A model generated the notes under the pieces. The model did not search any database. It saw only the letters and a list, made by a program, of their open reading frames with translations, and was not told the origin of the DNA. Both the position numbers and the translations under genes were made by a program. This document shows, in pieces, positions 1 to 64,000 of a stretch of DNA of 64,000 nucleotides; the first letter of the stretch is position 1; each line of letters starts with the position of its first letter. The stretch comes from Hoeflea marina (GTDB lineage Bacteria; Pseudomonadota; Alphaproteobacteria; Rhizobiales; Rhizobiaceae): NCBI RefSeq assembly GCF_003182275.1, contig NZ_QGTR01000002.1, positions 310,001 through 374,000 on the forward strand. The letters are read 5' to 3'.

Positions 1-1113
1 GGGGCGGTAGGGGGATGACGCCGCGTGCCACGCCGGCGTGTGCGGCCGGTGACTGAACGGGTGGCCGGTCGTGGGTCCGCCGTGGAAGGCGCGCAGCATG
101 TCGCCGCCGCCGGTGGTCGAGGCACGGTCGCCGCCCTCGGTGAGCGCCTGGCGGATGGCGCCGATGATCAGGCCGCGGATGAGTCCCGGATCGCGGAAGC
201 GCACATCCGCCTTGGCCGGATGCACATTGACATCGACCAGCGCGGGATCGAGCGTCAGCGACAGCACTGCCACCGGATAGCGGCCGCGCGGAATGGTGTC
301 GGAATAGGCGGCGCGGATGGCAGACAGCACCTGCTTGTCCTGCACCGGGCGGCCGTTGACGAACGCATACTGCCCCAGCGAATTGGCCTTGTTGTAGGTC
401 GGCAGGCCGATATGACCGGTGAGTTGGACATCCTCGCGCCGCGCGTCGAGCGGAATGGTGTTCTCGCCGAATTCGCGTCCGAGCACCTGGCAGATGCGGG
501 AAAGCGAATCCGTGCCGGTGGCGGGGAATTCCAGCGTCGTCCGGTCGCTGCCCGAGACCACCAGGCGGACGGAGGGAAAGGCGATGGCGATCCGCCGCAC
601 CACTTCGGTGATGGCGCCGGTCTCGGCGCGCTCGCCCTTGAGGAACTTGAGCCGCGCCGGCGTGGCGAAGAACAGGTCGCGGACCTCGACGATGGTGCCG
701 CGATTGGCGGCCGCCGGCTTCAGCGGCCCGTTGACGCCGCCCGAGACGGTGATCTCGTGGCCGTTGCCGGCATCCGCGGTGCGGCTCCGGATCGACAGCC
801 GCGACACCGATCCGATCGACGGCAGTGCCTCGCCGCGAAAGCCCAATGTGCGGATGTCGTCGAGCCCGGTATCGATCTTCGAGGTGCAGTGCCGCTGCAC
901 CGCCAGCATCATGTCGTCGCGATCCATGCCATGGCCGTCATCGGTGACGCGGATGAGCGCCTTGCCGCCGCCGGCGGTGGCGATCTCAACCCGTGTGGCG
1001 CCGGCGTCGATGGCGTTCTCGACCAGTTCCTTGACGACGCTCGCCGGTCGCTCGATCACTTCGCCGGCGGCAATCTGATTGATCAGAGTCTCTGGGAGTT
1101 GATGAACACGCAT
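1..1113 (-). CDS. mutL: DNA mismatch repair protein MutL, N-terminal part (runs off the window)
   Basis: MutL is the ATP-dependent matchmaker of mismatch repair, coupling MutS recognition to strand excision. The reading frame is open from the ATG at 1111-1113 to the window edge and gives 371 residues, about 60% of a usual MutL. The GHKL ATPase signatures are plain: an [10 protein letters not shown] motif near residue 14, a [12 protein letters not shown] helix, a DDGHGM loop and a [10 protein letters not shown] motif. The start gives [19 protein letters not shown], which matches where MutL proteins begin. It is divergent from the glycerate kinase gene with about 146 bp between the starts. The C-terminal dimerisation domain lies outside the window, so its integrity cannot be judged. 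Confidence 0.95.
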
Positions 1114-1259
1114 GCCCCATGTTCGCGGATTCGCCGGCGCATGCAACGGTCGTGCCGACAAAAGCTGCCGATATCCCGGCTTGTCGGCGCAAACTTGCAG
1201 CCGGCCATTGCCAAACCGCCTTGCGACCGGTTTTCTGCGGCGGACTTTACGACCGGGGA

Positions 1260-2558
1260 ATGACGATGATCAAGACGGAAACCGCACGCCGGACATTGCT
1301 GGAACTGTTCAGGGCAGGAATAGAATCCGCCGATCCGGCCCATTGCGTGCCGCCGCTCCTGCCCGCGCCGCCGAAGGGCCGCACCGTGATCATTGCGGCC
1401 GGCAAGGCGGCAGCCTCCATGGCGCGTGCCGTCGAGGACCACTGGCAGGGTGCGCTCGAAGGGATCGCCGTCACCCGCTACGGCCATGGCATGCCGTGCA
1501 GCCATGTCGAGGTCATCGAGGCCTCGCATCCGGTCCCCGACGATCGCGGCGAGGCCGCCGCTCGCCGCCTGATCGAGACGGTCTCGGAACTGGGCGAGGA
1601 TGACCTGGTGTTGTGCCTGATATCAGGTGGCGGGTCGGCGCTGCTCGGACTTCCCGCCGATGGAATCACGCTCGATGAAAAGAAAGCCGTCAACCGTGCG
1701 CTTCTGGCTTCCGGCGCGCCGATCCAGGAGATGAATGCGGTGCGCAAGCATCTTTCCGCCATCAAGGGCGGCCGGCTGGCCGAGGCGGCCTTTCCGGCGC
1801 CGGTCTACACGATCGGTATCTCCGACGTTCCCGGGGACGATCCCTCGGTGATTGCATCGGGTCCGACCGTGCCGGATCCGACGACGCTCGCCGATGCCAG
1901 GGCGGTGCTGGCGAAATATCGCATCGACGTGCCTGCTTCTATCCGCGCGCGCCTCAGCGATGTGCGCGCCGAAACGCCCAAGCCCGGCGATCCGGTGTTC
2001 GACCGGTGCGTCTTCCACCTTGCGGCCCGGCCAGCGGGAATGGTCGAGGCGGTGGCGGAGGCCGGCCGCAAGGCCGGCTTCGAGGTGCTCTCGCTCGGCG
2101 CCGATATCGAGGGCGAGGCGAGCGAAGTGGGCGCCGAGCATGCCGCCCTGGCACTGGCGCGCGCAGCCGCGCTGAGGCCGGGATCGCCGCCCCTGCTGGT
2201 TGTCTCGGGCGGCGAGACGACGGTCACCGTCAGGGGCGCCGGGGGACGGGGAGGGCGCAATTGCGAATACCTGCTGGCGCTCGCCATCGGCCTCGATGGG
2301 CATCCGGCGGTCCATGCTCTGGCCTGCGACACCGACGGCATCGACGGCAGCGAGGACAATGCCGGCGCCATGATCGATCCGGCGTCGCTGGACCGCGCCC
2401 GCGCTGCCGGGCTGTCGCCGCGGCAGAGCCTTGCCGCCAACGATTCCTGGTCGGTCTTCCAGGCCAGCGGCGACCTTGTCGCAACAGGGCCGACCCGCAC
2501 CAATGTCAACGACTTGCGCTTGATTCTCATCGCGGCGGGAGATGCCGATTGCGGTTAA
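1260..2558 (+). CDS. Glycerate 2-kinase (GckA/TtuD family, MOFRL)
   Basis: Probable D-glycerate 2-kinase, making 2-phosphoglycerate from glycerate in serine-cycle, tartrate or glyoxylate metabolism; older annotations call this family hydroxypyruvate reductase TtuD. The 432-residue product has the usual family length. The N-terminal DUF4147 part carries a [17 protein letters not shown] segment and a glycine-rich [10 protein letters not shown] loop near residue 120. The C-terminal MOFRL part carries [20 protein letters not shown] and a [14 protein letters not shown] motif. An upstream in-frame extension to 1119 is open but lies over the mutL promoter side, so the ATG at 1260, just before the conserved family start, is chosen. 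It stands alone, divergent from mutL. GckA and TtuD cannot be told apart from sequence reading. Confidence 0.88.
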
Positions 2559-2733
2559 ACCGAAGTTAACACCTTGCTGCGACATTTAAACATCCAGGAT
2601 GGAGTGCCCGCGGCAACAACGGTGAAATCGGCGGGCGGATTGGACGCTGCTCAGGACGGAGCAGGGAGCATGAAGCTCGGCTGAACTTACCGGGAGCGGC
2701 GATCGCGCCGATCCGGGCTGCAGGGGGCAAGCG

Positions 2734-4539
2734 GTGGGCACGGAACGCGAAGTCAAGCCGGAGGTGGATACGTCCCTGGTCGAGGTGCTCGCCGGTGTGT
2801 TCGGCATGGGCCTGACCATCTATGACAAGAACGATATTCTGCTTGTCGCCACCGGAGAGATGGCGAGTTTTTTCCCGGCCGCGGCCCGTCAGATGGTGCC
2901 GGGCGCAAGGCTCCGCGACATCCTGGGCGCCGTCTACGACACCCACGCCTTCAAACCGGCCGGCGGCCACTCCCTGGCCGAGCCGGTCTCGCGTGAGGAC
3001 TGGATCGCCGAGCGGCTGGCGCTGCACTGGCGCGAGCGCCACGAGAGCCTGGAGCGGTTGGCGGACGGTCGCTTCGTGCGCATGATGAAGCGACGGATGC
3101 CGACCGGCATGCTCATCAGCACAGTCACCGATGTCTCGGATATCAGCAGGCGCGACCTCGAGGTCGCCGAATTGCGCAAGCAGAATGAACTCTTCCAGCA
3201 GACGCTCGCCCACATGACCAATCCGGTGTTGGTCAAGGATCAATCCCTGCGCTACATCTTCGTCAACGACGCCTTTTGCCGTATGCTCGGGCTCGACCCG
3301 AGGAGGCTTGCCGGCCGCACGGCCTCCGACATCGCCGATGCGGCCATCGCCCGCCACTATGAGCAGAAAGAGCGAGAGGTCCTGAAGACCGGTGTGCCGG
3401 CGGGCTGGGTCGAGGATGTTCTGCGCGCCGACGGCAGCATCGTCCGCTCGATCATCCGCAAGAGCCGCTTCGGCTCGCCCGGCAACTACCGGCTGCTGGT
3501 GATGATCGACGCCATCTCCACAGTCGGTCATGTCGACCGAAGCGCCGAAGCCTTTGCTCCGGCCTTCTGCGATCCCGCCCGGCCGGCGAGGGCCACGCGC
3601 CGCGCCAGCAGCGTGCTGGTGATCGACGAGGACAGGGGCCGATCCGCGGCCAGCGTAGCGGCCTTGCGCGCGCGCGGTTCCGACGCCTTTGCGGTTCACG
3701 GGGCGGCTGAGGCGCTTGCCTTTCTCGATGTGGCCGCGTCGATGGGCGTGGCTGTCGATGCGGTGCAGTGTTCCCCCGACATATCCGATGCGCTCGCCGG
3801 CCTGGAGGAAGCATTGGCGCATCCCGTGCTCGTGCGCTATCTGTCTGCCGCGCGCATGCCCGAGCCTTCCGGCGCCGGATTGGCGGATGCGATCGCGCTT
3901 CAGGCGGAGGTCGGAACGGAGGGGGGTGGCTCTGCCGCTCCTGTCGCCGCGGCGCCGGATGCGATCGAACCGGTGACTGGCGACGCCCGGATCCGCGGCC
4001 CTGTTCTATGTTCCTCGTCCCCGCCGCCCATGGAAACGGCGCCTGGCCCGCGACCGGTCACCGCTGGACGGCCGGCCGACCCGGCCGGGACTGCTACTGG
4101 TCCGGCACGCTCCAGGTCCCGGCGTGTCCGGGTGCTGGTGGCCGAGGACAACGAGGTCAACCAGATCGTCTTCGAACAGATTCTGGACGGTATCGGTGTT
4201 GAACACCGCATCGTCAACAACGGCCAGCTGGCTTTCGATGCCTGGCAGGTCTCTTGCCCCGACCTCATCCTGATGGATGTCTCGATGCCGGTGATGAACG
4301 GCTTCCAGGCGACGCAGGCCATCCGGGCAGCGGAGATCGAGGCGGGAGCCGAGGGCAGCCACGTGCCCATCATAGCGGTCACCGCCCACGCGATGTCGGG
4401 CGACCGCGACCGGTGCTTTGCCGCCGGCATGGATGACTACCTGTCAAAGCCGGTCAGTCCCGAAAAGCTGGAGGCGGCAATACGGACCTGGGTCGATGAT
4501 CCTGATCTGATGCTCGCCAGCGCAGATAATGCCGGATAA
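2734..4539 (+). CDS. PAS-PAS-receiver protein without a histidine kinase core
   Basis: 601-residue cytoplasmic sensory protein with a GTG start. Residues about 15-135 form a PAS-fold region often seen in alphaproteobacterial sensors (GMGLTIYDKNDILL). Residues about 145-270 are a clear PAS domain (NPVLVKDQSLRYIFVNDAFC). Residues about 290-380 look like a worn receiver: an acidic VLVIDED pocket remains but no aspartate acceptor is recognisable. A Pro/Ala-rich linker follows. Residues about 465-590 are an intact receiver with VLVAEDNEVNQ, the phospho-acceptor in LILMDVSMPVMNG, and the switch/lysine region IAVTAHAM...YLSKPV. No HisKA, H-box or HATPase is present, so it probably receives phosphate from a separate kinase. 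The next gene, on the same strand, is a GGDEF-EAL protein, suggesting a role in c-di-GMP signalling (inference). Confidence 0.8.
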   Translation: MGTEREVKPEVDTSLVEVLAGVFGMGLTIYDKNDILLVATGEMASFFPAAARQMVPGARLRDILGAVYDTHAFKPAGGHSLAEPVSREDWIAERLALHWRERHESLERLADGRFVRMMKRRMPTGMLISTVTDVSDISRRDLEVAELRKQNELFQQTLAHMTNPVLVKDQSLRYIFVNDAFCRMLGLDPRRLAGRTASDIADAAIARHYEQKEREVLKTGVPAGWVEDVLRADGSIVRSIIRKSRFGSPGNYRLLVMIDAISTVGHVDRSAEAFAPAFCDPARPARATRRASSVLVIDEDRGRSAASVAALRARGSDAFAVHGAAEALAFLDVAASMGVAVDAVQCSPDISDALAGLEEALAHPVLVRYLSAARMPEPSGAGLADAIALQAEVGTEGGGSAAPVAAAPDAIEPVTGDARIRGPVLCSSSPPPMETAPGPRPVTAGRPADPAGTATGPARSRSRRVRVLVAEDNEVNQIVFEQILDGIGVEHRIVNNGQLAFDAWQVSCPDLILMDVSMPVMNGFQATQAIRAAEIEAGAEGSHVPIIAVTAHAMSGDRDRCFAAGMDDYLSKPVSPEKLEAAIRTWVDDPDLMLASADNAG

Positions 4540-4656
4540 CAGCTTGAAAATACTAAATTTCAGGATTTATGGGGGTGCAACCGATAGGACAATCTTAAGG
4601 ATTCACACTCAAAATTGAGTTGTATAAGACCAACTCGCGGACACAGTGGGATCTCA

Positions 4657-6024
4657 ATGTATCCAGACGATTATCCGGCGCAGACTGGTGCGGATGACCC
4701 CAAGGTCAATACGTTTACGGATCCCTTGACCGGGCTCGGCAATCGGCGACGCTTGATGGATCGTGTCCGCAAGCTGGCAACGGAGCGCGCCGACGATCCC
4801 GCGCCCTTCAGCATCGGCATTGTCAACATTGATGGCTTCAAGCCGATCAATGATCTGTTCGGCCATGCGGCTGGCGACGAGATACTGTGCCAGGTTGCCC
4901 ACCGCCTGCGCGCCTGCCTCCCCGATGGCGGTTTCGTGGCGCGGATCGATTCCGATGAATTCGCCTTCGTGCTGCCGCTGGTGTTCGAAAAGAGGGGCGC
5001 GGAGAAGATAGGGCGCATGTTCAAGGACGTCCTCTCCGCGCCGTACGATCTTGGCGACCGCAATGTCCGTCTTTCGGCCTCCTTCGGTTTCGCCGTCTAT
5101 CCCTTTGCCGGCGAGCAGTTTGCCGAACTGATGAAGAGTGCCGACACCGCGCTCTACCGCTCCAAGCGACGCGGCCGCGGGCAGATCACCGTGTATTCCG
5201 AGGAAATCGCCGAGGAGATGCGACGCGGCACCGAGGTCGAGCAGGCGCTTCGCCGCGCCATCATCGCCGACGAGGTGGCGGTGCATTTCCAGCCCATCGT
5301 CAATCTGCTCGACGGATCGATCCAGGGTTTCGAGGCGCTGGCGCGCTGGACCGACCGCGAACTGGGCTCGGTCTCGCCGGGCCTCTTCATTCCGCTGGCC
5401 GAGGAGCGCGGCTTCATCGATTCGCTCACGGAAACGCTGCTGAAAAAGGCGGCGGAGACTGCCAAGCACTGGCCGTCGCACATGTTTCTGTCCTTCAACC
5501 TGTCGTCTGCACAGCTGATCGATCCGGCCATCGCATTCAATGTCATCAACATTCTCAACAGCGTCGGCTTCGACCCGCGCCGGCTCGAGCTGGAGATCAC
5601 CGAAACCGCGATGATGACCGACCCCGAAACGGCCCAGAAGGTCGTCGAGGAACTCCGCTCCATCGGTATCGGCATTTCGCTTGACGATTTCGGCACCGGC
5701 CAGTCCAGTCTCGGCCGGCTTCGGGACTTCGCCTTCGACAAGGTCAAGATCGACCGCTCTTTCATTTCCGAGATCACCCGGGACAAGCCGTCCGAGCATA
5801 TCGTCCGGGCCATCCTTGCCATGTGCGAGGGTCTCGAACTCAAGGTGATCGCAGAAGGCATCGAGACGCCCGCCCAGGCGGCGAAGCTCATCGAGCTCGG
5901 CTGCCGCATCGGCCAGGGCTACCTGTTTGGGAAGGCCGTCGACCCGGAGGCGGCAATGGCGCTGATTCACGCCGAAGAGGAATCCCGCATTCGCAACTCG
6001 ACGGTCTATGCCTTGCGGGGCTGA
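4657..6024 (+). CDS. GGDEF-EAL protein, probable c-di-GMP phosphodiesterase
   Basis: 455-residue protein with no transmembrane segment. The GGDEF domain (about residues 18-180) is degenerate at its active site, reading RIDSDEFAF where ARLGGDEFA is normal, so diguanylate cyclase activity is unlikely; the fold may bind GTP or act in regulation. The EAL domain (about 200-450) keeps the signature EALARW, the EITET glutamate, the DDFGTG loop, the VKIDRSFI lysine and VIAEGIET, so phosphodiesterase activity is expected. The ATG at 4657 is chosen over an in-frame TTG at 4615 because the extra residues are not conserved-looking. It lies 117 bp after the PAS-receiver gene, and its 3' end overlaps the convergent LysR gene by 19 bp. 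Confidence 0.9.
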   Translation: MYPDDYPAQTGADDPKVNTFTDPLTGLGNRRRLMDRVRKLATERADDPAPFSIGIVNIDGFKPINDLFGHAAGDEILCQVAHRLRACLPDGGFVARIDSDEFAFVLPLVFEKRGAEKIGRMFKDVLSAPYDLGDRNVRLSASFGFAVYPFAGEQFAELMKSADTALYRSKRRGRGQITVYSEEIAEEMRRGTEVEQALRRAIIADEVAVHFQPIVNLLDGSIQGFEALARWTDRELGSVSPGLFIPLAEERGFIDSLTETLLKKAAETAKHWPSHMFLSFNLSSAQLIDPAIAFNVINILNSVGFDPRRLELEITETAMMTDPETAQKVVEELRSIGIGISLDDFGTGQSSLGRLRDFAFDKVKIDRSFISEITRDKPSEHIVRAILAMCEGLELKVIAEGIETPAQAAKLIELGCRIGQGYLFGKAVDPEAAMALIHAEEESRIRNSTVYALRG

Positions 6025-6962
6025 TCCGTTCCATTGGAGCGTGCGCCCGGGGATGCTGACCGGCCTTCCGCCATCAGCCAGTCCCGGACATCCCTGGCCG
6101 GTTTGCTCAGCACGCGCGATTTCGGCCAGATCACGTAGAATGCCGCACCGGTGTCCAGCCGGTGTTCGGTTACCGGCCTGAGCAGTCCGCTTGCCACGAG
6201 TCGCTCTGTCAGGTGCTGCCAGCCGAGCGCGACGCCTTGGCCTTCCAGGACAGCCTGGATGACCAGCACGTAGTCATTGATGGCCAGCACCCGGTTTGCG
6301 GTCGCGCCGTTGACGCCGGCGCTCAGGAACCATTGCCGCCAGTCGCAGGCAGTCCGGTAGGGCTCCTCCAGATGGATCAGCCGGTGGCGGGTGAGATGGG
6401 CCACGCTTTCCGGCGCGCCGAAGCGGTCGAGATAGAGCGGGCTTGCCACCGCCTCGATGATTTCCGGGGCGAGGAGCGCGCTTTCGTAGCCGGGCCAGTG
6501 TTCCGGCCTGCCGCCGCGGATGCCGAGCTGGATCGGCTCGTTGTCGAGTTCAAGATCCCGGTCCGATGTCTGGATCCGCAGATCGATGTCCGGCAGTTCG
6601 TCGCGCAGCCGCTGCAGCCGCGGCAGCATCCACATCGAGGCGAACGCGGTGGACGCTGCCAGGGTGACGCTCACGTCGCGGCCCCGGGCCCGGATTTCCT
6701 CGGCGGACTTGCGGATATGGCCGAGCCCAAGGGTGACGTCGGCATGGAATCGCCGTCCGGCTTCCGTGAGTTCAACGGCGCGGTGGGCGCGGCGAAACAG
6801 TGGCGTGCCGAGCTGCGTTTCCAGCGACCTGACGGCGTAGGAGACGGCGGCCTGGGTCATTGCCAGCTCGGCGGCTGCGCGGGTGAAGCTGCCGTGCCTG
6901 CCGGCGGCTTCGAAGACGATCAGGTTGCTGGCCGAGGGCAACAGGCGCCGGAGACTTTCCAT
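6006..6962 (-). CDS. LysR-family regulator, GcvA-like, divergent from the mttB operon
   Basis: 318-residue LysR-type transcriptional regulator. The N-terminal winged helix-turn-helix is clear (FTRAAAELAMTQAAVSYAVR, residues about 26-45), followed by the usual linker helix and a substrate-binding-like effector domain from about residue 90. The QAAVSYAVRSLE pattern and the RGGRPEHWPGY effector region resemble GcvA-type regulators, common beside amine and amino acid catabolic genes in alphaproteobacteria. It is divergent from the MttB-family gene with an 88-bp gap, so it most likely controls that operon in response to a methylated amine or a breakdown product (inference). Its 3' end overlaps the convergent EAL gene. 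Confidence 0.9.
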   Translation of the reverse strand: MESLRRLLPSASNLIVFEAAGRHGSFTRAAAELAMTQAAVSYAVRSLETQLGTPLFRRAHRAVELTEAGRRFHADVTLGLGHIRKSAEEIRARGRDVSVTLAASTAFASMWMLPRLQRLRDELPDIDLRIQTSDRDLELDNEPIQLGIRGGRPEHWPGYESALLAPEIIEAVASPLYLDRFGAPESVAHLTRHRLIHLEEPYRTACDWRQWFLSAGVNGATANRVLAINDYVLVIQAVLEGQGVALGWQHLTERLVASGLLRPVTEHRLDTGAAFYVIWPKSRVLSKPARDVRDWLMAEGRSASPGARSNGTDQPRKA

Positions 6963-7050
6963 AAGCTCACCTTATCCAAGCGCACCGAATTTTCCAGCGT
7001 CACATTCATTTTTTCCGCGCATAGGATGGGAGAACAATGGAGGATGGATC
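6963..7050. promoter_or_regulatory. Divergent promoter region between the LysR gene and mttB
   Basis: An 88-bp gap that must hold promoters for both genes and the LysR binding site. A T-rich stretch (cattcattttttccg) sits in the middle and a good ribosome binding site (ggagg, about 7039-7043) precedes the mttB ATG. No single T-N11-A box stands out by eye. Confidence 0.5.
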
Positions 7051-8616
7051 ATGGATTCGATCGAGGTGCTGGAAGATGCTGCCGCAGCTCCGCGGCGGCG
7101 CGAGCGCGGCGGACGCGAGGCCCGCCGCAACGGGCCGGTGACCGCTCCGCATCTGTCGGTGCCCTACATCGTACGCAACATCCCGACCTATGACATCCTG
7201 GGGGAGGAGAACCTGCTCAAGATCGAGGCCGCGGCTGACCGCATTCTCGCCGAGGTGGGCATCGAGTTCCGCGACGATCCGGTGGCCCTGGATCTGTGGA
7301 ATGCGGCCGGCGCCACCGTCGAGGGCCTGCTTGTGCGCTTCGAGCCTGGCATGTTGCGCGAGATCCTCAAATCCGCGCCGGCGAGCTTTACCCAGCATGC
7401 CCGCAATCCGGCCCACAATGTCGAGATCGGCGGCAAGAGCGTGATCTTCGCGCCCGCCTATGGCTCGCCCTTCGTCATGGATCTCGATCGCGGCCGCCGC
7501 TACGGCACGATCGAGGACTTCCGAAACTTCATCAAGCTCGGCCAGTCGAGCCCATGGTTGCACCATTCCGGCGGCACCATCTGCGAGCCGGTCGACGTGC
7601 CGGTGAACAAGCGGCATCTGGAGATGGTCTACAGCCACCTCAAATATTCCGATCGTGGCTTCATGGGCTCGGTGACCTCGGAGAGCCGGGCGGAGGAATC
7701 CATAGACATGGCCCGCATCGTCTTCGGCCGCGACTTTGTCGACCGCAATTGCGTCATCCTCGGCAATGTCAACGTCAACTCGCCGCTGGTGTGGGACGGC
7801 ACCATGACCAATGCGCTCAGGGCGTATGCGCGCGCCAACCAGGCAGCCGTCATCGTGCCTTTCATCCTCGGCGGCGCCATGGGGCCTGTGACCAATGCCG
7901 GTGCCATCGCCCAGGCTTTGGGCGAGACCATGGCCGGCTGCGCGCTCACCCAGCTCGAGCGCAAGGGCGCTCCGGTGATCTTCGGCAATTTCCTCTCGTC
8001 GATGTCGCTGAGGTCGGGATCGCCCACCTTCGGCACGCCGGAACCCGCCATCGGGTCGATGGTCATCGGCCAACTGGCGCGCCGGCTCAACCTGCCCCTG
8101 CGCTGCGCCGGCAACTTCACCAATTCCAAGCTGCCCGACGCCCAGGCCATGAACGAAGGCACGATGTCGATGTTGTCCGCGGTGCATTGCGGGGCCAATT
8201 TCATCCTGCATTCCGCGGGTTTCCTCGATGGCCTGCTGTCGATGTCCTACGAGAAGTTCGTCATGGATGCGGATTTCTGCGGCGCGCTGCATTCCTATCT
8301 TGCCGGCGTGGTGGTCGACGACAATTCGCTGGCCATCGACGCCTTTCTCGAGGTTGGTGCCGGCAAGCATTTCCTCGGCTGCGATCATACGATGAAGAAT
8401 TACCAGACCGCCTTCTGGGACACGACGATCAACGACAACGAGCCTTTCGAGAAGTGGGAGGCGGCCGGACGAACCGATGCGGCGACCCGTGCCAATGCGC
8501 GCTGGAAGCAGATGCTGGCCGACTATGTGGCGCCGCCGCTTGATGTGGCGACGGATGACGCGCTTGTGGATTTCATGGAGCAAAAGAAGGCGGCGATGGC
8601 GGACGCATGGTATTGA
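7051..8616 (+). CDS. MttB-family (non-pyrrolysine) trimethylamine/betaine methyltransferase
   Basis: 521-residue member of the MttB superfamily, whose characterised members move a methyl group from a quaternary amine (glycine betaine, proline betaine, carnitine and others) to a corrinoid protein. The reading frame has no internal amber codon, so this is a non-pyrrolysine homologue. Residues 110-480 contain the family's TIM-barrel features, for example FAPAYGSPFVMDLD, SGGTICEPVDVPVNKRHL and PFILGGAMGPVTNAGAIAQ. The ATG at 7051 has a ggagg ribosome binding site. It heads a likely three-gene operon with an exported protein and a trimethylamine-dehydrogenase-like flavoprotein. No corrinoid protein or corrinoid reactivator gene is in the window, so the methyl acceptor is unknown. 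Substrate is most likely a betaine, by inference from the flavoprotein. Confidence 0.87.
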   Translation: MDSIEVLEDAAAAPRRRERGGREARRNGPVTAPHLSVPYIVRNIPTYDILGEENLLKIEAAADRILAEVGIEFRDDPVALDLWNAAGATVEGLLVRFEPGMLREILKSAPASFTQHARNPAHNVEIGGKSVIFAPAYGSPFVMDLDRGRRYGTIEDFRNFIKLGQSSPWLHHSGGTICEPVDVPVNKRHLEMVYSHLKYSDRGFMGSVTSESRAEESIDMARIVFGRDFVDRNCVILGNVNVNSPLVWDGTMTNALRAYARANQAAVIVPFILGGAMGPVTNAGAIAQALGETMAGCALTQLERKGAPVIFGNFLSSMSLRSGSPTFGTPEPAIGSMVIGQLARRLNLPLRCAGNFTNSKLPDAQAMNEGTMSMLSAVHCGANFILHSAGFLDGLLSMSYEKFVMDADFCGALHSYLAGVVVDDNSLAIDAFLEVGAGKHFLGCDHTMKNYQTAFWDTTINDNEPFEKWEAAGRTDAATRANARWKQMLADYVAPPLDVATDDALVDFMEQKKAAMADAWY

Positions 8617-8645
8617 CCGGCAGTCGTACCAACCGGAGTCGTGAC

Positions 8646-9086
8646 GTGCTGAAATTCCTTGCCTCGATATCGCTCCTTGCCCTGACCTGCGCTCCGGCGA
8701 TGGCCGGCGATGCGTCGGAGGTCGTCAAGGCCTTCTATGCCGATCCGGGATCTGAGTATCAGCTGGAGAACCGCGATCGCTTCGTCGACCCGGTGCTGAA
8801 GTTCCTCGTTGATTCGGATGCCGCCTGGAATCGGGACGAGACCGTCTGCATCGATTTCGTCTTCTCGATCGACGGCCAGGATTTTGATCTCGAGGAGATC
8901 ACCAGGACCTTGAAGCTTGACGAGACGGTCAACGGCGACACCGCCAGGGTGATGGCGCATTTCACCAACTTCGACAATCCGACCGAGGTGGAATGGACAC
9001 TCGTGCATTCGTCCGCCGGCTGGCAGGTCTCCGATATCGCCTCGCTGACCAACGAATGGCGCGTCTCGGACATGACCTGCCAATGA
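8646..9086 (+). CDS. Small exported protein of unknown function in the mttB operon
   Basis: Unrecognised protein of about 146 residues. From the GTG at 8646 it starts with a textbook signal peptide: a Lys at position 3, a hydrophobic run (FLASISLLALTC) and an APAMA-GD cleavage site. The mature part is acidic with two cysteines, one mid-protein (ETVCIDFVF) and one near the C-terminus (DMTCQ), which could form a disulfide in the periplasm. An in-frame ATG at 8607 overlaps the mttB stop codon but would bury the signal peptide behind 13 extra residues; ribosome-coupled start there remains possible. Fold resembles the small exported DUF3828-like proteins (weak impression). Its place between two amine-catabolism genes suggests co-expression, not function. 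Confidence 0.75.
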   Translation: MLKFLASISLLALTCAPAMAGDASEVVKAFYADPGSEYQLENRDRFVDPVLKFLVDSDAAWNRDETVCIDFVFSIDGQDFDLEEITRTLKLDETVNGDTARVMAHFTNFDNPTEVEWTLVHSSAGWQVSDIASLTNEWRVSDMTCQ

Positions 9087-9151
9087 ACTGACCTATGCCG
9101 GGAACGGGCGTCGCCCGTGCCGGTCCAACCAATTCCAGGAGCCGCCTCAAA

Positions 9152-11191
9152 ATGGTGCAAGTCAACGATCCGCTGCTGCAGCCCTACCAGCTCAAGCATC
9201 TGACGCTCAAGAACCGGATCATGACCACCAGCCACGAGCCGGCCTATCCGGTCGACGGCATGCCCAAGGATCGCTACCGGGCCTACCATGTCGAGCGAGC
9301 GCGGGCCGGCGTGGCCATGACCATGACGGCGGGGTCGGCCGCGGTGTCGAAGGACAGCCCGCCGGTGTTCAACAACGTGCTCGCCTACAAGGACGAGGTC
9401 GTCGGCTGGATGAGGAAGCTCACCGACGAGTGCCACGAGCATGGCTGCGCGGTGATGATCCAGCTCACCCATCTCGGTCGCCGCACGCACTGGAACAAGG
9501 GCGACTGGCTGCCGGCGCTGACCACCAGCCACCAGCGCGAACCGGCGCACCGGGCGTTCCCGAAGAAGATGGAAGACTGGGACATCGCCCGCATCATCAA
9601 TGACTATGCCGATGCCGCAGAGCGCATGGCCCAGGCAGGTCTCGATGGCATCGAGCTTGAATGCTACGGCCACCTGATGGACCAGTTCATGTCGCCGCTG
9701 ACCAATCAGCTTGATGCGCCCTATGGCGGCGATCTCGGCAACCGCGCCCGCTTTGCGCTCGATGTGCTGGCCGCAATTCGTGCCCGCGTCGGCGAAAAGC
9801 TGCTGGTGGGCGTGCGCTACACCGCCGACGAGACCGCGCCGGGCGGCATCTCGGAGGAAGAGGGCATTGCCATCGGCCACATGTTCAAGAAGTCCGGCAA
9901 TGTCGACTTCCTCAACATCATCCGCGGCCAGATCCACACCGATCCGGCAATGACGGATGTCATTCCGGTGCAGGGCATGAAATCGGCGCCGCATCTCGAT
10001 TTTGCCGGCCGCATCCGCGCCGAGGTCGGAATGCCCACCTTTCACGCCGCCCGCATCCCCGATGTCGCCACGGCGCGCCACGCCATTGCTTCCGGCAAGC
10101 TAGACATGGTCGGCATGACCCGCGCCCACATGGCCGACCCGCATCTGGTGAAGAAGATCGTCGAAGGTCGCGAGGACGACATCCGGCCTTGCGTCGGCGC
10201 CACCTATTGCCTCGACCGTATCTACCAGGCCGGCGAGGCCCTGTGCATCCACAATCCCGCCACCGGCCGCGAACTGTCGATGCCTCACACGATTCCCGTG
10301 GCCGGCGTGAAGAGGAAGGTCGTCATCGTCGGCGCCGGCCCGGCCGGGCTGGAGGCTGCACGCGTTGCGGCCGAGCGTGGCCACGAGGTCATCGTCTTTG
10401 AAGCTGCGCCCGATCCCGGCGGCCAGATCCGCCTTACGGTGCAGAACAAGCGCCGCCGCGAGATGATCGGCATCATCGACTGGCGCATGGCCCAGTGTGC
10501 GGCGCGCGGCGTCGAGTTCCGCTTCAATACCTATGCCGAGGCAGGCGACGTGCTGGCGGAAAATCCGGATGTGGTTCTCATCGCCACCGGTGGCCTGCCG
10601 CACACCGAGGTTCTGACCGAAGGCAACGAACTGGTGGTCTCGAGCTGGGACCTGATTTCCGGCGACGTGAAGCCGGGGCGCAATGTGCTGGTCTATGACG
10701 ATGCCGGAGACCATGCAGGCCTGCAGGCGGCCGAGGTGGCGGCCAATGCCGGCGCCACCGTCGAGGTGATGACCCCCGACCGCAGCTTCGCCCCCGACGT
10801 GATGGCGATGAACCTTGTGCCCTATATGCGCTCGCTGCAGGACAAGGACGTCACCTTCACCGTCACCTTCCGGCTCACCTCGGTGGCGCGCGACGGCAAC
10901 CAGCTCAAGGCCACCATCGGCAGCGACTACATGGCGCTTGCCAAGACGCGGCACTACGACCAGGTGGTGATCAACCACGGCACGCTGCCGCTGGAAGACC
11001 TCTATTTCGAACTCAAGCCGCAATCCTCCAACCAGGGCGAGGTCGATTATGACGCGCTGATCGAGGGGAAGCCGCAGACCCTCAACGGCTGCCCCTCAGG
11101 CTTCCAGCTCTTCCGCATCGGCGACGCGGTGGCGGCCAGAAACACCCACGCCGCGATCTACGACGCGCTGCGGCTGGTCAAGGATATCTGA
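9152..11191 (+). CDS. Trimethylamine dehydrogenase / 2,4-dienoyl-CoA reductase-type flavoprotein, probable N-demethylase
   Basis: 679-residue two-domain oxidoreductase. Residues about 5-360 form an Old-Yellow-Enzyme FMN barrel (NRIMTTSHEPAYPVDGM, QLTHLGRR, GIELECYGHLMDQFMSP). Residues about 385-679 form an FAD/NAD(P) module beginning with the Rossmann motif VVIVGAGPAGLEAARVAA. Between them lies the iron-sulfur segment, but the usual CxGCxxC reads CVGATYC, so one of the four cluster cysteines is Ala; the fourth lies in LCIHNP. The family includes demethylases for dimethylglycine and N-methylproline, which fits a betaine route with the upstream MttB protein: MttB removes the first methyl group and this enzyme a later one (inference). 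The ATG at 9152 is preceded by aggag. Confidence 0.85.
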   Translation: MVQVNDPLLQPYQLKHLTLKNRIMTTSHEPAYPVDGMPKDRYRAYHVERARAGVAMTMTAGSAAVSKDSPPVFNNVLAYKDEVVGWMRKLTDECHEHGCAVMIQLTHLGRRTHWNKGDWLPALTTSHQREPAHRAFPKKMEDWDIARIINDYADAAERMAQAGLDGIELECYGHLMDQFMSPLTNQLDAPYGGDLGNRARFALDVLAAIRARVGEKLLVGVRYTADETAPGGISEEEGIAIGHMFKKSGNVDFLNIIRGQIHTDPAMTDVIPVQGMKSAPHLDFAGRIRAEVGMPTFHAARIPDVATARHAIASGKLDMVGMTRAHMADPHLVKKIVEGREDDIRPCVGATYCLDRIYQAGEALCIHNPATGRELSMPHTIPVAGVKRKVVIVGAGPAGLEAARVAAERGHEVIVFEAAPDPGGQIRLTVQNKRRREMIGIIDWRMAQCAARGVEFRFNTYAEAGDVLAENPDVVLIATGGLPHTEVLTEGNELVVSSWDLISGDVKPGRNVLVYDDAGDHAGLQAAEVAANAGATVEVMTPDRSFAPDVMAMNLVPYMRSLQDKDVTFTVTFRLTSVARDGNQLKATIGSDYMALAKTRHYDQVVINHGTLPLEDLYFELKPQSSNQGEVDYDALIEGKPQTLNGCPSGFQLFRIGDAVAARNTHAAIYDALRLVKDI

Positions 11192-11215
11192 GGGCGTCAC
11201 CATCGCCCTCTCCAT

Positions 11216-11328
11216 CGTCATTCCGGCCCTGAGCCGGAATCCAGCCACGCCGCGTCCGCGGCGTGGAAGACTCCTTTGCGCTCAGGACTGTGCGCGCTGG
11301 ATGCCGGAGCGGGTCCGGCATGACGGCA
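11216..11328. repeat. Palindromic intergenic repeat (REP/RIME-like)
   Basis: About 113 bp whose two ends are imperfect inverted copies: the left arm begins cgtcattccggc and the right arm, read on the other strand, begins cgtcatgccgga, followed on both sides by matching ccggaatccag / ccggcatccag blocks. Inside is a perfect 10-bp stem with a 2-base loop at 11245-11266. Elements with this outline are scattered between genes in rhizobial genomes. Only one copy lies in this window. It sits just downstream of the flavoprotein gene and could fold in its mRNA 3' end. Confidence 0.65.
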
Positions 11329-11451
11329 GAGGCATCGTGGCCCGGGCCTCAAACCAAATCGGGCAGTCGATCCGCATCACAGTGTCGATGAAGAGTTTGT
11401 GGTGGCAGCAGTCGAACTTCCTTCTCCAACTCCCATCCGGATTGGACTGCC

Positions 11452-12348
11452 TCAGACGAGATAGAAATCGGGTTCGAAGCGGCCTTGCACTGCGTGGTCG
11501 AGCAGGAAGGTGAGGCCGGCCTCCGGATCGGCCTTGCGCGCATCCGCGTCGAGTCCCTGCAACGCCGAAGTGACGAGCAGCCGGTCTGCGTTGCGACCGA
11601 CAAAGGCGGGGCAGCTTGATTGCCTGGCCGGCACGTCGAGGCTGAGAATGCGCCTTCCATCGGGAGAATAGGCATCCACCGCGCCGCCGCCCCAGCGGGC
11701 GTTCCACAGCACTCCGTTGGCATCGACAACTGCGCCGTCCGGCCAGCCGTCGCCATGGGCGAGGTGATGAAACAGCTTCGGTTCGCCGAGCGGCAGCGCC
11801 GTCTTCGGATCGATCTGAACCCGCATCAGTTTGAGCGTTTCCGTGTCGGTGAAATAGGCGATCGCGCCGTCCGGGGAAAACGAGATCGCGTTGGGAATCG
11901 AGATCTTGTCGTAGATCCGGGTCAGCTTGCCCTTGAAGACATGGTAGATGGCGCCGGCTTCGTGTTCGCCGTTCTTGCCCATGGTGCCGACCCACAGGGC
12001 CCCGCAGGCATGCACCCGGCCGTCATTGGAGCGGGTCAGCTTGTCGTCGTACTCGATCGGCATCAGCATCGACAGCGCCCCATTGTGGGTCATGCGCAGC
12101 ATCAGACCCGACTCGGTGGCCAGCACCTGGCGTTCGCCATCGACGCGCGCCAGTACGCTCGCCATCACCGGCAGATGATGGGTGGAGAGCTGGCCGGCTT
12201 CCATCCTGTATTCGAAAAGCTTCCTGCCGGTGATGTCGAACCACCAGGCGGTATCCGTGTGGCGGTCATAGGTCGGGCCTTCACCAAGCGTGCAGGCGGG
12301 TGCCGGCAGGGCCTTGCCCGAAGGCTCGGGGGCGAGTTCGCTGGTCAT
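11452..12348 (-). CDS. SMP-30/gluconolactonase family sugar lactonase
   Basis: 298-residue six-bladed beta-propeller lactonase of the SMP-30/regucalcin/LRE family, which opens sugar lactones to aldonic acids using a divalent metal. Visible landmarks are LGEGPTYD with the metal-binding Glu near the N-terminus, CGALWVGTMG, IPNAISFSPDG with the Asn ligand, and GDGWPDGAVVDANGVLW with the Asp ligand. The ATG at 12346-12348 overlaps the stop of the upstream aldolase gene by 4 bp, so the two are translationally coupled. It is the last gene of a four-gene set, and within the pathway it would hydrolyse the galactonolactone (or arabino/fuconolactone) made by the SDR. Confidence 0.9.
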   Translation of the reverse strand: MTSELAPEPSGKALPAPACTLGEGPTYDRHTDTAWWFDITGRKLFEYRMEAGQLSTHHLPVMASVLARVDGERQVLATESGLMLRMTHNGALSMLMPIEYDDKLTRSNDGRVHACGALWVGTMGKNGEHEAGAIYHVFKGKLTRIYDKISIPNAISFSPDGAIAYFTDTETLKLMRVQIDPKTALPLGEPKLFHHLAHGDGWPDGAVVDANGVLWNARWGGGAVDAYSPDGRRILSLDVPARQSSCPAFVGRNADRLLVTSALQGLDADARKADPEAGLTFLLDHAVQGRFEPDFYLV

Positions 12349-12983
12349 GATGTGCTCTCTCCCAGGGCGTCGAATGCGGCGACAGCCGCGCGACCCCTGC
12401 GGATCACCTCGTCTGCGCTCATGCCGGCTTTGTAAAGGCTTGATCCGAGCCCGAAAGTGCGGATCCCGACCTTGGCATAGGCGGGAAAGTCCGCATCCGA
12501 TACGCCGCCCACGGCGCCGACGGGCACATCCTTCGGCAGCACGGCGCGAATGGCGTTGATGCCGGCGGGTCCAAGCACGCTGGCCGGGAAGAATTTCAGG
12601 GCGGAGGCGCCTGCCGCGCATGCTGCCAGCGCTTCGGTCGGGGTGAACACGCCCGGCATCGTCACCATTCCGAGGCCTGCTGAGCAGGCAATCACCGATG
12701 CATCCACATTGGGGCTGATGACCAGCCGCCCGCCGACGTCGTGGAGCTTGTCGACATCGGCCACGGTGAGCACGGTGCCGGCGCCGACGAGAACGCCCTC
12801 CGGCGCGCGCCGGACCGCCTGGCCGATCGACTTGAACGGCTCGGGCGAATTGAGCGGGATCTCGATGGCGGTGATGCCGGCCCCGATCAGTCCGTCGACG
12901 ATGGCGTCGGTTTCGTCTGGACGAATGCCGCGAAGGATGGCGACAAGGCCGCGTTTCATCTCGGGAAAGGGAATGCGGGTCAT
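12345..12983 (-). CDS. dgoA: 2-dehydro-3-deoxy-6-phosphogalactonate aldolase
   Basis: 212-residue class I aldolase of the KDPG/KDPGal family, cleaving 2-keto-3-deoxy-6-phosphogalactonate to pyruvate and glyceraldehyde 3-phosphate. The Schiff-base lysine is in ASALKFFPAS and the catalytic glutamate in AIEIPLNSPEPF; the GAGTVL and GAVGGV phosphate and substrate loops are present. The IPLNSP form of the active-site strand is typical of DgoA rather than Eda. It overlaps its neighbours by 4 bp on both sides, inside an SDR-dgoK-dgoA-lactonase operon. Confidence 0.93.
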   Translation of the reverse strand: MTRIPFPEMKRGLVAILRGIRPDETDAIVDGLIGAGITAIEIPLNSPEPFKSIGQAVRRAPEGVLVGAGTVLTVADVDKLHDVGGRLVISPNVDASVIACSAGLGMVTMPGVFTPTEALAACAAGASALKFFPASVLGPAGINAIRAVLPKDVPVGAVGGVSDADFPAYAKVGIRTFGLGSSLYKAGMSADEVIRRGRAAVAAFDALGESTS

Positions 12984-13912
12984 GCGCTCAAGCGGCCTCC
13001 GGTTTCGGTGGCGAGGATCCGCCAGGCTTGCCGAAGGCCGCGTTGGACGGCGGTGTCGGCGTCAATGGTCTGCACCCGGGCGCCGCAGGCGACGAGAGCT
13101 GCGTGATAGAGCTGCTCCATGCGGCCGCTGGCGACCAGCGCCACCGATTCGTCGTCTCCGACGCCGGCGCCCGCGAATTCGACCCCCACCAGCAGCCCGG
13201 AGAGGCGGGCGCGGTTGTCGGTCGGGAGACGGTCGTGCAGCAACTGTCCGGCGCGGATCGAGAACAGCTCGTGGGTGAAGCGGGCCGGCGTCAGCCAGCC
13301 GTCGCGCACGCCGGTGAGAAATTCCGGCTCGTTGGCGTCCACCGATCCACCATCGGGAATCGAGTGCTTGAGGATACTGGCCGAACAGATGACCGAGAAC
13401 AGTTCGCCGGTCATGTAGGTCTGGAAGCCGGTCACCTTGCCGTCGCGCATCTGCACCCATTTCGAGTGGGTGCCGGGCATGCAGAACCGCTCGGCGCCGG
13501 AGGATTCGAGCATCGCCCCGAGCAACTGGGTCTCCTCGCCGCGCATCACGTCCGGCTCGCGGGCGGACTTCACGCACATGCCGGGCAGGATGGTGACGTT
13601 GCGCTCGGTGCCGGGGACCCTGACGCCGCCGGAGGCAATGCTGGTGAGCTCGGCAGGGACCTCGACATAGCCGGCCTCGATCCAGCCCTGGCGCGAGCCG
13701 GCCATGCCGCAGATTACCACCGGAAGGCCGTCGGAGCCGGGCAGGGGGGCGAGATGGCTTTCAAGCACGCTGGCAAAGCCTGCGGCCGATGCGGCCGCGA
13801 GGCCCTCGTTGCTGCGGCGCTCGGCGATGACGGCGCCGTCGGCGCTCATCAGCCAGAGCCGGAACGCGGATGTACCCCAGTCGACGGCGACGAAGGCGGG
13901 TGCGGCGCTCAC
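12980..13912 (-). CDS. dgoK: 2-dehydro-3-deoxygalactonokinase
   Basis: 310-residue DgoK family kinase that phosphorylates 2-keto-3-deoxygalactonate at C6, giving the DgoA substrate. The N-terminal phosphate-binding strand VAVDWGTSAFRLWL and the GMAGSRQGWIEAGY and GEETQLLGA segments are family hallmarks, as is PGTHSKWVQMRDGKVTGF. A GTG start at 13910-13912 is chosen: it makes a 4-bp GTGA overlap with the upstream SDR stop, and the protein then begins MSAAPAFVAVDWGTS. Longer in-frame readings run into the SDR gene. Confidence 0.93.
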   Translation of the reverse strand: MSAAPAFVAVDWGTSAFRLWLMSADGAVIAERRSNEGLAAASAAGFASVLESHLAPLPGSDGLPVVICGMAGSRQGWIEAGYVEVPAELTSIASGGVRVPGTERNVTILPGMCVKSAREPDVMRGEETQLLGAMLESSGAERFCMPGTHSKWVQMRDGKVTGFQTYMTGELFSVICSASILKHSIPDGGSVDANEPEFLTGVRDGWLTPARFTHELFSIRAGQLLHDRLPTDNRARLSGLLVGVEFAGAGVGDDESVALVASGRMEQLYHAALVACGARVQTIDADTAVQRGLRQAWRILATETGGRLSA

Positions 13913-14679
13913 ATCATGCCTCCATCGGCGATCAGCACCTGCGCGGTGATCATGCGCGCGGCGCTCGAGGCGAGAAAGAGGCACGGCCCGACCATGTCGT
14001 GCGGCTGGATCGGTTCCTTCAGGCACTGCCGGCCGAGCATGTCGGCGAGCCCGTCCTCGGTCACCCAGAGCCGTTTCTGGCGTTCGGTCATCACCCAGCC
14101 CGGCGCGATCGCGTTGACCCGAATGCCGTGCGGGCCGAGCCGCCCGGCTAGCCCCTTGGTCAGTCCGACAATGCCGGCCTTGGCCGCGGTGTAGGACGGC
14201 ATGGTGCCAATGTTGAGCATGTAGGAGGTGGAGGTGAAGTTGATGATGGCGCCCTGTCCCGCCTCGATCATGCCCGGCGCCACCGCCTGGGCGGCAAAGG
14301 CCGCGGGCCTGAGATTGATCGCCTGGTTGGCGTCCCAGTAATCCTCGCTCATCTCCAGAAGTTCATGTCGGTCGTCAAGCGCAGCATTGGAGACGAGAAC
14401 GGTGACCGCGCCATGGGCTTCGTCGGCCTTCGCGCAGGCATTGCGCAACTGGCCGAGATCGCTGAGATCGGCCTCGATGAAGAGCGGTGTGTGATCGACG
14501 TCGCCGGCAAGCCGGTCCACCAGCTCCCGGCTGGCTTCCACAGCGATGTCGATGAAGGCGACGCGGGATCCCTGGCGGGCAAACCCTTCGGTCAGCGCCG
14601 CGCCGATCCCGGAGCCGCCCCCCGTGATCAGCACGGAGGCATTCCTGAGGTCGGAAAAGATTGCAGTCTGCTCAATCAT
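13909..14679 (-). CDS. SDR-family sugar dehydrogenase (galactose/fucose/arabinose-type)
   Basis: 256-residue short-chain dehydrogenase. The NAD(P) motif ITGGGSGIGAAL is at residues about 18-29, and the catalytic Ser and YxxxK are in NFTSTSYML and SYTAAKAG. As first gene of the operon with lactonase, DgoA and DgoK it most likely oxidises D-galactose (or a related aldose) to the lactone. A galactonate dehydratase (DgoD) is the one step missing from the window. The ATG at 14677-14679 has a strong gaggagag ribosome binding site. Exact substrate cannot be read from sequence. Confidence 0.87.
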   Translation of the reverse strand: MIEQTAIFSDLRNASVLITGGGSGIGAALTEGFARQGSRVAFIDIAVEASRELVDRLAGDVDHTPLFIEADLSDLGQLRNACAKADEAHGAVTVLVSNAALDDRHELLEMSEDYWDANQAINLRPAAFAAQAVAPGMIEAGQGAIINFTSTSYMLNIGTMPSYTAAKAGIVGLTKGLAGRLGPHGIRVNAIAPGWVMTERQKRLWVTEDGLADMLGRQCLKEPIQPHDMVGPCLFLASSAARMITAQVLIADGGMM

Positions 14680-14791
14680 TCGGGTCTCTCCTCGAACCGC
14701 GTGTCCCCCGCATTCATGGCGGCGGCAGCGGCATTTGGCAACCGCGCGCGGCGCTCCATGCGTCGGTTGCCGTGCCACTGCGGCAACCGGG

Positions 14792-15490
14792 TCACGCCGG
14801 CGGGTAATACCGGTCGATGCGCTCGGCGACCATGGCCTGCAGCCGCCACAGATTGCGATCGCGAATGCCGCGCTCGTCGAGATGGCTGACGGTATTGTGA
14901 AGGTATTCTGCGCCCGACCCCCAGTGCCCGCAGGCCAGTGCCAGCGTATCCGCCACCGAGTCCAGCGGCAGCTTGCCGACATAGGCCGTCGACTGTCTGT
15001 TCATGACGAAGGTCAGGGCCCTGATGGTCCTCTCGCCGGTCACGACGCTGACCCAGCGCGGCATCGAATTGGGAGGCTTGGAGGTGAACTCCCGCCGGAA
15101 CAACCTGCCGAGAAGGGCCGCGGGATCGGCATCGGGCAGCCTGTAGAGCACGCCGCGGCACTGGCCGCCGCGGTCGAGCGCCATCATCAGTCCGGGACAG
15201 TCCGACGACCCGCGGAACCGCGTCACGCGAAAGCAGAACGATCGGTGCCAGCCACGCGCCACGCCCTCCGCCTCGGCTATGTGCTCGAATTCCGGCTTCC
15301 AGATGAGCGATCCATAGGCAAACAGCCAGATTTCCCCGTCGGCGGGCCGCTCGCCGAGCATGCGCGCGACTGCCGCGTCGTAATCGGCGTCCGAATGGTA
15401 GACGATATGGGCCTCGGGGCCGGGGTCGGGGACGGCCCGGCTGGCGCGATCCACATGCGCCTGGGTGAGAGCCATCGGGTGTCTGGTCAT
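14792..15490 (-). CDS. chaC: ChaC-type glutathione gamma-glutamylcyclotransferase
   Basis: 232-residue ChaC-family protein, cleaving glutathione to 5-oxoproline and Cys-Gly. The substrate loop FAYGSLIWKPEF is intact at about residues 56-67, and the region SVVTGERTIRALTFVMNR continues as in ChaC. The start is uncertain: an in-frame ATG at 15547 adds 19 residues that look non-conserved, and another Met lies five residues further in. It lies between the sugar operon and an acyl-CoA ligase gene, all on the minus strand, with no obvious link to either. Confidence 0.85.
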   Translation of the reverse strand: MTRHPMALTQAHVDRASRAVPDPGPEAHIVYHSDADYDAAVARMLGERPADGEIWLFAYGSLIWKPEFEHIAEAEGVARGWHRSFCFRVTRFRGSSDCPGLMMALDRGGQCRGVLYRLPDADPAALLGRLFRREFTSKPPNSMPRWVSVVTGERTIRALTFVMNRQSTAYVGKLPLDSVADTLALACGHWGSGAEYLHNTVSHLDERGIRDRNLWRLQAMVAERIDRYYPPA

Positions 15491-15569
15491 GACATGTCGG
15501 CCTGGTGCGCTGGCGTTGGGTTGCTGCGTGGGTACCCTCGCCGACATGGCGGGGCCGGTCTCTGCGCGC

Positions 15570-17198
15570 TCAGCCGTCAGGCAGGACGTAGTCCTTGAGC
15601 TGTTCGCGCAAGCTCATCTTCTGGATCTTGCCGGTCGCCGTGTGCGGAATCTCGGCGACGAAGACAACGTCATCCGGCATCCACCATTTGGCGATCTTGC
15701 CGTCCAGAAAGCCGAGAATGTCGGATTTCAGCGGCGTTCGCCCCTCCTTGACGACAACCACCAGCAACGGTCGTTCCGACCATTTGGGATGCGCGACACC
15801 GATGACGGCGGCTTCCGCGACATCGGCATGGCCCACGGCGAGGTTCTCGATCTCGATTGAGGAAATCCACTCGCCGCCCGACTTGATGACGTCCTTGGAG
15901 CGGTCGGTGATCTGCATGTAGCCATGCGCGTCCATGTGCGCCACGTCGCCGGTGTCGAACCATCCCTCCGCGTCGAACTGGTCGGCGCCGCGGCCCTTGT
16001 AGTACGAGGCCGACACGGCCGGACCGCGCACCTTGAGCTTGCCGAAGGTCTTGCCGTCCCATGGCAGTTCCCGGTTTTCGTCGTCCGTCACCTTCATCTC
16101 GACGGTGAACGGCGGATGACCCTGCTTCGACAGCAGGTCGAGCTTTGCGTCGCCTTCGAGATCGTCATATTCCGGCTTGATCGAGCACACGGTGCCCAGC
16201 GGGCTCATCTCCGTCATGCCCCAGGCATGCATCACCTTGACGCCGTAGACATCCTGGAAGGCGCGGGTGATGGCGCGCGGACATGCCGCGCCGCCGATGA
16301 CGACGCGTTCGAGATCGGGCAGGTCGCCCCCTTCCTTTTCCATGCGCTGCAGCAGCATCAGCCAGACCGTCGGAACGGCGGCGGTGATCGTCACCCGCTC
16401 CCGCGTGAGCATCTGGTAGATGGATTCCCCGTCCATGCCGGCGCCCGGCATGATCATCGACGCACCCGCCATCGGACAGGAAAATGCCGTGGACCAGCCA
16501 TTGGCATGAAACAGCGGCACCACCGGCATCAGCCGGTCGTGCGACGACAGGTTGAGCATGTCGGGCTGCACTGCGGTCATGGCGTGAAGCACGTTGGAGC
16601 GGTGGGAGTAGACCACGCCCTTCGGGTCGCCCGTGGTGCCGGAGGTGTAGCACATGCCGGCCGCGGTGCGCTCGTCGAATTCGGCCCAGGCAAAGTCGTC
16701 GTCGGCCTCGGCCAGGTAAGTCTCATATGAGACCGCGCCCGGAAGGCTTGTTTCCGGCATGTGCGCATCGTCCGTCAGGATGATTACCCGCCGGAGGCTT
16801 GGAACCTTGGGCGCAATTGCCTCGATCAGCTTGACGAATGTCAGGTCAACGAACAGCAGGCTGTCCTCTGCGTCGTTCATGATCCAGGCGATCTGCTCGG
16901 GAAAAAGCCGCGGATTGAGCGTGTGGTACACTGCGCCGAGCCCGAGAATGCCGTACCAGCTCTCCAGATGCCGCCAGGTGTTCCAGGCCATCGTTGCCAC
17001 GCGGTCACCCAGCTTGACACCGTCCATTTCCAGCCGCTTGGCCAATTTCAGGGCCCTGACGCGGACTTCGGCATAGTTGGTACGGTGGAGCGGGCCCTCG
17101 ATCGACCGGGACACAACCTCGCGCCCGCCGTGGTAGGTGGCGGCGTGGTCGAGGATCTTGTGGCAAACCAGCGGCCAATCCTGCATCAATCCGAGCAT
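15570..17198 (-). CDS. AMP-dependent fatty acyl-CoA ligase
   Basis: 542-residue adenylate-forming enzyme that activates a medium- or long-chain fatty acid (or aromatic acid) to its CoA thioester. The P-loop-like motif [17 protein letters not shown], the [11 protein letters not shown] motif, the adenosine motif GWFDTGDVA, the hinge [15 protein letters not shown] and the C-terminal catalytic lysine in TATGKIQK are all present. The ATG at 17196-17198 ([10 protein letters not shown]) is chosen; a 32-residue upstream extension reads as noncoding. No beta-oxidation genes lie nearby, so the acid it uses is unknown. Confidence 0.92.
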
Positions 17199-17493
17199 GT
17201 CACTTTCCGTTCCTGTTGTTGCGGCGCTTCCGGCGCGAACAGTAGAGTCACACTTGCCCGCTGCACAACCCAAAAATTGCCTCACATGACTCACCTCCGG
17301 CGCGGCTGCGGCAGAGCGCCGCAGAGTACCGCGAAGCGCCCTGCAAGCGGCGCTTTGCCAACGTTTCCGGACTGTGAGGGCGGGTCATACAAGAAAGTTG
17401 TATTATATTTGAGGCTATAAAATAAACACTGTTTTATGCGAATGTATGAGAAGGACGGTTTTATAGGTTGAGGAAATTGGACGGGGGGCTGAA
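17199..17493. promoter_or_regulatory. Divergent intergenic region, AT-rich on the luxR side
   Basis: About 295 bp between the divergent acyl-CoA ligase and LuxR genes. The 17390-17480 part is strikingly AT-rich for this genome, with a tataaaat run near 17416 and an imperfect inverted repeat (ataaaa...ttttat) around 17416-17437 that may be a regulator site. A ggggg ribosome binding site precedes the luxR ATG. No gene is seen. Confidence 0.45.
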
Positions 17494-18261
17494 ATGCCGA
17501 CAAGTGCTTACAAGATATCGAACGTTCTTCCGTCGGGCATGCCGTGCAACCGTGACATCGTCTCCATACGCGCGCACATTGCGAGCGCCACGAGCCAGTT
17601 CGACCTGTTTCGCTATCTGCGCGAGGTGACCACCTGGTACGGCTTCAAGTATTTCGCCGTGAATTCAATTCCCTCGGTGCCAACCACCAGCATCGCCGAG
17701 ACGATGATCATCACGTCGGCCCCGTCCGATCTGATCCGGCGCTATGACGCCTACAGCATGGTTGCCTCCGACCCTGCATCCGTGCAGATGCGCAAGGCCT
17801 GCGCGCCGTTCGAGCGCCGCATCGGTGACATCGCCGATGCCCAGGACGATGCCAATCGCGCGGTGCTGCTCGCCCTGGTCGATGAATACAAGCTTGACTG
17901 CTGGTTCTTCATACCTGTGTTCACGCCCGATGGCGGGGCCGCCACGGTTTCCTTCATGGGCAAGCGCAACTCCTTGAGTTTTCAGGAGATAGCTGAACTC
18001 GACCTGCTGTCGAGCCTGGTTTACGAAGGTCTGTGCCAATTGTCTGGTGATACCGTTGCCGCGACGAACGCGCTCTCGGCCCGCGAGCACGAGTGCCTGT
18101 CGTGGAGCGCCATCGGCAAGACCAGCTTCGAGATCGGCAAGATCATCGGCCTTTCCGAGCACACCATCAATCACTACCTCAACAGCGCCACCAAGAAGAC
18201 CGGCTCCGTCAACAGGACCCAGGCGGTTGCTGTCGCCATCCGCAACGGCTGGATCGACTGA
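17494..18261 (+). CDS. LuxR-family regulator with autoinducer-binding-like domain (LuxR solo)
   Basis: 255-residue transcription factor. Residues about 25-180 resemble the autoinducer-binding fold (YGFKYFAVNS, a DP pair in MVASDPASVQ), and residues about 188-250 are a LuxR helix-turn-helix (LSAREHECLSWSAIGKTSFE, IIGLSEHTINHYLNSATKK). Several aromatic ligand residues of TraR-type receptors are not obvious: the segment after the DP pair has PFERRI where a Trp is usual. No luxI homologue is in the window. It may bind another signal or act without ligand. It converges on the FG-GAP protein gene. Confidence 0.85.
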   Translation: MPTSAYKISNVLPSGMPCNRDIVSIRAHIASATSQFDLFRYLREVTTWYGFKYFAVNSIPSVPTTSIAETMIITSAPSDLIRRYDAYSMVASDPASVQMRKACAPFERRIGDIADAQDDANRAVLLALVDEYKLDCWFFIPVFTPDGGAATVSFMGKRNSLSFQEIAELDLLSSLVYEGLCQLSGDTVAATNALSAREHECLSWSAIGKTSFEIGKIIGLSEHTINHYLNSATKKTGSVNRTQAVAVAIRNGWID

Positions 18262-18287
18262 AACGCGCCTGAGCGAGCCGCTCCTCT

Positions 18288-19955
18288 TCACGGACCGGCG
18301 GGATACCAGTAGCGGGCGTTGTCCTCGCCGCGCACGATCCGCACATGCTGGTTGGCGAACACCCGGTAGGGGTGGCTCCACTCTCCGTCCGGCCATTGCA
18401 CCCGGATCGTCGCGCGTTCGGCCACGCCGAGCCCCAGATGGGTGAAGCCGGTCTGGCCGGAAGCATGGCCGCCACCGACCTGGATCCTGCGAGTCAACGT
18501 CTGCGTTCCCACACGCACGGACACCAGTGCCCCCACCGCCGCGTGATTGACCTTGCCGTTGTCGAGCTCGACCTTCAGCCAGTTTCCCAGCGGACGGTAT
18601 CCCCAGTCGGTCTTCGCGCCCATGTTGCGGAACAGGCTGGCGGGGGCCTCGCGGTTGACCACGATCAGGTCGGGCATGCCGTCCATGTTGAAGTCGTCGA
18701 CGGCGGCGCCGCGCCCCTTCGTGTCAAGCGCGATGCCGGCCTCCATTCCCTTTTCCTGGAACCGGCCTGCCATGTCGCCGAGCAGGAGATTGTCGGGATC
18801 GTTCTGGGCGAAATCGGGCATCGCCTGGACATTGCCCTTGGCAATGAACAGGTCGAGCTTGGTGTCGTTGTTGATGTCGGCAAACTGGCTGTGCCACCCG
18901 GTGGACGGCTTGATATCGCCCCCGGTATAGGGACGTTGTGCCGTGGCGCCGAGTTCATAGGCGGTGTCGCGGTAAGTCGGCCGGTCTTCGCCTGCCTCGT
19001 CGTCGAGCTTCTGGATCTTGGTGTCGCCCATCGAGGTCAGCGCATATTCCGGCAGCCCGTCGGCATTCAGGTCGGCTTCGGCGATGCCCATGCCCCATAT
19101 GGTCAGGCGCTGCCAGCCTTCCGAAGCGGTGTACTGCCGCGGCAGCTGGCCCTCGGGCAGGTCCCAGAGCTGTTCCTCGCCGCCGCGATAATATTGCCGG
19201 TCATTGGTGATCCTGAGCGAAGGCTTCCCGGAGCGGTCCCAGTCAGTGAACAGCATCGACAAGGTGCAATAACTGGGCTCGAGCGGCAGCACCTCGGAAT
19301 AGTCCGGAGCTTCCCCGGTAACCGGCCGCAGCAGCTGGTTGACGTCGCAGGTACCGAAGGGCGAACCGGGCGCGCTGCGGTCGACATAGTTGCCGATGGC
19401 CAGGGTGGGAAAAGCGTTTGATCCTTCCCATGTAGCTGCAAAGGCTGTTGACCAGGCGCGACCGCCGTCGAAGGAGAATGCCCGGTTGGCCTTCTCGAAC
19501 CGGCAGTCGGGGCCGCCCTTGAGCACCACATTGCGCCCCAGCTTCAGCAGCACCAGATCGGTGTGTCGGTCGTTGTCGATGTCCAGAGGATAGGCCCCGA
19601 GCACCTTGGTCAGGTCGTCGTCGCTCAGCCCGGTGTCCTTCGGCCGGAAGGAAAGGGCGCCGCCTGTCCTGCTGGCATTGACGAAAAGCGCCGCCTTGGA
19701 ACTGCCGCCGGCCAGGAAAAGGTCGGGGGCCCGGTCGCCGTTGCAGTCGAAGCTGGCAACGCCGCCGCCGACGAAATACTCCCACGGCCCGGTGTAGCTG
19801 TGGTCGATGCCGGCGGATTTCGCCTCTTCGTGATAGGAAGGAATGTCGGCTGTGAACGGCACGTCCGTCTCTGCGCCCTGGGCAGGAAATGAGAGAAGCG
19901 CACCGGCGCACGAGGCTGCCAGCGCGGCAAGGGTCAGGTTGCGGAAGATCTTCAT
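18288..19955 (-). CDS. Exported FG-GAP/VCBS beta-propeller protein with ASPIC-UnbV domain (CRTAC1-like)
   Basis: 555-residue secreted or periplasmic protein. It begins with a signal peptide (MKIFRNLTLAALAASCAGALL, cleavage near QGAE). The body is a seven-bladed-type propeller marked by calcium-binding DxDxDxxxD-like loops: FDCNGDRAPDLFL, DIDNDRHTDLVLL, DLNADGLPEYAL, DINNDTKLDLFI and DFNMDGMPDLIV. The C-terminal about 90 residues match the ASPIC/UnbV module (GNWLKVELDNGKVNHAAVGA, then GGGHASGQTGFTHLGLG). The ATG overlaps the stop of the upstream di-haem protein gene by 4 bp, so the two are made together. Function is unknown; the pairing suggests it is substrate or scaffold of the di-haem enzyme (inference). 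Confidence 0.87.
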   Translation of the reverse strand: MKIFRNLTLAALAASCAGALLSFPAQGAETDVPFTADIPSYHEEAKSAGIDHSYTGPWEYFVGGGVASFDCNGDRAPDLFLAGGSSKAALFVNASRTGGALSFRPKDTGLSDDDLTKVLGAYPLDIDNDRHTDLVLLKLGRNVVLKGGPDCRFEKANRAFSFDGGRAWSTAFAATWEGSNAFPTLAIGNYVDRSAPGSPFGTCDVNQLLRPVTGEAPDYSEVLPLEPSYCTLSMLFTDWDRSGKPSLRITNDRQYYRGGEEQLWDLPEGQLPRQYTASEGWQRLTIWGMGIAEADLNADGLPEYALTSMGDTKIQKLDDEAGEDRPTYRDTAYELGATAQRPYTGGDIKPSTGWHSQFADINNDTKLDLFIAKGNVQAMPDFAQNDPDNLLLGDMAGRFQEKGMEAGIALDTKGRGAAVDDFNMDGMPDLIVVNREAPASLFRNMGAKTDWGYRPLGNWLKVELDNGKVNHAAVGALVSVRVGTQTLTRRIQVGGGHASGQTGFTHLGLGVAERATIRVQWPDGEWSHPYRVFANQHVRIVRGEDNARYWYPAGP

Positions 19956-21373
19956 GGCACGATCACCAATGTCTTGAGGAAGGCCACCAGCGCCGACTTG
20001 TCCTGGTCCGCTGCCGCGTCATAGGCGTCGCGGGTTTTTCGCGACTCCCCGCCATGGGCGAGGATGACTTCGTGGAGTGTGGTGAAGTCGTTGCGGTGTC
20101 CATAGGGCGGCGTCGAGCCGATCCCCCACAGTTCCGCCGTCATGAAGCTGTTGCGGTCGACGAAGCGCTGCGACAGCAGCTCGTTGCCGAAGCCTGTGAT
20201 GTCGCGATCGGTCATCTCGTGCCGCTTCAGGTCGCCGAACAGCGGCACCAGCAGCCGCCCCTGCTCGTCGCGATCGAGATGCTGTGCCCAATCGTTGAGT
20301 GTCAGGTCATAGATCGCCGGCTCGGCCACCTGGGTATCATTCAGCGTCCCGGCCGCGTCGTAAGGACCCGGGTCGGAGAAATCGGCCTTCTCCAATGGCA
20401 GCGAGGTGCGATGGCAGTCCGTGCAGCCGAGGTCGCCGAAGACCTGCTCGCCGCGTCTGGCCGCCTCGGCCCAGCCCGACTTGTCGGGCACCACCCGCGC
20501 CGGTGAAGGGCGCGTCGCCTGCCAGGCGACCAGTGCCGAGACATCGGCGTCGCTGACCTCGCGGGAGACGCCGTCGCTGTCGAAATCGTCCGTTCCCGTC
20601 CAGCGCGCGCCGTAGCGCTCGGAGGGCTGCATGCCGGAATGCTGGTTGAGCGCGTTGACAGTGAACTGCCTGAGCGACGTCATCACCCCCTTCTGGCTGA
20701 ACGGTCGGATCACCAGGTCGGTGTCGATGCCGGCAAGTTCGTCGAGATTGACCGACCCGTCGGCATCGGCGGTGATGAAGCCGAAATCGACGCCCTTTGC
20801 GCTCAGCGGCAGGCGCACCGTCTGGCCGCTGGAACGGGCGTCTTCGAGCGCCTTGCCGCGGATCGCCTGCAACTCGCCGCTCATCTCGCGGGCGAGCAGC
20901 TCGATCAGGCCGGCGCCGAAGAGATGGTTGGTGCCGCGCTCGTTGGAGAATTGCGGATCGAGCGAATCGAAATCGGCGCTTTCGAAGCCTTCCGAGACGA
21001 AGACATTGGTGACGAAGTCGCCCGCGCCGCCGACCACCGGCTCGTTGTGGCAGGACGAGCACGCCCCGGCGTCCAGGCCGGCGGTGCGGAAGAAGGTCTG
21101 CTCCCTGGGATGCTTGCGGCGTGTCGGGATGATCGCCTGGGTGGCGCCGGGCCGGCCGACGCCGTCGAGGCTGGTGAACTTGGCGGAGAAAAGGGCTTCG
21201 CCTTGCGCGGTCAGCGCATCGAGGTCGGACCGGCTGAGGCGGCCCGTCGGCATCGTCGTGCGGTCGCCCAATGCAGGGGTGCGCTCGTCCCAGGGATCCG
21301 CAGCCATCGCCGGCAGTGTCAGCACCAGCGCCATTCCCGAGAGTGTCATCCGGTATCGTCGGGTCAATGTCAT
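19952..21373 (-). CDS. Periplasmic di-haem cytochrome c peroxidase-like protein (DUF1111)
   Basis: 473-residue exported c-type cytochrome of the DUF1111 ('thiol oxidoreductase-like') family, distantly related to CcpA/MauG di-haem enzymes. A signal peptide ends near AMAADP. Two haem-attachment motifs are visible, CSSCH around residue 105 and CTDCH around residue 315, plus a conserved MTAELWGIGSTPPYGHRNDF stretch near the C-terminus. Two EF-hand-like acidic loops (DADGSVNLDEL and DFDSDGVSREVSDAD) may bind calcium. It overlaps the ROK gene upstream and the FG-GAP gene downstream by 4 bp each. MauG relatives oxidise partner proteins; whether this one does is inference. Confidence 0.87.
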   Translation of the reverse strand: MTLTRRYRMTLSGMALVLTLPAMAADPWDERTPALGDRTTMPTGRLSRSDLDALTAQGEALFSAKFTSLDGVGRPGATQAIIPTRRKHPREQTFFRTAGLDAGACSSCHNEPVVGGAGDFVTNVFVSEGFESADFDSLDPQFSNERGTNHLFGAGLIELLAREMSGELQAIRGKALEDARSSGQTVRLPLSAKGVDFGFITADADGSVNLDELAGIDTDLVIRPFSQKGVMTSLRQFTVNALNQHSGMQPSERYGARWTGTDDFDSDGVSREVSDADVSALVAWQATRPSPARVVPDKSGWAEAARRGEQVFGDLGCTDCHRTSLPLEKADFSDPGPYDAAGTLNDTQVAEPAIYDLTLNDWAQHLDRDEQGRLLVPLFGDLKRHEMTDRDITGFGNELLSQRFVDRNSFMTAELWGIGSTPPYGHRNDFTTLHEVILAHGGESRKTRDAYDAAADQDKSALVAFLKTLVIVP

Positions 21374-22602
21374 CTTTGTCCTCCCTGTGACAATGTCTTG
21401 GCAGCAATCACATCGCGATCGATCGACGCGAGCGTCTGCTGCAATTGGCCTTCGAAAATCAGCCGCTCCTCGTCCAGCGACAGCGAGATCTCCGGCGGGC
21501 CTTCGATGCGCACGCCGAGCGAGGCGGCGAGCCCGTCATCGATTCCGGGTCGCATCAGGTCGAAGAAGCGAATGCCGGGGCCGGTAAAGACGATCTGCAT
21601 CTGCCCCAGCAGGCTCGTCAGCCGCGCCACGCCGTTGCCGAGCGCGGTGCCTGCCTGCCGAAAGGCGAATTCCGCCATCCGGTCGCCGCGCCGGGCCAGC
21701 ACGGCGATCTTCTCGACCTCCGTGAACGGCACGAACGGCGCCGGGATTGTGTTGGGCGGAACTTCGAAGGCAGCGCGCAGGATCGCATAGAAGCCGGAAT
21801 AGGCCTCGATGCAGCCCAGCGAGCCGCAGCGGCAGAGAGCGCCGCCGTGGGTATGGATCATATGGCCGAAATTCGGAGCGATGGTGCGTACCGCAGCTCC
21901 CGGTTCCGCGTCGACAACACCGAGCCCGATCGAATGGCCAAGCGACAGGGCGGCCAGTCGCCGGATCGGTCCGTTGCCCGAGCGCGACAGCTTGGCGTGC
22001 AGGGCGCTTGCCACCAGATGGCTTTCATTGTTGAGCGTCACGCGCGCCTGCCAGTCGGCGGCGAAGGCCGTGCGAAAATCCACCTGCTGGCTGCCCAGCA
22101 CCGGCGACCACAACAGTGTCGTGCCGTCGTCGGCGACCAGGCCCTTGCTCGAAACCGAGATCGCCAGCAACGTCTCGGAAGACACGTTCGAGCGTCCGGC
22201 CAGACGGGTCAGCGTGGCGCGTATCGAGGCAACGAAGCCGGCGATGTCCTGTCCTGCATTCGAACGCCTCTCGTCCAGGCGGTCGATCAGGGTGCCGGAA
22301 TAATCGACAAGGGAATATTGCAGCGTGTCCGATGAAATGCGGATGAAGGCGGCATGGGCGGCATTGCGGCGCTGTCGGAACTGGATGCGCGGGCGTCCGC
22401 GGCCACCGACCGCCTGGCTCTCGGAGCGCTCGAGAATGCGTTCGCCCTCAAGTTCCTGCGTGATGACCGTGACCGTAGCTGAACTCAGTCCCGTCCCGGC
22501 GGCAATCTCGGTATGGGATTGCGGGCCGCCGCGGCGCAACGCCTCGAGCACCAGAGCACGATTCTGCTGCCGGACCAGTTCGCCGCTCGACTTGGTCAAC
22601 AT
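21370..22602 (-). CDS. ROK-family repressor, probable regulator of the divergent XylFHG operon
   Basis: 410-residue NagC/XylR-type ROK regulator. The N-terminal winged helix (LVRQQNRALVLEALRRGG, then TEIAAGTGLSSATVTVITQ) binds DNA; the ROK sugar-kinase-like fold follows, with the zinc-binding cluster HTHGGALCRCGSLGCIEAY around residue 265. The ATG at 22600-22602 is chosen because the protein then begins MLTKSSGELVRQQNR, the usual ROK start. It is divergent from xylF, and a perfect palindrome lies at the xylF promoter. Unusually, it is translationally coupled by 4-bp overlaps to the di-haem and FG-GAP genes, so the same repressor transcript carries them. Confidence 0.9.
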   Translation of the reverse strand: MLTKSSGELVRQQNRALVLEALRRGGPQSHTEIAAGTGLSSATVTVITQELEGERILERSESQAVGGRGRPRIQFRQRRNAAHAAFIRISSDTLQYSLVDYSGTLIDRLDERRSNAGQDIAGFVASIRATLTRLAGRSNVSSETLLAISVSSKGLVADDGTTLLWSPVLGSQQVDFRTAFAADWQARVTLNNESHLVASALHAKLSRSGNGPIRRLAALSLGHSIGLGVVDAEPGAAVRTIAPNFGHMIHTHGGALCRCGSLGCIEAYSGFYAILRAAFEVPPNTIPAPFVPFTEVEKIAVLARRGDRMAEFAFRQAGTALGNGVARLTSLLGQMQIVFTGPGIRFFDLMRPGIDDGLAASLGVRIEGPPEISLSLDEERLIFEGQLQQTLASIDRDVIAAKTLSQGGQR

Positions 22603-22791
22603 GCAGCTCCGCCTCGCGGATGGCCGGTGATGAATGACATGTGTCCCGTTCCGCCGTCGGAACCGCCCGTGCTTGCCGGAATTCCGCTGCGTCCTCTCCC
22701 TGGCGGAGCTGTCTTGCGCAACCCCGTTCCTCATGCTCCCTGCGCCGTTCATCCTGTTTTTCCCGCCCGCTGCTCTTCCGGCCGAGTCAAG

Positions 22792-22841
22792 TTGACAGCG
22801 TCGAAAAACCCTGCCAGTTATTTTCTCGACTGTCGAGAAAA
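22792..22841 (+). promoter_or_regulatory. Promoter and palindromic operator of the xyl-type operon
   Basis: A perfect 10-1-10 inverted repeat at 22821-22841 (arms ttttctcgac / gtcgagaaaa) lies 88 bp before the xylF start. A TTGACA -35 box at 22792-22797 and a weak AGTTAT -10 box at 22816-22821 (18-bp spacing) place the palindrome over the start point, the classic position for a repressor. The divergent ROK protein is the natural candidate to bind it and release with the transported sugar. Confidence 0.72.
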
Positions 22842-22928
22842 AAGCTTGCCTTTTTACGACGGTTCATGCAGTTGATCAGGCGACCGGCTGGGGAGGCCCG
22901 TCCGGCACATATTCCTTGGGAGGACACT

Positions 22929-23957
22929 ATGAAATTCTTCATCAACCTGATGGCTGGCACGGCCATCGCTATCACCATGACCGGCGCGACTTTCGCGAAG
23001 GACAAGATCATTGGCGTTTCCTGGTCCAACTTCCAGGAAGAGCGCTGGAAGACCGATGAGGCCGCGATGAAGGCCGCCATCGAAGCCAACGGCGACACCT
23101 ATATCTCGGCCGACGCGCAGGGCTCCGCCGCCAAGCAGCTGACCGACGTGGAAAGCCTGCTGACGCAGGGCGCCAACGCGCTCGTCATTCTGGCAATGGA
23201 CAAGGATGCCATCGGCCCGGCCGTGGACAAGGCCGCAGCAGAAGGCGTACCGGTGGTCGGCTACGACCGTCTCATCGAAGACAATCGCGCCTTCTACCTG
23301 ACCTTCGACAACAAGGGCGTTGGCAAGATCATTGCCGAAACCGTCAAGGCCGCTCAGCCGGAAGGCAATTACGCCATCATCAAGGGCGACAAGGGCGATC
23401 CGAACGCTGCCTTCCTTCTCGAAGGCATGATGGAAGTCATCGGCGCGGACGTCGATGCCGGCAAGATCAAGATCGTCGGCGAGGCGTTCTCGGACGGCTG
23501 GAAGCCGGACAATGCCCAGAAGAACATGGAGCAGATCCTTACCGCCAACAACAACAAGGTCGATGCCGTTCTCGCCGAGAACGACGGCATGGCCGGCGGC
23601 GTCATCGCCGCTCTCTCCGCCCAGGGCCTGACCGTTCCGGTCGGCGGCCAGGACGGCGACAAGGCTGCGCTCAACCGCGTTGCCCGCGGCACCCAGACCG
23701 TGTCGGTCTGGAAGGACTCGCGCGCCCTCGGCAAGGCTGCCGGCGAAATCGCCGCCAAGCTGGCCGACGGTTCCGACATGGCTGCCGTCCCCGGCGCAGT
23801 TAAGTGGTCCGGCGGCGCCAAGGGCGTTGAAATGAACGCGATCTTCCTGGCGCCAACCCCGATCACCAAGGACAACATCAGCGTTGTCATCGACGCCGGC
23901 GTCATCTCCAAGGATGAAGTCTGCGAAGGTGCGATGGCTGGCGTCAACGGTTGCTGA
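22929..23957 (+). CDS. xylF: Sugar ABC transporter periplasmic binding protein, XylF-like
   Basis: 342-residue periplasmic solute-binding protein. A signal peptide ends near ATFAKDK. The mature part follows E. coli XylF closely in pattern: an SNFQEERWKTD N-terminus, YDRLIEDNRAFYLTFDN in the centre, ILTANNNKVDAVLAENDG and the hinge GGQDGDKAALNRVARGTQTV. D-xylose is the likely ligand; related pentoses or fructose/ribose cannot be excluded. The ATG at 22929 follows an aggac ribosome binding site. First gene of a binding protein-permease-ATPase operon. Confidence 0.9.
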   Translation: MKFFINLMAGTAIAITMTGATFAKDKIIGVSWSNFQEERWKTDEAAMKAAIEANGDTYISADAQGSAAKQLTDVESLLTQGANALVILAMDKDAIGPAVDKAAAEGVPVVGYDRLIEDNRAFYLTFDNKGVGKIIAETVKAAQPEGNYAIIKGDKGDPNAAFLLEGMMEVIGADVDAGKIKIVGEAFSDGWKPDNAQKNMEQILTANNNKVDAVLAENDGMAGGVIAALSAQGLTVPVGGQDGDKAALNRVARGTQTVSVWKDSRALGKAAGEIAAKLADGSDMAAVPGAVKWSGGAKGVEMNAIFLAPTPITKDNISVVIDAGVISKDEVCEGAMAGVNGC

Positions 23958-23988
23958 TCCCGAAACCTGAGATCTGAACCAATCAATG

Positions 23989-24016
23989 GCCGCGCTGATT
24001 TTCCCGTCAGCGCGGC
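23989..24016 (+). promoter_or_regulatory. Intercistronic stem-loop between xylF and xylH
   Basis: Perfect 10-bp stem (gccgcgctga / tcagcgcggc) with an 8-base loop and no following T-run. Stems like this after a binding-protein gene usually protect the upstream mRNA and give more binding protein than permease. Confidence 0.7.
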
Positions 24017-24112
24017 TATTGCGCGGCGGCAACGGTCGAAGTGATATAATCAGACTGAAAAGTTGCGGCCAGTTTGATGGCGGACGTGCAAAGCAGTCAG
24101 TGGGGAGGAAAC

Positions 24113-25447
24113 ATGACAACCAGTTCCAATGGCGTCATCACGCCGGCCAAAGAGCAGCGCCGGCCAAACGAAAGCTTCGTCGCGCGGTTTTTGCGCCAGA
24201 CCGAAATTGACTCCCGCCTTCTCGGAATGATCGGCGCACTTTTGCTGATCTGGATCGGCTTCCACGTCTACGGCGCGCTGGCCAACGGCTTCGGTGCCTT
24301 CCTGACGGCGCGCAACCTGTGGAACCTGACAGTCCAGACCGCGTCGATCGGCGTGATGGCGACCGGCATGGTCATGGTCATCGTCATGCGCCACATTGAT
24401 CTGTCGGTGGGCTCGATCCTCGGGTTCTGCGCCATGATCATGGGCATCACCCAGGTCCGCATCCTGCCCGAATATCTGGGCCTTGGGAGCCCCGCCATCT
24501 GGGTGATCACGGTCTTCATCGGCCTGCTCGCCGGTGCGGCCATCGGCGCCTTGCAGGGCTATCTGATCGCCTATCTGCAGATCCCCGCCTTCATCGTCAC
24601 GCTGGGCGGCCTGCTGGTCTGGCGCGGTTCCGCCTACATGGTGGCGCGGGGCGAAACCATTTCGCCCGTCGACAGCACATTCGCGCTGATTGGCGGTGGG
24701 CCCTACGGCGCCATCGGCGCCACGGGCAGTTGGATCGTCGGCATCATTGCCTGCATCGGTATCGTTATCATGCTGATCTCCAGCCGCCGCCAGCGCCAGC
24801 GCTTCGCTTTTCCACAGCGCCCGATTTGGGCTGAATTTCTTCTCGCCGTTGTCGGCTGCGCATTGGTTATCGGCTTCGTGCTGATGGTCAATTCCTATCC
24901 TTGGCCGGTCGGCATCGTTCGCCAATATGCCGCCGCCAACAACATGACCATACCCGACGGAGGTCTCTACATCGCGCATGGCTTCGCCATCCCGGTGCTG
25001 ATTCTGATCGGCGTCGGCATTGCGATGACCTTCCTGGCCACCCGCACCCGCTTTGGCCGCTACGTCTTTGCCATCGGGGGCAACCCGGAGGCAGCGGAGC
25101 TTGCGGGCATCAACACGCGTTGGGTGACGCTGAAGGTGTTTTCGCTCATGGGCCTGCTCTGCGGCCTGTCGGCGGCGATTTCCAGCGCCCGGCTCAACTC
25201 TGCCACCAATTCGCTGGGCACGCTCGACGAGCTCTACGTCATTGCTTCGGCGGTGATCGGCGGCACCTCGCTGGGCGGCGGCATCGGCACCATCTATGGG
25301 GCAATCCTGGGCGCCCTCGTGATGCAGTCGCTGCAGACCGGCATGGTCCTCGTCGGCTTTGACTCCGCCATCCAGCAGATGGTCGTCGGCGCAGTGCTTG
25401 TTGTCGCCGTCTGGCTCGACACCGTCTATCGCCAGCGCACGAAATAG
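24113..25447 (+). CDS. xylH: Sugar ABC transporter permease, XylH-like
   Basis: 444-residue inner-membrane permease of the BPD_transp_2/RbsC-XylH type with about ten to twelve hydrophobic segments, for example the runs near LLGMIGALLLIWIGF, TASIGVMATGMVMVIVM and FIGLLAGAAIGALQGYLIAY. The conserved signature RHIDLSVGSILGF and the cytoplasmic coupling region GGNPEAAELAGINTRWVTLK are present. Length fits the larger XylH class. The ATG at 24113 has a strong ggaggaaa ribosome binding site; upstream in-frame codons to 24074 read as leader. Confidence 0.93.
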   Translation: MTTSSNGVITPAKEQRRPNESFVARFLRQTEIDSRLLGMIGALLLIWIGFHVYGALANGFGAFLTARNLWNLTVQTASIGVMATGMVMVIVMRHIDLSVGSILGFCAMIMGITQVRILPEYLGLGSPAIWVITVFIGLLAGAAIGALQGYLIAYLQIPAFIVTLGGLLVWRGSAYMVARGETISPVDSTFALIGGGPYGAIGATGSWIVGIIACIGIVIMLISSRRQRQRFAFPQRPIWAEFLLAVVGCALVIGFVLMVNSYPWPVGIVRQYAAANNMTIPDGGLYIAHGFAIPVLILIGVGIAMTFLATRTRFGRYVFAIGGNPEAAELAGINTRWVTLKVFSLMGLLCGLSAAISSARLNSATNSLGTLDELYVIASAVIGGTSLGGGIGTIYGAILGALVMQSLQTGMVLVGFDSAIQQMVVGAVLVVAVWLDTVYRQRTK

Positions 25448-25459
25448 GGAGGAAGCAGA

Positions 25460-26251
25460 ATGTCGGATATCCAGAAAGACACGCCCCTTATCGAAATGCG
25501 CGACATCTCGATCGCCTTCGGCGGCGTCAAGGCGGTCGACCGGGCGTCGGTCGATCTCTTTCCCGGCGAAGTGGTTGGCCTGCTAGGCCACAATGGCGCC
25601 GGCAAGTCGACGCTGATCAAGATCCTGTCGGGCGCCTACAAGCGTGATGGTGGCCAGATCCTGGTCAACGGCGAAGAGGTTACGATCAACAATCCGCGCG
25701 ACGCAAAGGCGCTGGGCATCGAGACGATCTACCAGACGCTCGCCGTCGCCGACAATGTCGACGCGGCCGCCAATCTTTATCTCGGCCGCGAATTGCAGAC
25801 GGCCTGGGGTACGCTTGACGATGTCGCCATGGAGGCGGAGGCCCGCAAGGTGATGGGGCGTCTCAATCCGAACTTCAAGCGCTTCAAGGAGCCGGTGAAG
25901 TCGCTCTCCGGTGGCCAGCGCCAGTCGGTGGCCATTGCGCGCGCCATCCTGTTCAACGCCCGCATCCTGATCATGGACGAGCCGACGGCGGCGCTTGGGC
26001 CCCAGGAGACCACGCAGGTGGCCGATCTGATCAAGCAGCTCAAGAAGGACGGCATCGGCATATTCCTCATCAGCCACGACATCCACGATGTCTTTGATCT
26101 TGCGGACCGCGTCGTCGTCATGAAAAACGGACAAGTCGTGGGCTATGCCCGCACAGACGAGGTGACCAAGGACGAGGTCCTGGGCATGATCATCATGGGC
26201 AAGGTGCCGCCGGCGGCGATCCCCGGTCCGGGCGCGCTGCAGACGGTCTGA
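25460..26251 (+). CDS. xylG: Sugar ABC transporter ATP-binding protein (single-domain, XylG/FrcA-like)
   Basis: 263-residue ATPase with Walker [10 protein letters not shown], signature LSGGQRQ, Walker [12 protein letters not shown] and the H-loop histidine in LISHDIHD. Most CUT2 sugar importers use a tandem ATPase of about 500 residues; this one has a single cassette, as in rhizobial FrcA, so it would act as a homodimer. It follows the permease by 12 bp with a ggagga ribosome binding site and is followed by a strong terminator. Confidence 0.92.
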
Positions 26252-26273
26252 CGGCGTTCATCGACAGCATTCG

Positions 26274-26297
26274 ACCGGGCCCGAAAGGGCCCGGTTT
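26274..26297 (+). terminator. Terminator after the xyl-type operon
   Basis: Perfect 9-bp GC-rich stem (accgggccc / gggcccggt) with a gaaa tetraloop, followed by tttgggttt. It lies between convergent genes and could also stop transcription of selO from the other side. Confidence 0.8.
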
Positions 26298-26308
26298 GGG
26301 TTTGCGGC

Positions 26309-27754
26309 CTATCCGGCCAGCAGGCGAGTGGCCTTGCCCAGTTCGCGCACAGCGGCGATCTTGGCCTCGAACAGCGACCAGTCGTCCTCGGCGGCGATCG
26401 GCGCCCAGATGGCTTCGACCTCGTCGATCAGCATCGTCACAGGGGTTCCCGTGGTGAATGGCGGCATGGCCAATGCCGCGGCTGCGGCCGCGGTGGCTGC
26501 GCGATCGCGGAGAGCTCCGATCACCGCGGTCCACGCATCCGAGGTGTAGGCAACCGGGCTTGCAGCGAGCCGCTCCGCCGCCGCGCCGCCGGCCATGTCG
26601 AAGAACGCACGCTCGAACGGGGACCCCGCCTCGCGCAGTGCGGCGTAGAACAGGTTGGCCAGGCGATAGTCCCGGCCGGGTTCGTCCCGAGCAATGCCGA
26701 GGCGCTTGAGGGTGGCATCCGCGAGTGCCGCCTCGAAACGCTCGGGGAACCTGTCGAGCACGGCCTTGAGATCCTCCATGTCCGCCAGTGGAATCAGGCA
26801 TTCGCCGAGCCGCGCCAGGTTCCAGAACAGCGCATCCGGCTGGCGGCCGAAGGAATAGAGTCCCTGGTGATCGAAATAGGCGGCGGTGAACTGGGGGTCG
26901 AACACCGGCAGGAACCGCCACGGGCCGTAGTCGAAGCTCTCGCCGGTGATGGTGATGTTGTCGGTGTTGAGAACGCCATGGACGAAGCCGGCCGCAAACC
27001 ACTGGGCGCCCATCTTCGCCACTGCATCGACCACCAACTCCAGGAAGCGTGCGGCGGGCGAAGGGGCGTCGGCCGCCTCCGGCCAGTACTCTGCGATGGA
27101 GTAGTCGAGCAATTGCTTCAGGCCGGCATGATCCTCGAGATAGAGCAGCCGCTGAAACGAGCCGATACGGACATGGCTGTGGTTGAGCCGCACCAGCACC
27201 GCCGAGCGCGTCGGGGACGGCTCGTCGCCACGCGTCAGCGCTTCGCCGGTCTCGATCAGGCTGAAGCTCTTCGACGTGTTGACGCCGAGCGCCTCGAGCA
27301 GTTCGGTGGCCAGCACCTCACGCACGCCGCCCTTCAGCGTCAGCCGCCCGTCACCGGCGCGCGACCAAGGCGTCTGGCCGGAGCCCTTGGTGCCAAGATC
27401 CATGAGCCGTCCCGCGGCGTCGCGCATCTGCGCGAACAGGAAACCGCGCCCGTCGCCGAGATCCGGATTGTAGACCCGGAACTGGTGGCCGTGATAGCGC
27501 AGCGCCAGCGGCGCCGCCATGTTTCCCGGCAACGGCTGGAAACGGCCGAAATGGCGTATCCAGTCTTCGTCGCCGAGGTGGTCAAGACCGACGCTGGCGG
27601 CGGCGCGGTCATTGCGGAAGCGCAGGACGGTCTTCGGGAAGTCCGCGGCCTTCACCTCGTCATAGAACTCCGCTCCCAGCCGGGTGTGGCGAACATCCGG
27701 CCTATAGCGGTCTGATGCAGGTGAATCGGTGTCGGTCGGGATCGGTGCTGTCAT
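26309..27754 (-). CDS. selO: Protein adenylyltransferase SelO (YdiU/UPF0061)
   Basis: 481-residue pseudokinase-fold enzyme that transfers AMP to proteins and is linked to oxidative stress in characterised members. Visible landmarks: the flipped-ATP pocket GTKGSGQTPWSRAGDGRLTL, GGVREVLATELLEALGV, the catalytic-loop equivalent HGVLNTDNITI and the metal-binding FDYGPW motif. Length is normal for bacterial SelO. The bacterial protein ends without the selenocysteine found in the human one. Convergent with the xyl operon; no functional link seen. Confidence 0.93.
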   Translation of the reverse strand: MTAPIPTDTDSPASDRYRPDVRHTRLGAEFYDEVKAADFPKTVLRFRNDRAAASVGLDHLGDEDWIRHFGRFQPLPGNMAAPLALRYHGHQFRVYNPDLGDGRGFLFAQMRDAAGRLMDLGTKGSGQTPWSRAGDGRLTLKGGVREVLATELLEALGVNTSKSFSLIETGEALTRGDEPSPTRSAVLVRLNHSHVRIGSFQRLLYLEDHAGLKQLLDYSIAEYWPEAADAPSPAARFLELVVDAVAKMGAQWFAAGFVHGVLNTDNITITGESFDYGPWRFLPVFDPQFTAAYFDHQGLYSFGRQPDALFWNLARLGECLIPLADMEDLKAVLDRFPERFEAALADATLKRLGIARDEPGRDYRLANLFYAALREAGSPFERAFFDMAGGAAAERLAASPVAYTSDAWTAVIGALRDRAATAAAAAALAMPPFTTGTPVTMLIDEVEAIWAPIAAEDDWSLFEAKIAAVRELGKATRLLAG

Positions 27755-27901
27755 GGAATGGCGGGGTCCGTTTCTGTCTCACCCGACCATATAGGCGCGG
27801 ACTGGCGGAGGGAAATGGCGGGAATTTTCGAGCCGAAGTGGCAAATGTTGTTTTTTTATCACATGATCAAAATTAGCTGCACATTCTCCCTTCGGCGTCT
27901 A

Positions 27902-27930
27902 TTGCAATGCAGCATAAGCCTCTCCATATT
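27902..27930 (+). promoter_or_regulatory. Sigma70-type promoter of the candidate sRNA
   Basis: TTGCAA at 27902-27907 and CATATT at 27925-27930 with exactly 17 bp between them. A start about 7 bases downstream (near 27937) would begin the RNA just before its first hairpin. Confidence 0.65.
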
Positions 27931-27936
27931 CAGGTC

Positions 27937-28084
27937 AACGCCATGGCTGGCAACCTCCTCCTCCCAGCCGGCCATGGCAATCGCCGCTAGCAACCAGCCG
28001 GGATCCTCCTCCCAAGCACCGGTTGGAATTGGCCAGCGACGGACAAAAAGCGCCTGTCAGGATCTCCTGGCAGGCGTTTTGTTT
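27937..28084 (+). ncRNA. Candidate alpha-r14 / cuckoo-type trans-acting sRNA (NfeR1-like)
   Basis: A compact RNA gene of about 148 nt with its own promoter and terminator. Hairpin 1 (27940-27978) has a 12-bp stem built on gccatggc and shows cctcctcctccc (27954-27965) in its loop. Hairpin 2 (27994-28026) has an 8-bp stem (ccagccgg / ccggttgg) with cctcctccc (28005-28013) in its loop. Hairpin 3 (28051-28076) is a Rho-independent terminator. Loops displaying anti-Shine-Dalgarno CCUCCUCCC are the hallmark of the rhizobial alpha-r14 family (S. meliloti NfeR1) and of the cuckoo RNAs of Rhodobacter, which repress many transporter mRNAs by covering ribosome binding sites. The family name is from memory of structure and motif, not a covariance search. 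Length is slightly above the roughly 120 nt known for NfeR1. Confidence 0.75.
28051..28084 (+). terminator. Rho-independent terminator of the sRNA
   Basis: An 11-bp stem (cgcctgtcagg / cctggcaggcg, one G-T pair) with an atct loop, followed by ttttgttt. This is the clearest intrinsic terminator in the window. Confidence 0.88.
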
Positions 28085-28219
28085 GCGCACTGAGCCCATC
28101 CAGGTTGCGTGTTCGCCGGTGTGCCCCGGGAAAGGCGAAAGCCCTGGCGGTTAAGACCATCTTCATACTCTTGCTCCTACCCTTGGTCCTCCACCGGATG
28201 ACAGGATCGCGAGCCCGAA

Positions 28220-29416
28220 ATGATGAGACCCTTGCCGGGATGGAAATTCCGTGACTTTTTTCGCAGCGAAAAAGGCAATTTCGCCATGTTCGCCGCGCTG
28301 CTGACGCCGGTTCTCTTCATTGCGGGAAGCCTGGCCGTCGACACCGCCAATCTGATGTCGATGCGCACGCGCCTGCAGAACGCGGCCGACGGCGCCGCGC
28401 TGGCGACGGCGAGCGGGCTTGCCGCCGAAAAGGTCGAACCCACAGAGGCAAAGCTTTTCGCGGCGACTTTCTTCAAGGGCCTGGTCTCCGAGGATGCGAC
28501 CGCGTTCACGGATTTCAGCGCGAAACCCACTGTCACGATCTCGTCGTCCGGCAGCGGCAAGAAGACAGTCTGGCAGGTCGAGGTCGATGTTGAGGGATCG
28601 CTGACCCTCACCAGCATGGCCCGCCTGATGGGTCGGGAAAAAACCAAGGTGGCGGTTTCCGGCACGTCGCAATCGGCCAGGGACGCGTCCAACCCGCTGT
28701 CGATGATGCTCGTGCTGGATCGCTCCGGCTCGATGGCATGGGCGTCCGGCCAGACGACGACCGAGACCGTGCCGAGATACTGCTACTACTACGGCTACCG
28801 GTACCAGTGCGGAACCACCACCCAGCAGGTCGATGTGCCGAAGATTGATGTCCTGAAGGTGGCCGTCGCCAATCTGGTGGATCACATCAAGGAGTCCGAC
28901 AGTACGGACGAATACGCCCGCATGGGGGCTGTCAGCTACAATTTTCAAACCACCTCGAGTGACAAGCTGGGGTTCGGCTGGGACAAATCGAAGGTCACCA
29001 CCTTCGCCGACGCGCTGGTGGCCAAGGATGGCACCTATGCGGTCGATGCCATGAAGTGGGCCTACGAACAGGTGACGGGTTCGGGCGAAGTCAACGCGCA
29101 CTTCTCCAAGAACGGGTCGAAGAATCCCACCAAGTTCATTCTCTTCATGACCGACGGCGAGCACGACACCGGCTCGAATTCCCAGAACGACTACGCCGAC
29201 AAGAAGACCAAGGAATACTGCACGTCCGCCAAGGACAAGGGGACCATCATATTCGCCGTCGCGTTCCAGGCGCCGCAGCGCGGCAAGGACCTGCTCAGCG
29301 CCTGTGCCTCGGGAAACCGATACTACTATGACGCCAACAGCGCGTCCGATCTCACCAAGGCCTTCACCGACATCGGCGAGGAAGCGGTCAAACTGGTCAC
29401 GCGACTGACGATGTAG
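28220..29416 (+). CDS. TadG-like protein with von Willebrand A domain
   Basis: 398-residue membrane-anchored protein of the TadE/TadG (pilus assembly) superfamily. An N-terminal basic stretch is followed by one transmembrane helix in the TadE-like segment FAMFAALLTPVLFIAGSLAVD and then the usual DxANLMxxRxxLQNAADGAAL. Residues about 160-395 are a vWA domain with a complete MIDAS start, VLDRSGSM, and later the FMTDGEHDTGSN loop. A Tyr-rich insert (CYYYGYRYQC) flanked by two cysteines sits after the MIDAS motif. No tad/cpa pilus genes are nearby, so this is an orphan TadG. It starts about 135 bp after the sRNA terminator. Confidence 0.87.
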   Translation: MMRPLPGWKFRDFFRSEKGNFAMFAALLTPVLFIAGSLAVDTANLMSMRTRLQNAADGAALATASGLAAEKVEPTEAKLFAATFFKGLVSEDATAFTDFSAKPTVTISSSGSGKKTVWQVEVDVEGSLTLTSMARLMGREKTKVAVSGTSQSARDASNPLSMMLVLDRSGSMAWASGQTTTETVPRYCYYYGYRYQCGTTTQQVDVPKIDVLKVAVANLVDHIKESDSTDEYARMGAVSYNFQTTSSDKLGFGWDKSKVTTFADALVAKDGTYAVDAMKWAYEQVTGSGEVNAHFSKNGSKNPTKFILFMTDGEHDTGSNSQNDYADKKTKEYCTSAKDKGTIIFAVAFQAPQRGKDLLSACASGNRYYYDANSASDLTKAFTDIGEEAVKLVTRLTM

Positions 29417-29565
29417 GCTGGCGCCGGCCCGGGGCGGTTTCACCCGGCGCGGCCATGTCTGAAATTTCGGCCAGTCTGGTAGGCTCTTGGCCGCGCCGAC
29501 CAGCTTCGGGAGACACCGGCGCGCCGGCTCGGGCCGCGCCCGAACCAACCCGATGTTTCCCCGCC

Positions 29566-30075
29566 TCACCATGTGTAGGCGAGCTTGCCCTTGCCGCCGT
29601 AGCTCCGGGTGTCGCCGCCGAATTCGCCGTCGAAGCGCGCCGATGCGCTCCAGCCGCCGGTGAGGGTGGCCCGGGCACCGACGGTGACGAGTGCGAGATC
29701 GGATGCCTGCGCCGTGCCGGTGAACGTGCTGGTTGATCCGGGCAAGGAGAGATAGGCGGCATCGAGCGCGATCTCGTCGCCGAAATTGTGCGCCCAGGCC
29801 AGCCGCCCGTAGATCGAGACGGAAGAGCCGGAATCCGCCTGCAACGGCGTCCTGATAGGCGGCGGCGAGCGCGCCTGCGACATAGAACGGGCCGAACAGG
29901 TGACGGCCGTAGAGTCCGCCCTGCAAGGTGTTGCCGTCCCCGTCTCCGAGATCATCGGCCGTGTGCCAGGACATATGTCCGAGGCCTATCGCCGCCCCGA
30001 CATTCGTATCCGGCGTGAGCCAGCCATCGATGCCGACCGCCATGCCTGCGCGGGCGACCCGGAATGACGTCGCGC
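29566..30075 (-). pseudogene. Remnant of an autotransporter outer-membrane beta-barrel gene
   Basis: Two pieces of an autotransporter barrel lie in different frames. The upstream piece (about 29845-30075) reads GMAVGIDGWLTPDTNVGAAI and LQGGLYGRHLFGPFYVAGAL; the downstream piece (29566 to about 29850) reads SIYGRLAWAHNFGDEIALDA and ends GKGKLAYTW, the C-terminal aromatic signature needed for outer-membrane insertion. The middle strands are missing and the frame changes at the junction, and the passenger domain is absent. So this is a deleted, frameshifted 3' fragment, probably not expressed. The DNA between about 30080 and 30214 shows nothing recognisable. Confidence 0.8.
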
Positions 30076-30214
30076 GTCCCGTTTGCCGGCGGGGCCAGAT
30101 CCTGAGTCCATGGCCTGCGTGGCGTTGGATTCGGCGAGGTCGGGAGCGGGCGGCTTGCGTCCGCCGCAATGAAGGGCAGGGGATCCTGCCATTGGTGCCA
30201 GTGCTTTAGACTGC

Positions 30215-31120
30215 TCAGCCTTCCAGCCGGTGAAAGCCGGACCGATCCTCATGCACTGCTTCGGTGATGAAGTCGGCCACGGTCCGTACCCGGGCGAGAT
30301 CGCGCGCGGACTCGTGATAGACGATGTAGTAGGACCGCTTGATGCTCAACTGCGGCAGCAGCCGGATCAACTCCGGATAGTGCCCGGCGATGTAGTCATG
30401 CAGCACGGCGATTCCGGCTCCTGAGCGCACCGCTTCGGTCTGGCCGATGGCGCTGGAAATCTCGAACTGGGATGTCCAGTTGCGAAGGATTTCGCGCGTG
30501 AACTGCAGCGACGGCGAGAAGATCAGGTCATCGACATAGCTGATCAGCCGGTGATGCCGGAGCGCCTCGGCATCAGCGGGAAGGCCGTGGGAGGCCAGAT
30601 AGGTTTTCGACGCATAGAGCGACAAGGTGTAATCGACGAGCTTGCGCGAAACCAGCCGGCCGACGGCGGGCCGCTCGACGGTGATGGCGATGTCGGCCTC
30701 GCGCTGCGGCAGCGAGAAGCTGCGCGGCACCGGTACCAGCTGCAGCCGCAGGTCCGGATGCCTTGCCGTCAGCGCGCCCAGACGCGGCGCGAGATAGGAG
30801 ACGCCGAAGCCGTCGGGCGCGCCGATGCGGACAGTGCCGGAAATGGCGCTGTCTGTTCTCCCGAGACTGGACTGGGCCGAGAGCATCTCGGCCTCCATCC
30901 GTTCGGCATGGACGAGGAACGCCTCGCCTTCGCCGGTCAGCCCGCAGCCATTGGTGCGGCGGACGAACAGCTGGGTCTGGAGCGATTGCTCCAGCGCCGT
31001 GATCCGCCGCGCCGTGGTGGCGTGGTTGAGCCCCAGCCGCCGCGATGCGGCGAGGATCTGGCCCGATCGCGCCACCGCGAGAAAGACGCGGATATCATCC
31101 CAGTTGACGCCCGCCGCCAT
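30215..31120 (-). CDS. LysR-family transcriptional regulator
   Basis: 301-residue LysR regulator. N-terminal helix-turn-helix residues are AASRRLGLNHATTARRITALEQ, followed by an effector domain (GTVRIGAPDGFGVSYLAPRL). The HATTARRITALE pattern belongs to a LysR group often found beside methylmalonate-semialdehyde dehydrogenase genes, but none is here. It lies 5 bp downstream of purU on the same strand, so the two may be co-transcribed. Target genes unknown. Confidence 0.9.
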   Translation of the reverse strand: MAAGVNWDDIRVFLAVARSGQILAASRRLGLNHATTARRITALEQSLQTQLFVRRTNGCGLTGEGEAFLVHAERMEAEMLSAQSSLGRTDSAISGTVRIGAPDGFGVSYLAPRLGALTARHPDLRLQLVPVPRSFSLPQREADIAITVERPAVGRLVSRKLVDYTLSLYASKTYLASHGLPADAEALRHHRLISYVDDLIFSPSLQFTREILRNWTSQFEISSAIGQTEAVRSGAGIAVLHDYIAGHYPELIRLLPQLSIKRSYYIVYHESARDLARVRTVADFITEAVHEDRSGFHRLEG

Positions 31121-31125
31121 CCCGG

Positions 31126-31980
31126 TCAGCTGAAGACGACGGTCTTGTGGCCGTTGAGCATGACCCGGCTTTCCAGATGCATCTTCACAGCCCGCGCCAG
31201 CACGCGCGCTTCGATGTCGCGGCCTGCGGCGACGAAATCCTCGGCGGTCATGGCGTGCGTCACCCGTTCGGTTTCCTGGTCGACGATCGGGCCTTCATCG
31301 AGATCGGCGGTGACATAGTGGGCGGTGGCGCCGATCAGCTTGACGCCGCGCTCATGCGCCTGGTGATAGGGCTTGGCGCCCTTGAAGCTCGGCAGGAACG
31401 AGTGGTGGATGTTGATCACCTTGCCGAACAGGCGCCGCGACAGGTTGTTGGACAGCACCTGCATGTAGCGCGCCAGGATCACCAGATCGGCGCCGCTGTC
31501 GGATGCGAGCTTGAGCAGCTGTTCTTCCTGCGCTTCCTTGTTGTCCTTGTTGACCGGCCAGTAGTGATAGGGAATTCCCTCGATCTCGGCAGTCCTGCGG
31601 CTGTCCTCGTGGTTGGAGACGATGCCCACCACTTCGGCGTCGAGCCAGCCGACACGGATCTGGTAGATCAGATGCAGCATCGCATGGTCGAACTTCGACA
31701 CCATGATGATGATCTTCGGCTTGACCGAGGTGTCGTTGACATCGACGCGCATGTCGAAGCGGGCCATTGGCGCCTTCAGTGCTCTTGTGATCGTTGCGGA
31801 GCCGGCCTTCTCGGGCAGCGTGACGGCGATGCGCATGAAGAAGCGGTTGGTCTGGCGATCCCAGAACTGGCTCGATTCGGCGATGTTGGCGCCGATGCTG
31901 GCAAGTTCGGTTGTCACTGCGGCGACGATGCCAGGCTGATCGGCGCAGGCGAGGGTAATGACGAAATGCGGTTCTGACAT
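31126..31980 (-). CDS. purU: Formyltetrahydrofolate deformylase
   Basis: 284-residue PurU, hydrolysing 10-formyltetrahydrofolate to formate and tetrahydrofolate. Residues about 5-85 form an ACT domain (VITLACADQPGIVAAVTTEL); residues about 90-284 form the formyltransferase fold with the catalytic Asn-His-Asp set in NIHHSFLPSFKGAKPY and GATAHYVTADLDEGPI. PurU often accompanies methyl-group and serine catabolism, which would fit the demethylation operon 20 kb away, but that link is only thematic. Confidence 0.95.
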   Translation of the reverse strand: MSEPHFVITLACADQPGIVAAVTTELASIGANIAESSQFWDRQTNRFFMRIAVTLPEKAGSATITRALKAPMARFDMRVDVNDTSVKPKIIIMVSKFDHAMLHLIYQIRVGWLDAEVVGIVSNHEDSRRTAEIEGIPYHYWPVNKDNKEAQEEQLLKLASDSGADLVILARYMQVLSNNLSRRLFGKVINIHHSFLPSFKGAKPYHQAHERGVKLIGATAHYVTADLDEGPIVDQETERVTHAMTAEDFVAAGRDIEARVLARAVKMHLESRVMLNGHKTVVFS

Positions 31981-32229
31981 TGAAATCTCCGGAAGGGCGG
32001 AATGGATGGCGCTCGCTCAAGCGTAGTCGCAACATTCCGGCAATGGGGTCAAGACTGCGCCGCGAATTCGTCGCAAATCGCGCATTCTGCGTCTCGCCTG
32101 CCAGGTGCAGCCGAGTGCCGGTCCGATACGGATCGGCATTCGGCTGCAATCCGCTCGCGGCCCTTGCCGGATGATTCGACACGGCCTATCTGCTCGTGGG
32201 TGATTTCCAGAATTCCTTCCGGGCTCCCC

Positions 32230-33708
32230 ATGACAGATGACGCAACTCAGGCCTCCGGCCGGCACGAACACCATGAGCGTCGCTGGGTGGCCATGGCCAT
32301 CCTGCTGCTGGCGGGTTTCATGAACCTGATCGACGTCACCATCGTCAACGTCGCTTTGCCCAGCATGCAGAGCGGGCTCGCAGCCACCAGCAGCGGCATC
32401 GAATGGGTGGTGGCCGCCTATATCTGCGCCTTTGCCATCGGCCTGCTGCCCTTCGGACGCCTTGGCGACATGCTCGGCCGCCGCAATGTGTTTCTGGCCG
32501 GCATTGCCTGCTTCTCCATTGCTTCGGCGCTGTGCGGCATGGCGCCGACCATCGAGACACTGGTTCCCGCCCGCGTCCTGCAGGGCGTCTCCGGCGCGAT
32601 GATGACGCCGCAGACGCTGGCTATCGCCCAGGTGATATTCCCCATCCATGAACGCGCAATGGCGTTTTCGCTCTTTGGCCTCACGGCGGGCCTGGCGTCG
32701 GTGGCGGGGCCGCTGGTCGGCGGCCTGCTGATCGAGGCCGACCTCTTCGGGCTCGGCTGGCGCCCGATCTTCCTGGTCAATGTCCCCGTCGGCATCTTCG
32801 CCATCATTGCCGGCCTGCGCTTCATCCCGTCGATGGCCGGCAACCGGGCCATCGGAATCGACAGGGTCGGCATCGCCATCGCCGCGGCGACGCTGCTGCT
32901 GGTCATCTTCCCGCTCGTCGAGGGCCGCAACTTCGACTGGCCGCTCTGGTGCTTTCTGCTGATGCTGCTGAGCGTGCCCATGGCCTACGGCTTCGTGCGC
33001 TGGCAGGGCCGTCAGGCGCGCCGCGGGCGGCCGCAACTGCTGCCGGTGTCGCTTCTGTCCAATCGTCAGTTTCTCGGCGGCACGGTCCTTGTGGCATTGT
33101 TCTTTTCGGGCGTCCCCGGCTTTTTCATGGTCCTGGCGGTTTTCCTGCAGTCGGGCTTCGGGCTCGACCCGCTGCATTCCGGGCTGACCACCATGCCGTT
33201 TCCGGCGGGCGTGCTGCTGGCCTCGCTGGTCTCGGGCCGGCTGGGCGCACGGTTTCCCCGGCAGCGGATTTTCCTCGGGTCGCTCATGTTGGTGATCGGG
33301 TTGCTGTGGCTCAAAGCCCTGGCGGCGACGATCGGAAACGCGTTTCATTCCACCGACTTCCTACCGCCGCTGGCGCTGGCCGGCCTGGGACTGGGAACCG
33401 CCGTGTCGCCACTGTTCCAGTCGGTGCTCTCCAGCGTCCAGGGCCGGGATGCCGGCTCGGCGTCCGGCGGGGTACAGTCCTTCCAGCAGGTGGGGGCGGC
33501 GCTCGGCGTGGCGGTGATGGGACAGATCTTCTTCAGCCGGCTGCCGCAGGGGGCGGGCGATCCGCATCCGGCCTTCGTCCAGGCCCTGGAGGCGGCGATG
33601 ATCTACGGGTGCATCACGTTTGCGCTGGTGGGCGTCTTCGGGCTTCTGATCAAGCCTCCCCGCCATTCGGGCGAGCCGTCCGGCGGTCCTGCATTCGAGG
33701 CGAGTTAG
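32230..33708 (+). CDS. MFS drug efflux transporter, DHA2 (EmrB/QacA) family
   Basis: 492-residue major facilitator with about 14 transmembrane helices. Family motifs are seen: DVTIVNVALPSM in helix 1 (the DHA2 D1 motif), RLGDMLGRRNVF between helices 2 and 3, and RVLQGVSGAMMTPQTLA in helix 4. The N-terminus is His/Arg-rich and cytoplasmic. The ATG at 32230 is chosen; an open extension to 32002 runs through the purU promoter side. Substrate unknown. Its 5' side is divergent from purU with about 250 bp between the starts. Confidence 0.9.
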   Translation: MTDDATQASGRHEHHERRWVAMAILLLAGFMNLIDVTIVNVALPSMQSGLAATSSGIEWVVAAYICAFAIGLLPFGRLGDMLGRRNVFLAGIACFSIASALCGMAPTIETLVPARVLQGVSGAMMTPQTLAIAQVIFPIHERAMAFSLFGLTAGLASVAGPLVGGLLIEADLFGLGWRPIFLVNVPVGIFAIIAGLRFIPSMAGNRAIGIDRVGIAIAAATLLLVIFPLVEGRNFDWPLWCFLLMLLSVPMAYGFVRWQGRQARRGRPQLLPVSLLSNRQFLGGTVLVALFFSGVPGFFMVLAVFLQSGFGLDPLHSGLTTMPFPAGVLLASLVSGRLGARFPRQRIFLGSLMLVIGLLWLKALAATIGNAFHSTDFLPPLALAGLGLGTAVSPLFQSVLSSVQGRDAGSASGGVQSFQQVGAALGVAVMGQIFFSRLPQGAGDPHPAFVQALEAAMIYGCITFALVGVFGLLIKPPRHSGEPSGGPAFEAS

Positions 33709-33798
33709 AGGGTCTTGGCATGCCGTCGATGACCGCCTCGGCTGTTGCACGTTTCGCATCCGTTTGAGGGATGCGGCGCGGTCAGATCCCGGAAGCGC

Positions 33799-34044
33799 TC
33801 AGATTTGGGAAGCTGGCACGCGCTCCAGACACTCGTCCGGAATATAGGGCCAGGTGGCGCGCTTGCAGGAGACGGACTGGCTGGCCGGCATGAGGATGCG
33901 GCGGACCGAGGACTGCGGTTGCATCGACGGTGTCGCCGTCGCGGCCGTCTGGATCAGGACCGGGCTTGTGTGGGAATCTGCCGCAGCCACCGCGAAAGCG
34001 GCCATTCCGGACAGGGCGAGGATGAGTGTGGCGAGCTTTTTCAT
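33799..34044 (-). CDS. Small exported protein with a conserved-looking cysteine pair
   Basis: 81-residue protein with a clear signal peptide (MKKLATLILALSGMAAFAVAAA) and a mature part of about 58 residues. The C-terminal half holds CKRATWPYIPDEC, two cysteines 12 residues apart that likely form a periplasmic disulfide loop. Short proteins with this loop are common, and unnamed, in Rhizobiales. Divergent from the DEAD-box gene, separated by about 230 bp in which only AT-rich promoter-like DNA is seen. Confidence 0.8.
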   Translation of the reverse strand: MKKLATLILALSGMAAFAVAAADSHTSPVLIQTAATATPSMQPQSSVRRILMPASQSVSCKRATWPYIPDECLERVPASQI

Positions 34045-34274
34045 GTCCGTATAACCCTCGTGTCGGACAAGGGTTCCGTCGAATGTGGCGGGCCTGATTT
34101 AATTTTGCCATGTTTTGGACGTTTGTGCGCGGCTCGCGCAGAATTTGCCGCTTTATGATTTGGCCCACCTGGACTATATGGCAGGCAGGATCCGGTCTCC
34201 GACCGATCAATGGCGTGCGCTGATGCCGCCCCACCACGAGTCGCCACGCCGACCAATTCGATTGAAAGACACCG

Positions 34275-36320
34275 ATGACGCTGAACCCCAGCATTGAACC
34301 AGCGCTTGCCCAGGCGCTTGAAAAACGCGGTTATGAATCGCTGACGCCTGTTCAGGAGTCCGTGCTCAACCCGGAACTGCGCGATGCGGACCTTCTGGTT
34401 TCTGCCCAGACCGGCTCGGGCAAGACCGTCGCTTTCGGCATGGCCATGGCGGCAACGCTGCTCGGCGGGGAGCCGGCCTTCGGCCGCCCCGGCGCCTCGC
34501 TGGCGCTGGTCATCGCGCCGACGCGCGAACTGGCCATGCAGGTCGAACGCGAACTGACCTGGCTCTATGGCGAAGCGGGCGCCCGCATCGCAACCTGTGT
34601 CGGCGGCATGAACATGATGACCGAGCGGCGCACGCTCGAGCGCGGCGTCCATGTCGTGGTCGGCACGCCCGGCCGTCTGCGCGACCACATCGAGCGCGGC
34701 TATCTCGATCTCTCGGCCATCCGCGCCGTGGTGCTCGACGAAGCCGACGAGATGCTCGACCTCGGTTTCCGTGACGACCTCGAATTCATTCTCGACGCCA
34801 GCCCCGATGCGCGCCGCACGCTGATGTTCTCGGCCACGGTTCCCTCGGGCATTGCCAACCTCGCCAAGCGCTATCAGCGCGACGCCGTCCGCGTCACCAC
34901 CGCCGGCGACAGGAAGCAGCATCTCGACATCGAATACCGAGCGCTCTCGGTGGCGCCGAACGATCGCGAGAACGCGGTTATCAATGTTCTGCGCTACTAC
35001 GACGCCAAGAACGCGCTGGTGTTCTGCGGCACCCGCGCCACGGTCAATCACCTCGTGGCACGTTTTTCGAACCGCGGTTTCTCGGTCGTGGCGCTGTCGG
35101 GCGAACTGAGCCAGAACGAGCGCACCCATGCGCTGCAGGCATTGCGCGATGGCCGCGCCCAGGTCTGCGTGGCGACCGACGTGGCGGCCCGCGGCCTCGA
35201 CCTGCCGGATCTCGAGCTGGTCATCCATGCCGACCTGCCGAAAAATCCCGAGAGCCTGCTGCACCGGTCCGGCCGCACCGGGCGCGCCGGGCGCAAGGGC
35301 GTCTCGGCGCTGATCGTGCCCTACGCCGCCCGTCGTCGTACCGAGCGTCTGTTCTCGGACGCCCGCATCGAGGCCACCTGGGCGCGGCCGCCCTCCGCCG
35401 AGGAAATCGTCGCGCGCGATGACGAGCGGCTTCTCGCCGACTCGACCTTGACCGAAGCGGTGCACGAGGACGAAGCCCTGATGGTGGCGGCGCTGCTCGA
35501 ACAGCATGGCGCCGACAAGGTCGCGGCAGCCTTCGTGCGCATGCACCGCGCCAAGCGCACTGCGCCCGAGGAACTCATCGACAACGGACCGGTCGCTGCC
35601 CCCGGCGGCACCTATCCCGAGCGCTCGGCGCCGCGCGATCACCAGGCCCTGCAGGACGGTGTCTGGTTCTCGCTGTCGCTCGGCCGCAAGCAGCAGGCCG
35701 AGCCGCGCTGGCTGCTGCCGATGCTCTGCCGGGCCGGCCACGTGACCAAGAACGACATCGGCTCGATCCGCATCCACGACACCGAGACCCATGTCGAGAT
35801 CGCGGGTGCGGCCGTCGCGCGTTTCCTTGCGGCCGTCGGACCGACCAAGAAGATCGAAAAGACGATCACCGTCACCCAGCTTGTCGGCGCGCCCGCGATT
35901 CCCGAGCGCGGCTCGAAGGACTCAAGCCCCCGCCCGCTCCGCGCTCCGCGCGCGGCGATGAGCGAGGACGGCAAGATCGACTATGCCAAGAAGCGGCCTT
36001 TCACCGGCAAGGCGCGGCGCGACGACGACCGTGCCCCGACCGACGGTCCCTATGCCGACCGCAAGCCCGGCGCCGAGGGTGATGCGCCGAAGGGCAAGGC
36101 CGGGGCCTGGCCCTATGACGACGTGCCGCCGGCGCGCGCTGACGCCTACAAGCCCTATCCGAAGACGGACGGCCCGGCCGGCGACAAGAAGCCCTACAAG
36201 GCCAAGCCGTTCAAGGGCAAGGGCGACAATGCCGGCAAGCCGCCCTTCAAGGGCAAGGGCGACAAGCCCTATGCCAAGTCAGGCAGCGGCAAGCCCTACG
36301 CCGGCTCGAAGAAGCCCTGA
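34275..36320 (+). CDS. DEAD-box RNA helicase with DbpA-type RNA-binding domain and basic tail
   Basis: 681-residue ATP-dependent RNA helicase. Core motifs in order: Q motif (GYESLTPVQ), I (AQTGSGKT), Ia (APTRELA), Ib (TPGRL), II (VLDEADEM), III (SAT), and VI (HRSGRTGRAGR). Residues about 465-540 resemble the DbpA RNA-binding domain (WFSLSLGRKQQAEPRWLLPML). The tail after about residue 560 is low-complexity, rich in Lys, Pro, Gly and Tyr, with repeated KPY and FKGKGD units. Rhizobial homologues are usually annotated DeaD and act in ribosome biogenesis and cold adaptation. A terminator follows. Confidence 0.93.
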   Translation: MTLNPSIEPALAQALEKRGYESLTPVQESVLNPELRDADLLVSAQTGSGKTVAFGMAMAATLLGGEPAFGRPGASLALVIAPTRELAMQVERELTWLYGEAGARIATCVGGMNMMTERRTLERGVHVVVGTPGRLRDHIERGYLDLSAIRAVVLDEADEMLDLGFRDDLEFILDASPDARRTLMFSATVPSGIANLAKRYQRDAVRVTTAGDRKQHLDIEYRALSVAPNDRENAVINVLRYYDAKNALVFCGTRATVNHLVARFSNRGFSVVALSGELSQNERTHALQALRDGRAQVCVATDVAARGLDLPDLELVIHADLPKNPESLLHRSGRTGRAGRKGVSALIVPYAARRRTERLFSDARIEATWARPPSAEEIVARDDERLLADSTLTEAVHEDEALMVAALLEQHGADKVAAAFVRMHRAKRTAPEELIDNGPVAAPGGTYPERSAPRDHQALQDGVWFSLSLGRKQQAEPRWLLPMLCRAGHVTKNDIGSIRIHDTETHVEIAGAAVARFLAAVGPTKKIEKTITVTQLVGAPAIPERGSKDSSPRPLRAPRAAMSEDGKIDYAKKRPFTGKARRDDDRAPTDGPYADRKPGAEGDAPKGKAGAWPYDDVPPARADAYKPYPKTDGPAGDKKPYKAKPFKGKGDNAGKPPFKGKGDKPYAKSGSGKPYAGSKKP

Positions 36321-36343
36321 GGGCTTTCCTCACGCAATGAATT

Positions 36344-36374
36344 GAAGGGGGCGCGTCTCGGCCCCCTTCTCGTT
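36344..36374 (+). terminator. Terminator after the DEAD-box gene
   Basis: Perfect 9-bp stem (gaagggggc / gcccccttc) with an 8-base loop, followed by a short tcgtt tail. Position 24 bp after the stop codon supports the call; the T-run is weak. Confidence 0.68.
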
Positions 36375-36529
36375 CGCTTGCCATGGCCGCAGGACTGCTG
36401 CGGTGGTGGGGAGTTCCTCCTCGGTAATCAAGGGACCCTTCACCGGTCCGCCTGAACCGTGCCTTGCCGCCAGCCTGCGCGGCCCCGTCGAGGCATGGCC
36501 GGTGATTCTGCCGCTGGCTGTATGCGTGA

Positions 36530-38412
36530 TCCTTCGTCAATCAGCGGCGAGAGATCGGCCTAGACCCGAAATCCGGCCTGGAGGGCTCGCTGCGCAGCTC
36601 GGTGCATGAGGTGGAGGCTCAACTCGGGACGGTGAACTCTCCGGCACTCGAGATCAGCATGCTGACTCTCCGCCGTCACGAGAAGGATTTCATTCTTCGC
36701 GGCGATCCGAAATATGTCGAGAAGCATGCCGCGGAGATCACGAATTTTGCAAAGCTTCTTGGCGCCGATGCCGGCCTTTCCTCTGCTGACAAGGCGACCC
36801 TGGCAACCACCATTGCGAGCTACGACAACGATTTCAAAGGCTATTCGGCTGGGGCCCTCAAGGCGGTTGGATTGGAAACCGAGCTTCAGGCCCTGTGCAC
36901 CGGCATGGCGCCGCTGGTCGACGAACTCCAGGACTACGCGGTCTCGCTGCGCAAGGCCGCCATCGCCAAGGGCGTGGAAGTCCGGAATTCGACATTCCTG
37001 ACCGCGCTGGTCGTCGTCGCCGGCTTGAGTGTGCTGGTCGGCGCCATCAGCTGGCTGCTCGGTCGTTCACTCTCCAAGCCTTTGATCGGTATGAAGCAAT
37101 ACATGCAGAACCTGACAAACGGCGATTACTCGCGGGAGGTGCCTTATGCCGAGCGTGGTGACGAAATCGGCGAGATGGCGCGGTCGGTGGCCCACTTCCG
37201 CCAGACGGCCATAGAGCGCAATGCGTCGCGCGAGCAGGTCGAACGCGCCCGGGGAGAAAAGGAGCAGATGGATGCAGCGACCGCTGCTGGACGCGCCCGG
37301 GACGAAGCGGAGCGCGCCCATGTGATTGAAAATCTCACCATCGGCCTCGAACGGCTGTCGGCCGGCGACCTGACCTACCGCATCCGCGATGCCTTTGCGC
37401 CGGAATATGAAAAGCTCCGAACCGAATTCAATTCCTCCATCCACGCGCTCGGCGCCACTCTGGGCGAGATTTCCGCGGGATGACGGTGCAGCTTTCGGCC
37501 ACGGAGATCGGTTCGGCGTCCCAGGACCTGTCGCGCCGCACGGAGCAGCAGGCGGCTTCGCTCGAGGAGACCGCCGCCGCCCTCGACGAGATCACCTCGA
37601 CGGTGAAAAGCTCGACGCAGCGCGCCGACGAGGCCAGTGTCATGGTCGCCAATGCCAAGAGCGGCGCCGAGAAGTCCGGCACCGTGGTGCGCAATGCCAT
37701 CACCGCGATGGAAAAGATCGAGGACTCCTCGCGCAAGATCAGCCAGATTATCTCGGTCATCGATGACATCGCCTTCCAGACCAATCTGCTGGCGCTCAAT
37801 GCCGGCGTCGAGGCAGCGCGCGCCGGCGAGGCGGGCCGCGGCTTTGCAGTTGTTGCCCAGGAAGTGCGCGAGCTTGCCGGCCGCTCGGCCAATGCCGCCA
37901 AGGAGATCAAGGCGCTGATCGAGACCTCGTCGAGCCAGGTCGGCAGCGGCGTGGCGCTGGTCAACGAGACCGGCAAGTCACTGGGCGAAATCGAGGTGGA
38001 GGTGAGCCGGATCAACGATCACATCCAGTCGATCGTCACCGCATCGCGCGAACAGTCCAATGCGCTGGCCGAGATCAACTCGGCGGTCAACCAGATGGAC
38101 CAGATGACCCAGCAGAACGCCGCCATGGTGGAAGAGACCAATGCGGCGACACAGACGCTGACCGGCGAGGCGGTCAACCTCGAGACACTGGTGAGCCGGT
38201 TCAGGATCGGTCCGGATTCTGCGTCCGGCGCCGCGAGGCCCGCTCCGGTTCAGCGGCGGCCTGTCCCGGCAGCGCTGACGCGGGCTCCGGCCCCGGCCAC
38301 TCAGGCTTCCAGGCCTGCGGCATCGCCAGCCCGCGCCCTGGGTCAGAAGATTGCCAACGCCTTCGGCGCCACGCCGGCGGCTGCGCAACAGGGCGGCTGG
38401 GACGAGTTCTGA
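36530..38412 (+). pseudogene. Methyl-accepting chemotaxis protein gene, 5'-truncated and frameshifted
   Basis: Coding sequence opens in frame at about 36530 with no start-linked first transmembrane helix: the ligand-domain helix GLDPKSGLEGSLRSSVHEVE is already present upstream of the first possible start (GTG 36602). The second transmembrane segment (FLTALVVVAGLSVLVGAISWLL), a HAMP domain and linker follow, then the frame stops at 37483 (TGA) and restarts at ATG 37480 in another frame. The second part (37480-38412) is a complete signalling domain with methylation helices ([20 protein letters not shown]), the hairpin tip ([20 protein letters not shown]) and a C-terminal GGWDEF. A one-base change would rejoin the halves, so a sequencing error could explain the middle break, but the missing 5' end is a second lesion. 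Confidence 0.8.
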
Positions 38413-38451
38413 GCCGCGTCTGATCCGCGACCGGCCCCGCGGCATCTTTCC

Positions 38452-38594
38452 GTTGTCGTCTCGCGGAGGTGGCGTCCCGGCCTGTCCAGATGCGGCAGCC
38501 TCAGGCCGATCGGGTGGCGTGGGTGAGCTCGCGATGCAGCCTTTGCTCTTCCTCCACCGACGGTTTGGCGAAGCGGGCGAGCGCCAGATAGACC
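38452..38594. repeat. Direct repeat copy A: duplicate of the RND pump gene 3' end
   Basis: About 143 bp matching 39989-40133 in the same orientation, with roughly 14 differences counted by eye (about 90% identity). It covers the last about 31 codons of the RND permease gene, its stop codon and about 50 bp beyond. The reading frame here is damaged. Copies A and B bracket the vapBC segment. Confidence 0.85.
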
Positions 38595-38599
38595 ACGGG

Positions 38600-38778
38600 G
38601 CGGGGAGAGTCTGACCTCCGGTTCGCCCGGATCGCCCTCCCGGATCACGACCAGCCCGCCGGGCGGAATGCATTCGGCCTTCGCCAGATTCGACTCCACT
38701 TGGGCGCCCGGCAGGACAGCCGACAATCGACGTCACCGCCGCGAGGACGGCTTCACGTTCTGGGGACAATGACGCCAT
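38600..38778 (-). pseudogene. Fragment of a phage-type gene ('acyl-CoA transferase'-annotated prophage protein)
   Basis: From the ATG at 38776-38778 one frame reads MASLSPEREAVLAAVTS and another, without a gap, continues as LPGAQVESNLAKAECIPPGG and LVVIREGDPGEPEV. Together they resemble the N-terminal part of a small protein commonly found among tail genes of alphaproteobacterial prophages. The frame change and the abrupt end at copy A show it is dead. Family assignment is from memory of the motif. Confidence 0.5.
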
Positions 38779-38854
38779 CTGGTGGGCCTTCTTGCGAAAA
38801 GGGTTCCGTGCTATTTTCTTACCAAATCTCGATCGATCAAAGGTGGCCGAGCCC

Positions 38855-39067
38855 ATGTCCGACACAGCAACGCTTTCATCAAAGTTCCAGATTTCGATCC
38901 CCAAGGCCGTGCGCACCGAGCAGCACTGGAAGGCTGGCCAGGAATTCGTCTTCATCCCCAAGGGAAAGGGTGTCCTGCTGATGCCAGTGCCGAGCCTCGA
39001 AGACCTGAAAGGGCTGGCAAGGGGTGCGGACCCGTCGAATTACAGGGACCGTAAGGACCGCTATTGA
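38855..39067 (+). CDS. vapB: VapB-type antitoxin (AbrB/SpoVT domain)
   Basis: 70-residue antitoxin. The N-terminal swapped-hairpin AbrB domain is clear (TLSSKFQISIPKAVRTEQHW, then GQEFVFIPKGKGVLLMPV), and the C-terminal tail (residues about 48-70) is charged, as expected for the part that wraps the toxin. The ATG at 38855 is chosen; an in-frame ATG at 38792 adds 21 unlikely residues. Its stop codon overlaps the vapC start by one base (TGATG). Confidence 0.9.
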   Translation: MSDTATLSSKFQISIPKAVRTEQHWKAGQEFVFIPKGKGVLLMPVPSLEDLKGLARGADPSNYRDRKDRY

Positions 39068-39447
39068 TGCTGGCCATCGATTCTTCGGCATGGATCGAAT
39101 GGCTCATTGGCGGTCCGCTGACAGAGGAGCTCGCCCAGAGAATTCCAGTGAGGAGCAAATTGCTGGTGCCGACGATCGTGCAGCACGAGGTCACGAAATG
39201 GCTTCTGCGGGAGAAGGGCGAGGAAGCTGCCGACGAGTTTGTCGCTTTCACGGAAAAATGCGTCGTCGCCGTTCTGGATACCGCGACGGCGATCGATGCT
39301 GCCCACCTGTCCCGCCAGCACAAGCTGGCAACCGCCGATGCCGTGATCTACGCCACAGCGTTGCGACACGGTGCCGGGCTTCTGACTTGTGACGCGCATT
39401 TCGATGGTTTGCCGGGCGTCACATTCCTTGCGAAGATCGACACCTGA
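39067..39447 (+). CDS. vapC: VapC-type PIN-domain ribonuclease toxin
   Basis: 126-residue PIN-domain toxin of a type II pair. The acidic metal-binding set is present: Asp in LAIDSSAWIEW, Glu in VQHEVTKWLL, Asp in LATADAVIYATA and Asp in LLTCDAHFDG. Such toxins cut tRNA or other RNA when the antitoxin is lost. The ATG at 39067 is used; a TTG one codon earlier is possible. The pair lies inside the segment bounded by the RND-gene repeats and looks intact while its neighbours are decayed. Confidence 0.92.
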   Translation: MLAIDSSAWIEWLIGGPLTEELAQRIPVRSKLLVPTIVQHEVTKWLLREKGEEAADEFVAFTEKCVVAVLDTATAIDAAHLSRQHKLATADAVIYATALRHGAGLLTCDAHFDGLPGVTFLAKIDT

Positions 39448-39988
39448 TCAAGATTGCGGCCAGTGCCGTGCGATCAGCGAGGGCACGCGCGCGGCTTGCC
39501 GCCTGGCGGCGCTCTCGACATCGAGGGGTTTTTTCAGGGCGACCTGCGGAACCAGAATGAACACGATGACGCTGGCCTGTCCGGTCCTGCGGCGATTGCC
39601 GCCATCAGACGCCGGCTTTGAAGAACAGGCAGCGGAAGTCGATCGCCTTGACCGCGGAGTCGTGCCTGATCTCGAATTCGACGCCATCGACCTCGAGACC
39701 GACGCGCTGAGCGGGGAACGGCCCGGTCTGGCCGTCGAGACGGCAGTATTCGATCGTGTCGGTGGTTGGGGGACCGGCCGCCGGCCCTGCAGCGTCCCAC
39801 ACCCGCCGTGTTGAAGAGGCGTGGCTCCTCGATTGCGTCGAAGGCGTTGGCGTAGGGGTTGACCTGAGACGCCCGGTCAGGCGTCGGCTGGGCGAAGATC
39901 TTGCGGTCCTGATCACACGCATTCGCGGCGCGCCAGCGCTCGCAAGCTTGCCATCAACAAGCCGCCGGATCATCTCCGGCGGCTTGCT
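39448..39988 (-). pseudogene. Decayed coding debris between vapC and the RND gene, possibly phage-derived
   Basis: About 540 bp without an intact gene. On the minus strand, 39605 to about 39830 reads TDTIEYCRLDGQTGPFPAQR and VGLEVDGVEFEIRHDSAVKA and ends at a TGA, which looks like the C-terminal end of a real protein (possibly a phage structural protein). In another minus frame, 39448-39600 reads GQASVIVFILVPQVALKKPL. Neither has a start or full domain. An rc-type short stem (gccgccgga...tccggcggc) lies at about 39960-39983. Confidence 0.4.
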
Positions 39989-40133
39989 GTTGTCGTCTCG
40001 CGGATGTGGCGTCCCCGTCTGTCCGGATGCGGCAGCCTCAGGCCGATCGGGTGGCGTGGGTGAGCTCGCGGTGCAGCCGCTGCTCCTCCTCGACCGATGG
40101 CTTGGCGAAGCGGGCCAGCGCCAGATAGGCAAC
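39989..40133. repeat. Direct repeat copy B: 3' end of the intact RND permease gene
   Basis: The native copy of the repeat also found at 38452-38594. It includes the last codons and stop of the RND gene and about 50 bp downstream. The repeated unit ends at similar points on both sides, as would an integration or duplication boundary. Confidence 0.85.
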
Positions 40134-43100
40134 CGGAGTGACGAAGAGGGTCGCCGCGGTGGCCAGACCCAGGCCGCCGACAATCACCCAGCCGAGCGCT
40201 GTGCGCGCCTCGGCGCCGGCGCCGAAGGAAAATGCCAGCGGCAGCGCGCCGAGAACGGTCGACACCATGGTCATCATCACCGGCCTGAGCCGGATGATCG
40301 ATGCCTGCTCGATCGCCTCGCGCACCGACAGGCCCTGATTGCGCAGCTGATTGGCGAACTCGACGATCAGGATGCCGTTCTTCGCCATCACCCCGACCAG
40401 CAGCACCAGCCCGATCTGGCTGTAGACATTGAGCGATCCGCCGGTGAACAGGATCGCAAACACCGCGCAGGCCAGGCCGATCGGCACGGTGGCCATGATG
40501 ATGAAGGCGCTGACAAAGCTCTCGAACTGCGCCGCCAGCACCAGAAGCACCACGATGATGGCGACGCCGAAAATGGTGAGCATGCTGGACGAGGACTGGT
40601 CGAGCGTTGCGGCTTCGGCCAGCGGAATGACGCGCGACCCGGTCGGCAGCAGCGGCTCGGCGATCCGCTGCACCTCTGTGAAGGCGTCGCCCAGCGCCAG
40701 CGCGGGTGTGAGCCCCGCGGTGATCGACACCGCCCGCAACTGCTGCTCGCGGCTGAGCTGCGGCGCCACGGCCTTTTCTGTCAGCGTCGCGATCGTCGAC
40801 ATCGGCACCATGCGGCCGTCGCTGGTCTTGAGATAGATGCTCTCGAGATCGGTTGGATCGTTGATCGGCGATGTGGTCGAGATCAGTTTGACCGGATAGG
40901 AGCGATCGTCGATGAACACCTGAGCCACCTCGCTGCCGTCGAGCAGCGCCTGCATGGCTTGCGACAGGCCGTTGATGTCGATGCCCAGATCGGTTGCCTT
41001 GGCTCGGTTGATCTCCACGGAGAGCTGCGGTTGAGTGGCCGAATAGGACAACCGCACCTGGGTGAAACGGTCGTCGGCCTCCAGCAGCGTGACGACCTTC
41101 TGGGCCGCGTCGCCGAGTTCGTCGTAGTTGCTGCCCACGAGCGCGAACTGCAATCCGTTGCCGGCGCCTCGGATCCCGAGGCTATTGGGCTGGATGGCGA
41201 AGGCGCGCACGCCTGGAATCGTGGCCGCGGCCTTGTTGATGTCCTCGACGATGTCGTTCTGCGAGCGTGTCCTTTCGTCCCAGGGCGCCAGGGTGAGCAC
41301 CATGAACCCGGAATTGGCGCTGCCGCCGCTGCCGGCGATGGCGAACATATTGGCCACCTCGCCGCTGTCGCGCAACGGCTGAAGGATCTGCTCCAGGTCG
41401 CGCATCCGCGCCGACGTGTAGTCGAGGCTCACCCCCTGCGGGGTCGATATCCGCATCAGCGCCAGCGAGCGGTCCTCGCGGGGCGTCAGTTCCTGCGGGA
41501 TCCGCGGCAGCACCGCGAAGGCCGCCGCGCAGACCATGGCGGCGATCAGGATCACCACGACCGGTGCATCGAGCGATATGTGCAGCAGCTTGCGGTAGGC
41601 CACAGTCAGGGCGCCGCCGAAGCGGCGGATGGGGCCGGGATGTGTCTCGGTCTCGGTTTCGGGATTGGGGCGGATGAAGCGCGACGCCAGCATCGGGCAC
41701 AGCGACAGGGCGACGATGCTCGACAGCAGCACAGAGAAGGCCAGCACGAAGCCGAACTCGCGAAACAGGCTTCCGGCCTGCCCGGGCAGGAACGACAGCG
41801 GCACGAACACCGCCGCCAGCGTGGCGGTGGTGGCGATGACGGCGAAGAACACCTCCCGGGTGCCAATGACGGCGGCGGCGCGGATGCCGAGGCCCTCGTT
41901 GCGCTTGCGGACGATGTTCTCCAGCACCACGATCGCGTCGTCGACGACCATGCCGGTGGCCAGCACCAGCGCCAGCAGGGTCAGGATGTTGATCGAGAAG
42001 CCGAGCAGATAGATGGCCGCGAAGGTGCCGATCAGCGCGACCGGCAGCGTGATGGCCGGAATGATCGTCGCCCGCCAGTCGAGAAGGAAGAGGTAGATGA
42101 CGCCGATCACCACGGCGGTCGCGATCAGCAGCGAGCGGACGACTTCCTCGATGGCGCCGCGCACAAAGGTCGCGTCGTCGCTGGTGATGCGGATGTCGGC
42201 GCCCGGCGGCAGGATGGCGCGGATGGCCTCGGTCGCCTTGGCCACATCGGCGGAAATATCGAGCGTGTTGGAGTTTGCCTGCCGAATGATGCCGATGCCG
42301 ATGCCGGTCTTGCCATTGGCGCGCAGGGAACTGGCGCCCGGATCTGCGCCCAGCGTCACGGTTGCCACGTCGCGGAACCGCACCCGGTCGTTGATGTAGA
42401 GGTTCTCGAAATCCTCGGGCGAACTGACATTCGCGGTGGCGCGGACGACGATGTCCTGCGTGTTCGCGGTGAGCGAGCCGGCGGGCACGTCGAAGGCCAC
42501 ATTGGCCAGCGCTGTGCTGAGATTGCCGACTGTCAGCCCCAGGGCGGCAAGCCGTGCCTGATTGATGTCGATCCGGAAGATCTTGTCGCGGTCGCCATAG
42601 ACCTGCACATCGGCCACCCCTGGCACGGCCGCGAGGCGGTCGACAATCTCGTCCTCGACCAGGATGGTCATGTCCTGCACCGACAATGTGTCCGACGTCA
42701 CCGCCAGCCGCATCACCGCGTCGGCGTTGGCGTCGGCCTTGACCACCTGCGGGTCTTCGGCGCCATCGGGCATGTCCCGGGCGACCCGGCCGAGCGCGTC
42801 GCGGATATCGGCCGCGGCGCCGGACAGATCGACATTATCACCAAACTCGGCCGTGACTCGGCTTCGCCCGAAGCTGGACGTGGAGGAGATGGAACTCACG
42901 CCGGCCACCCGCGCCACCGCGCCCTCGACGATGGCCGTCAATTCGCGGTCGATGGTCTCGGGTGCGGCGCCTGTATAGGTGGTGGTGATCGAGATCACCG
43001 GTCGGTCGACGTCGGGAAGCTCGCGCACCTCGCCGCCGAGAATGCCGGCGATGCCTGCCACCATGATCAGCAGGCTGAGCACCAGGGCCAGCACCGGGCG

Positions 43101-43184
43101 GCGCACATAGAGCGCGCTGGAACTGCCCTGGATCAGCGCCAGGTCCTCGATTTCGTCTGTCTTGCCGTTGTCGATCTCGCTCAC
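40038..43184 (-). CDS. RND-family multidrug efflux permease
   Basis: 1048-residue inner-membrane proton-driven pump of the HAE1/AcrB-like RND family, working with the membrane fusion protein encoded just upstream and an outer-membrane channel elsewhere. Twelve transmembrane helices are expected; the first is ALVLSLLIMVAGIAGILGG. The proton-relay region of helix 4 holds LALVLATGMVVDDAIVVLEN with the Asp pair, and GVMAKNGILIVEFANQLRNQG is the typical helix-10/11 loop. The GTG start at 43182-43184 overlaps the fusion-protein stop by 4 bp and gives MSEIDNGKT; longer readings are in the wrong frame of that gene. Its 3' end has been duplicated at 38.5 kb. Substrates unknown. Confidence 0.93.
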   Translation of the reverse strand: MSEIDNGKTDEIEDLALIQGSSSALYVRRPVLALVLSLLIMVAGIAGILGGEVRELPDVDRPVISITTTYTGAAPETIDRELTAIVEGAVARVAGVSSISSTSSFGRSRVTAEFGDNVDLSGAAADIRDALGRVARDMPDGAEDPQVVKADANADAVMRLAVTSDTLSVQDMTILVEDEIVDRLAAVPGVADVQVYGDRDKIFRIDINQARLAALGLTVGNLSTALANVAFDVPAGSLTANTQDIVVRATANVSSPEDFENLYINDRVRFRDVATVTLGADPGASSLRANGKTGIGIGIIRQANSNTLDISADVAKATEAIRAILPPGADIRITSDDATFVRGAIEEVVRSLLIATAVVIGVIYLFLLDWRATIIPAITLPVALIGTFAAIYLLGFSINILTLLALVLATGMVVDDAIVVLENIVRKRNEGLGIRAAAVIGTREVFFAVIATTATLAAVFVPLSFLPGQAGSLFREFGFVLAFSVLLSSIVALSLCPMLASRFIRPNPETETETHPGPIRRFGGALTVAYRKLLHISLDAPVVVILIAAMVCAAAFAVLPRIPQELTPREDRSLALMRISTPQGVSLDYTSARMRDLEQILQPLRDSGEVANMFAIAGSGGSANSGFMVLTLAPWDERTRSQNDIVEDINKAAATIPGVRAFAIQPNSLGIRGAGNGLQFALVGSNYDELGDAAQKVVTLLEADDRFTQVRLSYSATQPQLSVEINRAKATDLGIDINGLSQAMQALLDGSEVAQVFIDDRSYPVKLISTTSPINDPTDLESIYLKTSDGRMVPMSTIATLTEKAVAPQLSREQQLRAVSITAGLTPALALGDAFTEVQRIAEPLLPTGSRVIPLAEAATLDQSSSSMLTIFGVAIIVVLLVLAAQFESFVSAFIIMATVPIGLACAVFAILFTGGSLNVYSQIGLVLLVGVMAKNGILIVEFANQLRNQGLSVREAIEQASIIRLRPVMMTMVSTVLGALPLAFSFGAGAEARTALGWVIVGGLGLATAATLFVTPVAYLALARFAKPSVEEEQRLHRELTHATRSA

Positions 43185-44491
43185 GATCCGCTCTTCCGGT
43201 TCTGTCCGGTGGCCAGTGGCGCCGCCGCCGCGCCGGTCTGACCTTCGATGGGGGATTCGGCCGCGACATAGGCGCTGCCGGTCTTGCCAACGGCGCTGGT
43301 CGCAATGGGCGAGGCCGGCGGCGGGGTTTCGCTCTGGATCTCGACCAGGCCCCCCGAGCGCACGTTCTGCACCCCTTCGGTCACGATCACATCGCCGTTG
43401 GCGATATCGCCGTTGACCAGTACCAGATCCGCGTTGCGCTGCACGATGACGATCGGCACGCGCTCCGCCTTGGAATCGACCACCCGCCATACATAGGAGC
43501 CCGCGGAATCCCACTGCACGGCCAGGGGGTCGACGGAGGGGAACGATTGGCCGGAAAACCGCATGTCGACTTCGAACGACATGCCCGCGCGCAGCCGGTC
43601 CTCGGTGTTTTCGATGCGAGCCTGCACCTTGAGCGTGCGGCTGGCTTCGTCGAGGCGGTTGTCCACCGCGCTGATGGCGCCGATGAAGGTGTCACCGGGT
43701 CTGGCCACGGCGCTGGCGGTGATCGGCGAGTCGAGTTGGACCGAGCCCACCAGACGTTCGGGCACATGGAATTCGATCAGGATCTGGTCTCGATCGTCGA
43801 TGACTGCCAGCACGGTCTGGTTGGTGACGTAATCGCCCAGGGAAACGCCAAGAATGCCGATGGTGCCGGAAATGGGCGCCAGAACCGTGCGTTGCGAGAG
43901 ATCCAGTTCCGCCTGTCGCAATGCCAGCCGGGCGGTATCGAGATCGCTGCGCGCCTGGTCGGCCTCTACCGAGGAAATGGTGCGCTGGGCCAGCAGATTG
44001 TCGGTGCGGCTGACCTTCTGCTCGGCATTTGCGACGGTGATGCGGGCCCGGTCGACGGCAATGTTCTGACTTTCGGAGTCGAGCCGCGCCAGCACGGAGC
44101 CTTCATCGACATGGGCTCCCGAGATGATCGGCAGGTCGGCGATCTGGCCCGATACCTGCGGTCGTACCGAGACTGTCCGCACCGGTGCGCCGGTGCCGAT
44201 GGCCGAAAACCGGTCATTGACGATGCCGGTGGTTGCCCGTTCGACGATCACAAGCGCACTGCGAGCCGCGGCGCGCCCGCCACCTGCGCCCCCGGCCGGT
44301 GCGGCGGCTTCGCTGCCGGTCTGTCGCGCGGGCTGGCCCTGGCCGGAGGCGGTGTCGGCCGCCAGCATTCCGGGGACCGGAATGCCCCAACCCTGCAACG
44401 TCTTTTCCGCCCCGGGATCAAGCATCACCCAGGACACCGCCGCGGCCCCGACAAGGATGATGGACAAGAGGAGCTGCTTCCAGAATTTCAT
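43181..44491 (-). CDS. RND efflux periplasmic adaptor (membrane fusion protein)
   Basis: 436-residue adaptor of the RND pump. An N-terminal signal-anchor (LLLSIILVGAAAVSWVML) is followed by a flexible Gly/Ala-rich region, the first lipoyl half (VSVRPQVSGQIADLPIISGA), a helical hairpin (about residues 165-220), the second lipoyl half (LSQRTVLAPISGTIGI), a beta-barrel and a membrane-proximal domain. The C-terminus is extended and Ala/Gly/Ser-rich. The ATG at 44489-44491 is chosen. Two-gene operon with the permease. Confidence 0.92.
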   Translation of the reverse strand: MKFWKQLLLSIILVGAAAVSWVMLDPGAEKTLQGWGIPVPGMLAADTASGQGQPARQTGSEAAAPAGGAGGGRAAARSALVIVERATTGIVNDRFSAIGTGAPVRTVSVRPQVSGQIADLPIISGAHVDEGSVLARLDSESQNIAVDRARITVANAEQKVSRTDNLLAQRTISSVEADQARSDLDTARLALRQAELDLSQRTVLAPISGTIGILGVSLGDYVTNQTVLAVIDDRDQILIEFHVPERLVGSVQLDSPITASAVARPGDTFIGAISAVDNRLDEASRTLKVQARIENTEDRLRAGMSFEVDMRFSGQSFPSVDPLAVQWDSAGSYVWRVVDSKAERVPIVIVQRNADLVLVNGDIANGDVIVTEGVQNVRSGGLVEIQSETPPPASPIATSAVGKTGSAYVAAESPIEGQTGAAAAPLATGQNRKSGS

Positions 44492-45052
44492 GAGGTTCCG
44501 CCGAGAGTATGTGCTGGTGGTGCAAGCCGCCAGGCGCATTCAGGACACCCCGCGACCGCGCGCAGGCCAGCCTGTCGCGATTGAATTGTCCTTCAGACAC
44601 CCGAACTTGTCGAGTTTTACCTGTTCATTGCGTCAGGGCAAGCCGTAGGGACGCAATGTGTCCGATTGATGAATATCGCGCGTTTGATGATTGCGCGGGC
44701 CGGCGCCAGCCGGATGGGACGGGAGAGCCGCCTCCGGCACCGGTCGAAATCACCGGGTTCATGCCGGCACCCGGTCGGGCGACCGGCCCGCATCGGTGAG
44801 AAATGGCAGAAACGCTTCTGCAATTGTTAACCTGTGCAAGTCTTAATGATCAACAAGGGCGGCCCCTATTCAGGGGCTCGCATGACGCGCGCCCGTCTGC
44901 TGGTCGGAGCTTTGGCTCGGGCGGCATGTTCAGCAACGGGATCCGCGATCGGTCGAGTGTCCGATCGTCCGCCGGCGCATCAGTCTAAACCACACCAAGG
45001 AAGCGGTCTCTCGGGCACTGCGGACCTTGCCACAGATCATCAGGGTGAGAAA
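44492..45052. other. Noncoding region between RND adaptor and cheW
   Basis: About 560 bp. The adaptor and cheW are divergent, so both promoters lie here. An open frame in line with cheW extends back to 44834 but its residues do not resemble CheW. AT-richer patches at about 44595-44640 and 44818-44850 (ttgttaacctgtgcaagtcttaatg) are the likely promoters. No RNA gene was recognised. Confidence 0.5.
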
Positions 45053-45529
45053 ATGCAAGATCTCCAGAATTCCGCCAATTCCGCGTCGGCCACCGACCTG
45101 GAAATCATCTCGTTCTATCTCGGAGACCAGATTTTCAGCGTCAACATCATGTCGGTTCGCGAAATCCGCGGCTGGGCGCCGGTCACGCCGCTTGCGCATT
45201 CACCGAAGCATGTGCTCGGGGTCATCAACCTGCGCGGCACCGTCATTCCGGTGATCGACATGGCGCTGCGCCTGGGCCTCGACGCCATCGTGCCGACCGA
45301 ACGAAGCGCGATCATCGTCGCCGAGATCCGCGACCAGCTGGTCGGCCTGCTGGTGGAAAACGTCTCCGACATGATCACGGTATCGACCAACCAGATGCAG
45401 GCGGTACCGGAGGTCGGTGCCACTGCGGTGCAACTGATGACCACCGCCATCATCGCGCTTGAGAAACAGATGATCTCGCATCTCGATCTTGACATCGTGC
45501 TGCACGAGATCACCGATCTGGCTGCCTGA
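45053..45529 (+). CDS. cheW: Chemotaxis coupling protein CheW
   Basis: 158-residue CheW linking chemoreceptors to the CheA kinase. Family signatures are SFYLGDQIFSVNIMSVREI, LGVINLRGTVIPVIDMALRLG and the conserved Arg in the INLRG loop. The ATG at 45053 (MQDLQNSANS) has a ggtgag ribosome binding site. It is an orphan: no cheA, cheY or receptor gene is next to it, and the receptor gene at 36.5-38.4 kb is broken. Confidence 0.92.
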   Translation: MQDLQNSANSASATDLEIISFYLGDQIFSVNIMSVREIRGWAPVTPLAHSPKHVLGVINLRGTVIPVIDMALRLGLDAIVPTERSAIIVAEIRDQLVGLLVENVSDMITVSTNQMQAVPEVGATAVQLMTTAIIALEKQMISHLDLDIVLHEITDLAA

Positions 45530-45558
45530 CCCTATCTGGGCGCAAAGACCGAAATCAT

Positions 45559-45585
45559 GGCCACGTCCGGCATCCGGGCGTGGCC
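45559..45585. terminator. Hairpin between convergent cheW and transglutaminase genes
   Basis: A 12-bp stem (ggccacgtccgg paired with ccgggcgtggcc, one G-T pair) with a cat loop, placed between two convergent stop codons. There is no strong T-run on either side; a bidirectional transcription stop is likely. Confidence 0.55.
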
Positions 45586-45587
45586 GT

Positions 45588-46481
45588 TCACAATCCGGGC
45601 TTGTAGTCGTCGATGACCTTGCCTCGGAACAGGGGCAGGACGTTCAGTTCCTGCAGCAGCTGGTCGTCGCTGACGCCGTCCTCCTGCAGCGTTGTCCACA
45701 CCCGGAAGCCGGTCAACTGGTAGGCGCCGAAGGACGTGATCATTGCCACGTCGGAGGCATCCGTCCCGCGCACCATCAGGATGCGTCCGATCCGCGGCTT
45801 GTTGTAGCGGGCGTCGACGGTGTGCCACTGACCGCCGAGATACACCTCGAACCAGGCGCAGAAATCATCAAAGCCGGTGTCGGGCACGCCGATGTCCCCG
45901 AGATAGCCGCTGCAGTAGCGGGCAGGGATGTTCATCGCCCGGCACAGGCTGACGCCGAGATGGGCGAAATCCCTGCAAACGCCGGTTTTCTCGCCCAGCA
46001 CGTCGACGGCGGTCTTGTCGGGCCGACCGAACTTGTAGCCGAAGGTGACGTGGTTGTGGACGAAGGTCGAGATGGCCTGCACCCGGGGCCAGCCTTCAGG
46101 AACCTGGGCGAACTGCTGCCAGGCGAAATTCGAAAGACTGTCGGAATCGCAGTAGCGGCTGGCGGTGAGGAAATTCAGCGTCTCAGAGGGCAGGTCCTCG
46201 ATGCGGTGCTGGACGGCGTAGGTCGCCGGCTGGTCGGGGATGCCGTCCACTTCGGCCACGCAGTCGGACCAGAACGTCGTCGAGCCGTAGGGCGCCACGG
46301 TGCGCGTGATGCGGTTGCCGAACTGGTCGTTGTACTCGCTGGTCGGATTGGACGAGGATGAGCGGACGTAATCCGAACCGATGAGGCGCCCGGCAAACGA
46401 CGGATGCACCGACAGCGCCAGCAGCATCGGCACGGGTTCCGGGCAGTTGACCGTGATTTCGAAACCAAAGCGGATCTTCAT
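45588..46481 (-). CDS. Transglutaminase-like cysteine protease-fold protein with altered histidine
   Basis: 297-residue cytoplasmic transglutaminase-fold protein. The cysteine motif is GVCRDFAHLGVSLCRAM (residues about 175-190) and the aspartate is in HTVDARYN. The usual histidine of the Cys-His-Asp triad, normally in an xHAW motif, is Cys here: FDDFCAWFEVYLGGQW. The following NKPRIGRILMVRGTDASDVA is typical of this subgroup. The ATG at 46479-46481 with an aggaaa ribosome binding site is chosen. It lies near, but not in, the ATP-grasp/transglutaminase cluster at 48.7-55.4 kb. Whether it is catalytic is open. Confidence 0.83.
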   Translation of the reverse strand: MKIRFGFEITVNCPEPVPMLLALSVHPSFAGRLIGSDYVRSSSSNPTSEYNDQFGNRITRTVAPYGSTTFWSDCVAEVDGIPDQPATYAVQHRIEDLPSETLNFLTASRYCDSDSLSNFAWQQFAQVPEGWPRVQAISTFVHNHVTFGYKFGRPDKTAVDVLGEKTGVCRDFAHLGVSLCRAMNIPARYCSGYLGDIGVPDTGFDDFCAWFEVYLGGQWHTVDARYNKPRIGRILMVRGTDASDVAMITSFGAYQLTGFRVWTTLQEDGVSDDQLLQELNVLPLFRGKVIDDYKPGL

Positions 46482-47149
46482 TGCAGTTTCCTTTGTCTCG
46501 CGGCTTCGGATCGAAATGGTCGGTCGGCCTGGCCTGTGCCGCAGCCGGAGCGTCATTGCGCCGTGGCGCAATCATCCCCAATGTTCTGGTCGGCAACAGG
46601 TTCCGTCCGGACTGTCGAATACGCAGGGTATACATGAATTCCACCCTTTGCGCATATTTCCGTTGCCGCGCAAGCCATTCCGCACTCCTCCCGTTCTGGC
46701 CGAAGCGCTCGGCCGTACAGAGCGTGCCGATGCGGCGAGATTTGCGGCTTCATGCCCGTTTTTTGGGCGCGGAGCGTCCGATGGCGATCGCCCCGCTGTC
46801 CTTGGCACGACAGGAATCTTTTCCGTTTTTCAATTAACTGTCGCTAATCGGACGCATTCAGCGTAACATGCGGTCAACACTTGCCGAAAAGAATCGTAGT
46901 CGTTTCTTTGTGGCGTGCTTGCGCGAAACGAATTGACGCAATTCGTCTTTCCGGTGCGAGCGCAATTTAATAGCAAGATTTGATTGCCGCGCCGGCCATG
47001 GCGCGGCGTTTCGCTCGCCGTCCCGTGACTGCCGTCATCGGATGGCTTCGATCCATCTGCCTCGTGCCAGAACAGGAAGGCCAGACCATGAACAGTCCGA
47101 TGAAGCGCCGTGTCGCGCGTATCTTTTCAGCCCGCGTGGAGCCCGTTTG
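46482..47149. other. Noncoding region with a perfect inverted repeat
   Basis: About 670 bp without a convincing gene. The part from 46790 to 46980 is AT-rich for this genome and holds an 8-3-8 perfect inverted repeat at 46928-46946 (arms acgaattg / caattcgt) that could be an operator for the small downstream genes. Short open frames on both strands lack codon bias and starts with ribosome binding sites. Confidence 0.45.
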
Positions 47150-47407
47150 ATGTCCAGTGGTATCGCATTTGCCGTCGGCGACATGGTTCGCCTGATCAGC
47201 CGCGTGGGGCTCTCTCCCAAGACACCCGACGTGTTCGAGGTTCTCTTCAAGATGCCGCCGCGTGACGGCAAGATCCAGTACCGGATCCGCAACGAGGAGC
47301 ATGGCCATGAACGCGTTGAAAAACATGACAATCTGGTAGCTCTCGACGACAAGACCGAGCCAGGCACGCCCAACACGAAAACCGACCGGAGATACCACCA
47401 TGGCTAA
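47150..47407 (+). CDS. Small conserved-type protein of unknown function
   Basis: 85-residue cytoplasmic protein, unnamed. It starts with a strand-rich segment (FAVGDMVRLISRVGLSPKTP) that looks like a small beta-barrel, followed by FEVLFKMPPRDGKIQYRIRN and a charged end with EEHGHERVEKHD. Proteins of this look are widespread in rhizobia but I know no function. The ATG at 47150, preceded by tggag, is chosen over an ATG at 47042 because the upstream residues are Arg/Pro-rich and unlike the rest. It overlaps the start of the next gene by 8 bp. Confidence 0.72.
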   Translation: MSSGIAFAVGDMVRLISRVGLSPKTPDVFEVLFKMPPRDGKIQYRIRNEEHGHERVEKHDNLVALDDKTEPGTPNTKTDRRYHHG

Positions 47408-47540
47408 AGGCCAGATGCGCAGCAGCAAGGAAACACGCAAGCCCAAGAAGGACAAGGACAAGGCCAAGGCCGGTCCGGCCGCGGGTTCCGCCGTCAAGGA
47501 ACTGCAGACCAATCCCTTCGCCGCCAAGGGCAAGAAGTAG
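47400..47540 (+). CDS. 46-residue lysine-rich small protein
   Basis: Tiny basic protein (14 Lys in 46 residues). It begins MAKGQMRSSKETRKPKKDKD, has a short Ala/Gly middle and ends NPFAAKGKK. Strongly basic with no hydrophobic segment, so it probably binds RNA, DNA or ribosomes (inference). Its ATG lies inside the last codons of the previous gene (8-bp overlap in another frame), implying translational coupling. A reading frame this short with such consistent composition and coupling is likely real; similar short Lys-rich proteins are annotated in Rhizobiales. Confidence 0.68.
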   Translation: MAKGQMRSSKETRKPKKDKDKAKAGPAAGSAVKELQTNPFAAKGKK

Positions 47541-47583
47541 TCGTACCGGCCTGACGGCCGCCGCATGCGCTTCACCCCATATT

Positions 47584-47611
47584 CCGCACCGGGCAAGACT
47601 GTCCGGTGCGG
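47584..47611 (+). terminator. Stem-loop after the small gene pair
   Basis: Perfect 9-bp stem (ccgcaccgg / ccggtgcgg) with a 10-base loop, 43 bp after the 46-codon gene. No T-run; could end or stabilise the transcript. Confidence 0.5.
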
Positions 47612-47640
47612 CAGCATTCCGAATTTGACGGAGACAGCCC

Positions 47641-47766
47641 ATGCCAGACAGCCAGCAGACACAGACAGCGGCTGAATTCGCTCCGTTGGTCTCCGCCGAG
47701 CCCCGGTCGCCCGCGACGGGCTGCTCCATGTCCAATCGTCCCGCTGCGATGGGCTGGGCCATCTGA
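47641..47766 (+). CDS. Possible 41-residue leader ORF coupled to the DUF1488 gene
   Basis: Short frame starting MPDSQQTQTAAEFAPLV with a cggag ribosome binding site at good distance. It ends TGA overlapping the next ATG by one base (TGATG), the usual sign of coupled translation. It contains one Cys and three Met near the end. Nothing is recognised; it may be a leader peptide, a real small protein or chance. Confidence 0.42.
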   Translation: MPDSQQTQTAAEFAPLVSAEPRSPATGCSMSNRPAAMGWAI

Positions 47767-48035
47767 TGGGTCTTCAGTTTCCCAACCGCTCGCGCAGTCT
47801 GGACAACGATGGTCTGGCAATCCGGTTTTCGGGCTATGACGGCATGTTCGAGATCCGCTTCTCGATGGATCTCGTCACGCTCGAAAGACTGACCGGCGCG
47901 CCGGCCGCGGCGGACGATGCCAGCCTCACCGCCTTTGACGGCATCCGTACCAAGGTGGAAACAGTGGCCATCAAGACCTACCAGCGCAGCCGCAAGTCAT
48001 CCTACCGGCTGGCGGCCTCGGATTTCGGCTACTGA
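47766..48035 (+). CDS. DUF1488 family protein
   Basis: 89-residue cytoplasmic protein of the DUF1488 family: it opens with FPNRSRSLDNDGLAIRFSGY and DGMFEIRFSMDLVTLERLTG, the pattern of that family, and ends in a basic segment. Function is not known for any member. The start is coupled to the short ORF upstream. Confidence 0.8.
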   Translation: MGLQFPNRSRSLDNDGLAIRFSGYDGMFEIRFSMDLVTLERLTGAPAAADDASLTAFDGIRTKVETVAIKTYQRSRKSSYRLAASDFGY

Positions 48036-48071
48036 AGCCGGGTCGGCGCTGCGGCCCAGCCGCGGCGCGAC

Positions 48072-48503
48072 TCAGGCCCTCAGGGCGGCGGCGCTCACCG
48101 GTCTTGCGGGTGTCATCCGCGCGATTCGGTCGACCAACAGTTCCGGCATCAGCGTGACGAACTGGAGCCGCAGGGTGTAATTGCCCTGCTCCTTGATGAC
48201 GGCGCCGATCGTGGTGCCGGTCCAGGGCAGGAAGATCTGCACATGTTCAGCGATGCGGGGGAAGCCCGCGGGCGCGTCGCTGCCGGCATCGAGCACGTCG
48301 TCACGCCAGGGAAATGCGCCCGAGGTGATCAGGCAACCCTGTTCCGAAATATTGACGACGAGACCGCCTGCCGAAAATTGTCCCTGGGTGTCCCGGGTGG
48401 ACATGGCGACAACCGCGGGGCAATTGGCGTCGCGCCGGAAATAATGCCGACGGTCTTCCTGGCGGCCGATCCGGGTGAGGTTATGCAGCTTCTTGTGTTG
48501 CAC
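48072..48503 (-). CDS. PilZ-domain protein
   Basis: 143-residue single-domain protein. The c-di-GMP-binding signature is present in outline: RRHYFRRD supplies the RxxxR pair and NISEQGCLI matches (D/N)xSxxG. The body is a PilZ beta-barrel. With the EAL and GGDEF genes at the two ends of the window it may be one of the cell's c-di-GMP receptors (inference). It lies between convergent and divergent neighbours and is probably transcribed alone. Confidence 0.82.
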   Translation of the reverse strand: MQHKKLHNLTRIGRQEDRRHYFRRDANCPAVVAMSTRDTQGQFSAGGLVVNISEQGCLITSGAFPWRDDVLDAGSDAPAGFPRIAEHVQIFLPWTGTTIGAVIKEQGNYTLRLQFVTLMPELLVDRIARMTPARPVSAAALRA

Positions 48504-48715
48504 TGCTGTGCTCCGGTTGCTGGTCCTGCCCCGAGTGTCGCGGCCCCGCCCTAAGGAAGGGTTGCCGTCGCGTGCCGGGTAATCGCCCCCGAATGGCAGT
48601 TTCCCCTAACCCGCGCTGAAGAACTCGCTATAGTGGGACTGCAATGTGGACAGCGCCGTTTGCACCATGCATCCTGCAGTGCACAGATATTCCTCGGGCA
48701 AGTCCGGAAACATTC

Positions 48716-51700
48716 ATGTCAATTCTCGCCAGCATCCACCACCTGACCCATTACAAATATGATCGTCCGGTGTCGCTCGGACCGCAGGTCATACGGCTGC
48801 GGCCGGCGCCGCACAGCCGCACCCGGGTGGTGTCGCATTCTTTGAAGGTCACGCCGGACAACCATTTCGTCAACTACCAGCAGGATCCCTACGGCAACTG
48901 GCTGGCGCGCTATGTCTTTCCCGACCCGGTGACCGAGTTCAAGATCGAGGTGGATCTGGTCGCCGACATGACGGTCTACAATCCGTTCGACTTCTTCGTC
49001 GAGGATGCGGCGGAGTTCTGGCCGTTCGACTATGACGCAGACATCAGCCCGGACCTGGTGATCTACCGCACGCCGGAGCCGGCCGGCCCGAGGCTGCAGG
49101 CGTTTCTCGACACGATTCCGCGCGACCGGACGCGCAGCGTCGACTTCGCCGTCGGCCTCAACACGCGGCTTGCCAACGAGATCGGCTACGTCATCCGCAT
49201 GGAGCCCGGCGTGCAGACGCCGGAGGAAACCTTTGACACCGGCTGCGGCTCCTGCCGCGACACCAGCTGGCTGCTGGTGCAGGTGCTGCGCCATCTCGGC
49301 TTCGCCGCGCGCTTCGTCTCCGGTTATCTGATCCAGCTCAAGCCCGATCTCGTCGCCATCGACGGCCCGCCCGGCACCGACCACGATTTCACCGATCTGC
49401 ATGCCTGGACCGAGGTCTACATCCCCGGCGCCGGCTGGATCGGCCTTGACCCGACCTCCGGCCTTCTCACCGGCGAAAGCCACATCCCGCTGGCGGCGAC
49501 GCCGCATTACCGCACCGCCGCGCCGATTTCCGGCCTGGCGAGCTTTGCCGAGGTCGAATTCGGCTTCGAGATGAATGTCACCCGCGTCGCCGAACATCCC
49601 CGCATCACCAAACCGTTCAGCGACGAATCCTGGAGTGCGCTCGATGCGTTGGGGCAGGCGGTCGACAAGCGCCTCGCCGAGGGCGACGTGCGGCTGACCA
49701 TGGGCGGCGAGCCGACCTTCGTCTCCATCGACGATTTCGAAAGCGAGGAATGGAACACCGCCGCCGTCGGCCCGCAGAAGCGCATTCTCGCCGATCAGCT
49801 GATTCGCCGGCTCCGGGATCGCTTCGCGCCGGGCGGCTTCCTGCACTACGGCCAGGGTAAATGGTATCCGGGCGAGACGCTGCCGCGCTGGACCTTTTCG
49901 CTCTACTGGCGCCGCGACCAGAAGCCGATCTGGCAGGACGTGAGCCTGATTGCCCACGAGGGCATGGACACCGGCAAGGCCACGCCGGAAACGGCCGAGG
50001 CACTGTTGTCGGCCATTGCCGGCCAATTGGGGGTCGAGACCGAAAACGTGCTGCCTGCTTTCGAGGATCCGGGCGAGTGGCTGCTCAAGGAAGGCAATCT
50101 GCCAGACAATGTGACGCCGGAGAATTCCAAGCTCACCGATCCGGAGGAACGCCACCGCATCGCCACGGTGTTTGCCCGCGGCCTGACCAAACCATCGGGC
50201 TTCGTCCTGCCGGTTCAGCGCTGGCAGTCGAAAGCCTCCGGCCACGGCTGGCGGTCGGAGAAGTGGAAGACGCGGCGCGGCCATGTCTTCCTGGTGCCCG
50301 GAGACAGCCCGGTCGGCTACCGGCTGCCGCTCGGCGCGCTGCCCTATGTGCCGCCTGCGCAGTATCCCTACACTCACCCCGCCGATCCGACCTCGCTGCC
50401 GCGCGACTTCGCCGACGCGCCCGCAACAGAAGCCGCGGCCGGGAAGATGCCGGTCGAGGATGTCGCGCACGATCAGACGGTGGCGCATTTCACAGCGTCG
50501 GAGCCGGTCCAGGATCGGGTCGAACAGACATTGGGCGAGCTCGGCGGTGCCGTGCGCACGGCGATCTCTGTCGAGCCCCGCGACGGCCGGCTCTGCGTGT
50601 TCATGCCGCCGGTCGAGCGCATCGAGGATTATCTGGAACTGATCGCCGCCGCCGAGAAATCCGCGGCCGGGCTCGGCCTGCAGGTGCATATCGAGGGCTA
50701 CGCTCCGCCGCATGATCCGCGCATGAACGTCATCCGCGTCGCGCCGGATCCGGGGGTCATCGAGGTCAATGTGCATCCCGCCGCCGGCTGGGCGGACTGC
50801 GTCGCCATCACCCAGGGGGTCTATGAGGAGGCGCGCCAGTGCCGTCTTGGCGCCGAGAAGTTTATGATCGACGGCCGCCACACCGGCACCGGCGGCGGCA
50901 ACCATGTCGTGGTCGGAGGCGCCACGCCGATGGACAGCCCGTTCCTGCGCCGGCCTGACCTGCTGGCGAGCCTCATCCTGCACTGGCAGCGCCATCCGAG
51001 CCTGTCCTACCTGTTCTCCGGGCTGTTCATCGGCCCGACCAGCCAGGCTCCGCGCGTCGATGAAGGCCGCCATGACAGCCTCTACGAACTCGAGATGGCA
51101 CTGGCGCAGATCCCGGCCCCGGACGCCGGCACGCCGCCGCTGCCGTGGCTGGTCGATCGGCTCCTGCGCAACCTGCTCGTGGATGTCACCGGCAACACGC
51201 ATCGGGCGGAGATCTGCATCGACAAGCTCTACTCGCCCGACGGCCCCACCGGCCGGCTTGGCCTGGTCGAGTTCCGCAGCTTCGAGATGCCGCCGGATTC
51301 GCGCATGAGCCTCGCCCAGCAACTGCTCATCCGCGCCATCATTGCCCGCATGTGGGAGAGGCCGCTCAAGGGTCGCTTCACGCGCTGGGGCACGACGCTC
51401 AACGACCGCTTCATGATGCCGCATTTCATCTGGGAGGATTTCCTCACAGTGCTCGACGACCTGTCCGAGCACGGTTTCCCGATGCGCCCGGAATGGTTCG
51501 AGGCGCAGGCCGAGTTCCGCTTTCCGTTCTGCGGCGAGGTCGAGTACGAGGGCGTCAAGCTGGAACTGCGGCAGGCGCTGGAGCCCTGGCACGTGCTGGG
51601 CGAGACCGGTGCCATCGGCGGCACGGTGCGCTACACGGACTCCTCGGTCGAAAGGCTTCAGGTCAAGCTGTCGGGGGCCGATGCGACGCGCTACATCGTC

Positions 51701-52069
51701 ACCTGCAACGGTCGGCGCATGCCGATGATCGCCACATCGACCAGCGGCGTTTCGGTTTCCGGTGTGCGCTACAAGGCCTGGCAGCCGGCCATGGCCCTGC
51801 ATCCGGTGCTGCCGGTTGACGCGCCTTTGACCTTCGACATCTACGACACATGGTCGAACCGCTCGCTTGGCGGCTGCGTCTATCATGTCGCCCATCCCGG
51901 CGGCCGCAGCTACGATACCTTCCCGATCAACGGCAACGAAGCCGAGGCCCGCCGTCTGGCGCGGTTCGAGGCTCGCGGCCACACGCCGGGGAGCTTCGTG
52001 CCGCCGCCGGAACAGCCGCACCCGGAGTTCCCGATGACCCTCGACCTGCGCCGCGCGCCGGGCATCTGA
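48716..52069 (+). CDS. Transglutaminase-DUF2126 fusion, predicted amidoligase/peptidase-like enzyme
   Basis: 1117-residue protein. Residues about 1-85 are the transglutaminase N-terminal beta domain ([20 protein letters not shown]). Residues about 150-265 are an intact transglutaminase core with Cys in [14 protein letters not shown], His in DLHAWTEVY and Asp in GLDPTSGLL. Residues about 310-1115 are DUF2126, with [13 protein letters not shown] near its start, the [10 protein letters not shown] loop and a C-terminal [11 protein letters not shown] motif; this domain has been predicted to be a glutamine-synthetase-like (COOH-NH2) ligase. The ATG at 48716 is chosen, 2 bp before the next gene's region of 5' coupling. 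No signal peptide. First gene of a three-gene operon. The whole system lacks a known product. Confidence 0.88.
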
Positions 52070-52071
52070 CA

Positions 52072-54474
52072 ATGCCCGGCAAAGCCAATCGCAAGCGGGC
52101 CGGATCGCATGCCTTTCTCCAGGGATACGTCCCGAGCGAAGGCGTGCCCGACGAGCTGTTTGACTTTGGCGGCGAGATGCGGCCCGGCTGGTCCGGGCTG
52201 ATCGAACATCTCGCCTCGCAAAAGGCCGACCAGCTCGAACGGAGCTTTGCCCGCGGACGCCAGTATCTGCGCGACGCGGGCGTCTTCTTCCGCCAGTACG
52301 GCGCCGGCGATCAGGGCGTGCGTGACTGGCCGCTCAGTCCGGTGCCGGTGGTTCTGACGGACATGGAATGGGCCGAAATCTCCGCCGGGCTGATCCAGCG
52401 CGCCGATCTCCTGGAGGCGGTCGCCGCCGATATCTACGGCGACAACAGTTTGGTCGCCCAGGGCCGGATCCCTGCCGGCCTGGTGGCCGGAAACCCGGAA
52501 TGGCTGCGCCCGATGGTCGGCGTCAGGCCCGCATCGGGCCATTTCCTGCATTTTGTGGCCTTTGAGATCGGGCGGCGTCCGGATGGCCGATGGTGGGTGC
52601 TGGGCGACCGGACGCAGGCCCCGTCGGGAGCCGGCTATGCGCTCGAAAACCGCGTGGCCTCCATGCGCAGCTTTTCGGGATATTATCGCAACGCCAATGT
52701 CGTGCGGCTGGCCAGCTTCTTTCGCGCCTTCCGCGACGGGCTCAACGCGCTCAAGCAGGATCCCTCCGGCCGGGTCGGCATCCTTTCGCCGGGTCCGATG
52801 ACCGACACCTATTACGAGCATGCCTATATCGCACGCTATCTCGGCATGATGCTTCTCGAGGGGGAAGACCTCACGGTGGAAAGCGGCAGGCTGATGGTCC
52901 GCACGGTGTCCGGTCTCCAGCCGGTGAGCGTGCTGTGGCGGCGGCTGGATTCGGTGTGGGTCGACCCGCTGGAACTGGATGAGAGTTCGCGCCTGGGCAC
53001 GCCGGGCCTGCTGACGGCGGTCCGCAACGGCAATGTCACCATGATCAATGCACTTGGCACCGGGGTGCTGGAAAGCCGCGCCTTCCTCGCCTTCCTGCCG
53101 CGGCTGAGTGAAGTGCTGCTGGGCGCTCCGCTCAGGATGCCCAATGTTGCGACCTGGTGGTGCGGTGGCGCCGATGAGCGCGCCCATGTGGCCGGGCACG
53201 CCGACCGGATGATGATCGGTCCGGCCAATTCGATCCGCCTGCCGCTCGAGCCCGGCGAAGACACCGCGCTGGGCGGCGCGGCGGCGCAGCGCAAGGGACG
53301 CGATGTCGCCGCCTGGCTGGAGGCCGAGGGCGACAGGCTCATCGGCCAGGACCAGGTGACGCTGTCGACCACGCCGGCCTGGTTCGAGGGCCGGCTGGTG
53401 CCGCGCCCCATGAGCATCCGCGTGTTCCTGGCGCGCACGGAAGACGGCTGGCAGGTGATGCCCGGCGGCTACGCCCGGCTTGCCGCCGAACAGGACCCGT
53501 CGGCAGTGTCGATCCGCCAGGGCGGGTCGGTTGCCGATGTCTGGGTGGTCTCCGACAAGCCGGTGGCGGCCGACACCATGCTGCATCACAGCACCGAGAC
53601 CTTCGTGCGCAGCCTTCCCGGCATCCTGCCGAGCCGCGCGGCTGACAACCTGTTCTGGCTTGGCCGTTATGTCGAGCGCGCCGAGGGTACCATGCGCCTG
53701 GTGCGGGCCTACAATGGCCGCATCGATGAAACCCCGGCTGGCGGCTCGCCGCTGATGGACAGTCTCAAGGAATTCCTCGAGGACCGCGACGTCGATGTGG
53801 AGGAGGGGCTGCCGCGGCATCTCGTCCGCACCCTGTCCTCCGCCGTCAACAGCGCCAGCCACATCCGCGATCGCTTCTCCGTCGATGCCTGGGCGTCGCT
53901 CACCGACCTGCAGCGCACGCTCGCCAAGATGTCGCCGAAAGTGGTGCCCGGCGATGACGCCGCCGCCGCCATGGGCGTGCTCTTGCGCAAGATCACCGGC
54001 TTCTCCGGACTGGTCAACGACAACATGTATCGCTTCACCGGGTGGCGGTTCCTGACGCTTGGCCGCTCGATCGAACGGGCGCTGGCCATGGCCAGCCTGC
54101 TCAGCGTGTTCGCCGACCGCGACGCCAGGGAAGGCGGTTTCGATCTCTGCGTCGAGGTGGGCGACAGCGTCATGAGCCATCGTCGCCGCTATTCGGTGAC
54201 CACCAGCCGCGAGACGGTCATCGATCTGCTGGCCCTCGATCATCTCAATCCGCGTTCGATCGCCTACCATGTCGACGAGATCCGCAACCAGATCAGCCTG
54301 CTGCCGGGCGCCGAGGTCAACGGACAACTCTCCGGCCTGTCGCGCTCGGCGCTCAAGCTCTACAGCGACTTGACGCTGCACACGCCGCAAACGCTCGATG
54401 GCGAGGCGCTGGGCCGGATCCTCCAGGACATCTACACCCTGACCGGCGATGTGGCCGGGACCTATCTGAGCTGA
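52072..54474 (+). CDS. Circularly permuted ATP-grasp (DUF404/407) plus alpha-E (DUF403) protein
   Basis: 800-residue protein starting 2 bp after the DUF2126 stop. Residues about 60-470 match the circularly permuted ATP-grasp type, with RQYLRDAGVFFRQYG, FEIGRRPDGRWWVLGDRTQA and PSGAGYALENR, then GILSPGPMTDTYYEHAYIAR. Residues about 515-795 are the alpha-E domain: LPSRAADNLFWLGRYVERAE is its hallmark, and the rest is helical. ATP-grasp enzymes form amide bonds from a carboxylate and an amine with ATP; the alpha-E domain may hold the acceptor. In many genomes the two domains are separate genes, here fused. Product unknown. Confidence 0.88.
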   Translation: MPGKANRKRAGSHAFLQGYVPSEGVPDELFDFGGEMRPGWSGLIEHLASQKADQLERSFARGRQYLRDAGVFFRQYGAGDQGVRDWPLSPVPVVLTDMEWAEISAGLIQRADLLEAVAADIYGDNSLVAQGRIPAGLVAGNPEWLRPMVGVRPASGHFLHFVAFEIGRRPDGRWWVLGDRTQAPSGAGYALENRVASMRSFSGYYRNANVVRLASFFRAFRDGLNALKQDPSGRVGILSPGPMTDTYYEHAYIARYLGMMLLEGEDLTVESGRLMVRTVSGLQPVSVLWRRLDSVWVDPLELDESSRLGTPGLLTAVRNGNVTMINALGTGVLESRAFLAFLPRLSEVLLGAPLRMPNVATWWCGGADERAHVAGHADRMMIGPANSIRLPLEPGEDTALGGAAAQRKGRDVAAWLEAEGDRLIGQDQVTLSTTPAWFEGRLVPRPMSIRVFLARTEDGWQVMPGGYARLAAEQDPSAVSIRQGGSVADVWVVSDKPVAADTMLHHSTETFVRSLPGILPSRAADNLFWLGRYVERAEGTMRLVRAYNGRIDETPAGGSPLMDSLKEFLEDRDVDVEEGLPRHLVRTLSSAVNSASHIRDRFSVDAWASLTDLQRTLAKMSPKVVPGDDAAAAMGVLLRKITGFSGLVNDNMYRFTGWRFLTLGRSIERALAMASLLSVFADRDAREGGFDLCVEVGDSVMSHRRRYSVTTSRETVIDLLALDHLNPRSIAYHVDEIRNQISLLPGAEVNGQLSGLSRSALKLYSDLTLHTPQTLDGEALGRILQDIYTLTGDVAGTYLS

Positions 54475-54478
54475 GGCC

Positions 54479-55396
54479 ATGCGCTACGACATCACGCTCA
54501 CCATGACCTACAGCTATGATTCACCCGCCGCCGGCGTGCGCCAGTTGGCGCATCTGCTGCCGCTCGATCTCCTCGACTTCGACGGGGCCGGCGGCTCCGG
54601 CCAGCCGGTTCCGCGCCAGCGTCTGATTGCCGGACGCCTGGATTTCGACCCGGAGCCGGCGGTCCGCGAGGACCGATTCGACTTCTTCGGCAACGCCATC
54701 AGCGAAGTGGCCTTCCACGAGGCGCTCGACGAGATCGTCATCCGGCTGCAGGCCCGGGTCGAGGTCAACAAGGTGTCCGCCCCGATCCCGGCGACGATAC
54801 CGCTCGATGGCCTCGTCGCCGCTGTCGCCGCATGCTGGGACCTCGGCCCACGCTCGCCGGTGCATTTCATCTATCCGTCGCCCCGGGTGCCCTTCGATCC
54901 GGCGATCGCCGACTATGCGCGGGGCTGCAGTCAGCCCGGCGCATCGGTGGCCGGCGTCGTCGAGGCGTTGGGCCGGCGGCTCAACGTGGACATGAAATTC
55001 GATGCCGAGGCCACGACGGCCAGCACGCCGATCAGCGAATCCTTCGCCCAGCGTCATGGCGTTTGCCAGGACTTCTCCCAGATCATGATTTCTGCCCTGC
55101 GCAGCCTCGGCATTCCGGCGGGCTATGTCTCCGGCTTCCTGCGAACCCTGCCGCCACCGGGCAAGCCGCGCCTTGAGGGCGCAGACGCCATGCATGCCTG
55201 GGTCTGCGCCTGGTGCGGGCCGGACACCGGCTGGGTCGAATACGATCCGACCAATGCGACATTTGCCGGCACCGACCATGTGGTCGTTGCCTATGGGCGG
55301 GACTATGCCGACGTGGCACCGGTTCGCGGCGCGATGCGGATTGCAGGCAGTCATACGAGCGACCAGGCGGTCGACGTCATTCCGCTGACGGACTGA
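54479..55396 (+). CDS. Transglutaminase-like protein of the ATP-grasp/alpha-E cluster
   Basis: 305-residue protein with a transglutaminase N-terminal beta domain (residues about 1-110, MTYSYDSPAAGVRQLAHLLP) and an intact core: Cys in QRHGVCQDFSQIMISALRSL, His in DAMHAWVCAW, Asp in WVEYDPTNA. No signal peptide, so it acts in the cytoplasm. It follows the ATP-grasp/alpha-E gene by 4 bp and shares its operon. Members of this set are predicted to cleave or transfer the amide products of the ligases (prediction from gene-neighbourhood studies, not experiment). Confidence 0.88.
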   Translation: MRYDITLTMTYSYDSPAAGVRQLAHLLPLDLLDFDGAGGSGQPVPRQRLIAGRLDFDPEPAVREDRFDFFGNAISEVAFHEALDEIVIRLQARVEVNKVSAPIPATIPLDGLVAAVAACWDLGPRSPVHFIYPSPRVPFDPAIADYARGCSQPGASVAGVVEALGRRLNVDMKFDAEATTASTPISESFAQRHGVCQDFSQIMISALRSLGIPAGYVSGFLRTLPPPGKPRLEGADAMHAWVCAWCGPDTGWVEYDPTNATFAGTDHVVVAYGRDYADVAPVRGAMRIAGSHTSDQAVDVIPLTD

Positions 55397-55412
55397 CGCC
55401 GACCGGGAGGCG

Positions 55413-56378
55413 TCAGCCTTTACCGGAAAGGCAATCGCTGAGCGATTTGGCCAGGCCGCGGATCAGCTCGAAATAGAGATCCGGTCCGTCTGTCAGGGTT
55501 GCGCCGAGCGGGTCGAGCACGCCCGATTTGGCGACCGAGCCCTCCAGGACCACCGAGACCAGCTTCGGCTCGAATTGCGGCTCGGAGAACACGCATGTGG
55601 CGCCCAGCGAATCGATCTTGGCGCGGATCTCGTCGACCCGCCTGGCGCCGGGCAACAGCTCCGGATTGACGGTGATGGAGCCAGAAGCCTGCATGCCGAA
55701 GCGTTTTTCGAAGTACTGATAGGCGTCGTGAAAGGCGATGAAGCCCCTGTCCTTGACCGGATCCACCGTCGCCTGCACTTCGGTGATCAGATTGTCGAGC
55801 TTGGCCAACTCCGCCTCGGCATTGGTCTTGTAAATGGCGGCATTTGCCGGATCGGCTTCCGAGAGTGACGCTTCGATCGCCTGCACCATCACTTTCGCGT
55901 TGACCGGATCGAGCCAGAAATGCGGATCGACCTCCTCGTCATGATGGTGCTCTTCCGCGGCGGCCCCGTCGGCAGGCTGGGTGTCGTCGGCGTGGTCATC
56001 ATGATCGTGCGGTTCGAAGGTTCCGCCTTCGCGCGGCGCGAGCTTGATCAGGCCCGGCAGGTCCTCGAGTTCAACCGCCTTGGCGTCGGCTGCGATGGTG
56101 GTGATCGGTTTGGTGAGAAACGCTTCCATGTCGTGGCCGATCCAGACCACCACGCGGGCATTTTGCAGAGCCTCGGCCTGTGAGGGCTTCAGGCTGTATG
56201 TATGCGGTGAGGCGGCGCCCTCGACGATCAGTTCCGGGGAACCTACGCCGGCCATGACGGCTGCGACCAGCGAATGGATCGGCTTGATCGAGGCCAGCAC
56301 CAGCGGCTCCGCATGCAGCCCGGTTGTGCTCGCGGCAAGCGCGGAGGCGCCAAGCAGCAAATTGCGCAGATAGGTCAT
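55413..56378 (-). CDS. znuA: Zinc ABC transporter periplasmic binding protein ZnuA
   Basis: 321-residue high-affinity zinc-binding protein. A signal peptide ends near LHAEPL. Metal ligands expected of ZnuA are seen in GAASPHTYSLKPSQ, the HFWLDPVNA motif and FIAFHDAYQYF. The central His/Asp-rich loop (HDHDDHADDTQ, later EEHHHDEEVD) is the usual zinc-gathering loop. The ATG at 56376-56378 is divergent from znuC across 102 bp holding Zur-like sites. Confidence 0.95.
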   Translation of the reverse strand: MTYLRNLLLGASALAASTTGLHAEPLVLASIKPIHSLVAAVMAGVGSPELIVEGAASPHTYSLKPSQAEALQNARVVVWIGHDMEAFLTKPITTIAADAKAVELEDLPGLIKLAPREGGTFEPHDHDDHADDTQPADGAAAEEHHHDEEVDPHFWLDPVNAKVMVQAIEASLSEADPANAAIYKTNAEAELAKLDNLITEVQATVDPVKDRGFIAFHDAYQYFEKRFGMQASGSITVNPELLPGARRVDEIRAKIDSLGATCVFSEPQFEPKLVSVVLEGSVAKSGVLDPLGATLTDGPDLYFELIRGLAKSLSDCLSGKG

Positions 56379-56392
56379 GAATTTCTCCGTTG

Positions 56393-56433
56393 GTAATGTT
56401 ATATGATTACACAATTGCGTAATGGTATAACGT
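56393..56433. promoter_or_regulatory. Candidate Zur-binding region between znuA and znuC
   Basis: Two half-sites of Zur type, ATGTTATAT at 56396-56404 and, on the other strand, ACGTTATAC (56425-56433), lie in the AT-rich middle of the divergent promoter. The first is part of an imperfect palindrome gtaat-N8-attac (56393-56410). Zinc-loaded Zur, encoded at the end of the znuCB operon, would repress both directions. Confidence 0.65.
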
Positions 56434-56480
56434 GTGGCATAGAGTGACGCAAGACGTTCCGGACATTTTTTGGACATTTC

Positions 56481-57383
56481 ATGTTGCAACCAACCGATCC
56501 CCTCGTGCAGTTGACTTCCGCAGGCATCGAGCGATCCGGCCGCTGGCTGGTGCGCGGCGTCGACCTGTCCGTCCGCTCCGGCGAGATCGTCACCCTGATC
56601 GGGCCGAACGGCTCGGGAAAATCCACCACTGCCAAGATGGCGCTCGGCGTGCTCAAGCCCAGCGAGGGCTCCGCCGTGCGGCGCGAGGGCCTCAGGGTCG
56701 GCTATGTGCCGCAGAAGATCAGCGTCGACTGGACGCTGCCGCTGACCGTCGCCCGGTTCATGAGCCTGACCGGCAAGGTCGCGCCCGCCGATGCCGTCCG
56801 CGCCATGGAAGCGACCGGCATAATGCATCACCAGCACGCCGAGGTGCGCAACCTGTCTGGCGGCGAGTTCCAGCGCGCCATGCTTGCCCGTGCCATCGCG
56901 CGCAAGCCCGACCTGATGGTGCTCGACGAGCCGGTGCAGGGGGTCGATTTCAGCGGCGAGATCTCGCTTTATGACCTGATCAAGCGCATCCGCGACGAGA
57001 TCGGCTGTGGTGTTCTGCTGATTTCCCATGATCTGCATGTGGTCATGGCCGCCACCGACAAGGTCATCTGCCTCAACGGCCATGTCTGCTGCCAGGGCAC
57101 TCCCACGGCCGTTGCCGAGAGCGCCGCATACAAGCAGCTCTTCGGACCACGTGCCTCCGCGACGCTGGCCGTCTACGAACACGACCACGACCACACCCAT
57201 CTCGCCGATGGACGAGTCCGCCACGCCGATGGCTCGATCACCGAGCATTGTCATCCCGATGACGGCCACCACCACGATCATGCCGGTCACGATCACTCAG
57301 GGCATGATCATTCAGGTCATGACCGCTCCCATTCACATGGCCATGCGTCCGGCAACACAGGCGGAGGCGTCTCCAATGCTTGA
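56481..57383 (+). CDS. znuC: Zinc ABC transporter ATP-binding protein ZnuC with long His-rich tail
   Basis: 300-residue ATPase. Walker A GPNGSGKST, signature NLSGGEFQRAML, Walker B LMVLDEPVQGV and the switch His in LLISHDLHV are intact in the first about 230 residues. The last about 70 residues are unusually rich in His and Asp (EHDHDHTHLAD, then CHPDDGHHHDHAGHDHSGHD), with repeated GHDHS units, and probably bind zinc in the cytoplasm. The gene's end overlaps znuB by 8 bp. Confidence 0.94.
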   Translation: MLQPTDPLVQLTSAGIERSGRWLVRGVDLSVRSGEIVTLIGPNGSGKSTTAKMALGVLKPSEGSAVRREGLRVGYVPQKISVDWTLPLTVARFMSLTGKVAPADAVRAMEATGIMHHQHAEVRNLSGGEFQRAMLARAIARKPDLMVLDEPVQGVDFSGEISLYDLIKRIRDEIGCGVLLISHDLHVVMAATDKVICLNGHVCCQGTPTAVAESAAYKQLFGPRASATLAVYEHDHDHTHLADGRVRHADGSITEHCHPDDGHHHDHAGHDHSGHDHSGHDRSHSHGHASGNTGGGVSNA

Positions 57384-58212
57384 TGATTATTTCACCCGCG
57401 CCATTCTCGCCGGCATCGGCATGGCCGTTGTCGCGGGTCCCCTCGGCTGCTTCATCGTCTGGCGCCGGCTGGCCTATTTCGGCGACACGCTCTCGCATGC
57501 GGCGCTGCTCGGCGTCGCCATGGCCTTCCTGTTCCAGATCAATGTCACGCTGGCCGTCTTCGTGGTCTCCGCAGCGGTCTCCGTGGCGCTGGTGCTTTTG
57601 CAGCGCCGGGCGACGCTGTCCTCGGATGCGCTGCTCGGCCTGCTGTCACATTCCTCGCTGGCGCTCGGCCTTGTGGTGCTGTCGTCCATGACTTGGCTGC
57701 GCATCGACCTGATGGGGTTTCTCTTCGGCGACATCCTGTCGGTCTCCAGGCTCGACATCGGCATCATCTGGGGCGGGGGGCTGGCGGTGCTGGCGGTGCT
57801 AGTGCTGATCTGGCGACCGCTGTTCGCCGCCACCGTCAACCAGGAACTGGCGGAAGCAGAAGGCATGAACCCTGACCGGGCCAATTTCATCTTCATGCTG
57901 CTGATGGCCACCGTCATAGCCATTTCGATGAAGATAGTCGGCGTCCTGCTGATCACCGCGATGCTGATCATTCCCGCGGCCGCCGCCCGCCGCTTTGCCT
58001 GCGGGCCCGAGCAGATGGCGATCATCGCGATCCTCATGGGCGCCACCTCGGTCGGGCTTGGTCTCGGCGCCTCGCGCGAATGGGACACCCAGTCGGGTCC
58101 GGCCATCGTGGTCGCTGCCCTGGGGTTGTTCCTCATCAGCCTTACACCGCTGGCGGCATGGCTGGCAAACATCAGGATTTCCAAGGCGGCTGCGCCGGCA
58201 GCCAGGGAGTAG
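57376..58212 (+). CDS. znuB: Zinc ABC transporter permease ZnuB
   Basis: 278-residue membrane permease with eight or nine hydrophobic segments. Conserved regions are GPLGCFIVWRRLAYFGDTLSHAALLGVA near the N-terminus and MKIVGVLLITAMLIIPAAAA in the ABC-coupling region. The ATG at 57376 lies within the znuC tail. Followed 2 bp later by zur. Confidence 0.94.
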   Translation: MLDDYFTRAILAGIGMAVVAGPLGCFIVWRRLAYFGDTLSHAALLGVAMAFLFQINVTLAVFVVSAAVSVALVLLQRRATLSSDALLGLLSHSSLALGLVVLSSMTWLRIDLMGFLFGDILSVSRLDIGIIWGGGLAVLAVLVLIWRPLFAATVNQELAEAEGMNPDRANFIFMLLMATVIAISMKIVGVLLITAMLIIPAAAARRFACGPEQMAIIAILMGATSVGLGLGASREWDTQSGPAIVVAALGLFLISLTPLAAWLANIRISKAAAPAARE

Positions 58213-58214
58213 CC

Positions 58215-58637
58215 ATGAGCGACCATCACCACGATCACCATCACGACACCGCCGCACTGACCAAGAACCAGTCGCTGGTCATGGGGCAATTGTCGAGTGC
58301 CAACGGGCCGCTGAGCGCATATACGATCCTCGACCGGCTGCGCGAGCACGGCTTTCGCGCGCCTCTGCAGGTCTACCGCGCCCTCGACAAGCTGGTCGAA
58401 TTCGGCATGGTGCACCGCCTCGAGAGCCTCAATGCCTTCGTCGCCTGCCGCCAGCCCGGCTGCGACACCCACGAAACCATCGCCTTCACCATCTGCGAGA
58501 CCTGCGGCCAGGTGGCCGAACTCTCCGACCCTGAACTGGCCGATCACCTCAAGGCGCTGGCGGCCGCCACCGGCTTTGTGCTGAAGAAGTCGACGGTGGA
58601 GCTGCGCGGACTCTGCCGCGCCTGCGGTCGCGCCTGA
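58215..58637 (+). CDS. zur: Zinc uptake regulator Zur (Fur family) with N-terminal His cluster
   Basis: 140-residue Fur-family repressor. The helix-turn-helix is LREHGFRAPLQVYRALDKL; the structural zinc site is formed by CETCGQ and GLCRACGR. It begins MSDHHHDHHHD, a His cluster that may help sense or hold zinc and is not usual in Zur. Last gene of znuCB-zur, so it controls its own expression through the sites upstream of znuC (inference). Confidence 0.93.
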   Translation: MSDHHHDHHHDTAALTKNQSLVMGQLSSANGPLSAYTILDRLREHGFRAPLQVYRALDKLVEFGMVHRLESLNAFVACRQPGCDTHETIAFTICETCGQVAELSDPELADHLKALAAATGFVLKKSTVELRGLCRACGRA

Positions 58638-58736
58638 GCGCAATTCTCTCCCGATCCCCTTGCACGCCCGCCGGGGGCTCGGTTGTGCGGGCCTATCCGC
58701 ACCGGAGTTGCCGCCCGGCTCCCCGGTCTGGATTTA

Positions 58737-58752
58737 AATCAAACGATTGATT
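58737..58752. promoter_or_regulatory. Inverted repeat upstream of the CecR-like regulator
   Basis: A 6-4-6 perfect inverted repeat (aatcaa-acga-ttgatt) 53 bp before the regulator start, in an AT-rich patch that likely holds the promoter. This is a natural autoregulatory operator for a TetR-family repressor. Confidence 0.55.
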
Positions 58753-58804
58753 AATTCATTGGTTGTGCTAGTCTGCACGGGTCTCAATCGGAAGGGAGCG
58801 GCCC

Positions 58805-59476
58805 GTGCCAGCAAGATCCACCGGCCAGCCGGCAGGCGCCGGCGAGCAGACGCGGATGGCGCTGGTGGCGGCCGCCATCGGCCTTTTCGGCGCCAAGGGG
58901 TTCGAGGCGACATCCACGCGCGAGATCGCCGCGAAGGCCGGTGCCAACATAGCCTCCATCGCCTATCACTTCGGCGGCAAGGACGGACTTCGCCTCGCCT
59001 GCGCCGAGATGGTGGTGGCGCGCATCCGCGGCGTGGTCGGCGAGGTCATCCTCTCCAGCGATCCCGGCGACGATCCCAGGGTTGCGGCCGCGATGATCGA
59101 GGCCGCCGCCATGGGCATGGCCGATTTTCTGCTGGCGCGCTCCGAGGCGCGCGACATCGCCGCTTTCATGGTGCGCGAGGTGTCGGCTCCCGGCGTGGTC
59201 CTTGACCGCATCTATGCCGACCTTATCTATCCGGTGCATTCGAAGCTGTGCCAGCTTCTGGGCCTCGCCACAGGCCAGGATCCGGAGGGCGATCTGATCC
59301 GCCTTGGCGCCTTCAGCATCGCGGGTCAGATCGTCTATTTCCGCATCGGCCACGCGCTCGTTGCAAAGCGCATGCAGTGGCAGAGCGTCGGCTCCGACGA
59401 GATCGGCCGGATCAAGGCCGTCATCCTCTCCAACATCCGCACCTTCATCGCTGCCAATGCGAGGGTTATGCCATGA
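58805..59476 (+). CDS. cecR: TetR-family regulator, CecR (YbiH)-like
   Basis: 223-residue repressor. The N-terminal TetR helix-turn-helix is clear (ALVAAAIGLFGAKGFEATST, then ANIASIAYHFGGKDGL), and the C-terminal ligand domain resembles the DUF1956/CecR group. GTG start. It heads an operon with a membrane fusion protein, ABC ATPase and ABC permease, the same order as E. coli cecR-ybhG-ybhF-ybhS. It overlaps the next gene by 4 bp. Confidence 0.88.
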   Translation: MPARSTGQPAGAGEQTRMALVAAAIGLFGAKGFEATSTREIAAKAGANIASIAYHFGGKDGLRLACAEMVVARIRGVVGEVILSSDPGDDPRVAAAMIEAAAMGMADFLLARSEARDIAAFMVREVSAPGVVLDRIYADLIYPVHSKLCQLLGLATGQDPEGDLIRLGAFSIAGQIVYFRIGHALVAKRMQWQSVGSDEIGRIKAVILSNIRTFIAANARVMP

Positions 59477-60435
59477 CCGGTTTCGTTTGCGCCATTCCCC
59501 TGATCGCCTCGATATTCGGCGGCTGCGCCGCCCCCGCGGCGTTCGCCGTCGGCTATGTCGAAGGCGAGTACGTCCTTGTCGCGCCCATCGAGATTGCCGA
59601 AATTTCCGCGATTTCGGCGGCACGCGGCGACCGCGTCGCTGCGGGGGAGGTGTTGGTGCAACTGGAAAGGAGCGACACGGAGATCGCCGTTGCCCAGGCC
59701 ACCGCATCGCTGGCGCAGGCCGAGAGCCAGCTCGCCGACCTGAGGCAGGGCAAGCGCCCCCAGGAGATCGCGGTGCTGGAGGCGACGCTCAATTCCGCCA
59801 GGGCGCAGGCCGTCGATGCCGACCTCACCTACAGTCGACAGAACGACCTCCTCAAACGAGGCATTGCCGCCCAGTCGGCGTTCGACGATGCCTCAACCGC
59901 CCGTGATGTCGCCCGGGCCAATGTCGCCCAGGCAGAGGCCAATCTGGCCGTGGCCCGGTTACCCGCCCGGGTCGACCAGATCGCCGCCGCCGAAGCGGCC
60001 GTCGCGCAGGCCCGTGCGGTGCTGGAAAACGCGCGGTGGCGGCTATCCAAGCGCAGCCTGTCGATCCCGCAGGCGGGCGTGGTCTTCGACATCATCCGCA
60101 ACACCGGCGAGGTGGCAGGCCCGCAGGCACCGGTGCTCTCGGTGCTGCCGGACGGCGCGGTCAAACTCAGACTGTACGTTCCCGAGTCCGCGCTTTCGGC
60201 GGTCGCCGTCGGAAGTCGTCTCACCGTCCATTGCGACGGTTGCGGCACCGGAATGACCGCATCCGTCACCTATGTCGCCACCGATCCTGAGTTCACCCCG
60301 CCGGTGATCTATTCGCTCGATAGCCGCCAGAAGCTGGTCTATCTGGTCGAAGCCCGGCCCGATCCTGGCGCCAATGCGCTCAAGCCCGGCCAGATCGTCG
60401 ATGTCGATCTCGACCTGGCGGCGGCAGGGCGATGA
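59473..60435 (+). CDS. ybhG: HlyD-family membrane fusion protein, YbhG-like
   Basis: 320-residue periplasmic adaptor. It has a signal anchor (CAIPLIASIFGGCAAPAAFA), a first lipoyl half starting at VAPIEIAEISAISAARGDRV, a long helical hairpin (residues about 75-190, Ala/Gln-rich), and a second half with RSLSIPQAGVVFDIIRNTGE-like residues. A CDGCG cysteine pair lies in the beta-barrel. The ATG overlaps cecR, and the stop overlaps the ATPase gene, each by 4 bp. Confidence 0.87.
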   Translation: MTGFVCAIPLIASIFGGCAAPAAFAVGYVEGEYVLVAPIEIAEISAISAARGDRVAAGEVLVQLERSDTEIAVAQATASLAQAESQLADLRQGKRPQEIAVLEATLNSARAQAVDADLTYSRQNDLLKRGIAAQSAFDDASTARDVARANVAQAEANLAVARLPARVDQIAAAEAAVAQARAVLENARWRLSKRSLSIPQAGVVFDIIRNTGEVAGPQAPVLSVLPDGAVKLRLYVPESALSAVAVGSRLTVHCDGCGTGMTASVTYVATDPEFTPPVIYSLDSRQKLVYLVEARPDPGANALKPGQIVDVDLDLAAAGR

Positions 60436-61349
60436 ATGCGATCGAGGTCCATGACCTGGTCAAGCGCTTCGGCACCAAGACCGTTGTCGATCATGTCTCG
60501 ATGACCGTCGCCAGGGGCGAGATCTCCGGCTTTCTCGGGCCCAACGGCTCCGGCAAGACCACCACGATCCGCGTCATGTGCGGACTTCTGACGCCGGACG
60601 AAGGGGAGGGCACTGTACTGGGTTACGACATCCGCACCCAGAGCCCCAGCATCAAGCGCGAGGTCGGCTACATGACGCAGCGCTTTTCCTTCTACGAGGA
60701 CCTGTCGATCGAGGAGAACCTCACCTTCGTCGCCCGGCTCTACGAACTCGATCCGGTGGCAGGCATCGTCCGCGACACGCTTGAGGATCTGGGCCTGTCG
60801 TCTCGCCGCAACCAGCTCGCCGGCACCTTGTCGGGCGGCTGGAAGCAGCGGCTGGCGTTGGCCGCCTGCATCATGCACAAGCCGAAGCTGCTGCTGCTCG
60901 ACGAGCCCACCGCCGGCGTCGATCCCAAGGCGCGGCGCGAGTTCTGGGACGAGATCCACCACCGCGCCAGCGACGGCCTGACCGTGCTGGTTTCCACCCA
61001 CTACATGGACGAGGCCGAGCGCTGCCACCGCATCCACTATATTTCCTATGGCAAGCTGCTCGCGTCCGGTACGGTCGCCGATGTGGTGAGCGACGCAGGA
61101 CTGACGACGATGGTGCTGACCGGCGGCGACATCACGGCGGCGGCCCGGAAACTGGCCAAAGCCGACGGCGTCGATCAGGTCGCGCCCTTCGGGCTCAAGC
61201 TGCACATTGTCGGTCGCGACCGGGAAAAGCTGGAGGCCGCGGTCAAGGCGGTCGCCGCCGAGACCGGCTCGGAATGGCACCAGGACCAGACCAGTCTCGA
61301 GGATGTCTTCATCCAGTTCATGGGCCAATCGACGGACAACATGGCATGA
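60432..61349 (+). CDS. ABC exporter ATP-binding protein, YbhF-like (single cassette)
   Basis: 305-residue ATPase with Walker A GPNGSGKT, signature LSGGWKQRLALA, Walker B LLLLDEPTAGVDP and the switch His in STHYMDEAERC. E. coli YbhF has two cassettes; this one is a single cassette and so would dimerise. The C-terminal about 70 residues form the small domain usual in ABC-2 ATPases. Couples to the permease by a 4-bp overlap. Confidence 0.92.
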   Translation: MNAIEVHDLVKRFGTKTVVDHVSMTVARGEISGFLGPNGSGKTTTIRVMCGLLTPDEGEGTVLGYDIRTQSPSIKREVGYMTQRFSFYEDLSIEENLTFVARLYELDPVAGIVRDTLEDLGLSSRRNQLAGTLSGGWKQRLALAACIMHKPKLLLLDEPTAGVDPKARREFWDEIHHRASDGLTVLVSTHYMDEAERCHRIHYISYGKLLASGTVADVVSDAGLTTMVLTGGDITAAARKLAKADGVDQVAPFGLKLHIVGRDREKLEAAVKAVAAETGSEWHQDQTSLEDVFIQFMGQSTDNMA

Positions 61350-62482
61350 GCGGCCTGTTCTCCCTTCGCCGGCTGATGGCGGTCATCATCAAGGAAGCCA
61401 TCCAGATGCGGCGCGACCGCATCACCTTCGCCATGATGCTGGGCGTGCCGCTGGTGCAGCTGCTGCTGTTCGGCTATGCCATCAACCTCGACCCGAAGGG
61501 CCTGCCGGCGGCGCTGGTGACCACCAGCCAGGACCATTACACCCGCGCCATGGTCTCGGCGATGGAGAACACCGGCTATTACCGCTTTGACCATGTCGTC
61601 TCCAGCGCCAGCGAGGCCGAACGGCTTCTGCAGGCGGGCACCGTCTCCTTCGTCGTCACCATTCCCTCGGATTTTGCCCGAAGGGTGCAGCGCGGCGATC
61701 ATCCGCAGATCCTCATCGAGGCCGACGCCACCGACCCGGCGGTGGCATCCGGCGCGATTTCCACGCTCGGCACCGTGGCCGCCGAGGCGCTGCTGCGCGA
61801 GCAGGGGGCGGAGGCGCAGGCAGCCCAGCAATCGGCTGGCGCTCTCAAGGTCATCGTCCACCGGCTCTACAATCCGGAGGGCGTCACCCAGTACAACATC
61901 GTGCCCGGCCTGCTCGGCGTCATCCTGCAACTGACCATGGTGATGATGACATCGATGGCGCTGACCCGCGAATCCGAGCGCGGCACCATGGAGAACCTGC
62001 TTGCCATGCCGGTGAGCCCGATGGAAATCATGCTCGGCAAGGTGCTGCCCTACCTCGCCGTCGGAGCGGTGCAGGTCATTGTGGTGCTGTCGGCAGCCCG
62101 GTTCCTGTTCTCCGTGCCGTTCATCGGTTCGCTTGGCCTGCTGCTGACGAGCATTCTCATCTTCGTGCTGGCGCTGGTGCTGCTTGGCTACACCTTCTCG
62201 ACGCTGGCGCGCACCCAGATGCAGGCCATGCAACTGACCTTCTTCTTTTTCCTGCCCTCGCTCATGCTCTCGGGCTTCATGTTTCCATTCCAGGGCATGC
62301 CGCAATGGGCGCAATGGCTGGGCGAGATCTTCCCGCTCACGCATTTTCTCCGTGTCGTCCGGTCGGTGATGCTTAAGGGCGCGGACCTGCAGGGCATCGC
62401 CGGCGAAATGGGCGCGCTCATCCTCTTTGTTCTGCTGTTTTCGGGCCTGGCGCTGCTGCGCTTCCGCCGCACGCTGGACTGA
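61346..62482 (+). CDS. ABC-2 type exporter permease, YbhS/YbhR-like
   Basis: 378-residue ABC-2 permease. One N-terminal transmembrane helix (FAMMLGVPLVQLLLFGYAIN) is followed by a large periplasmic domain (residues about 45-170), then five helices; ESERGTMENLLAMPVSPMEI is the coupling region and FLPSLMLSGFMFPFQGMP the conserved loop. In E. coli two permease genes follow; here there is one, so it probably forms a homodimer. Likely exports drugs or lipids under CecR control. Confidence 0.91.
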   Translation: MSGLFSLRRLMAVIIKEAIQMRRDRITFAMMLGVPLVQLLLFGYAINLDPKGLPAALVTTSQDHYTRAMVSAMENTGYYRFDHVVSSASEAERLLQAGTVSFVVTIPSDFARRVQRGDHPQILIEADATDPAVASGAISTLGTVAAEALLREQGAEAQAAQQSAGALKVIVHRLYNPEGVTQYNIVPGLLGVILQLTMVMMTSMALTRESERGTMENLLAMPVSPMEIMLGKVLPYLAVGAVQVIVVLSAARFLFSVPFIGSLGLLLTSILIFVLALVLLGYTFSTLARTQMQAMQLTFFFFLPSLMLSGFMFPFQGMPQWAQWLGEIFPLTHFLRVVRSVMLKGADLQGIAGEMGALILFVLLFSGLALLRFRRTLD

Positions 62483-62590
62483 GCTGGACGCGGACACGAC
62501 CCGCAGATGCTAACCCCTCGAAATTAAGGGTCTGTCAGCGGTTTGCTGGGATCTTTGGTGCAATGTCCGCGGGGATGATGCCTCACTTGA

Positions 62591-62638
62591 TCCTTGCGGG
62601 CGAGGTCCGGAAGCCGCGTTTCGTGTAGCCCGCAAGGA
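62591..62638 (+). promoter_or_regulatory. Hairpin that covers the ribosome binding site of the CHASE4-GGDEF gene
   Basis: Arms tccttgcggg (62591-62600) and cccgcaagga (62629-62638) pair perfectly over 10 bp with a 28-base loop. The right arm includes most of the aaggaa ribosome binding site just before the TTG start at 62647. If the RNA folds this way, translation would be held back until the stem opens. Confidence 0.45.
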
Positions 62639-62646
62639 AAACCACA

Positions 62647-64000
62647 TTGCCCCAGTCAGCGCCATCGCAAGGACGAAGACGCCGCCGGTCCATTGCCATC
62701 ACCGCTGCGGTGTTCATTGGCGTGGCCACCGCGTTGGCGGGGCTGGTCGGGACTTCGATCCGCGAGATCACCGACAACGCCGATGCGCTTGACGACAAGC
62801 GCGCCAGCCACGCGGCCTCCGGCGCGGTGCAGGCGATGCTGCGGCAGCAGCGCGCCACGCTGCGCGACAACGCCTATTGGGACGAGGCCGTCAATCACAC
62901 CGCCGGCCCCGATGCGGAAGCCTGGACCATCGAGACCTGGGGCGTTTCCAGCCTCGACTACCCTCTCTACGACACAGCTTTCGTGATCGACATCACCGGT
63001 CGCAACATTCTTGCCTATCGCAATGGTGAGGCGATGGCCGTGCCGGCCAGGCGCTTCCTTGGCGCCGGGCTCGACACGTTGATTGCCGCGGCTCGGCGCT
63101 CGGCCGCCGCCGGGACCGACGTGCCGGTCCATTTCCTGCGCTCGAGCGAAGGCGTGGCAATGGTCGGCGCGGCGGTCATCCAGTCCGCCGAGACCAGTCC
63201 CGCCGTTCCCGTCGCCACCAATCCCGTGTTGGTGCTCGCCAAGCACATGACCGCCGACACGCTGGCCGAGCTCTCCGCGGATTTCAACATCATCGGCCTC
63301 ACGCTTGATGATGCTCCTCTTCCCGGCCTGTTGCATGCCGTGTTGCGCGGCGTCGATGGCAGCCCGACCGCCTATTTCAACTGGCCGCGGATCCTCCCGG
63401 GCACCCGCAGCTTTATCGGGGTGAAGGACGAACTGCGGATTGCCGCCTCGGTGCTGTGCGTCTTCCTGCTGGGCATCGGCCTGTCGGGCGGCTGGACCAT
63501 CCGCAGCCTCAAACGCAGCGAAGCGCACGCGCGCCACCGCGCGACCCACGATTCGCTCACCGGCCTGTGGAACCGCGCGGGACTGCTTGAAAATCTGGAG
63601 CAGGATCTGCTCGACGGCCGCATCGCACGGACCGACGTCCGCCTCTTCCTCATCGATCTCGACGGCTTCAAGGCGGTCAACGACGCGTGGGGTCACGCCG
63701 TCGGCGACGACTTGATTGCCGCCGTTGCAGACCGCCTGCTGGCGGAACTACCCGAAGAAACCCTGGTGGCGCGGCTTGGTGGCGACGAGTTCGCCGTGGT
63801 CACCTCGGCGCCCGCCGGGCAGCCGGCGACCGAATTCGAAGCCGCCATCCAGTCCGCCCTGCAGCGTGTCTTCTACATTGCCGAACGCACGGTGGAAATT
63901 GGCGGCAGCGTCGGCATCTCCGTCTCCATCGCCGGCGACCTTGGCGCGGGCGAACTCATGCGCCGTGCCGACATCGCGCTCTACCGCGCCAAGGACATGG
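62647..64000 (+). CDS. CHASE4-GGDEF membrane diguanylate cyclase, N-terminal part
   Basis: At least 451 residues; the frame is open to the window edge. A TTG start is chosen because it is the first start after an in-frame TAG at 62626 and has an aaggaa ribosome binding site. A transmembrane helix (SIAITAAVFIGVATALAGLV) leads to a periplasmic CHASE4 sensor domain (residues about 45-255, with the typical DNAYWDEAV), a second helix (ELRIAASVLCVFLLGIGLSG) and a GGDEF domain with intact ARLGGDEFAVV and the IDLDGFKAVNDAWGH segment. An EAL domain may follow beyond the window. Unlike the 4.7-kb protein, the cyclase site here looks active. Confidence 0.87.
   Translation, partial: MPQSAPSQGRRRRRSIAITAAVFIGVATALAGLVGTSIREITDNADALDDKRASHAASGAVQAMLRQQRATLRDNAYWDEAVNHTAGPDAEAWTIETWGVSSLDYPLYDTAFVIDITGRNILAYRNGEAMAVPARRFLGAGLDTLIAAARRSAAAGTDVPVHFLRSSEGVAMVGAAVIQSAETSPAVPVATNPVLVLAKHMTADTLAELSADFNIIGLTLDDAPLPGLLHAVLRGVDGSPTAYFNWPRILPGTRSFIGVKDELRIAASVLCVFLLGIGLSGGWTIRSLKRSEAHARHRATHDSLTGLWNRAGLLENLEQDLLDGRIARTDVRLFLIDLDGFKAVNDAWGHAVGDDLIAAVADRLLAELPEETLVARLGGDEFAVVTSAPAGQPATEFEAAIQSALQRVFYIAERTVEIGGSVGISVSIAGDLGAGELMRRADIALYRAKDM

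Follow-up and report, generated by a model that had tools for sequence, protein, structure and literature searches.

An ATP-grasp/Alpha-E fusion that looks like a conserved pseudo-ligase in a transglutaminase-DUF2126 operon of Hoeflea marina

Gene content and spread of the operon

The stretch of DNA analysed here (the window, 64,000 nucleotides from Hoeflea marina) carries on its + strand an operon of three genes, which we call D, F and t3 (48716-55396), with intergenic gaps of 2 and 4 bp. D (48716-52069, + strand, 1117 aa) encodes a transglutaminase (TGase) joined to DUF2126, a putative amidoligase; Pfam recognizes Bact_transglu_N (2.9e-26), Transglut_core (7.2e-17) and DUF2126 ("Putative amidoligase enzyme", 1325.9 bits). 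F (52072-54474, + strand, 800 aa) is a CP-ATP-grasp, by our reading a pseudo-ATP-grasp, fused to Alpha-E, with matches to CP_ATPgrasp_2 (PF14403, 4.6e-130, 434.3 bits) and Alpha-E (PF04168, 1.7e-54, 186 bits), and t3 (54479-55396, + strand, 305 aa) is a second, stand-alone Cys enzyme of the TGase fold (Transglut_core 3.5e-16, Bact_transglu_N 1.6e-14). NCBIfam gave zero matches for D, F or t3. The open reading frames and Pfam matches bear out the gene set and spacing described in a first-pass annotation of this DNA, which had also called the second transglutaminase intact. A Cys-His-Asp triad is indeed present in t3 (C196, H239 and D256, kept in 136/136, 136/136 and 134/136 homologues, with ORFs of 480 aa or more excluded), and also in D (49253-49450, + strand), where C180 (49253-49255), H229 (49400-49402) and D245 (49448-49450) are each retained in 174/174 homologues, with ORFs below 900 aa excluded. 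Another TGase gene, P0004, located 2.2 kb upstream on the opposite strand, was considered as a fourth component and rejected; its orthologue is distant from D in relatives, for example on contig 10 as against contig 50 in G754 and about 1.2 Mb away in G744.

D is present in 59 of the 385 genomes of the class sample and, within the genus, in each of the 12 further genomes searched. Sinorhizobium fredii USDA 205 is among the carriers of D-F-t3. The consecutive order D-F-t3 is found in 44/58 loci of the class sample, 70/80 named loci (nearly all alphaproteobacterial, with a few records that carry no such label), 18/20 loci of the family and order and 12/20 loci from other Pseudomonadota, counts in which some loci stop at contig edges and some records sit in two sets. 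Iyer et al. reportedly predicted in 2009 an ATP-grasp/Alpha-E/transglutaminase/Anbu system, and all three family types of the Alpha-E/CP-ATP-grasp/transglutaminase set are adjacent in the window operon. The D-F-t3 operon is not a product of chance; it belongs to a widespread arrangement and is unremarkable within it.

A second set in the same genome

At a distance of ~82 kb from the window operon, the genome carries a second set composed of a free CP-ATP-grasp (A), a free Alpha-E (E), a TGase (t7) and Anbu (G000:C2, 447050 to ~451050). The fourth protein has a match to Pfam Proteasome, and its context leads us to name it Anbu; the window operon itself contains no Anbu gene. The second set abuts ureEFG, with a gap of one base between Anbu and ureG. 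The accessible portions of two papers define the Anbu operon as ATP-grasp, Alpha-E, transglutaminase and Anbu (PMC6376114, PMC5666114). It shares the CP-ATP-grasp, Alpha-E and Bact_transglu_N TGase types with the window operon, but the latter has DUF2126 instead of Anbu, and its ATP-grasp is fused to Alpha-E and has lost its ATP site. For the Yersinia Anbu operon, the available part of the first of these papers reports that the ATP-grasp frees phosphate from ATP and that pull-downs of the operon's proteins gave no specific interaction with Anbu (PMC6376114).

The reading that we prefer links the two sets, and F may act together with A. The foremost alternative is that D-F-t3 is a unit for degrading amides or modifying proteins, functionally independent of A-E-t7-Anbu and linked to it merely by ancestry and perhaps regulation. 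Consistent with independence, the two sets are mostly unlinked in the class sample, with A beside D-F-t3 in only 9/58 loci and Anbu within the fetched DNA in 4/58. A does not need D, because D is missing from 88 of the 142 genomes for which a free ATP-grasp is listed, and D and F are separable, because 11 genomes have F-t3 but no D and at least three (G091, G160 and G334) have D but no F. Against independence, a full free ATP-grasp accompanies D in 54/59 genomes as compared with 88/326 genomes without D (among the matches listed, with kinship ignored, and with weak or fragmentary free matches missing from both counts). Three further D genomes carry fragments of apparent free type, giving 57/59 among the matches listed. 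A free ATP-grasp likewise occurs in 11/11 genomes that have F without D, again among the matches listed, these genomes having been sought only among 18 chosen for unusual or multiple ATP-grasp matches. Furthermore, A and Alpha-E are recurrent neighbours across clades, the free forms being found in 21 and 20, respectively, of the 4-kb flanks of 149 loci, and in 15/20 loci outside the class the fetched DNA includes A. In Burkholderia cenocepacia both halves form one run, A-E-t7-D-F-t3, whereas in the window genome they are far apart. We regard functional independence of the two sets as rather unlikely.

Loss of the ATP site in the fused protein

In the window F, G178 and R180 (52603-52611, + strand) replace the Glu and Asn that make up the metal/acyl-phosphate dyad of active homologues, the glycine-rich loop region with its Lys is lost (residues ~378-402; 53203-53277, + strand), and the Asp of RHVDLRPF and the Asn of VNSSQGG are substituted as well. 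We compared 152 F (150 distinct sequences from partly overlapping loci) with 26 free ATP-grasps, the labels F and A having been set by phmmer score and length, independently of the residues tested; among the 178 loci there was no long fused protein closer to A, which would have been labelled "A?". Both dyad residues are kept in 26/26 free ATP-grasps, whereas among the 152 F the Glu occurs in two and the Asn in none, 150 have neither, and the Asn position is occupied by Arg in 138 and by His in 10. The same pattern holds for the glycine-loop Lys (26/26 free ATP-grasps vs 17/152 F), the Asp of RHVDLRPF (26/26 vs 0/152) and the Asn of VNSS (26/26 vs 1/152). The dyad is also gone in 11/11 F from genomes without D, and the glycine-loop region is deleted in three F from such genomes. 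R199, R298, D306, N334 and R453 (A numbering) are kept in 178/178, and A and F fall on opposite sides of one branch (SH-aLRT 100, in a quick tree of 89 rows).

The solved structure nearest to F, 3n6x (putative glutathionylspermidine synthase Mfla_0391, CP_ATPgrasp_2; phmmer 8.3e-66), retains VLEDN, the VVKEVQGSGGYGML loop, RHVDLRPF and VNSSQGGG, and F is without all four. Cp1B (9cjn), an ATP-grasp of the E-64 pathway, resembles F in overall fold (Foldseek 3.4e-7); according to the accessible text it is an active ligase in which mutagenesis reveals roles of conserved ATP-site residues, and replacing E163 or N165 by Ala leaves its activity strongly attenuated or abolished (PMC12568646). Residues important in Cp1B are missing in F, with E163 and N165 paired to the F dyad positions by motif and not by alignment. 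Because the dyad and glycine loop are lost in F and in nearly all fused homologues examined, the ATP-grasp of F is unsupported as the builder of an amide, the role first proposed for it. The most obvious ligase is thus without the residues for ATP use, and the real ligase of the system therefore probably lies outside F. Lost catalytic residues, which the first-pass annotation had itself named as evidence that would count against it, are found in the ATP-grasp of F, but no such loss is seen in DUF2126, which keeps the polar core that would hold its candidate catalytic residues. Our literature search, which covered its sources in part and had Iyer et al. 2009 outside its reach, returned no recognised report of a dead fused ATP-grasp.

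The fold of F has nonetheless persisted. The AlphaFold model (pTM 0.86) finds 3n6x as its best Foldseek match (E 4.2e-31, TM on target 0.85), in agreement with a CP_ATPgrasp_2 fold. The Alpha-E domain (residues 519-793; 53626-54450, + strand; PF04168) is helical in the model, and W529, R532, R536, R542, G664, E668, P727 and R728 are invariant among 45 F, the same eight positions being kept in 22 or 23 of 23 free Alpha-E. The domain had been suggested to carry an acceptor; no carrier site was identified in it, and it keeps its own ER motifs. Across 11 pairs, the dN/dS of F is 0.05-0.26, that is, purifying selection. Since the ATP site is lost yet purifying selection continues, F looks like a conserved pseudo-ligase, and would then be non-catalytic.

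Some pseudokinase-like folds have another nucleotide-dependent activity, and the ATP-grasp of F could likewise be active in a different way, or through other residues such as the near-invariant Arg that stands in for Asn. That Arg (138/152), together with the other polar residues retained, indicates that the pocket is still selected, and the fold is confidently predicted; however, the glycine loop varies or has been deleted, its Lys remains in few F, more ATP-site residues are lost jointly, and a new activity should bring a conserved new loop. We judge the odds to be well against an active F.

A second possibility is that these genes produce or modify a natural product of peptide type (graspetide-like or another RiPP), as folds like that of F include the natural-product ligase Cp1B (9cjn; PMC12568646, in the part available). 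In flanks of 4 kb at 149 loci, the window locus among them, no small peptide gene was found beside the operon among the 25 largest clusters, and none of the genes that recur across clades encodes a precursor peptide, an exporter or a tailoring enzyme; the search used ORFs of at least 30 aa and blastp clustering at 1e-6, so that very short or fast-changing peptides may escape it. Free ATP-grasp and free Alpha-E aside, the clusters among these 25 resemble, on visual inspection, lineage synteny or antisense shadows. The conserved small-peptide gene whose existence had been suggested was accordingly not found in these flanks, while the earlier remark that no carrier or export gene is adjacent holds for the recurrent neighbours, and we consider a peptide product very improbable. 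Least credible is the original proposal, with the ATP-grasp of F as ligase, Alpha-E as acceptor carrier and the two Cys proteases as trimmers of the product, which has in its favour the 434-bit CP_ATPgrasp_2 match and the intact TGase triads and is largely refuted by the residue test, in addition to the missing peptide gene. What stands of that interpretation is the gene set, the triads and the lack of carrier and export genes among the recurrent neighbours; what falls is the ATP-grasp of F as ligase.

Candidate ligases, nitrogen and a proposed role

The DUF2126 domain of D (residues 278-1112; 49547-52051, + strand; PF09899) is itself a predicted amidoligase, a point overlooked when a single ligase was assigned to build the amide. 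Its polar residues E332, E660, E683, N685, H730, E832, E852 and R854 are each conserved at 1.0 (rounded) among 174 homologues, and the conserved Glu, His and Arg may be read as putative counterparts of the catalytic residues of glutamine synthetase (GS). In Foldseek, the model of D (pTM 0.76) gives a strong match to 3isr and weak, repeated matches to glutamine synthetases, including several GlnA; the output carries no ranges, and the assignment of each match to a domain is our own inference. The best GS match is 5dm3 (E 1.6e-3, prob 1.00, query TM 0.12), and unrelated proteins appear at comparable E, yet with prob of at most 0.12. With hhalign, the D alignment showed no match to this genome's own GlnA or GCS2-family protein, and because of this the GS-like assignment rests on the Pfam label and the weak Foldseek matches. 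DUF2126 also differs from GS-like amidoligases in length (~830 aa vs ~350-490 aa for the matched GS chains). Even so, with its polar core kept and this weak resemblance in fold, DUF2126 is a better ligase candidate than the ATP-grasp of F, and it may be a working ligase. The literature search found no biochemistry for any D or F and no paper joining DUF2126 with transglutaminase, and it likewise agrees with the first-pass annotation that no product is established. RimK/RimB and Rlo resemble the present system in that an ATP-grasp protein is partnered by a peptidase, and RloC is likened to RimK; the portion of the source available describes no Alpha-E or DUF2126 in them, and the inactive member of Rlo is a TGase-domain protein, not an ATP-grasp (PMC12239564).

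Upstream of D, an element consisting of GTGGACA (48646-48652) and TGCAT (48668-48672) is a candidate promoter/operator (48646-48672, + strand). Both blocks are invariant in 10 aligned sequences of the genus, window included, from an alignment that left out 3 of 12 relatives, and their spacing differs from that of sigma-54 sites. No good sigma-54 -24/-12 site was found before D in the window, the best scoring 6/12 at -244, and sigma-54 control is unsupported at this locus. In B. cenocepacia a sigma-54-like site with 11/12 letters precedes A. In an ntrC mutant of that species, the accessible data give I35_5080-5083 as down 8.2, 9.4, 9.4 and 6.0 fold (PMC5491218); these genes correspond to A-E-t7-D of another strain's locus, matched by order and description and not by sequence, and F and t3 do not figure in the accessible data. 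The published data, as far as available, place the first four genes of the B. cenocepacia run (A-E-t7-D) under NtrC/sigma-54. In P. putida grown on nitrate vs ammonium, the available results show Anbu up 4.44 log2 and the CP-ATP-grasp up 3.99 log2 (PMC8050072). The nitrogen control published in these sources concerns beta- and gammaproteobacteria. A reported S. meliloti association with COG2308 (PMC8407117, in the part available) was set aside as too indirect. For the window operon itself, nitrogen control may be proposed by extension.

We give about an even chance to the explanation that D-F-t3 makes up the accessory half of a two-part, nitrogen-linked amide system in which F is a pseudo-ligase and DUF2126 and/or A is the ligase. 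D-F-t3 and the A set would together form and hydrolyse amide (isopeptide-like) bonds under nitrogen limitation, probably in the cytoplasm. Ligase chemistry would come from DUF2126 in D, from the intact A encoded elsewhere, or from both. In D and t3, the domains of TGase fold would act as Cys amidohydrolases or transferases, taking the amide group off, trimming it or transferring it. F would bind substrate, or scaffold or regulate the complex, most likely without using ATP, because its ATP/Mg site is gone while the fold, the other invariant residues and Alpha-E persist. A more specific version, which we put forward tentatively as possible but somewhat doubtful, is that F is a dedicated pseudo-ligase subunit which arose when a duplicated pair of ATP-grasp and Alpha-E became fused. 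Having lost its ATP chemistry early, F would now assist the intact ATP-grasp/Alpha-E or DUF2126 without catalysing a reaction itself, as a substrate receptor or an allosteric regulator, within a cycle of amide tagging during nitrogen starvation that would be widespread in Pseudomonadota.

Bacteria commonly carry genes for Alpha-E, ATP-grasp and transglutaminase, whether or not Anbu accompanies them, and we found no function assigned to these genes in the literature. If the ATP-grasp of F is dead, assays of F with mixtures of amino acids would fail for an uninteresting reason. If the preferred reading is true, a pseudo-ligase conserved alongside an active paralogue would also offer a way to find out which molecules the system binds.

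A commonplace operon and its surroundings

The three-gene operon recognized in the first-pass annotation was borne out, with a transglutaminase (TGase)-DUF2126 gene (D; 48716-52069), an ATP-grasp/Alpha-E fusion (F; 52072-54474) and a stand-alone TGase (t3; 54479-55396) lying on the plus strand, separated by gaps of 2 and 4 bp and matching Pfam above the cut-offs. An in-frame ATG also lies upstream of D at 48644, but 48716 agrees with the conserved N-terminus of its relatives. Iyer et al. 2009, as cited in PMC6376114 and PMC5666114, predicted gene sets of this kind. Beyond the window genome (5.26 Mb, 20 contigs), D was found in all 12 further genus genomes, and in 59 of 385 sampled class genomes (own genome counted) and 120/398 sampled phylum genomes; D-F-t3 are consecutive in 44/58, 70/80, 12/20 and 18/20 loci of four locus sets. 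Because the order holds in most loci of a wide sample, the window operon is an ordinary, commonplace example of a widespread arrangement. In two assemblies (L085, L088) D is interrupted by stop codons and was kept in that form. A genus-conserved GTGGACA...TGCAT element (48646-48672) precedes D; its spacing is not that of sigma-54, and it matched no named promoter class.

Across 149 loci, that of the window among them, the neighbours that recur between clades within the 4-kb flanks are a free ATP-grasp (A, 21 loci) and a free Alpha-E (E, 20 loci). A small peptide gene beside homologous operons, which the first-pass annotation had suggested seeking, does not recur among the 25 largest clusters from these flanks. 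The metal-uptake genes found 3' of t3 at 55413-58637 (ZnuA, on the minus strand, an ABC ATPase, an ABC-3 permease and a Fur-family regulator) do not belong to the recurrent cross-clade neighbours.

The ATP-grasp domain of the fusion protein

Judged from its sequence, the ATP-grasp of F is without its active site. Compared with the ATP-grasp of the genome's own Anbu operon (Anbu being proteasome-like and named by context) and with 3n6x, F reads VLGDR where these have VLEDN, is without the KxxxGSGG loop, and carries PMSIRVF in place of HVDLRPF and SIRQGG in place of NSSQGG. An initial residue count (45 F against 10 free ATP-grasps) was repeated on a larger scale: the class, named and family sets supplied 135 F and other Pseudomonadota another 17, making 152, and 26 free ATP-grasps served for comparison. 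All 26 of the latter keep each of Glu, Asn, Lys, Asp and a second Asn, whereas the 152 F retain them in 2, 0, 17, 0 and 1 cases, respectively; at the Asn of the E-x-N dyad, F mostly has Arg (138) or His (10). All 178 sequences, F and free alike, share R199, R298, D306, N334 and R453 (numbered as in A). In Cp1B, a fungal enzyme (9cjn) with a fold similar to that of F, replacing the conserved R139, D141, E163 or N165 by Ala abolishes activity or strongly attenuates it (PMC12568646), E163 and N165 being paired with the lost dyad of F by motif rather than by alignment. The glycine-loop region is wholly deleted in three F that have no D nearby (L241, L242, L244).

F is not decaying: its dN/dS is 0.05-0.26 in 11 pairs of related loci, comparable to that of D and t3, its Alpha-E motifs are kept, and its structure model is confident (pTM 0.86). 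A single branch divides F from the free ATP-grasps (SH-aLRT 100; quick unrooted tree, 89 rows), a topology compatible with one loss of the ATP site, though no proof of it. Neither a conserved dead ATP-grasp nor its pairing with an intact paralogue turned up in searches of an open-licence library; Iyer et al. 2009 may touch on it.

Partners carrying an intact ATP-grasp

A and E both occur within the fetched stretch in 15/20 loci outside the class and 9/58 in the class sample. The order is A-E-t7-D-F-t3 in Burkholderia cenocepacia (L283; t7 is a further TGase) and A-E-D-F-t3 in an operon on Enterobacter roggenkampii plasmid NZ_CP116251.1 (5597-14794), with an IS6 transposase and a gene for arsenate reductase no more than about 5 kb away. 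Among the matches listed, and ignoring kinship, a full free ATP-grasp is present in at least 54/59 class genomes with D versus at least 88/326 without; of the other five D genomes, three have fragments resembling the free type and two (84% and 63% complete) have none. The window genome has its partner set in the Anbu operon (447050 to about 451050 of the contig), which adjoins ureG, ureF and ureE; the Anbu gene and ureG are convergent, their ends one base apart (444645-447784 of the contig; 4645-7784 of locus L004).

Among 18 genomes chosen for unusual ATP-grasp matches and examined for D-less F, 11 have F-t3 without D, and all 11 also carry a free ATP-grasp. The two-gene units without DUF2126 at L237-L247 suggest that F and t3 form the tighter pair. 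Conversely, three genomes (G091, G160, G334) have D with no F within 20 kb, the sole ATP-grasp match listed for each being of the free type.

A candidate ligase and a possible link to nitrogen

The remaining catalytic parts look intact in alignment. The Cys-His-Asp triad is kept in 174/174 D, and in t3 in 136/136, 136/136 and 134/136 sequences, respectively. The first-pass annotation had taken loss of catalytic residues from the DUF2126 and ATP-grasp sites as grounds for abandoning its amide-ligase reading; the ATP-grasp site is lost, but many DUF2126 polar residues are conserved at 97% or more among 174 sequences, with E332, E660, E683, N685, H730, E832, E852 and R854 at 1.0 after rounding. 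A structure search with the D model (pTM 0.76) gave a strong match to 3isr and weak ones to several glutamine synthetases, of which 5dm3 is the best (E 1.6e-3, prob 1.00). Since unrelated proteins reach similar E-values, albeit with prob of at most 0.12, the glutamine-synthetase hint is modest, and hhalign of D against GlnA and the GCS2-family protein of this genome gave no match. From this hint and the Pfam description, DUF2126 would be the likeliest ligase of the operon. Upstream, P0004 (45588-46481, minus strand) is another TGase-fold protein, in which the catalytic His is Cys (FCAWFEV), as in 11 examined orthologues from other genus genomes; two more distant relatives have Ser or Asn. P0004 represents a conserved TGase family that is without the His.

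Published expression data connect such gene sets in two other lineages with nitrogen. In an ntrC mutant of B. cenocepacia H111 under nitrogen limitation, I35_5080-5083, described as DUF404/DUF407, DUF403, TGase and large TGase, are reported down 8.2, 9.4, 9.4 and 6.0 fold (PMC5491218), an order equal to A-E-t7-D in L283, which is from another strain. In L283, AGGCACGTTCCTTGCA matches 11/12 sigma-54 consensus letters 66 bases 5' of the A start (taken from the related locus L179), and L179 has a 10/12 site at the equivalent position; 5' of D in the window the best score is 6/12. In Pseudomonas putida on nitrate versus ammonium, Anbu and the CP-ATP-grasp are reported up 4.44 and 3.99 log2 (PMC8050072), and in marine metagenomes the abundances of the Alpha-E, ATP-grasp and Bact_transglu_N domains are reported to be associated with the metabolism of urea (PMC3597751).

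We propose that DUF2126, A or both would activate a carboxylate and form an amide, that F, devoid of the ATP-site residues, would act as a non-catalytic subunit for substrate binding or regulation, and that the TGase-fold domains, with their triads, may hydrolyse, trim or transfer the amide. The system may serve the cell in nitrogen stress, a purpose that the published regulation in two other lineages supports.
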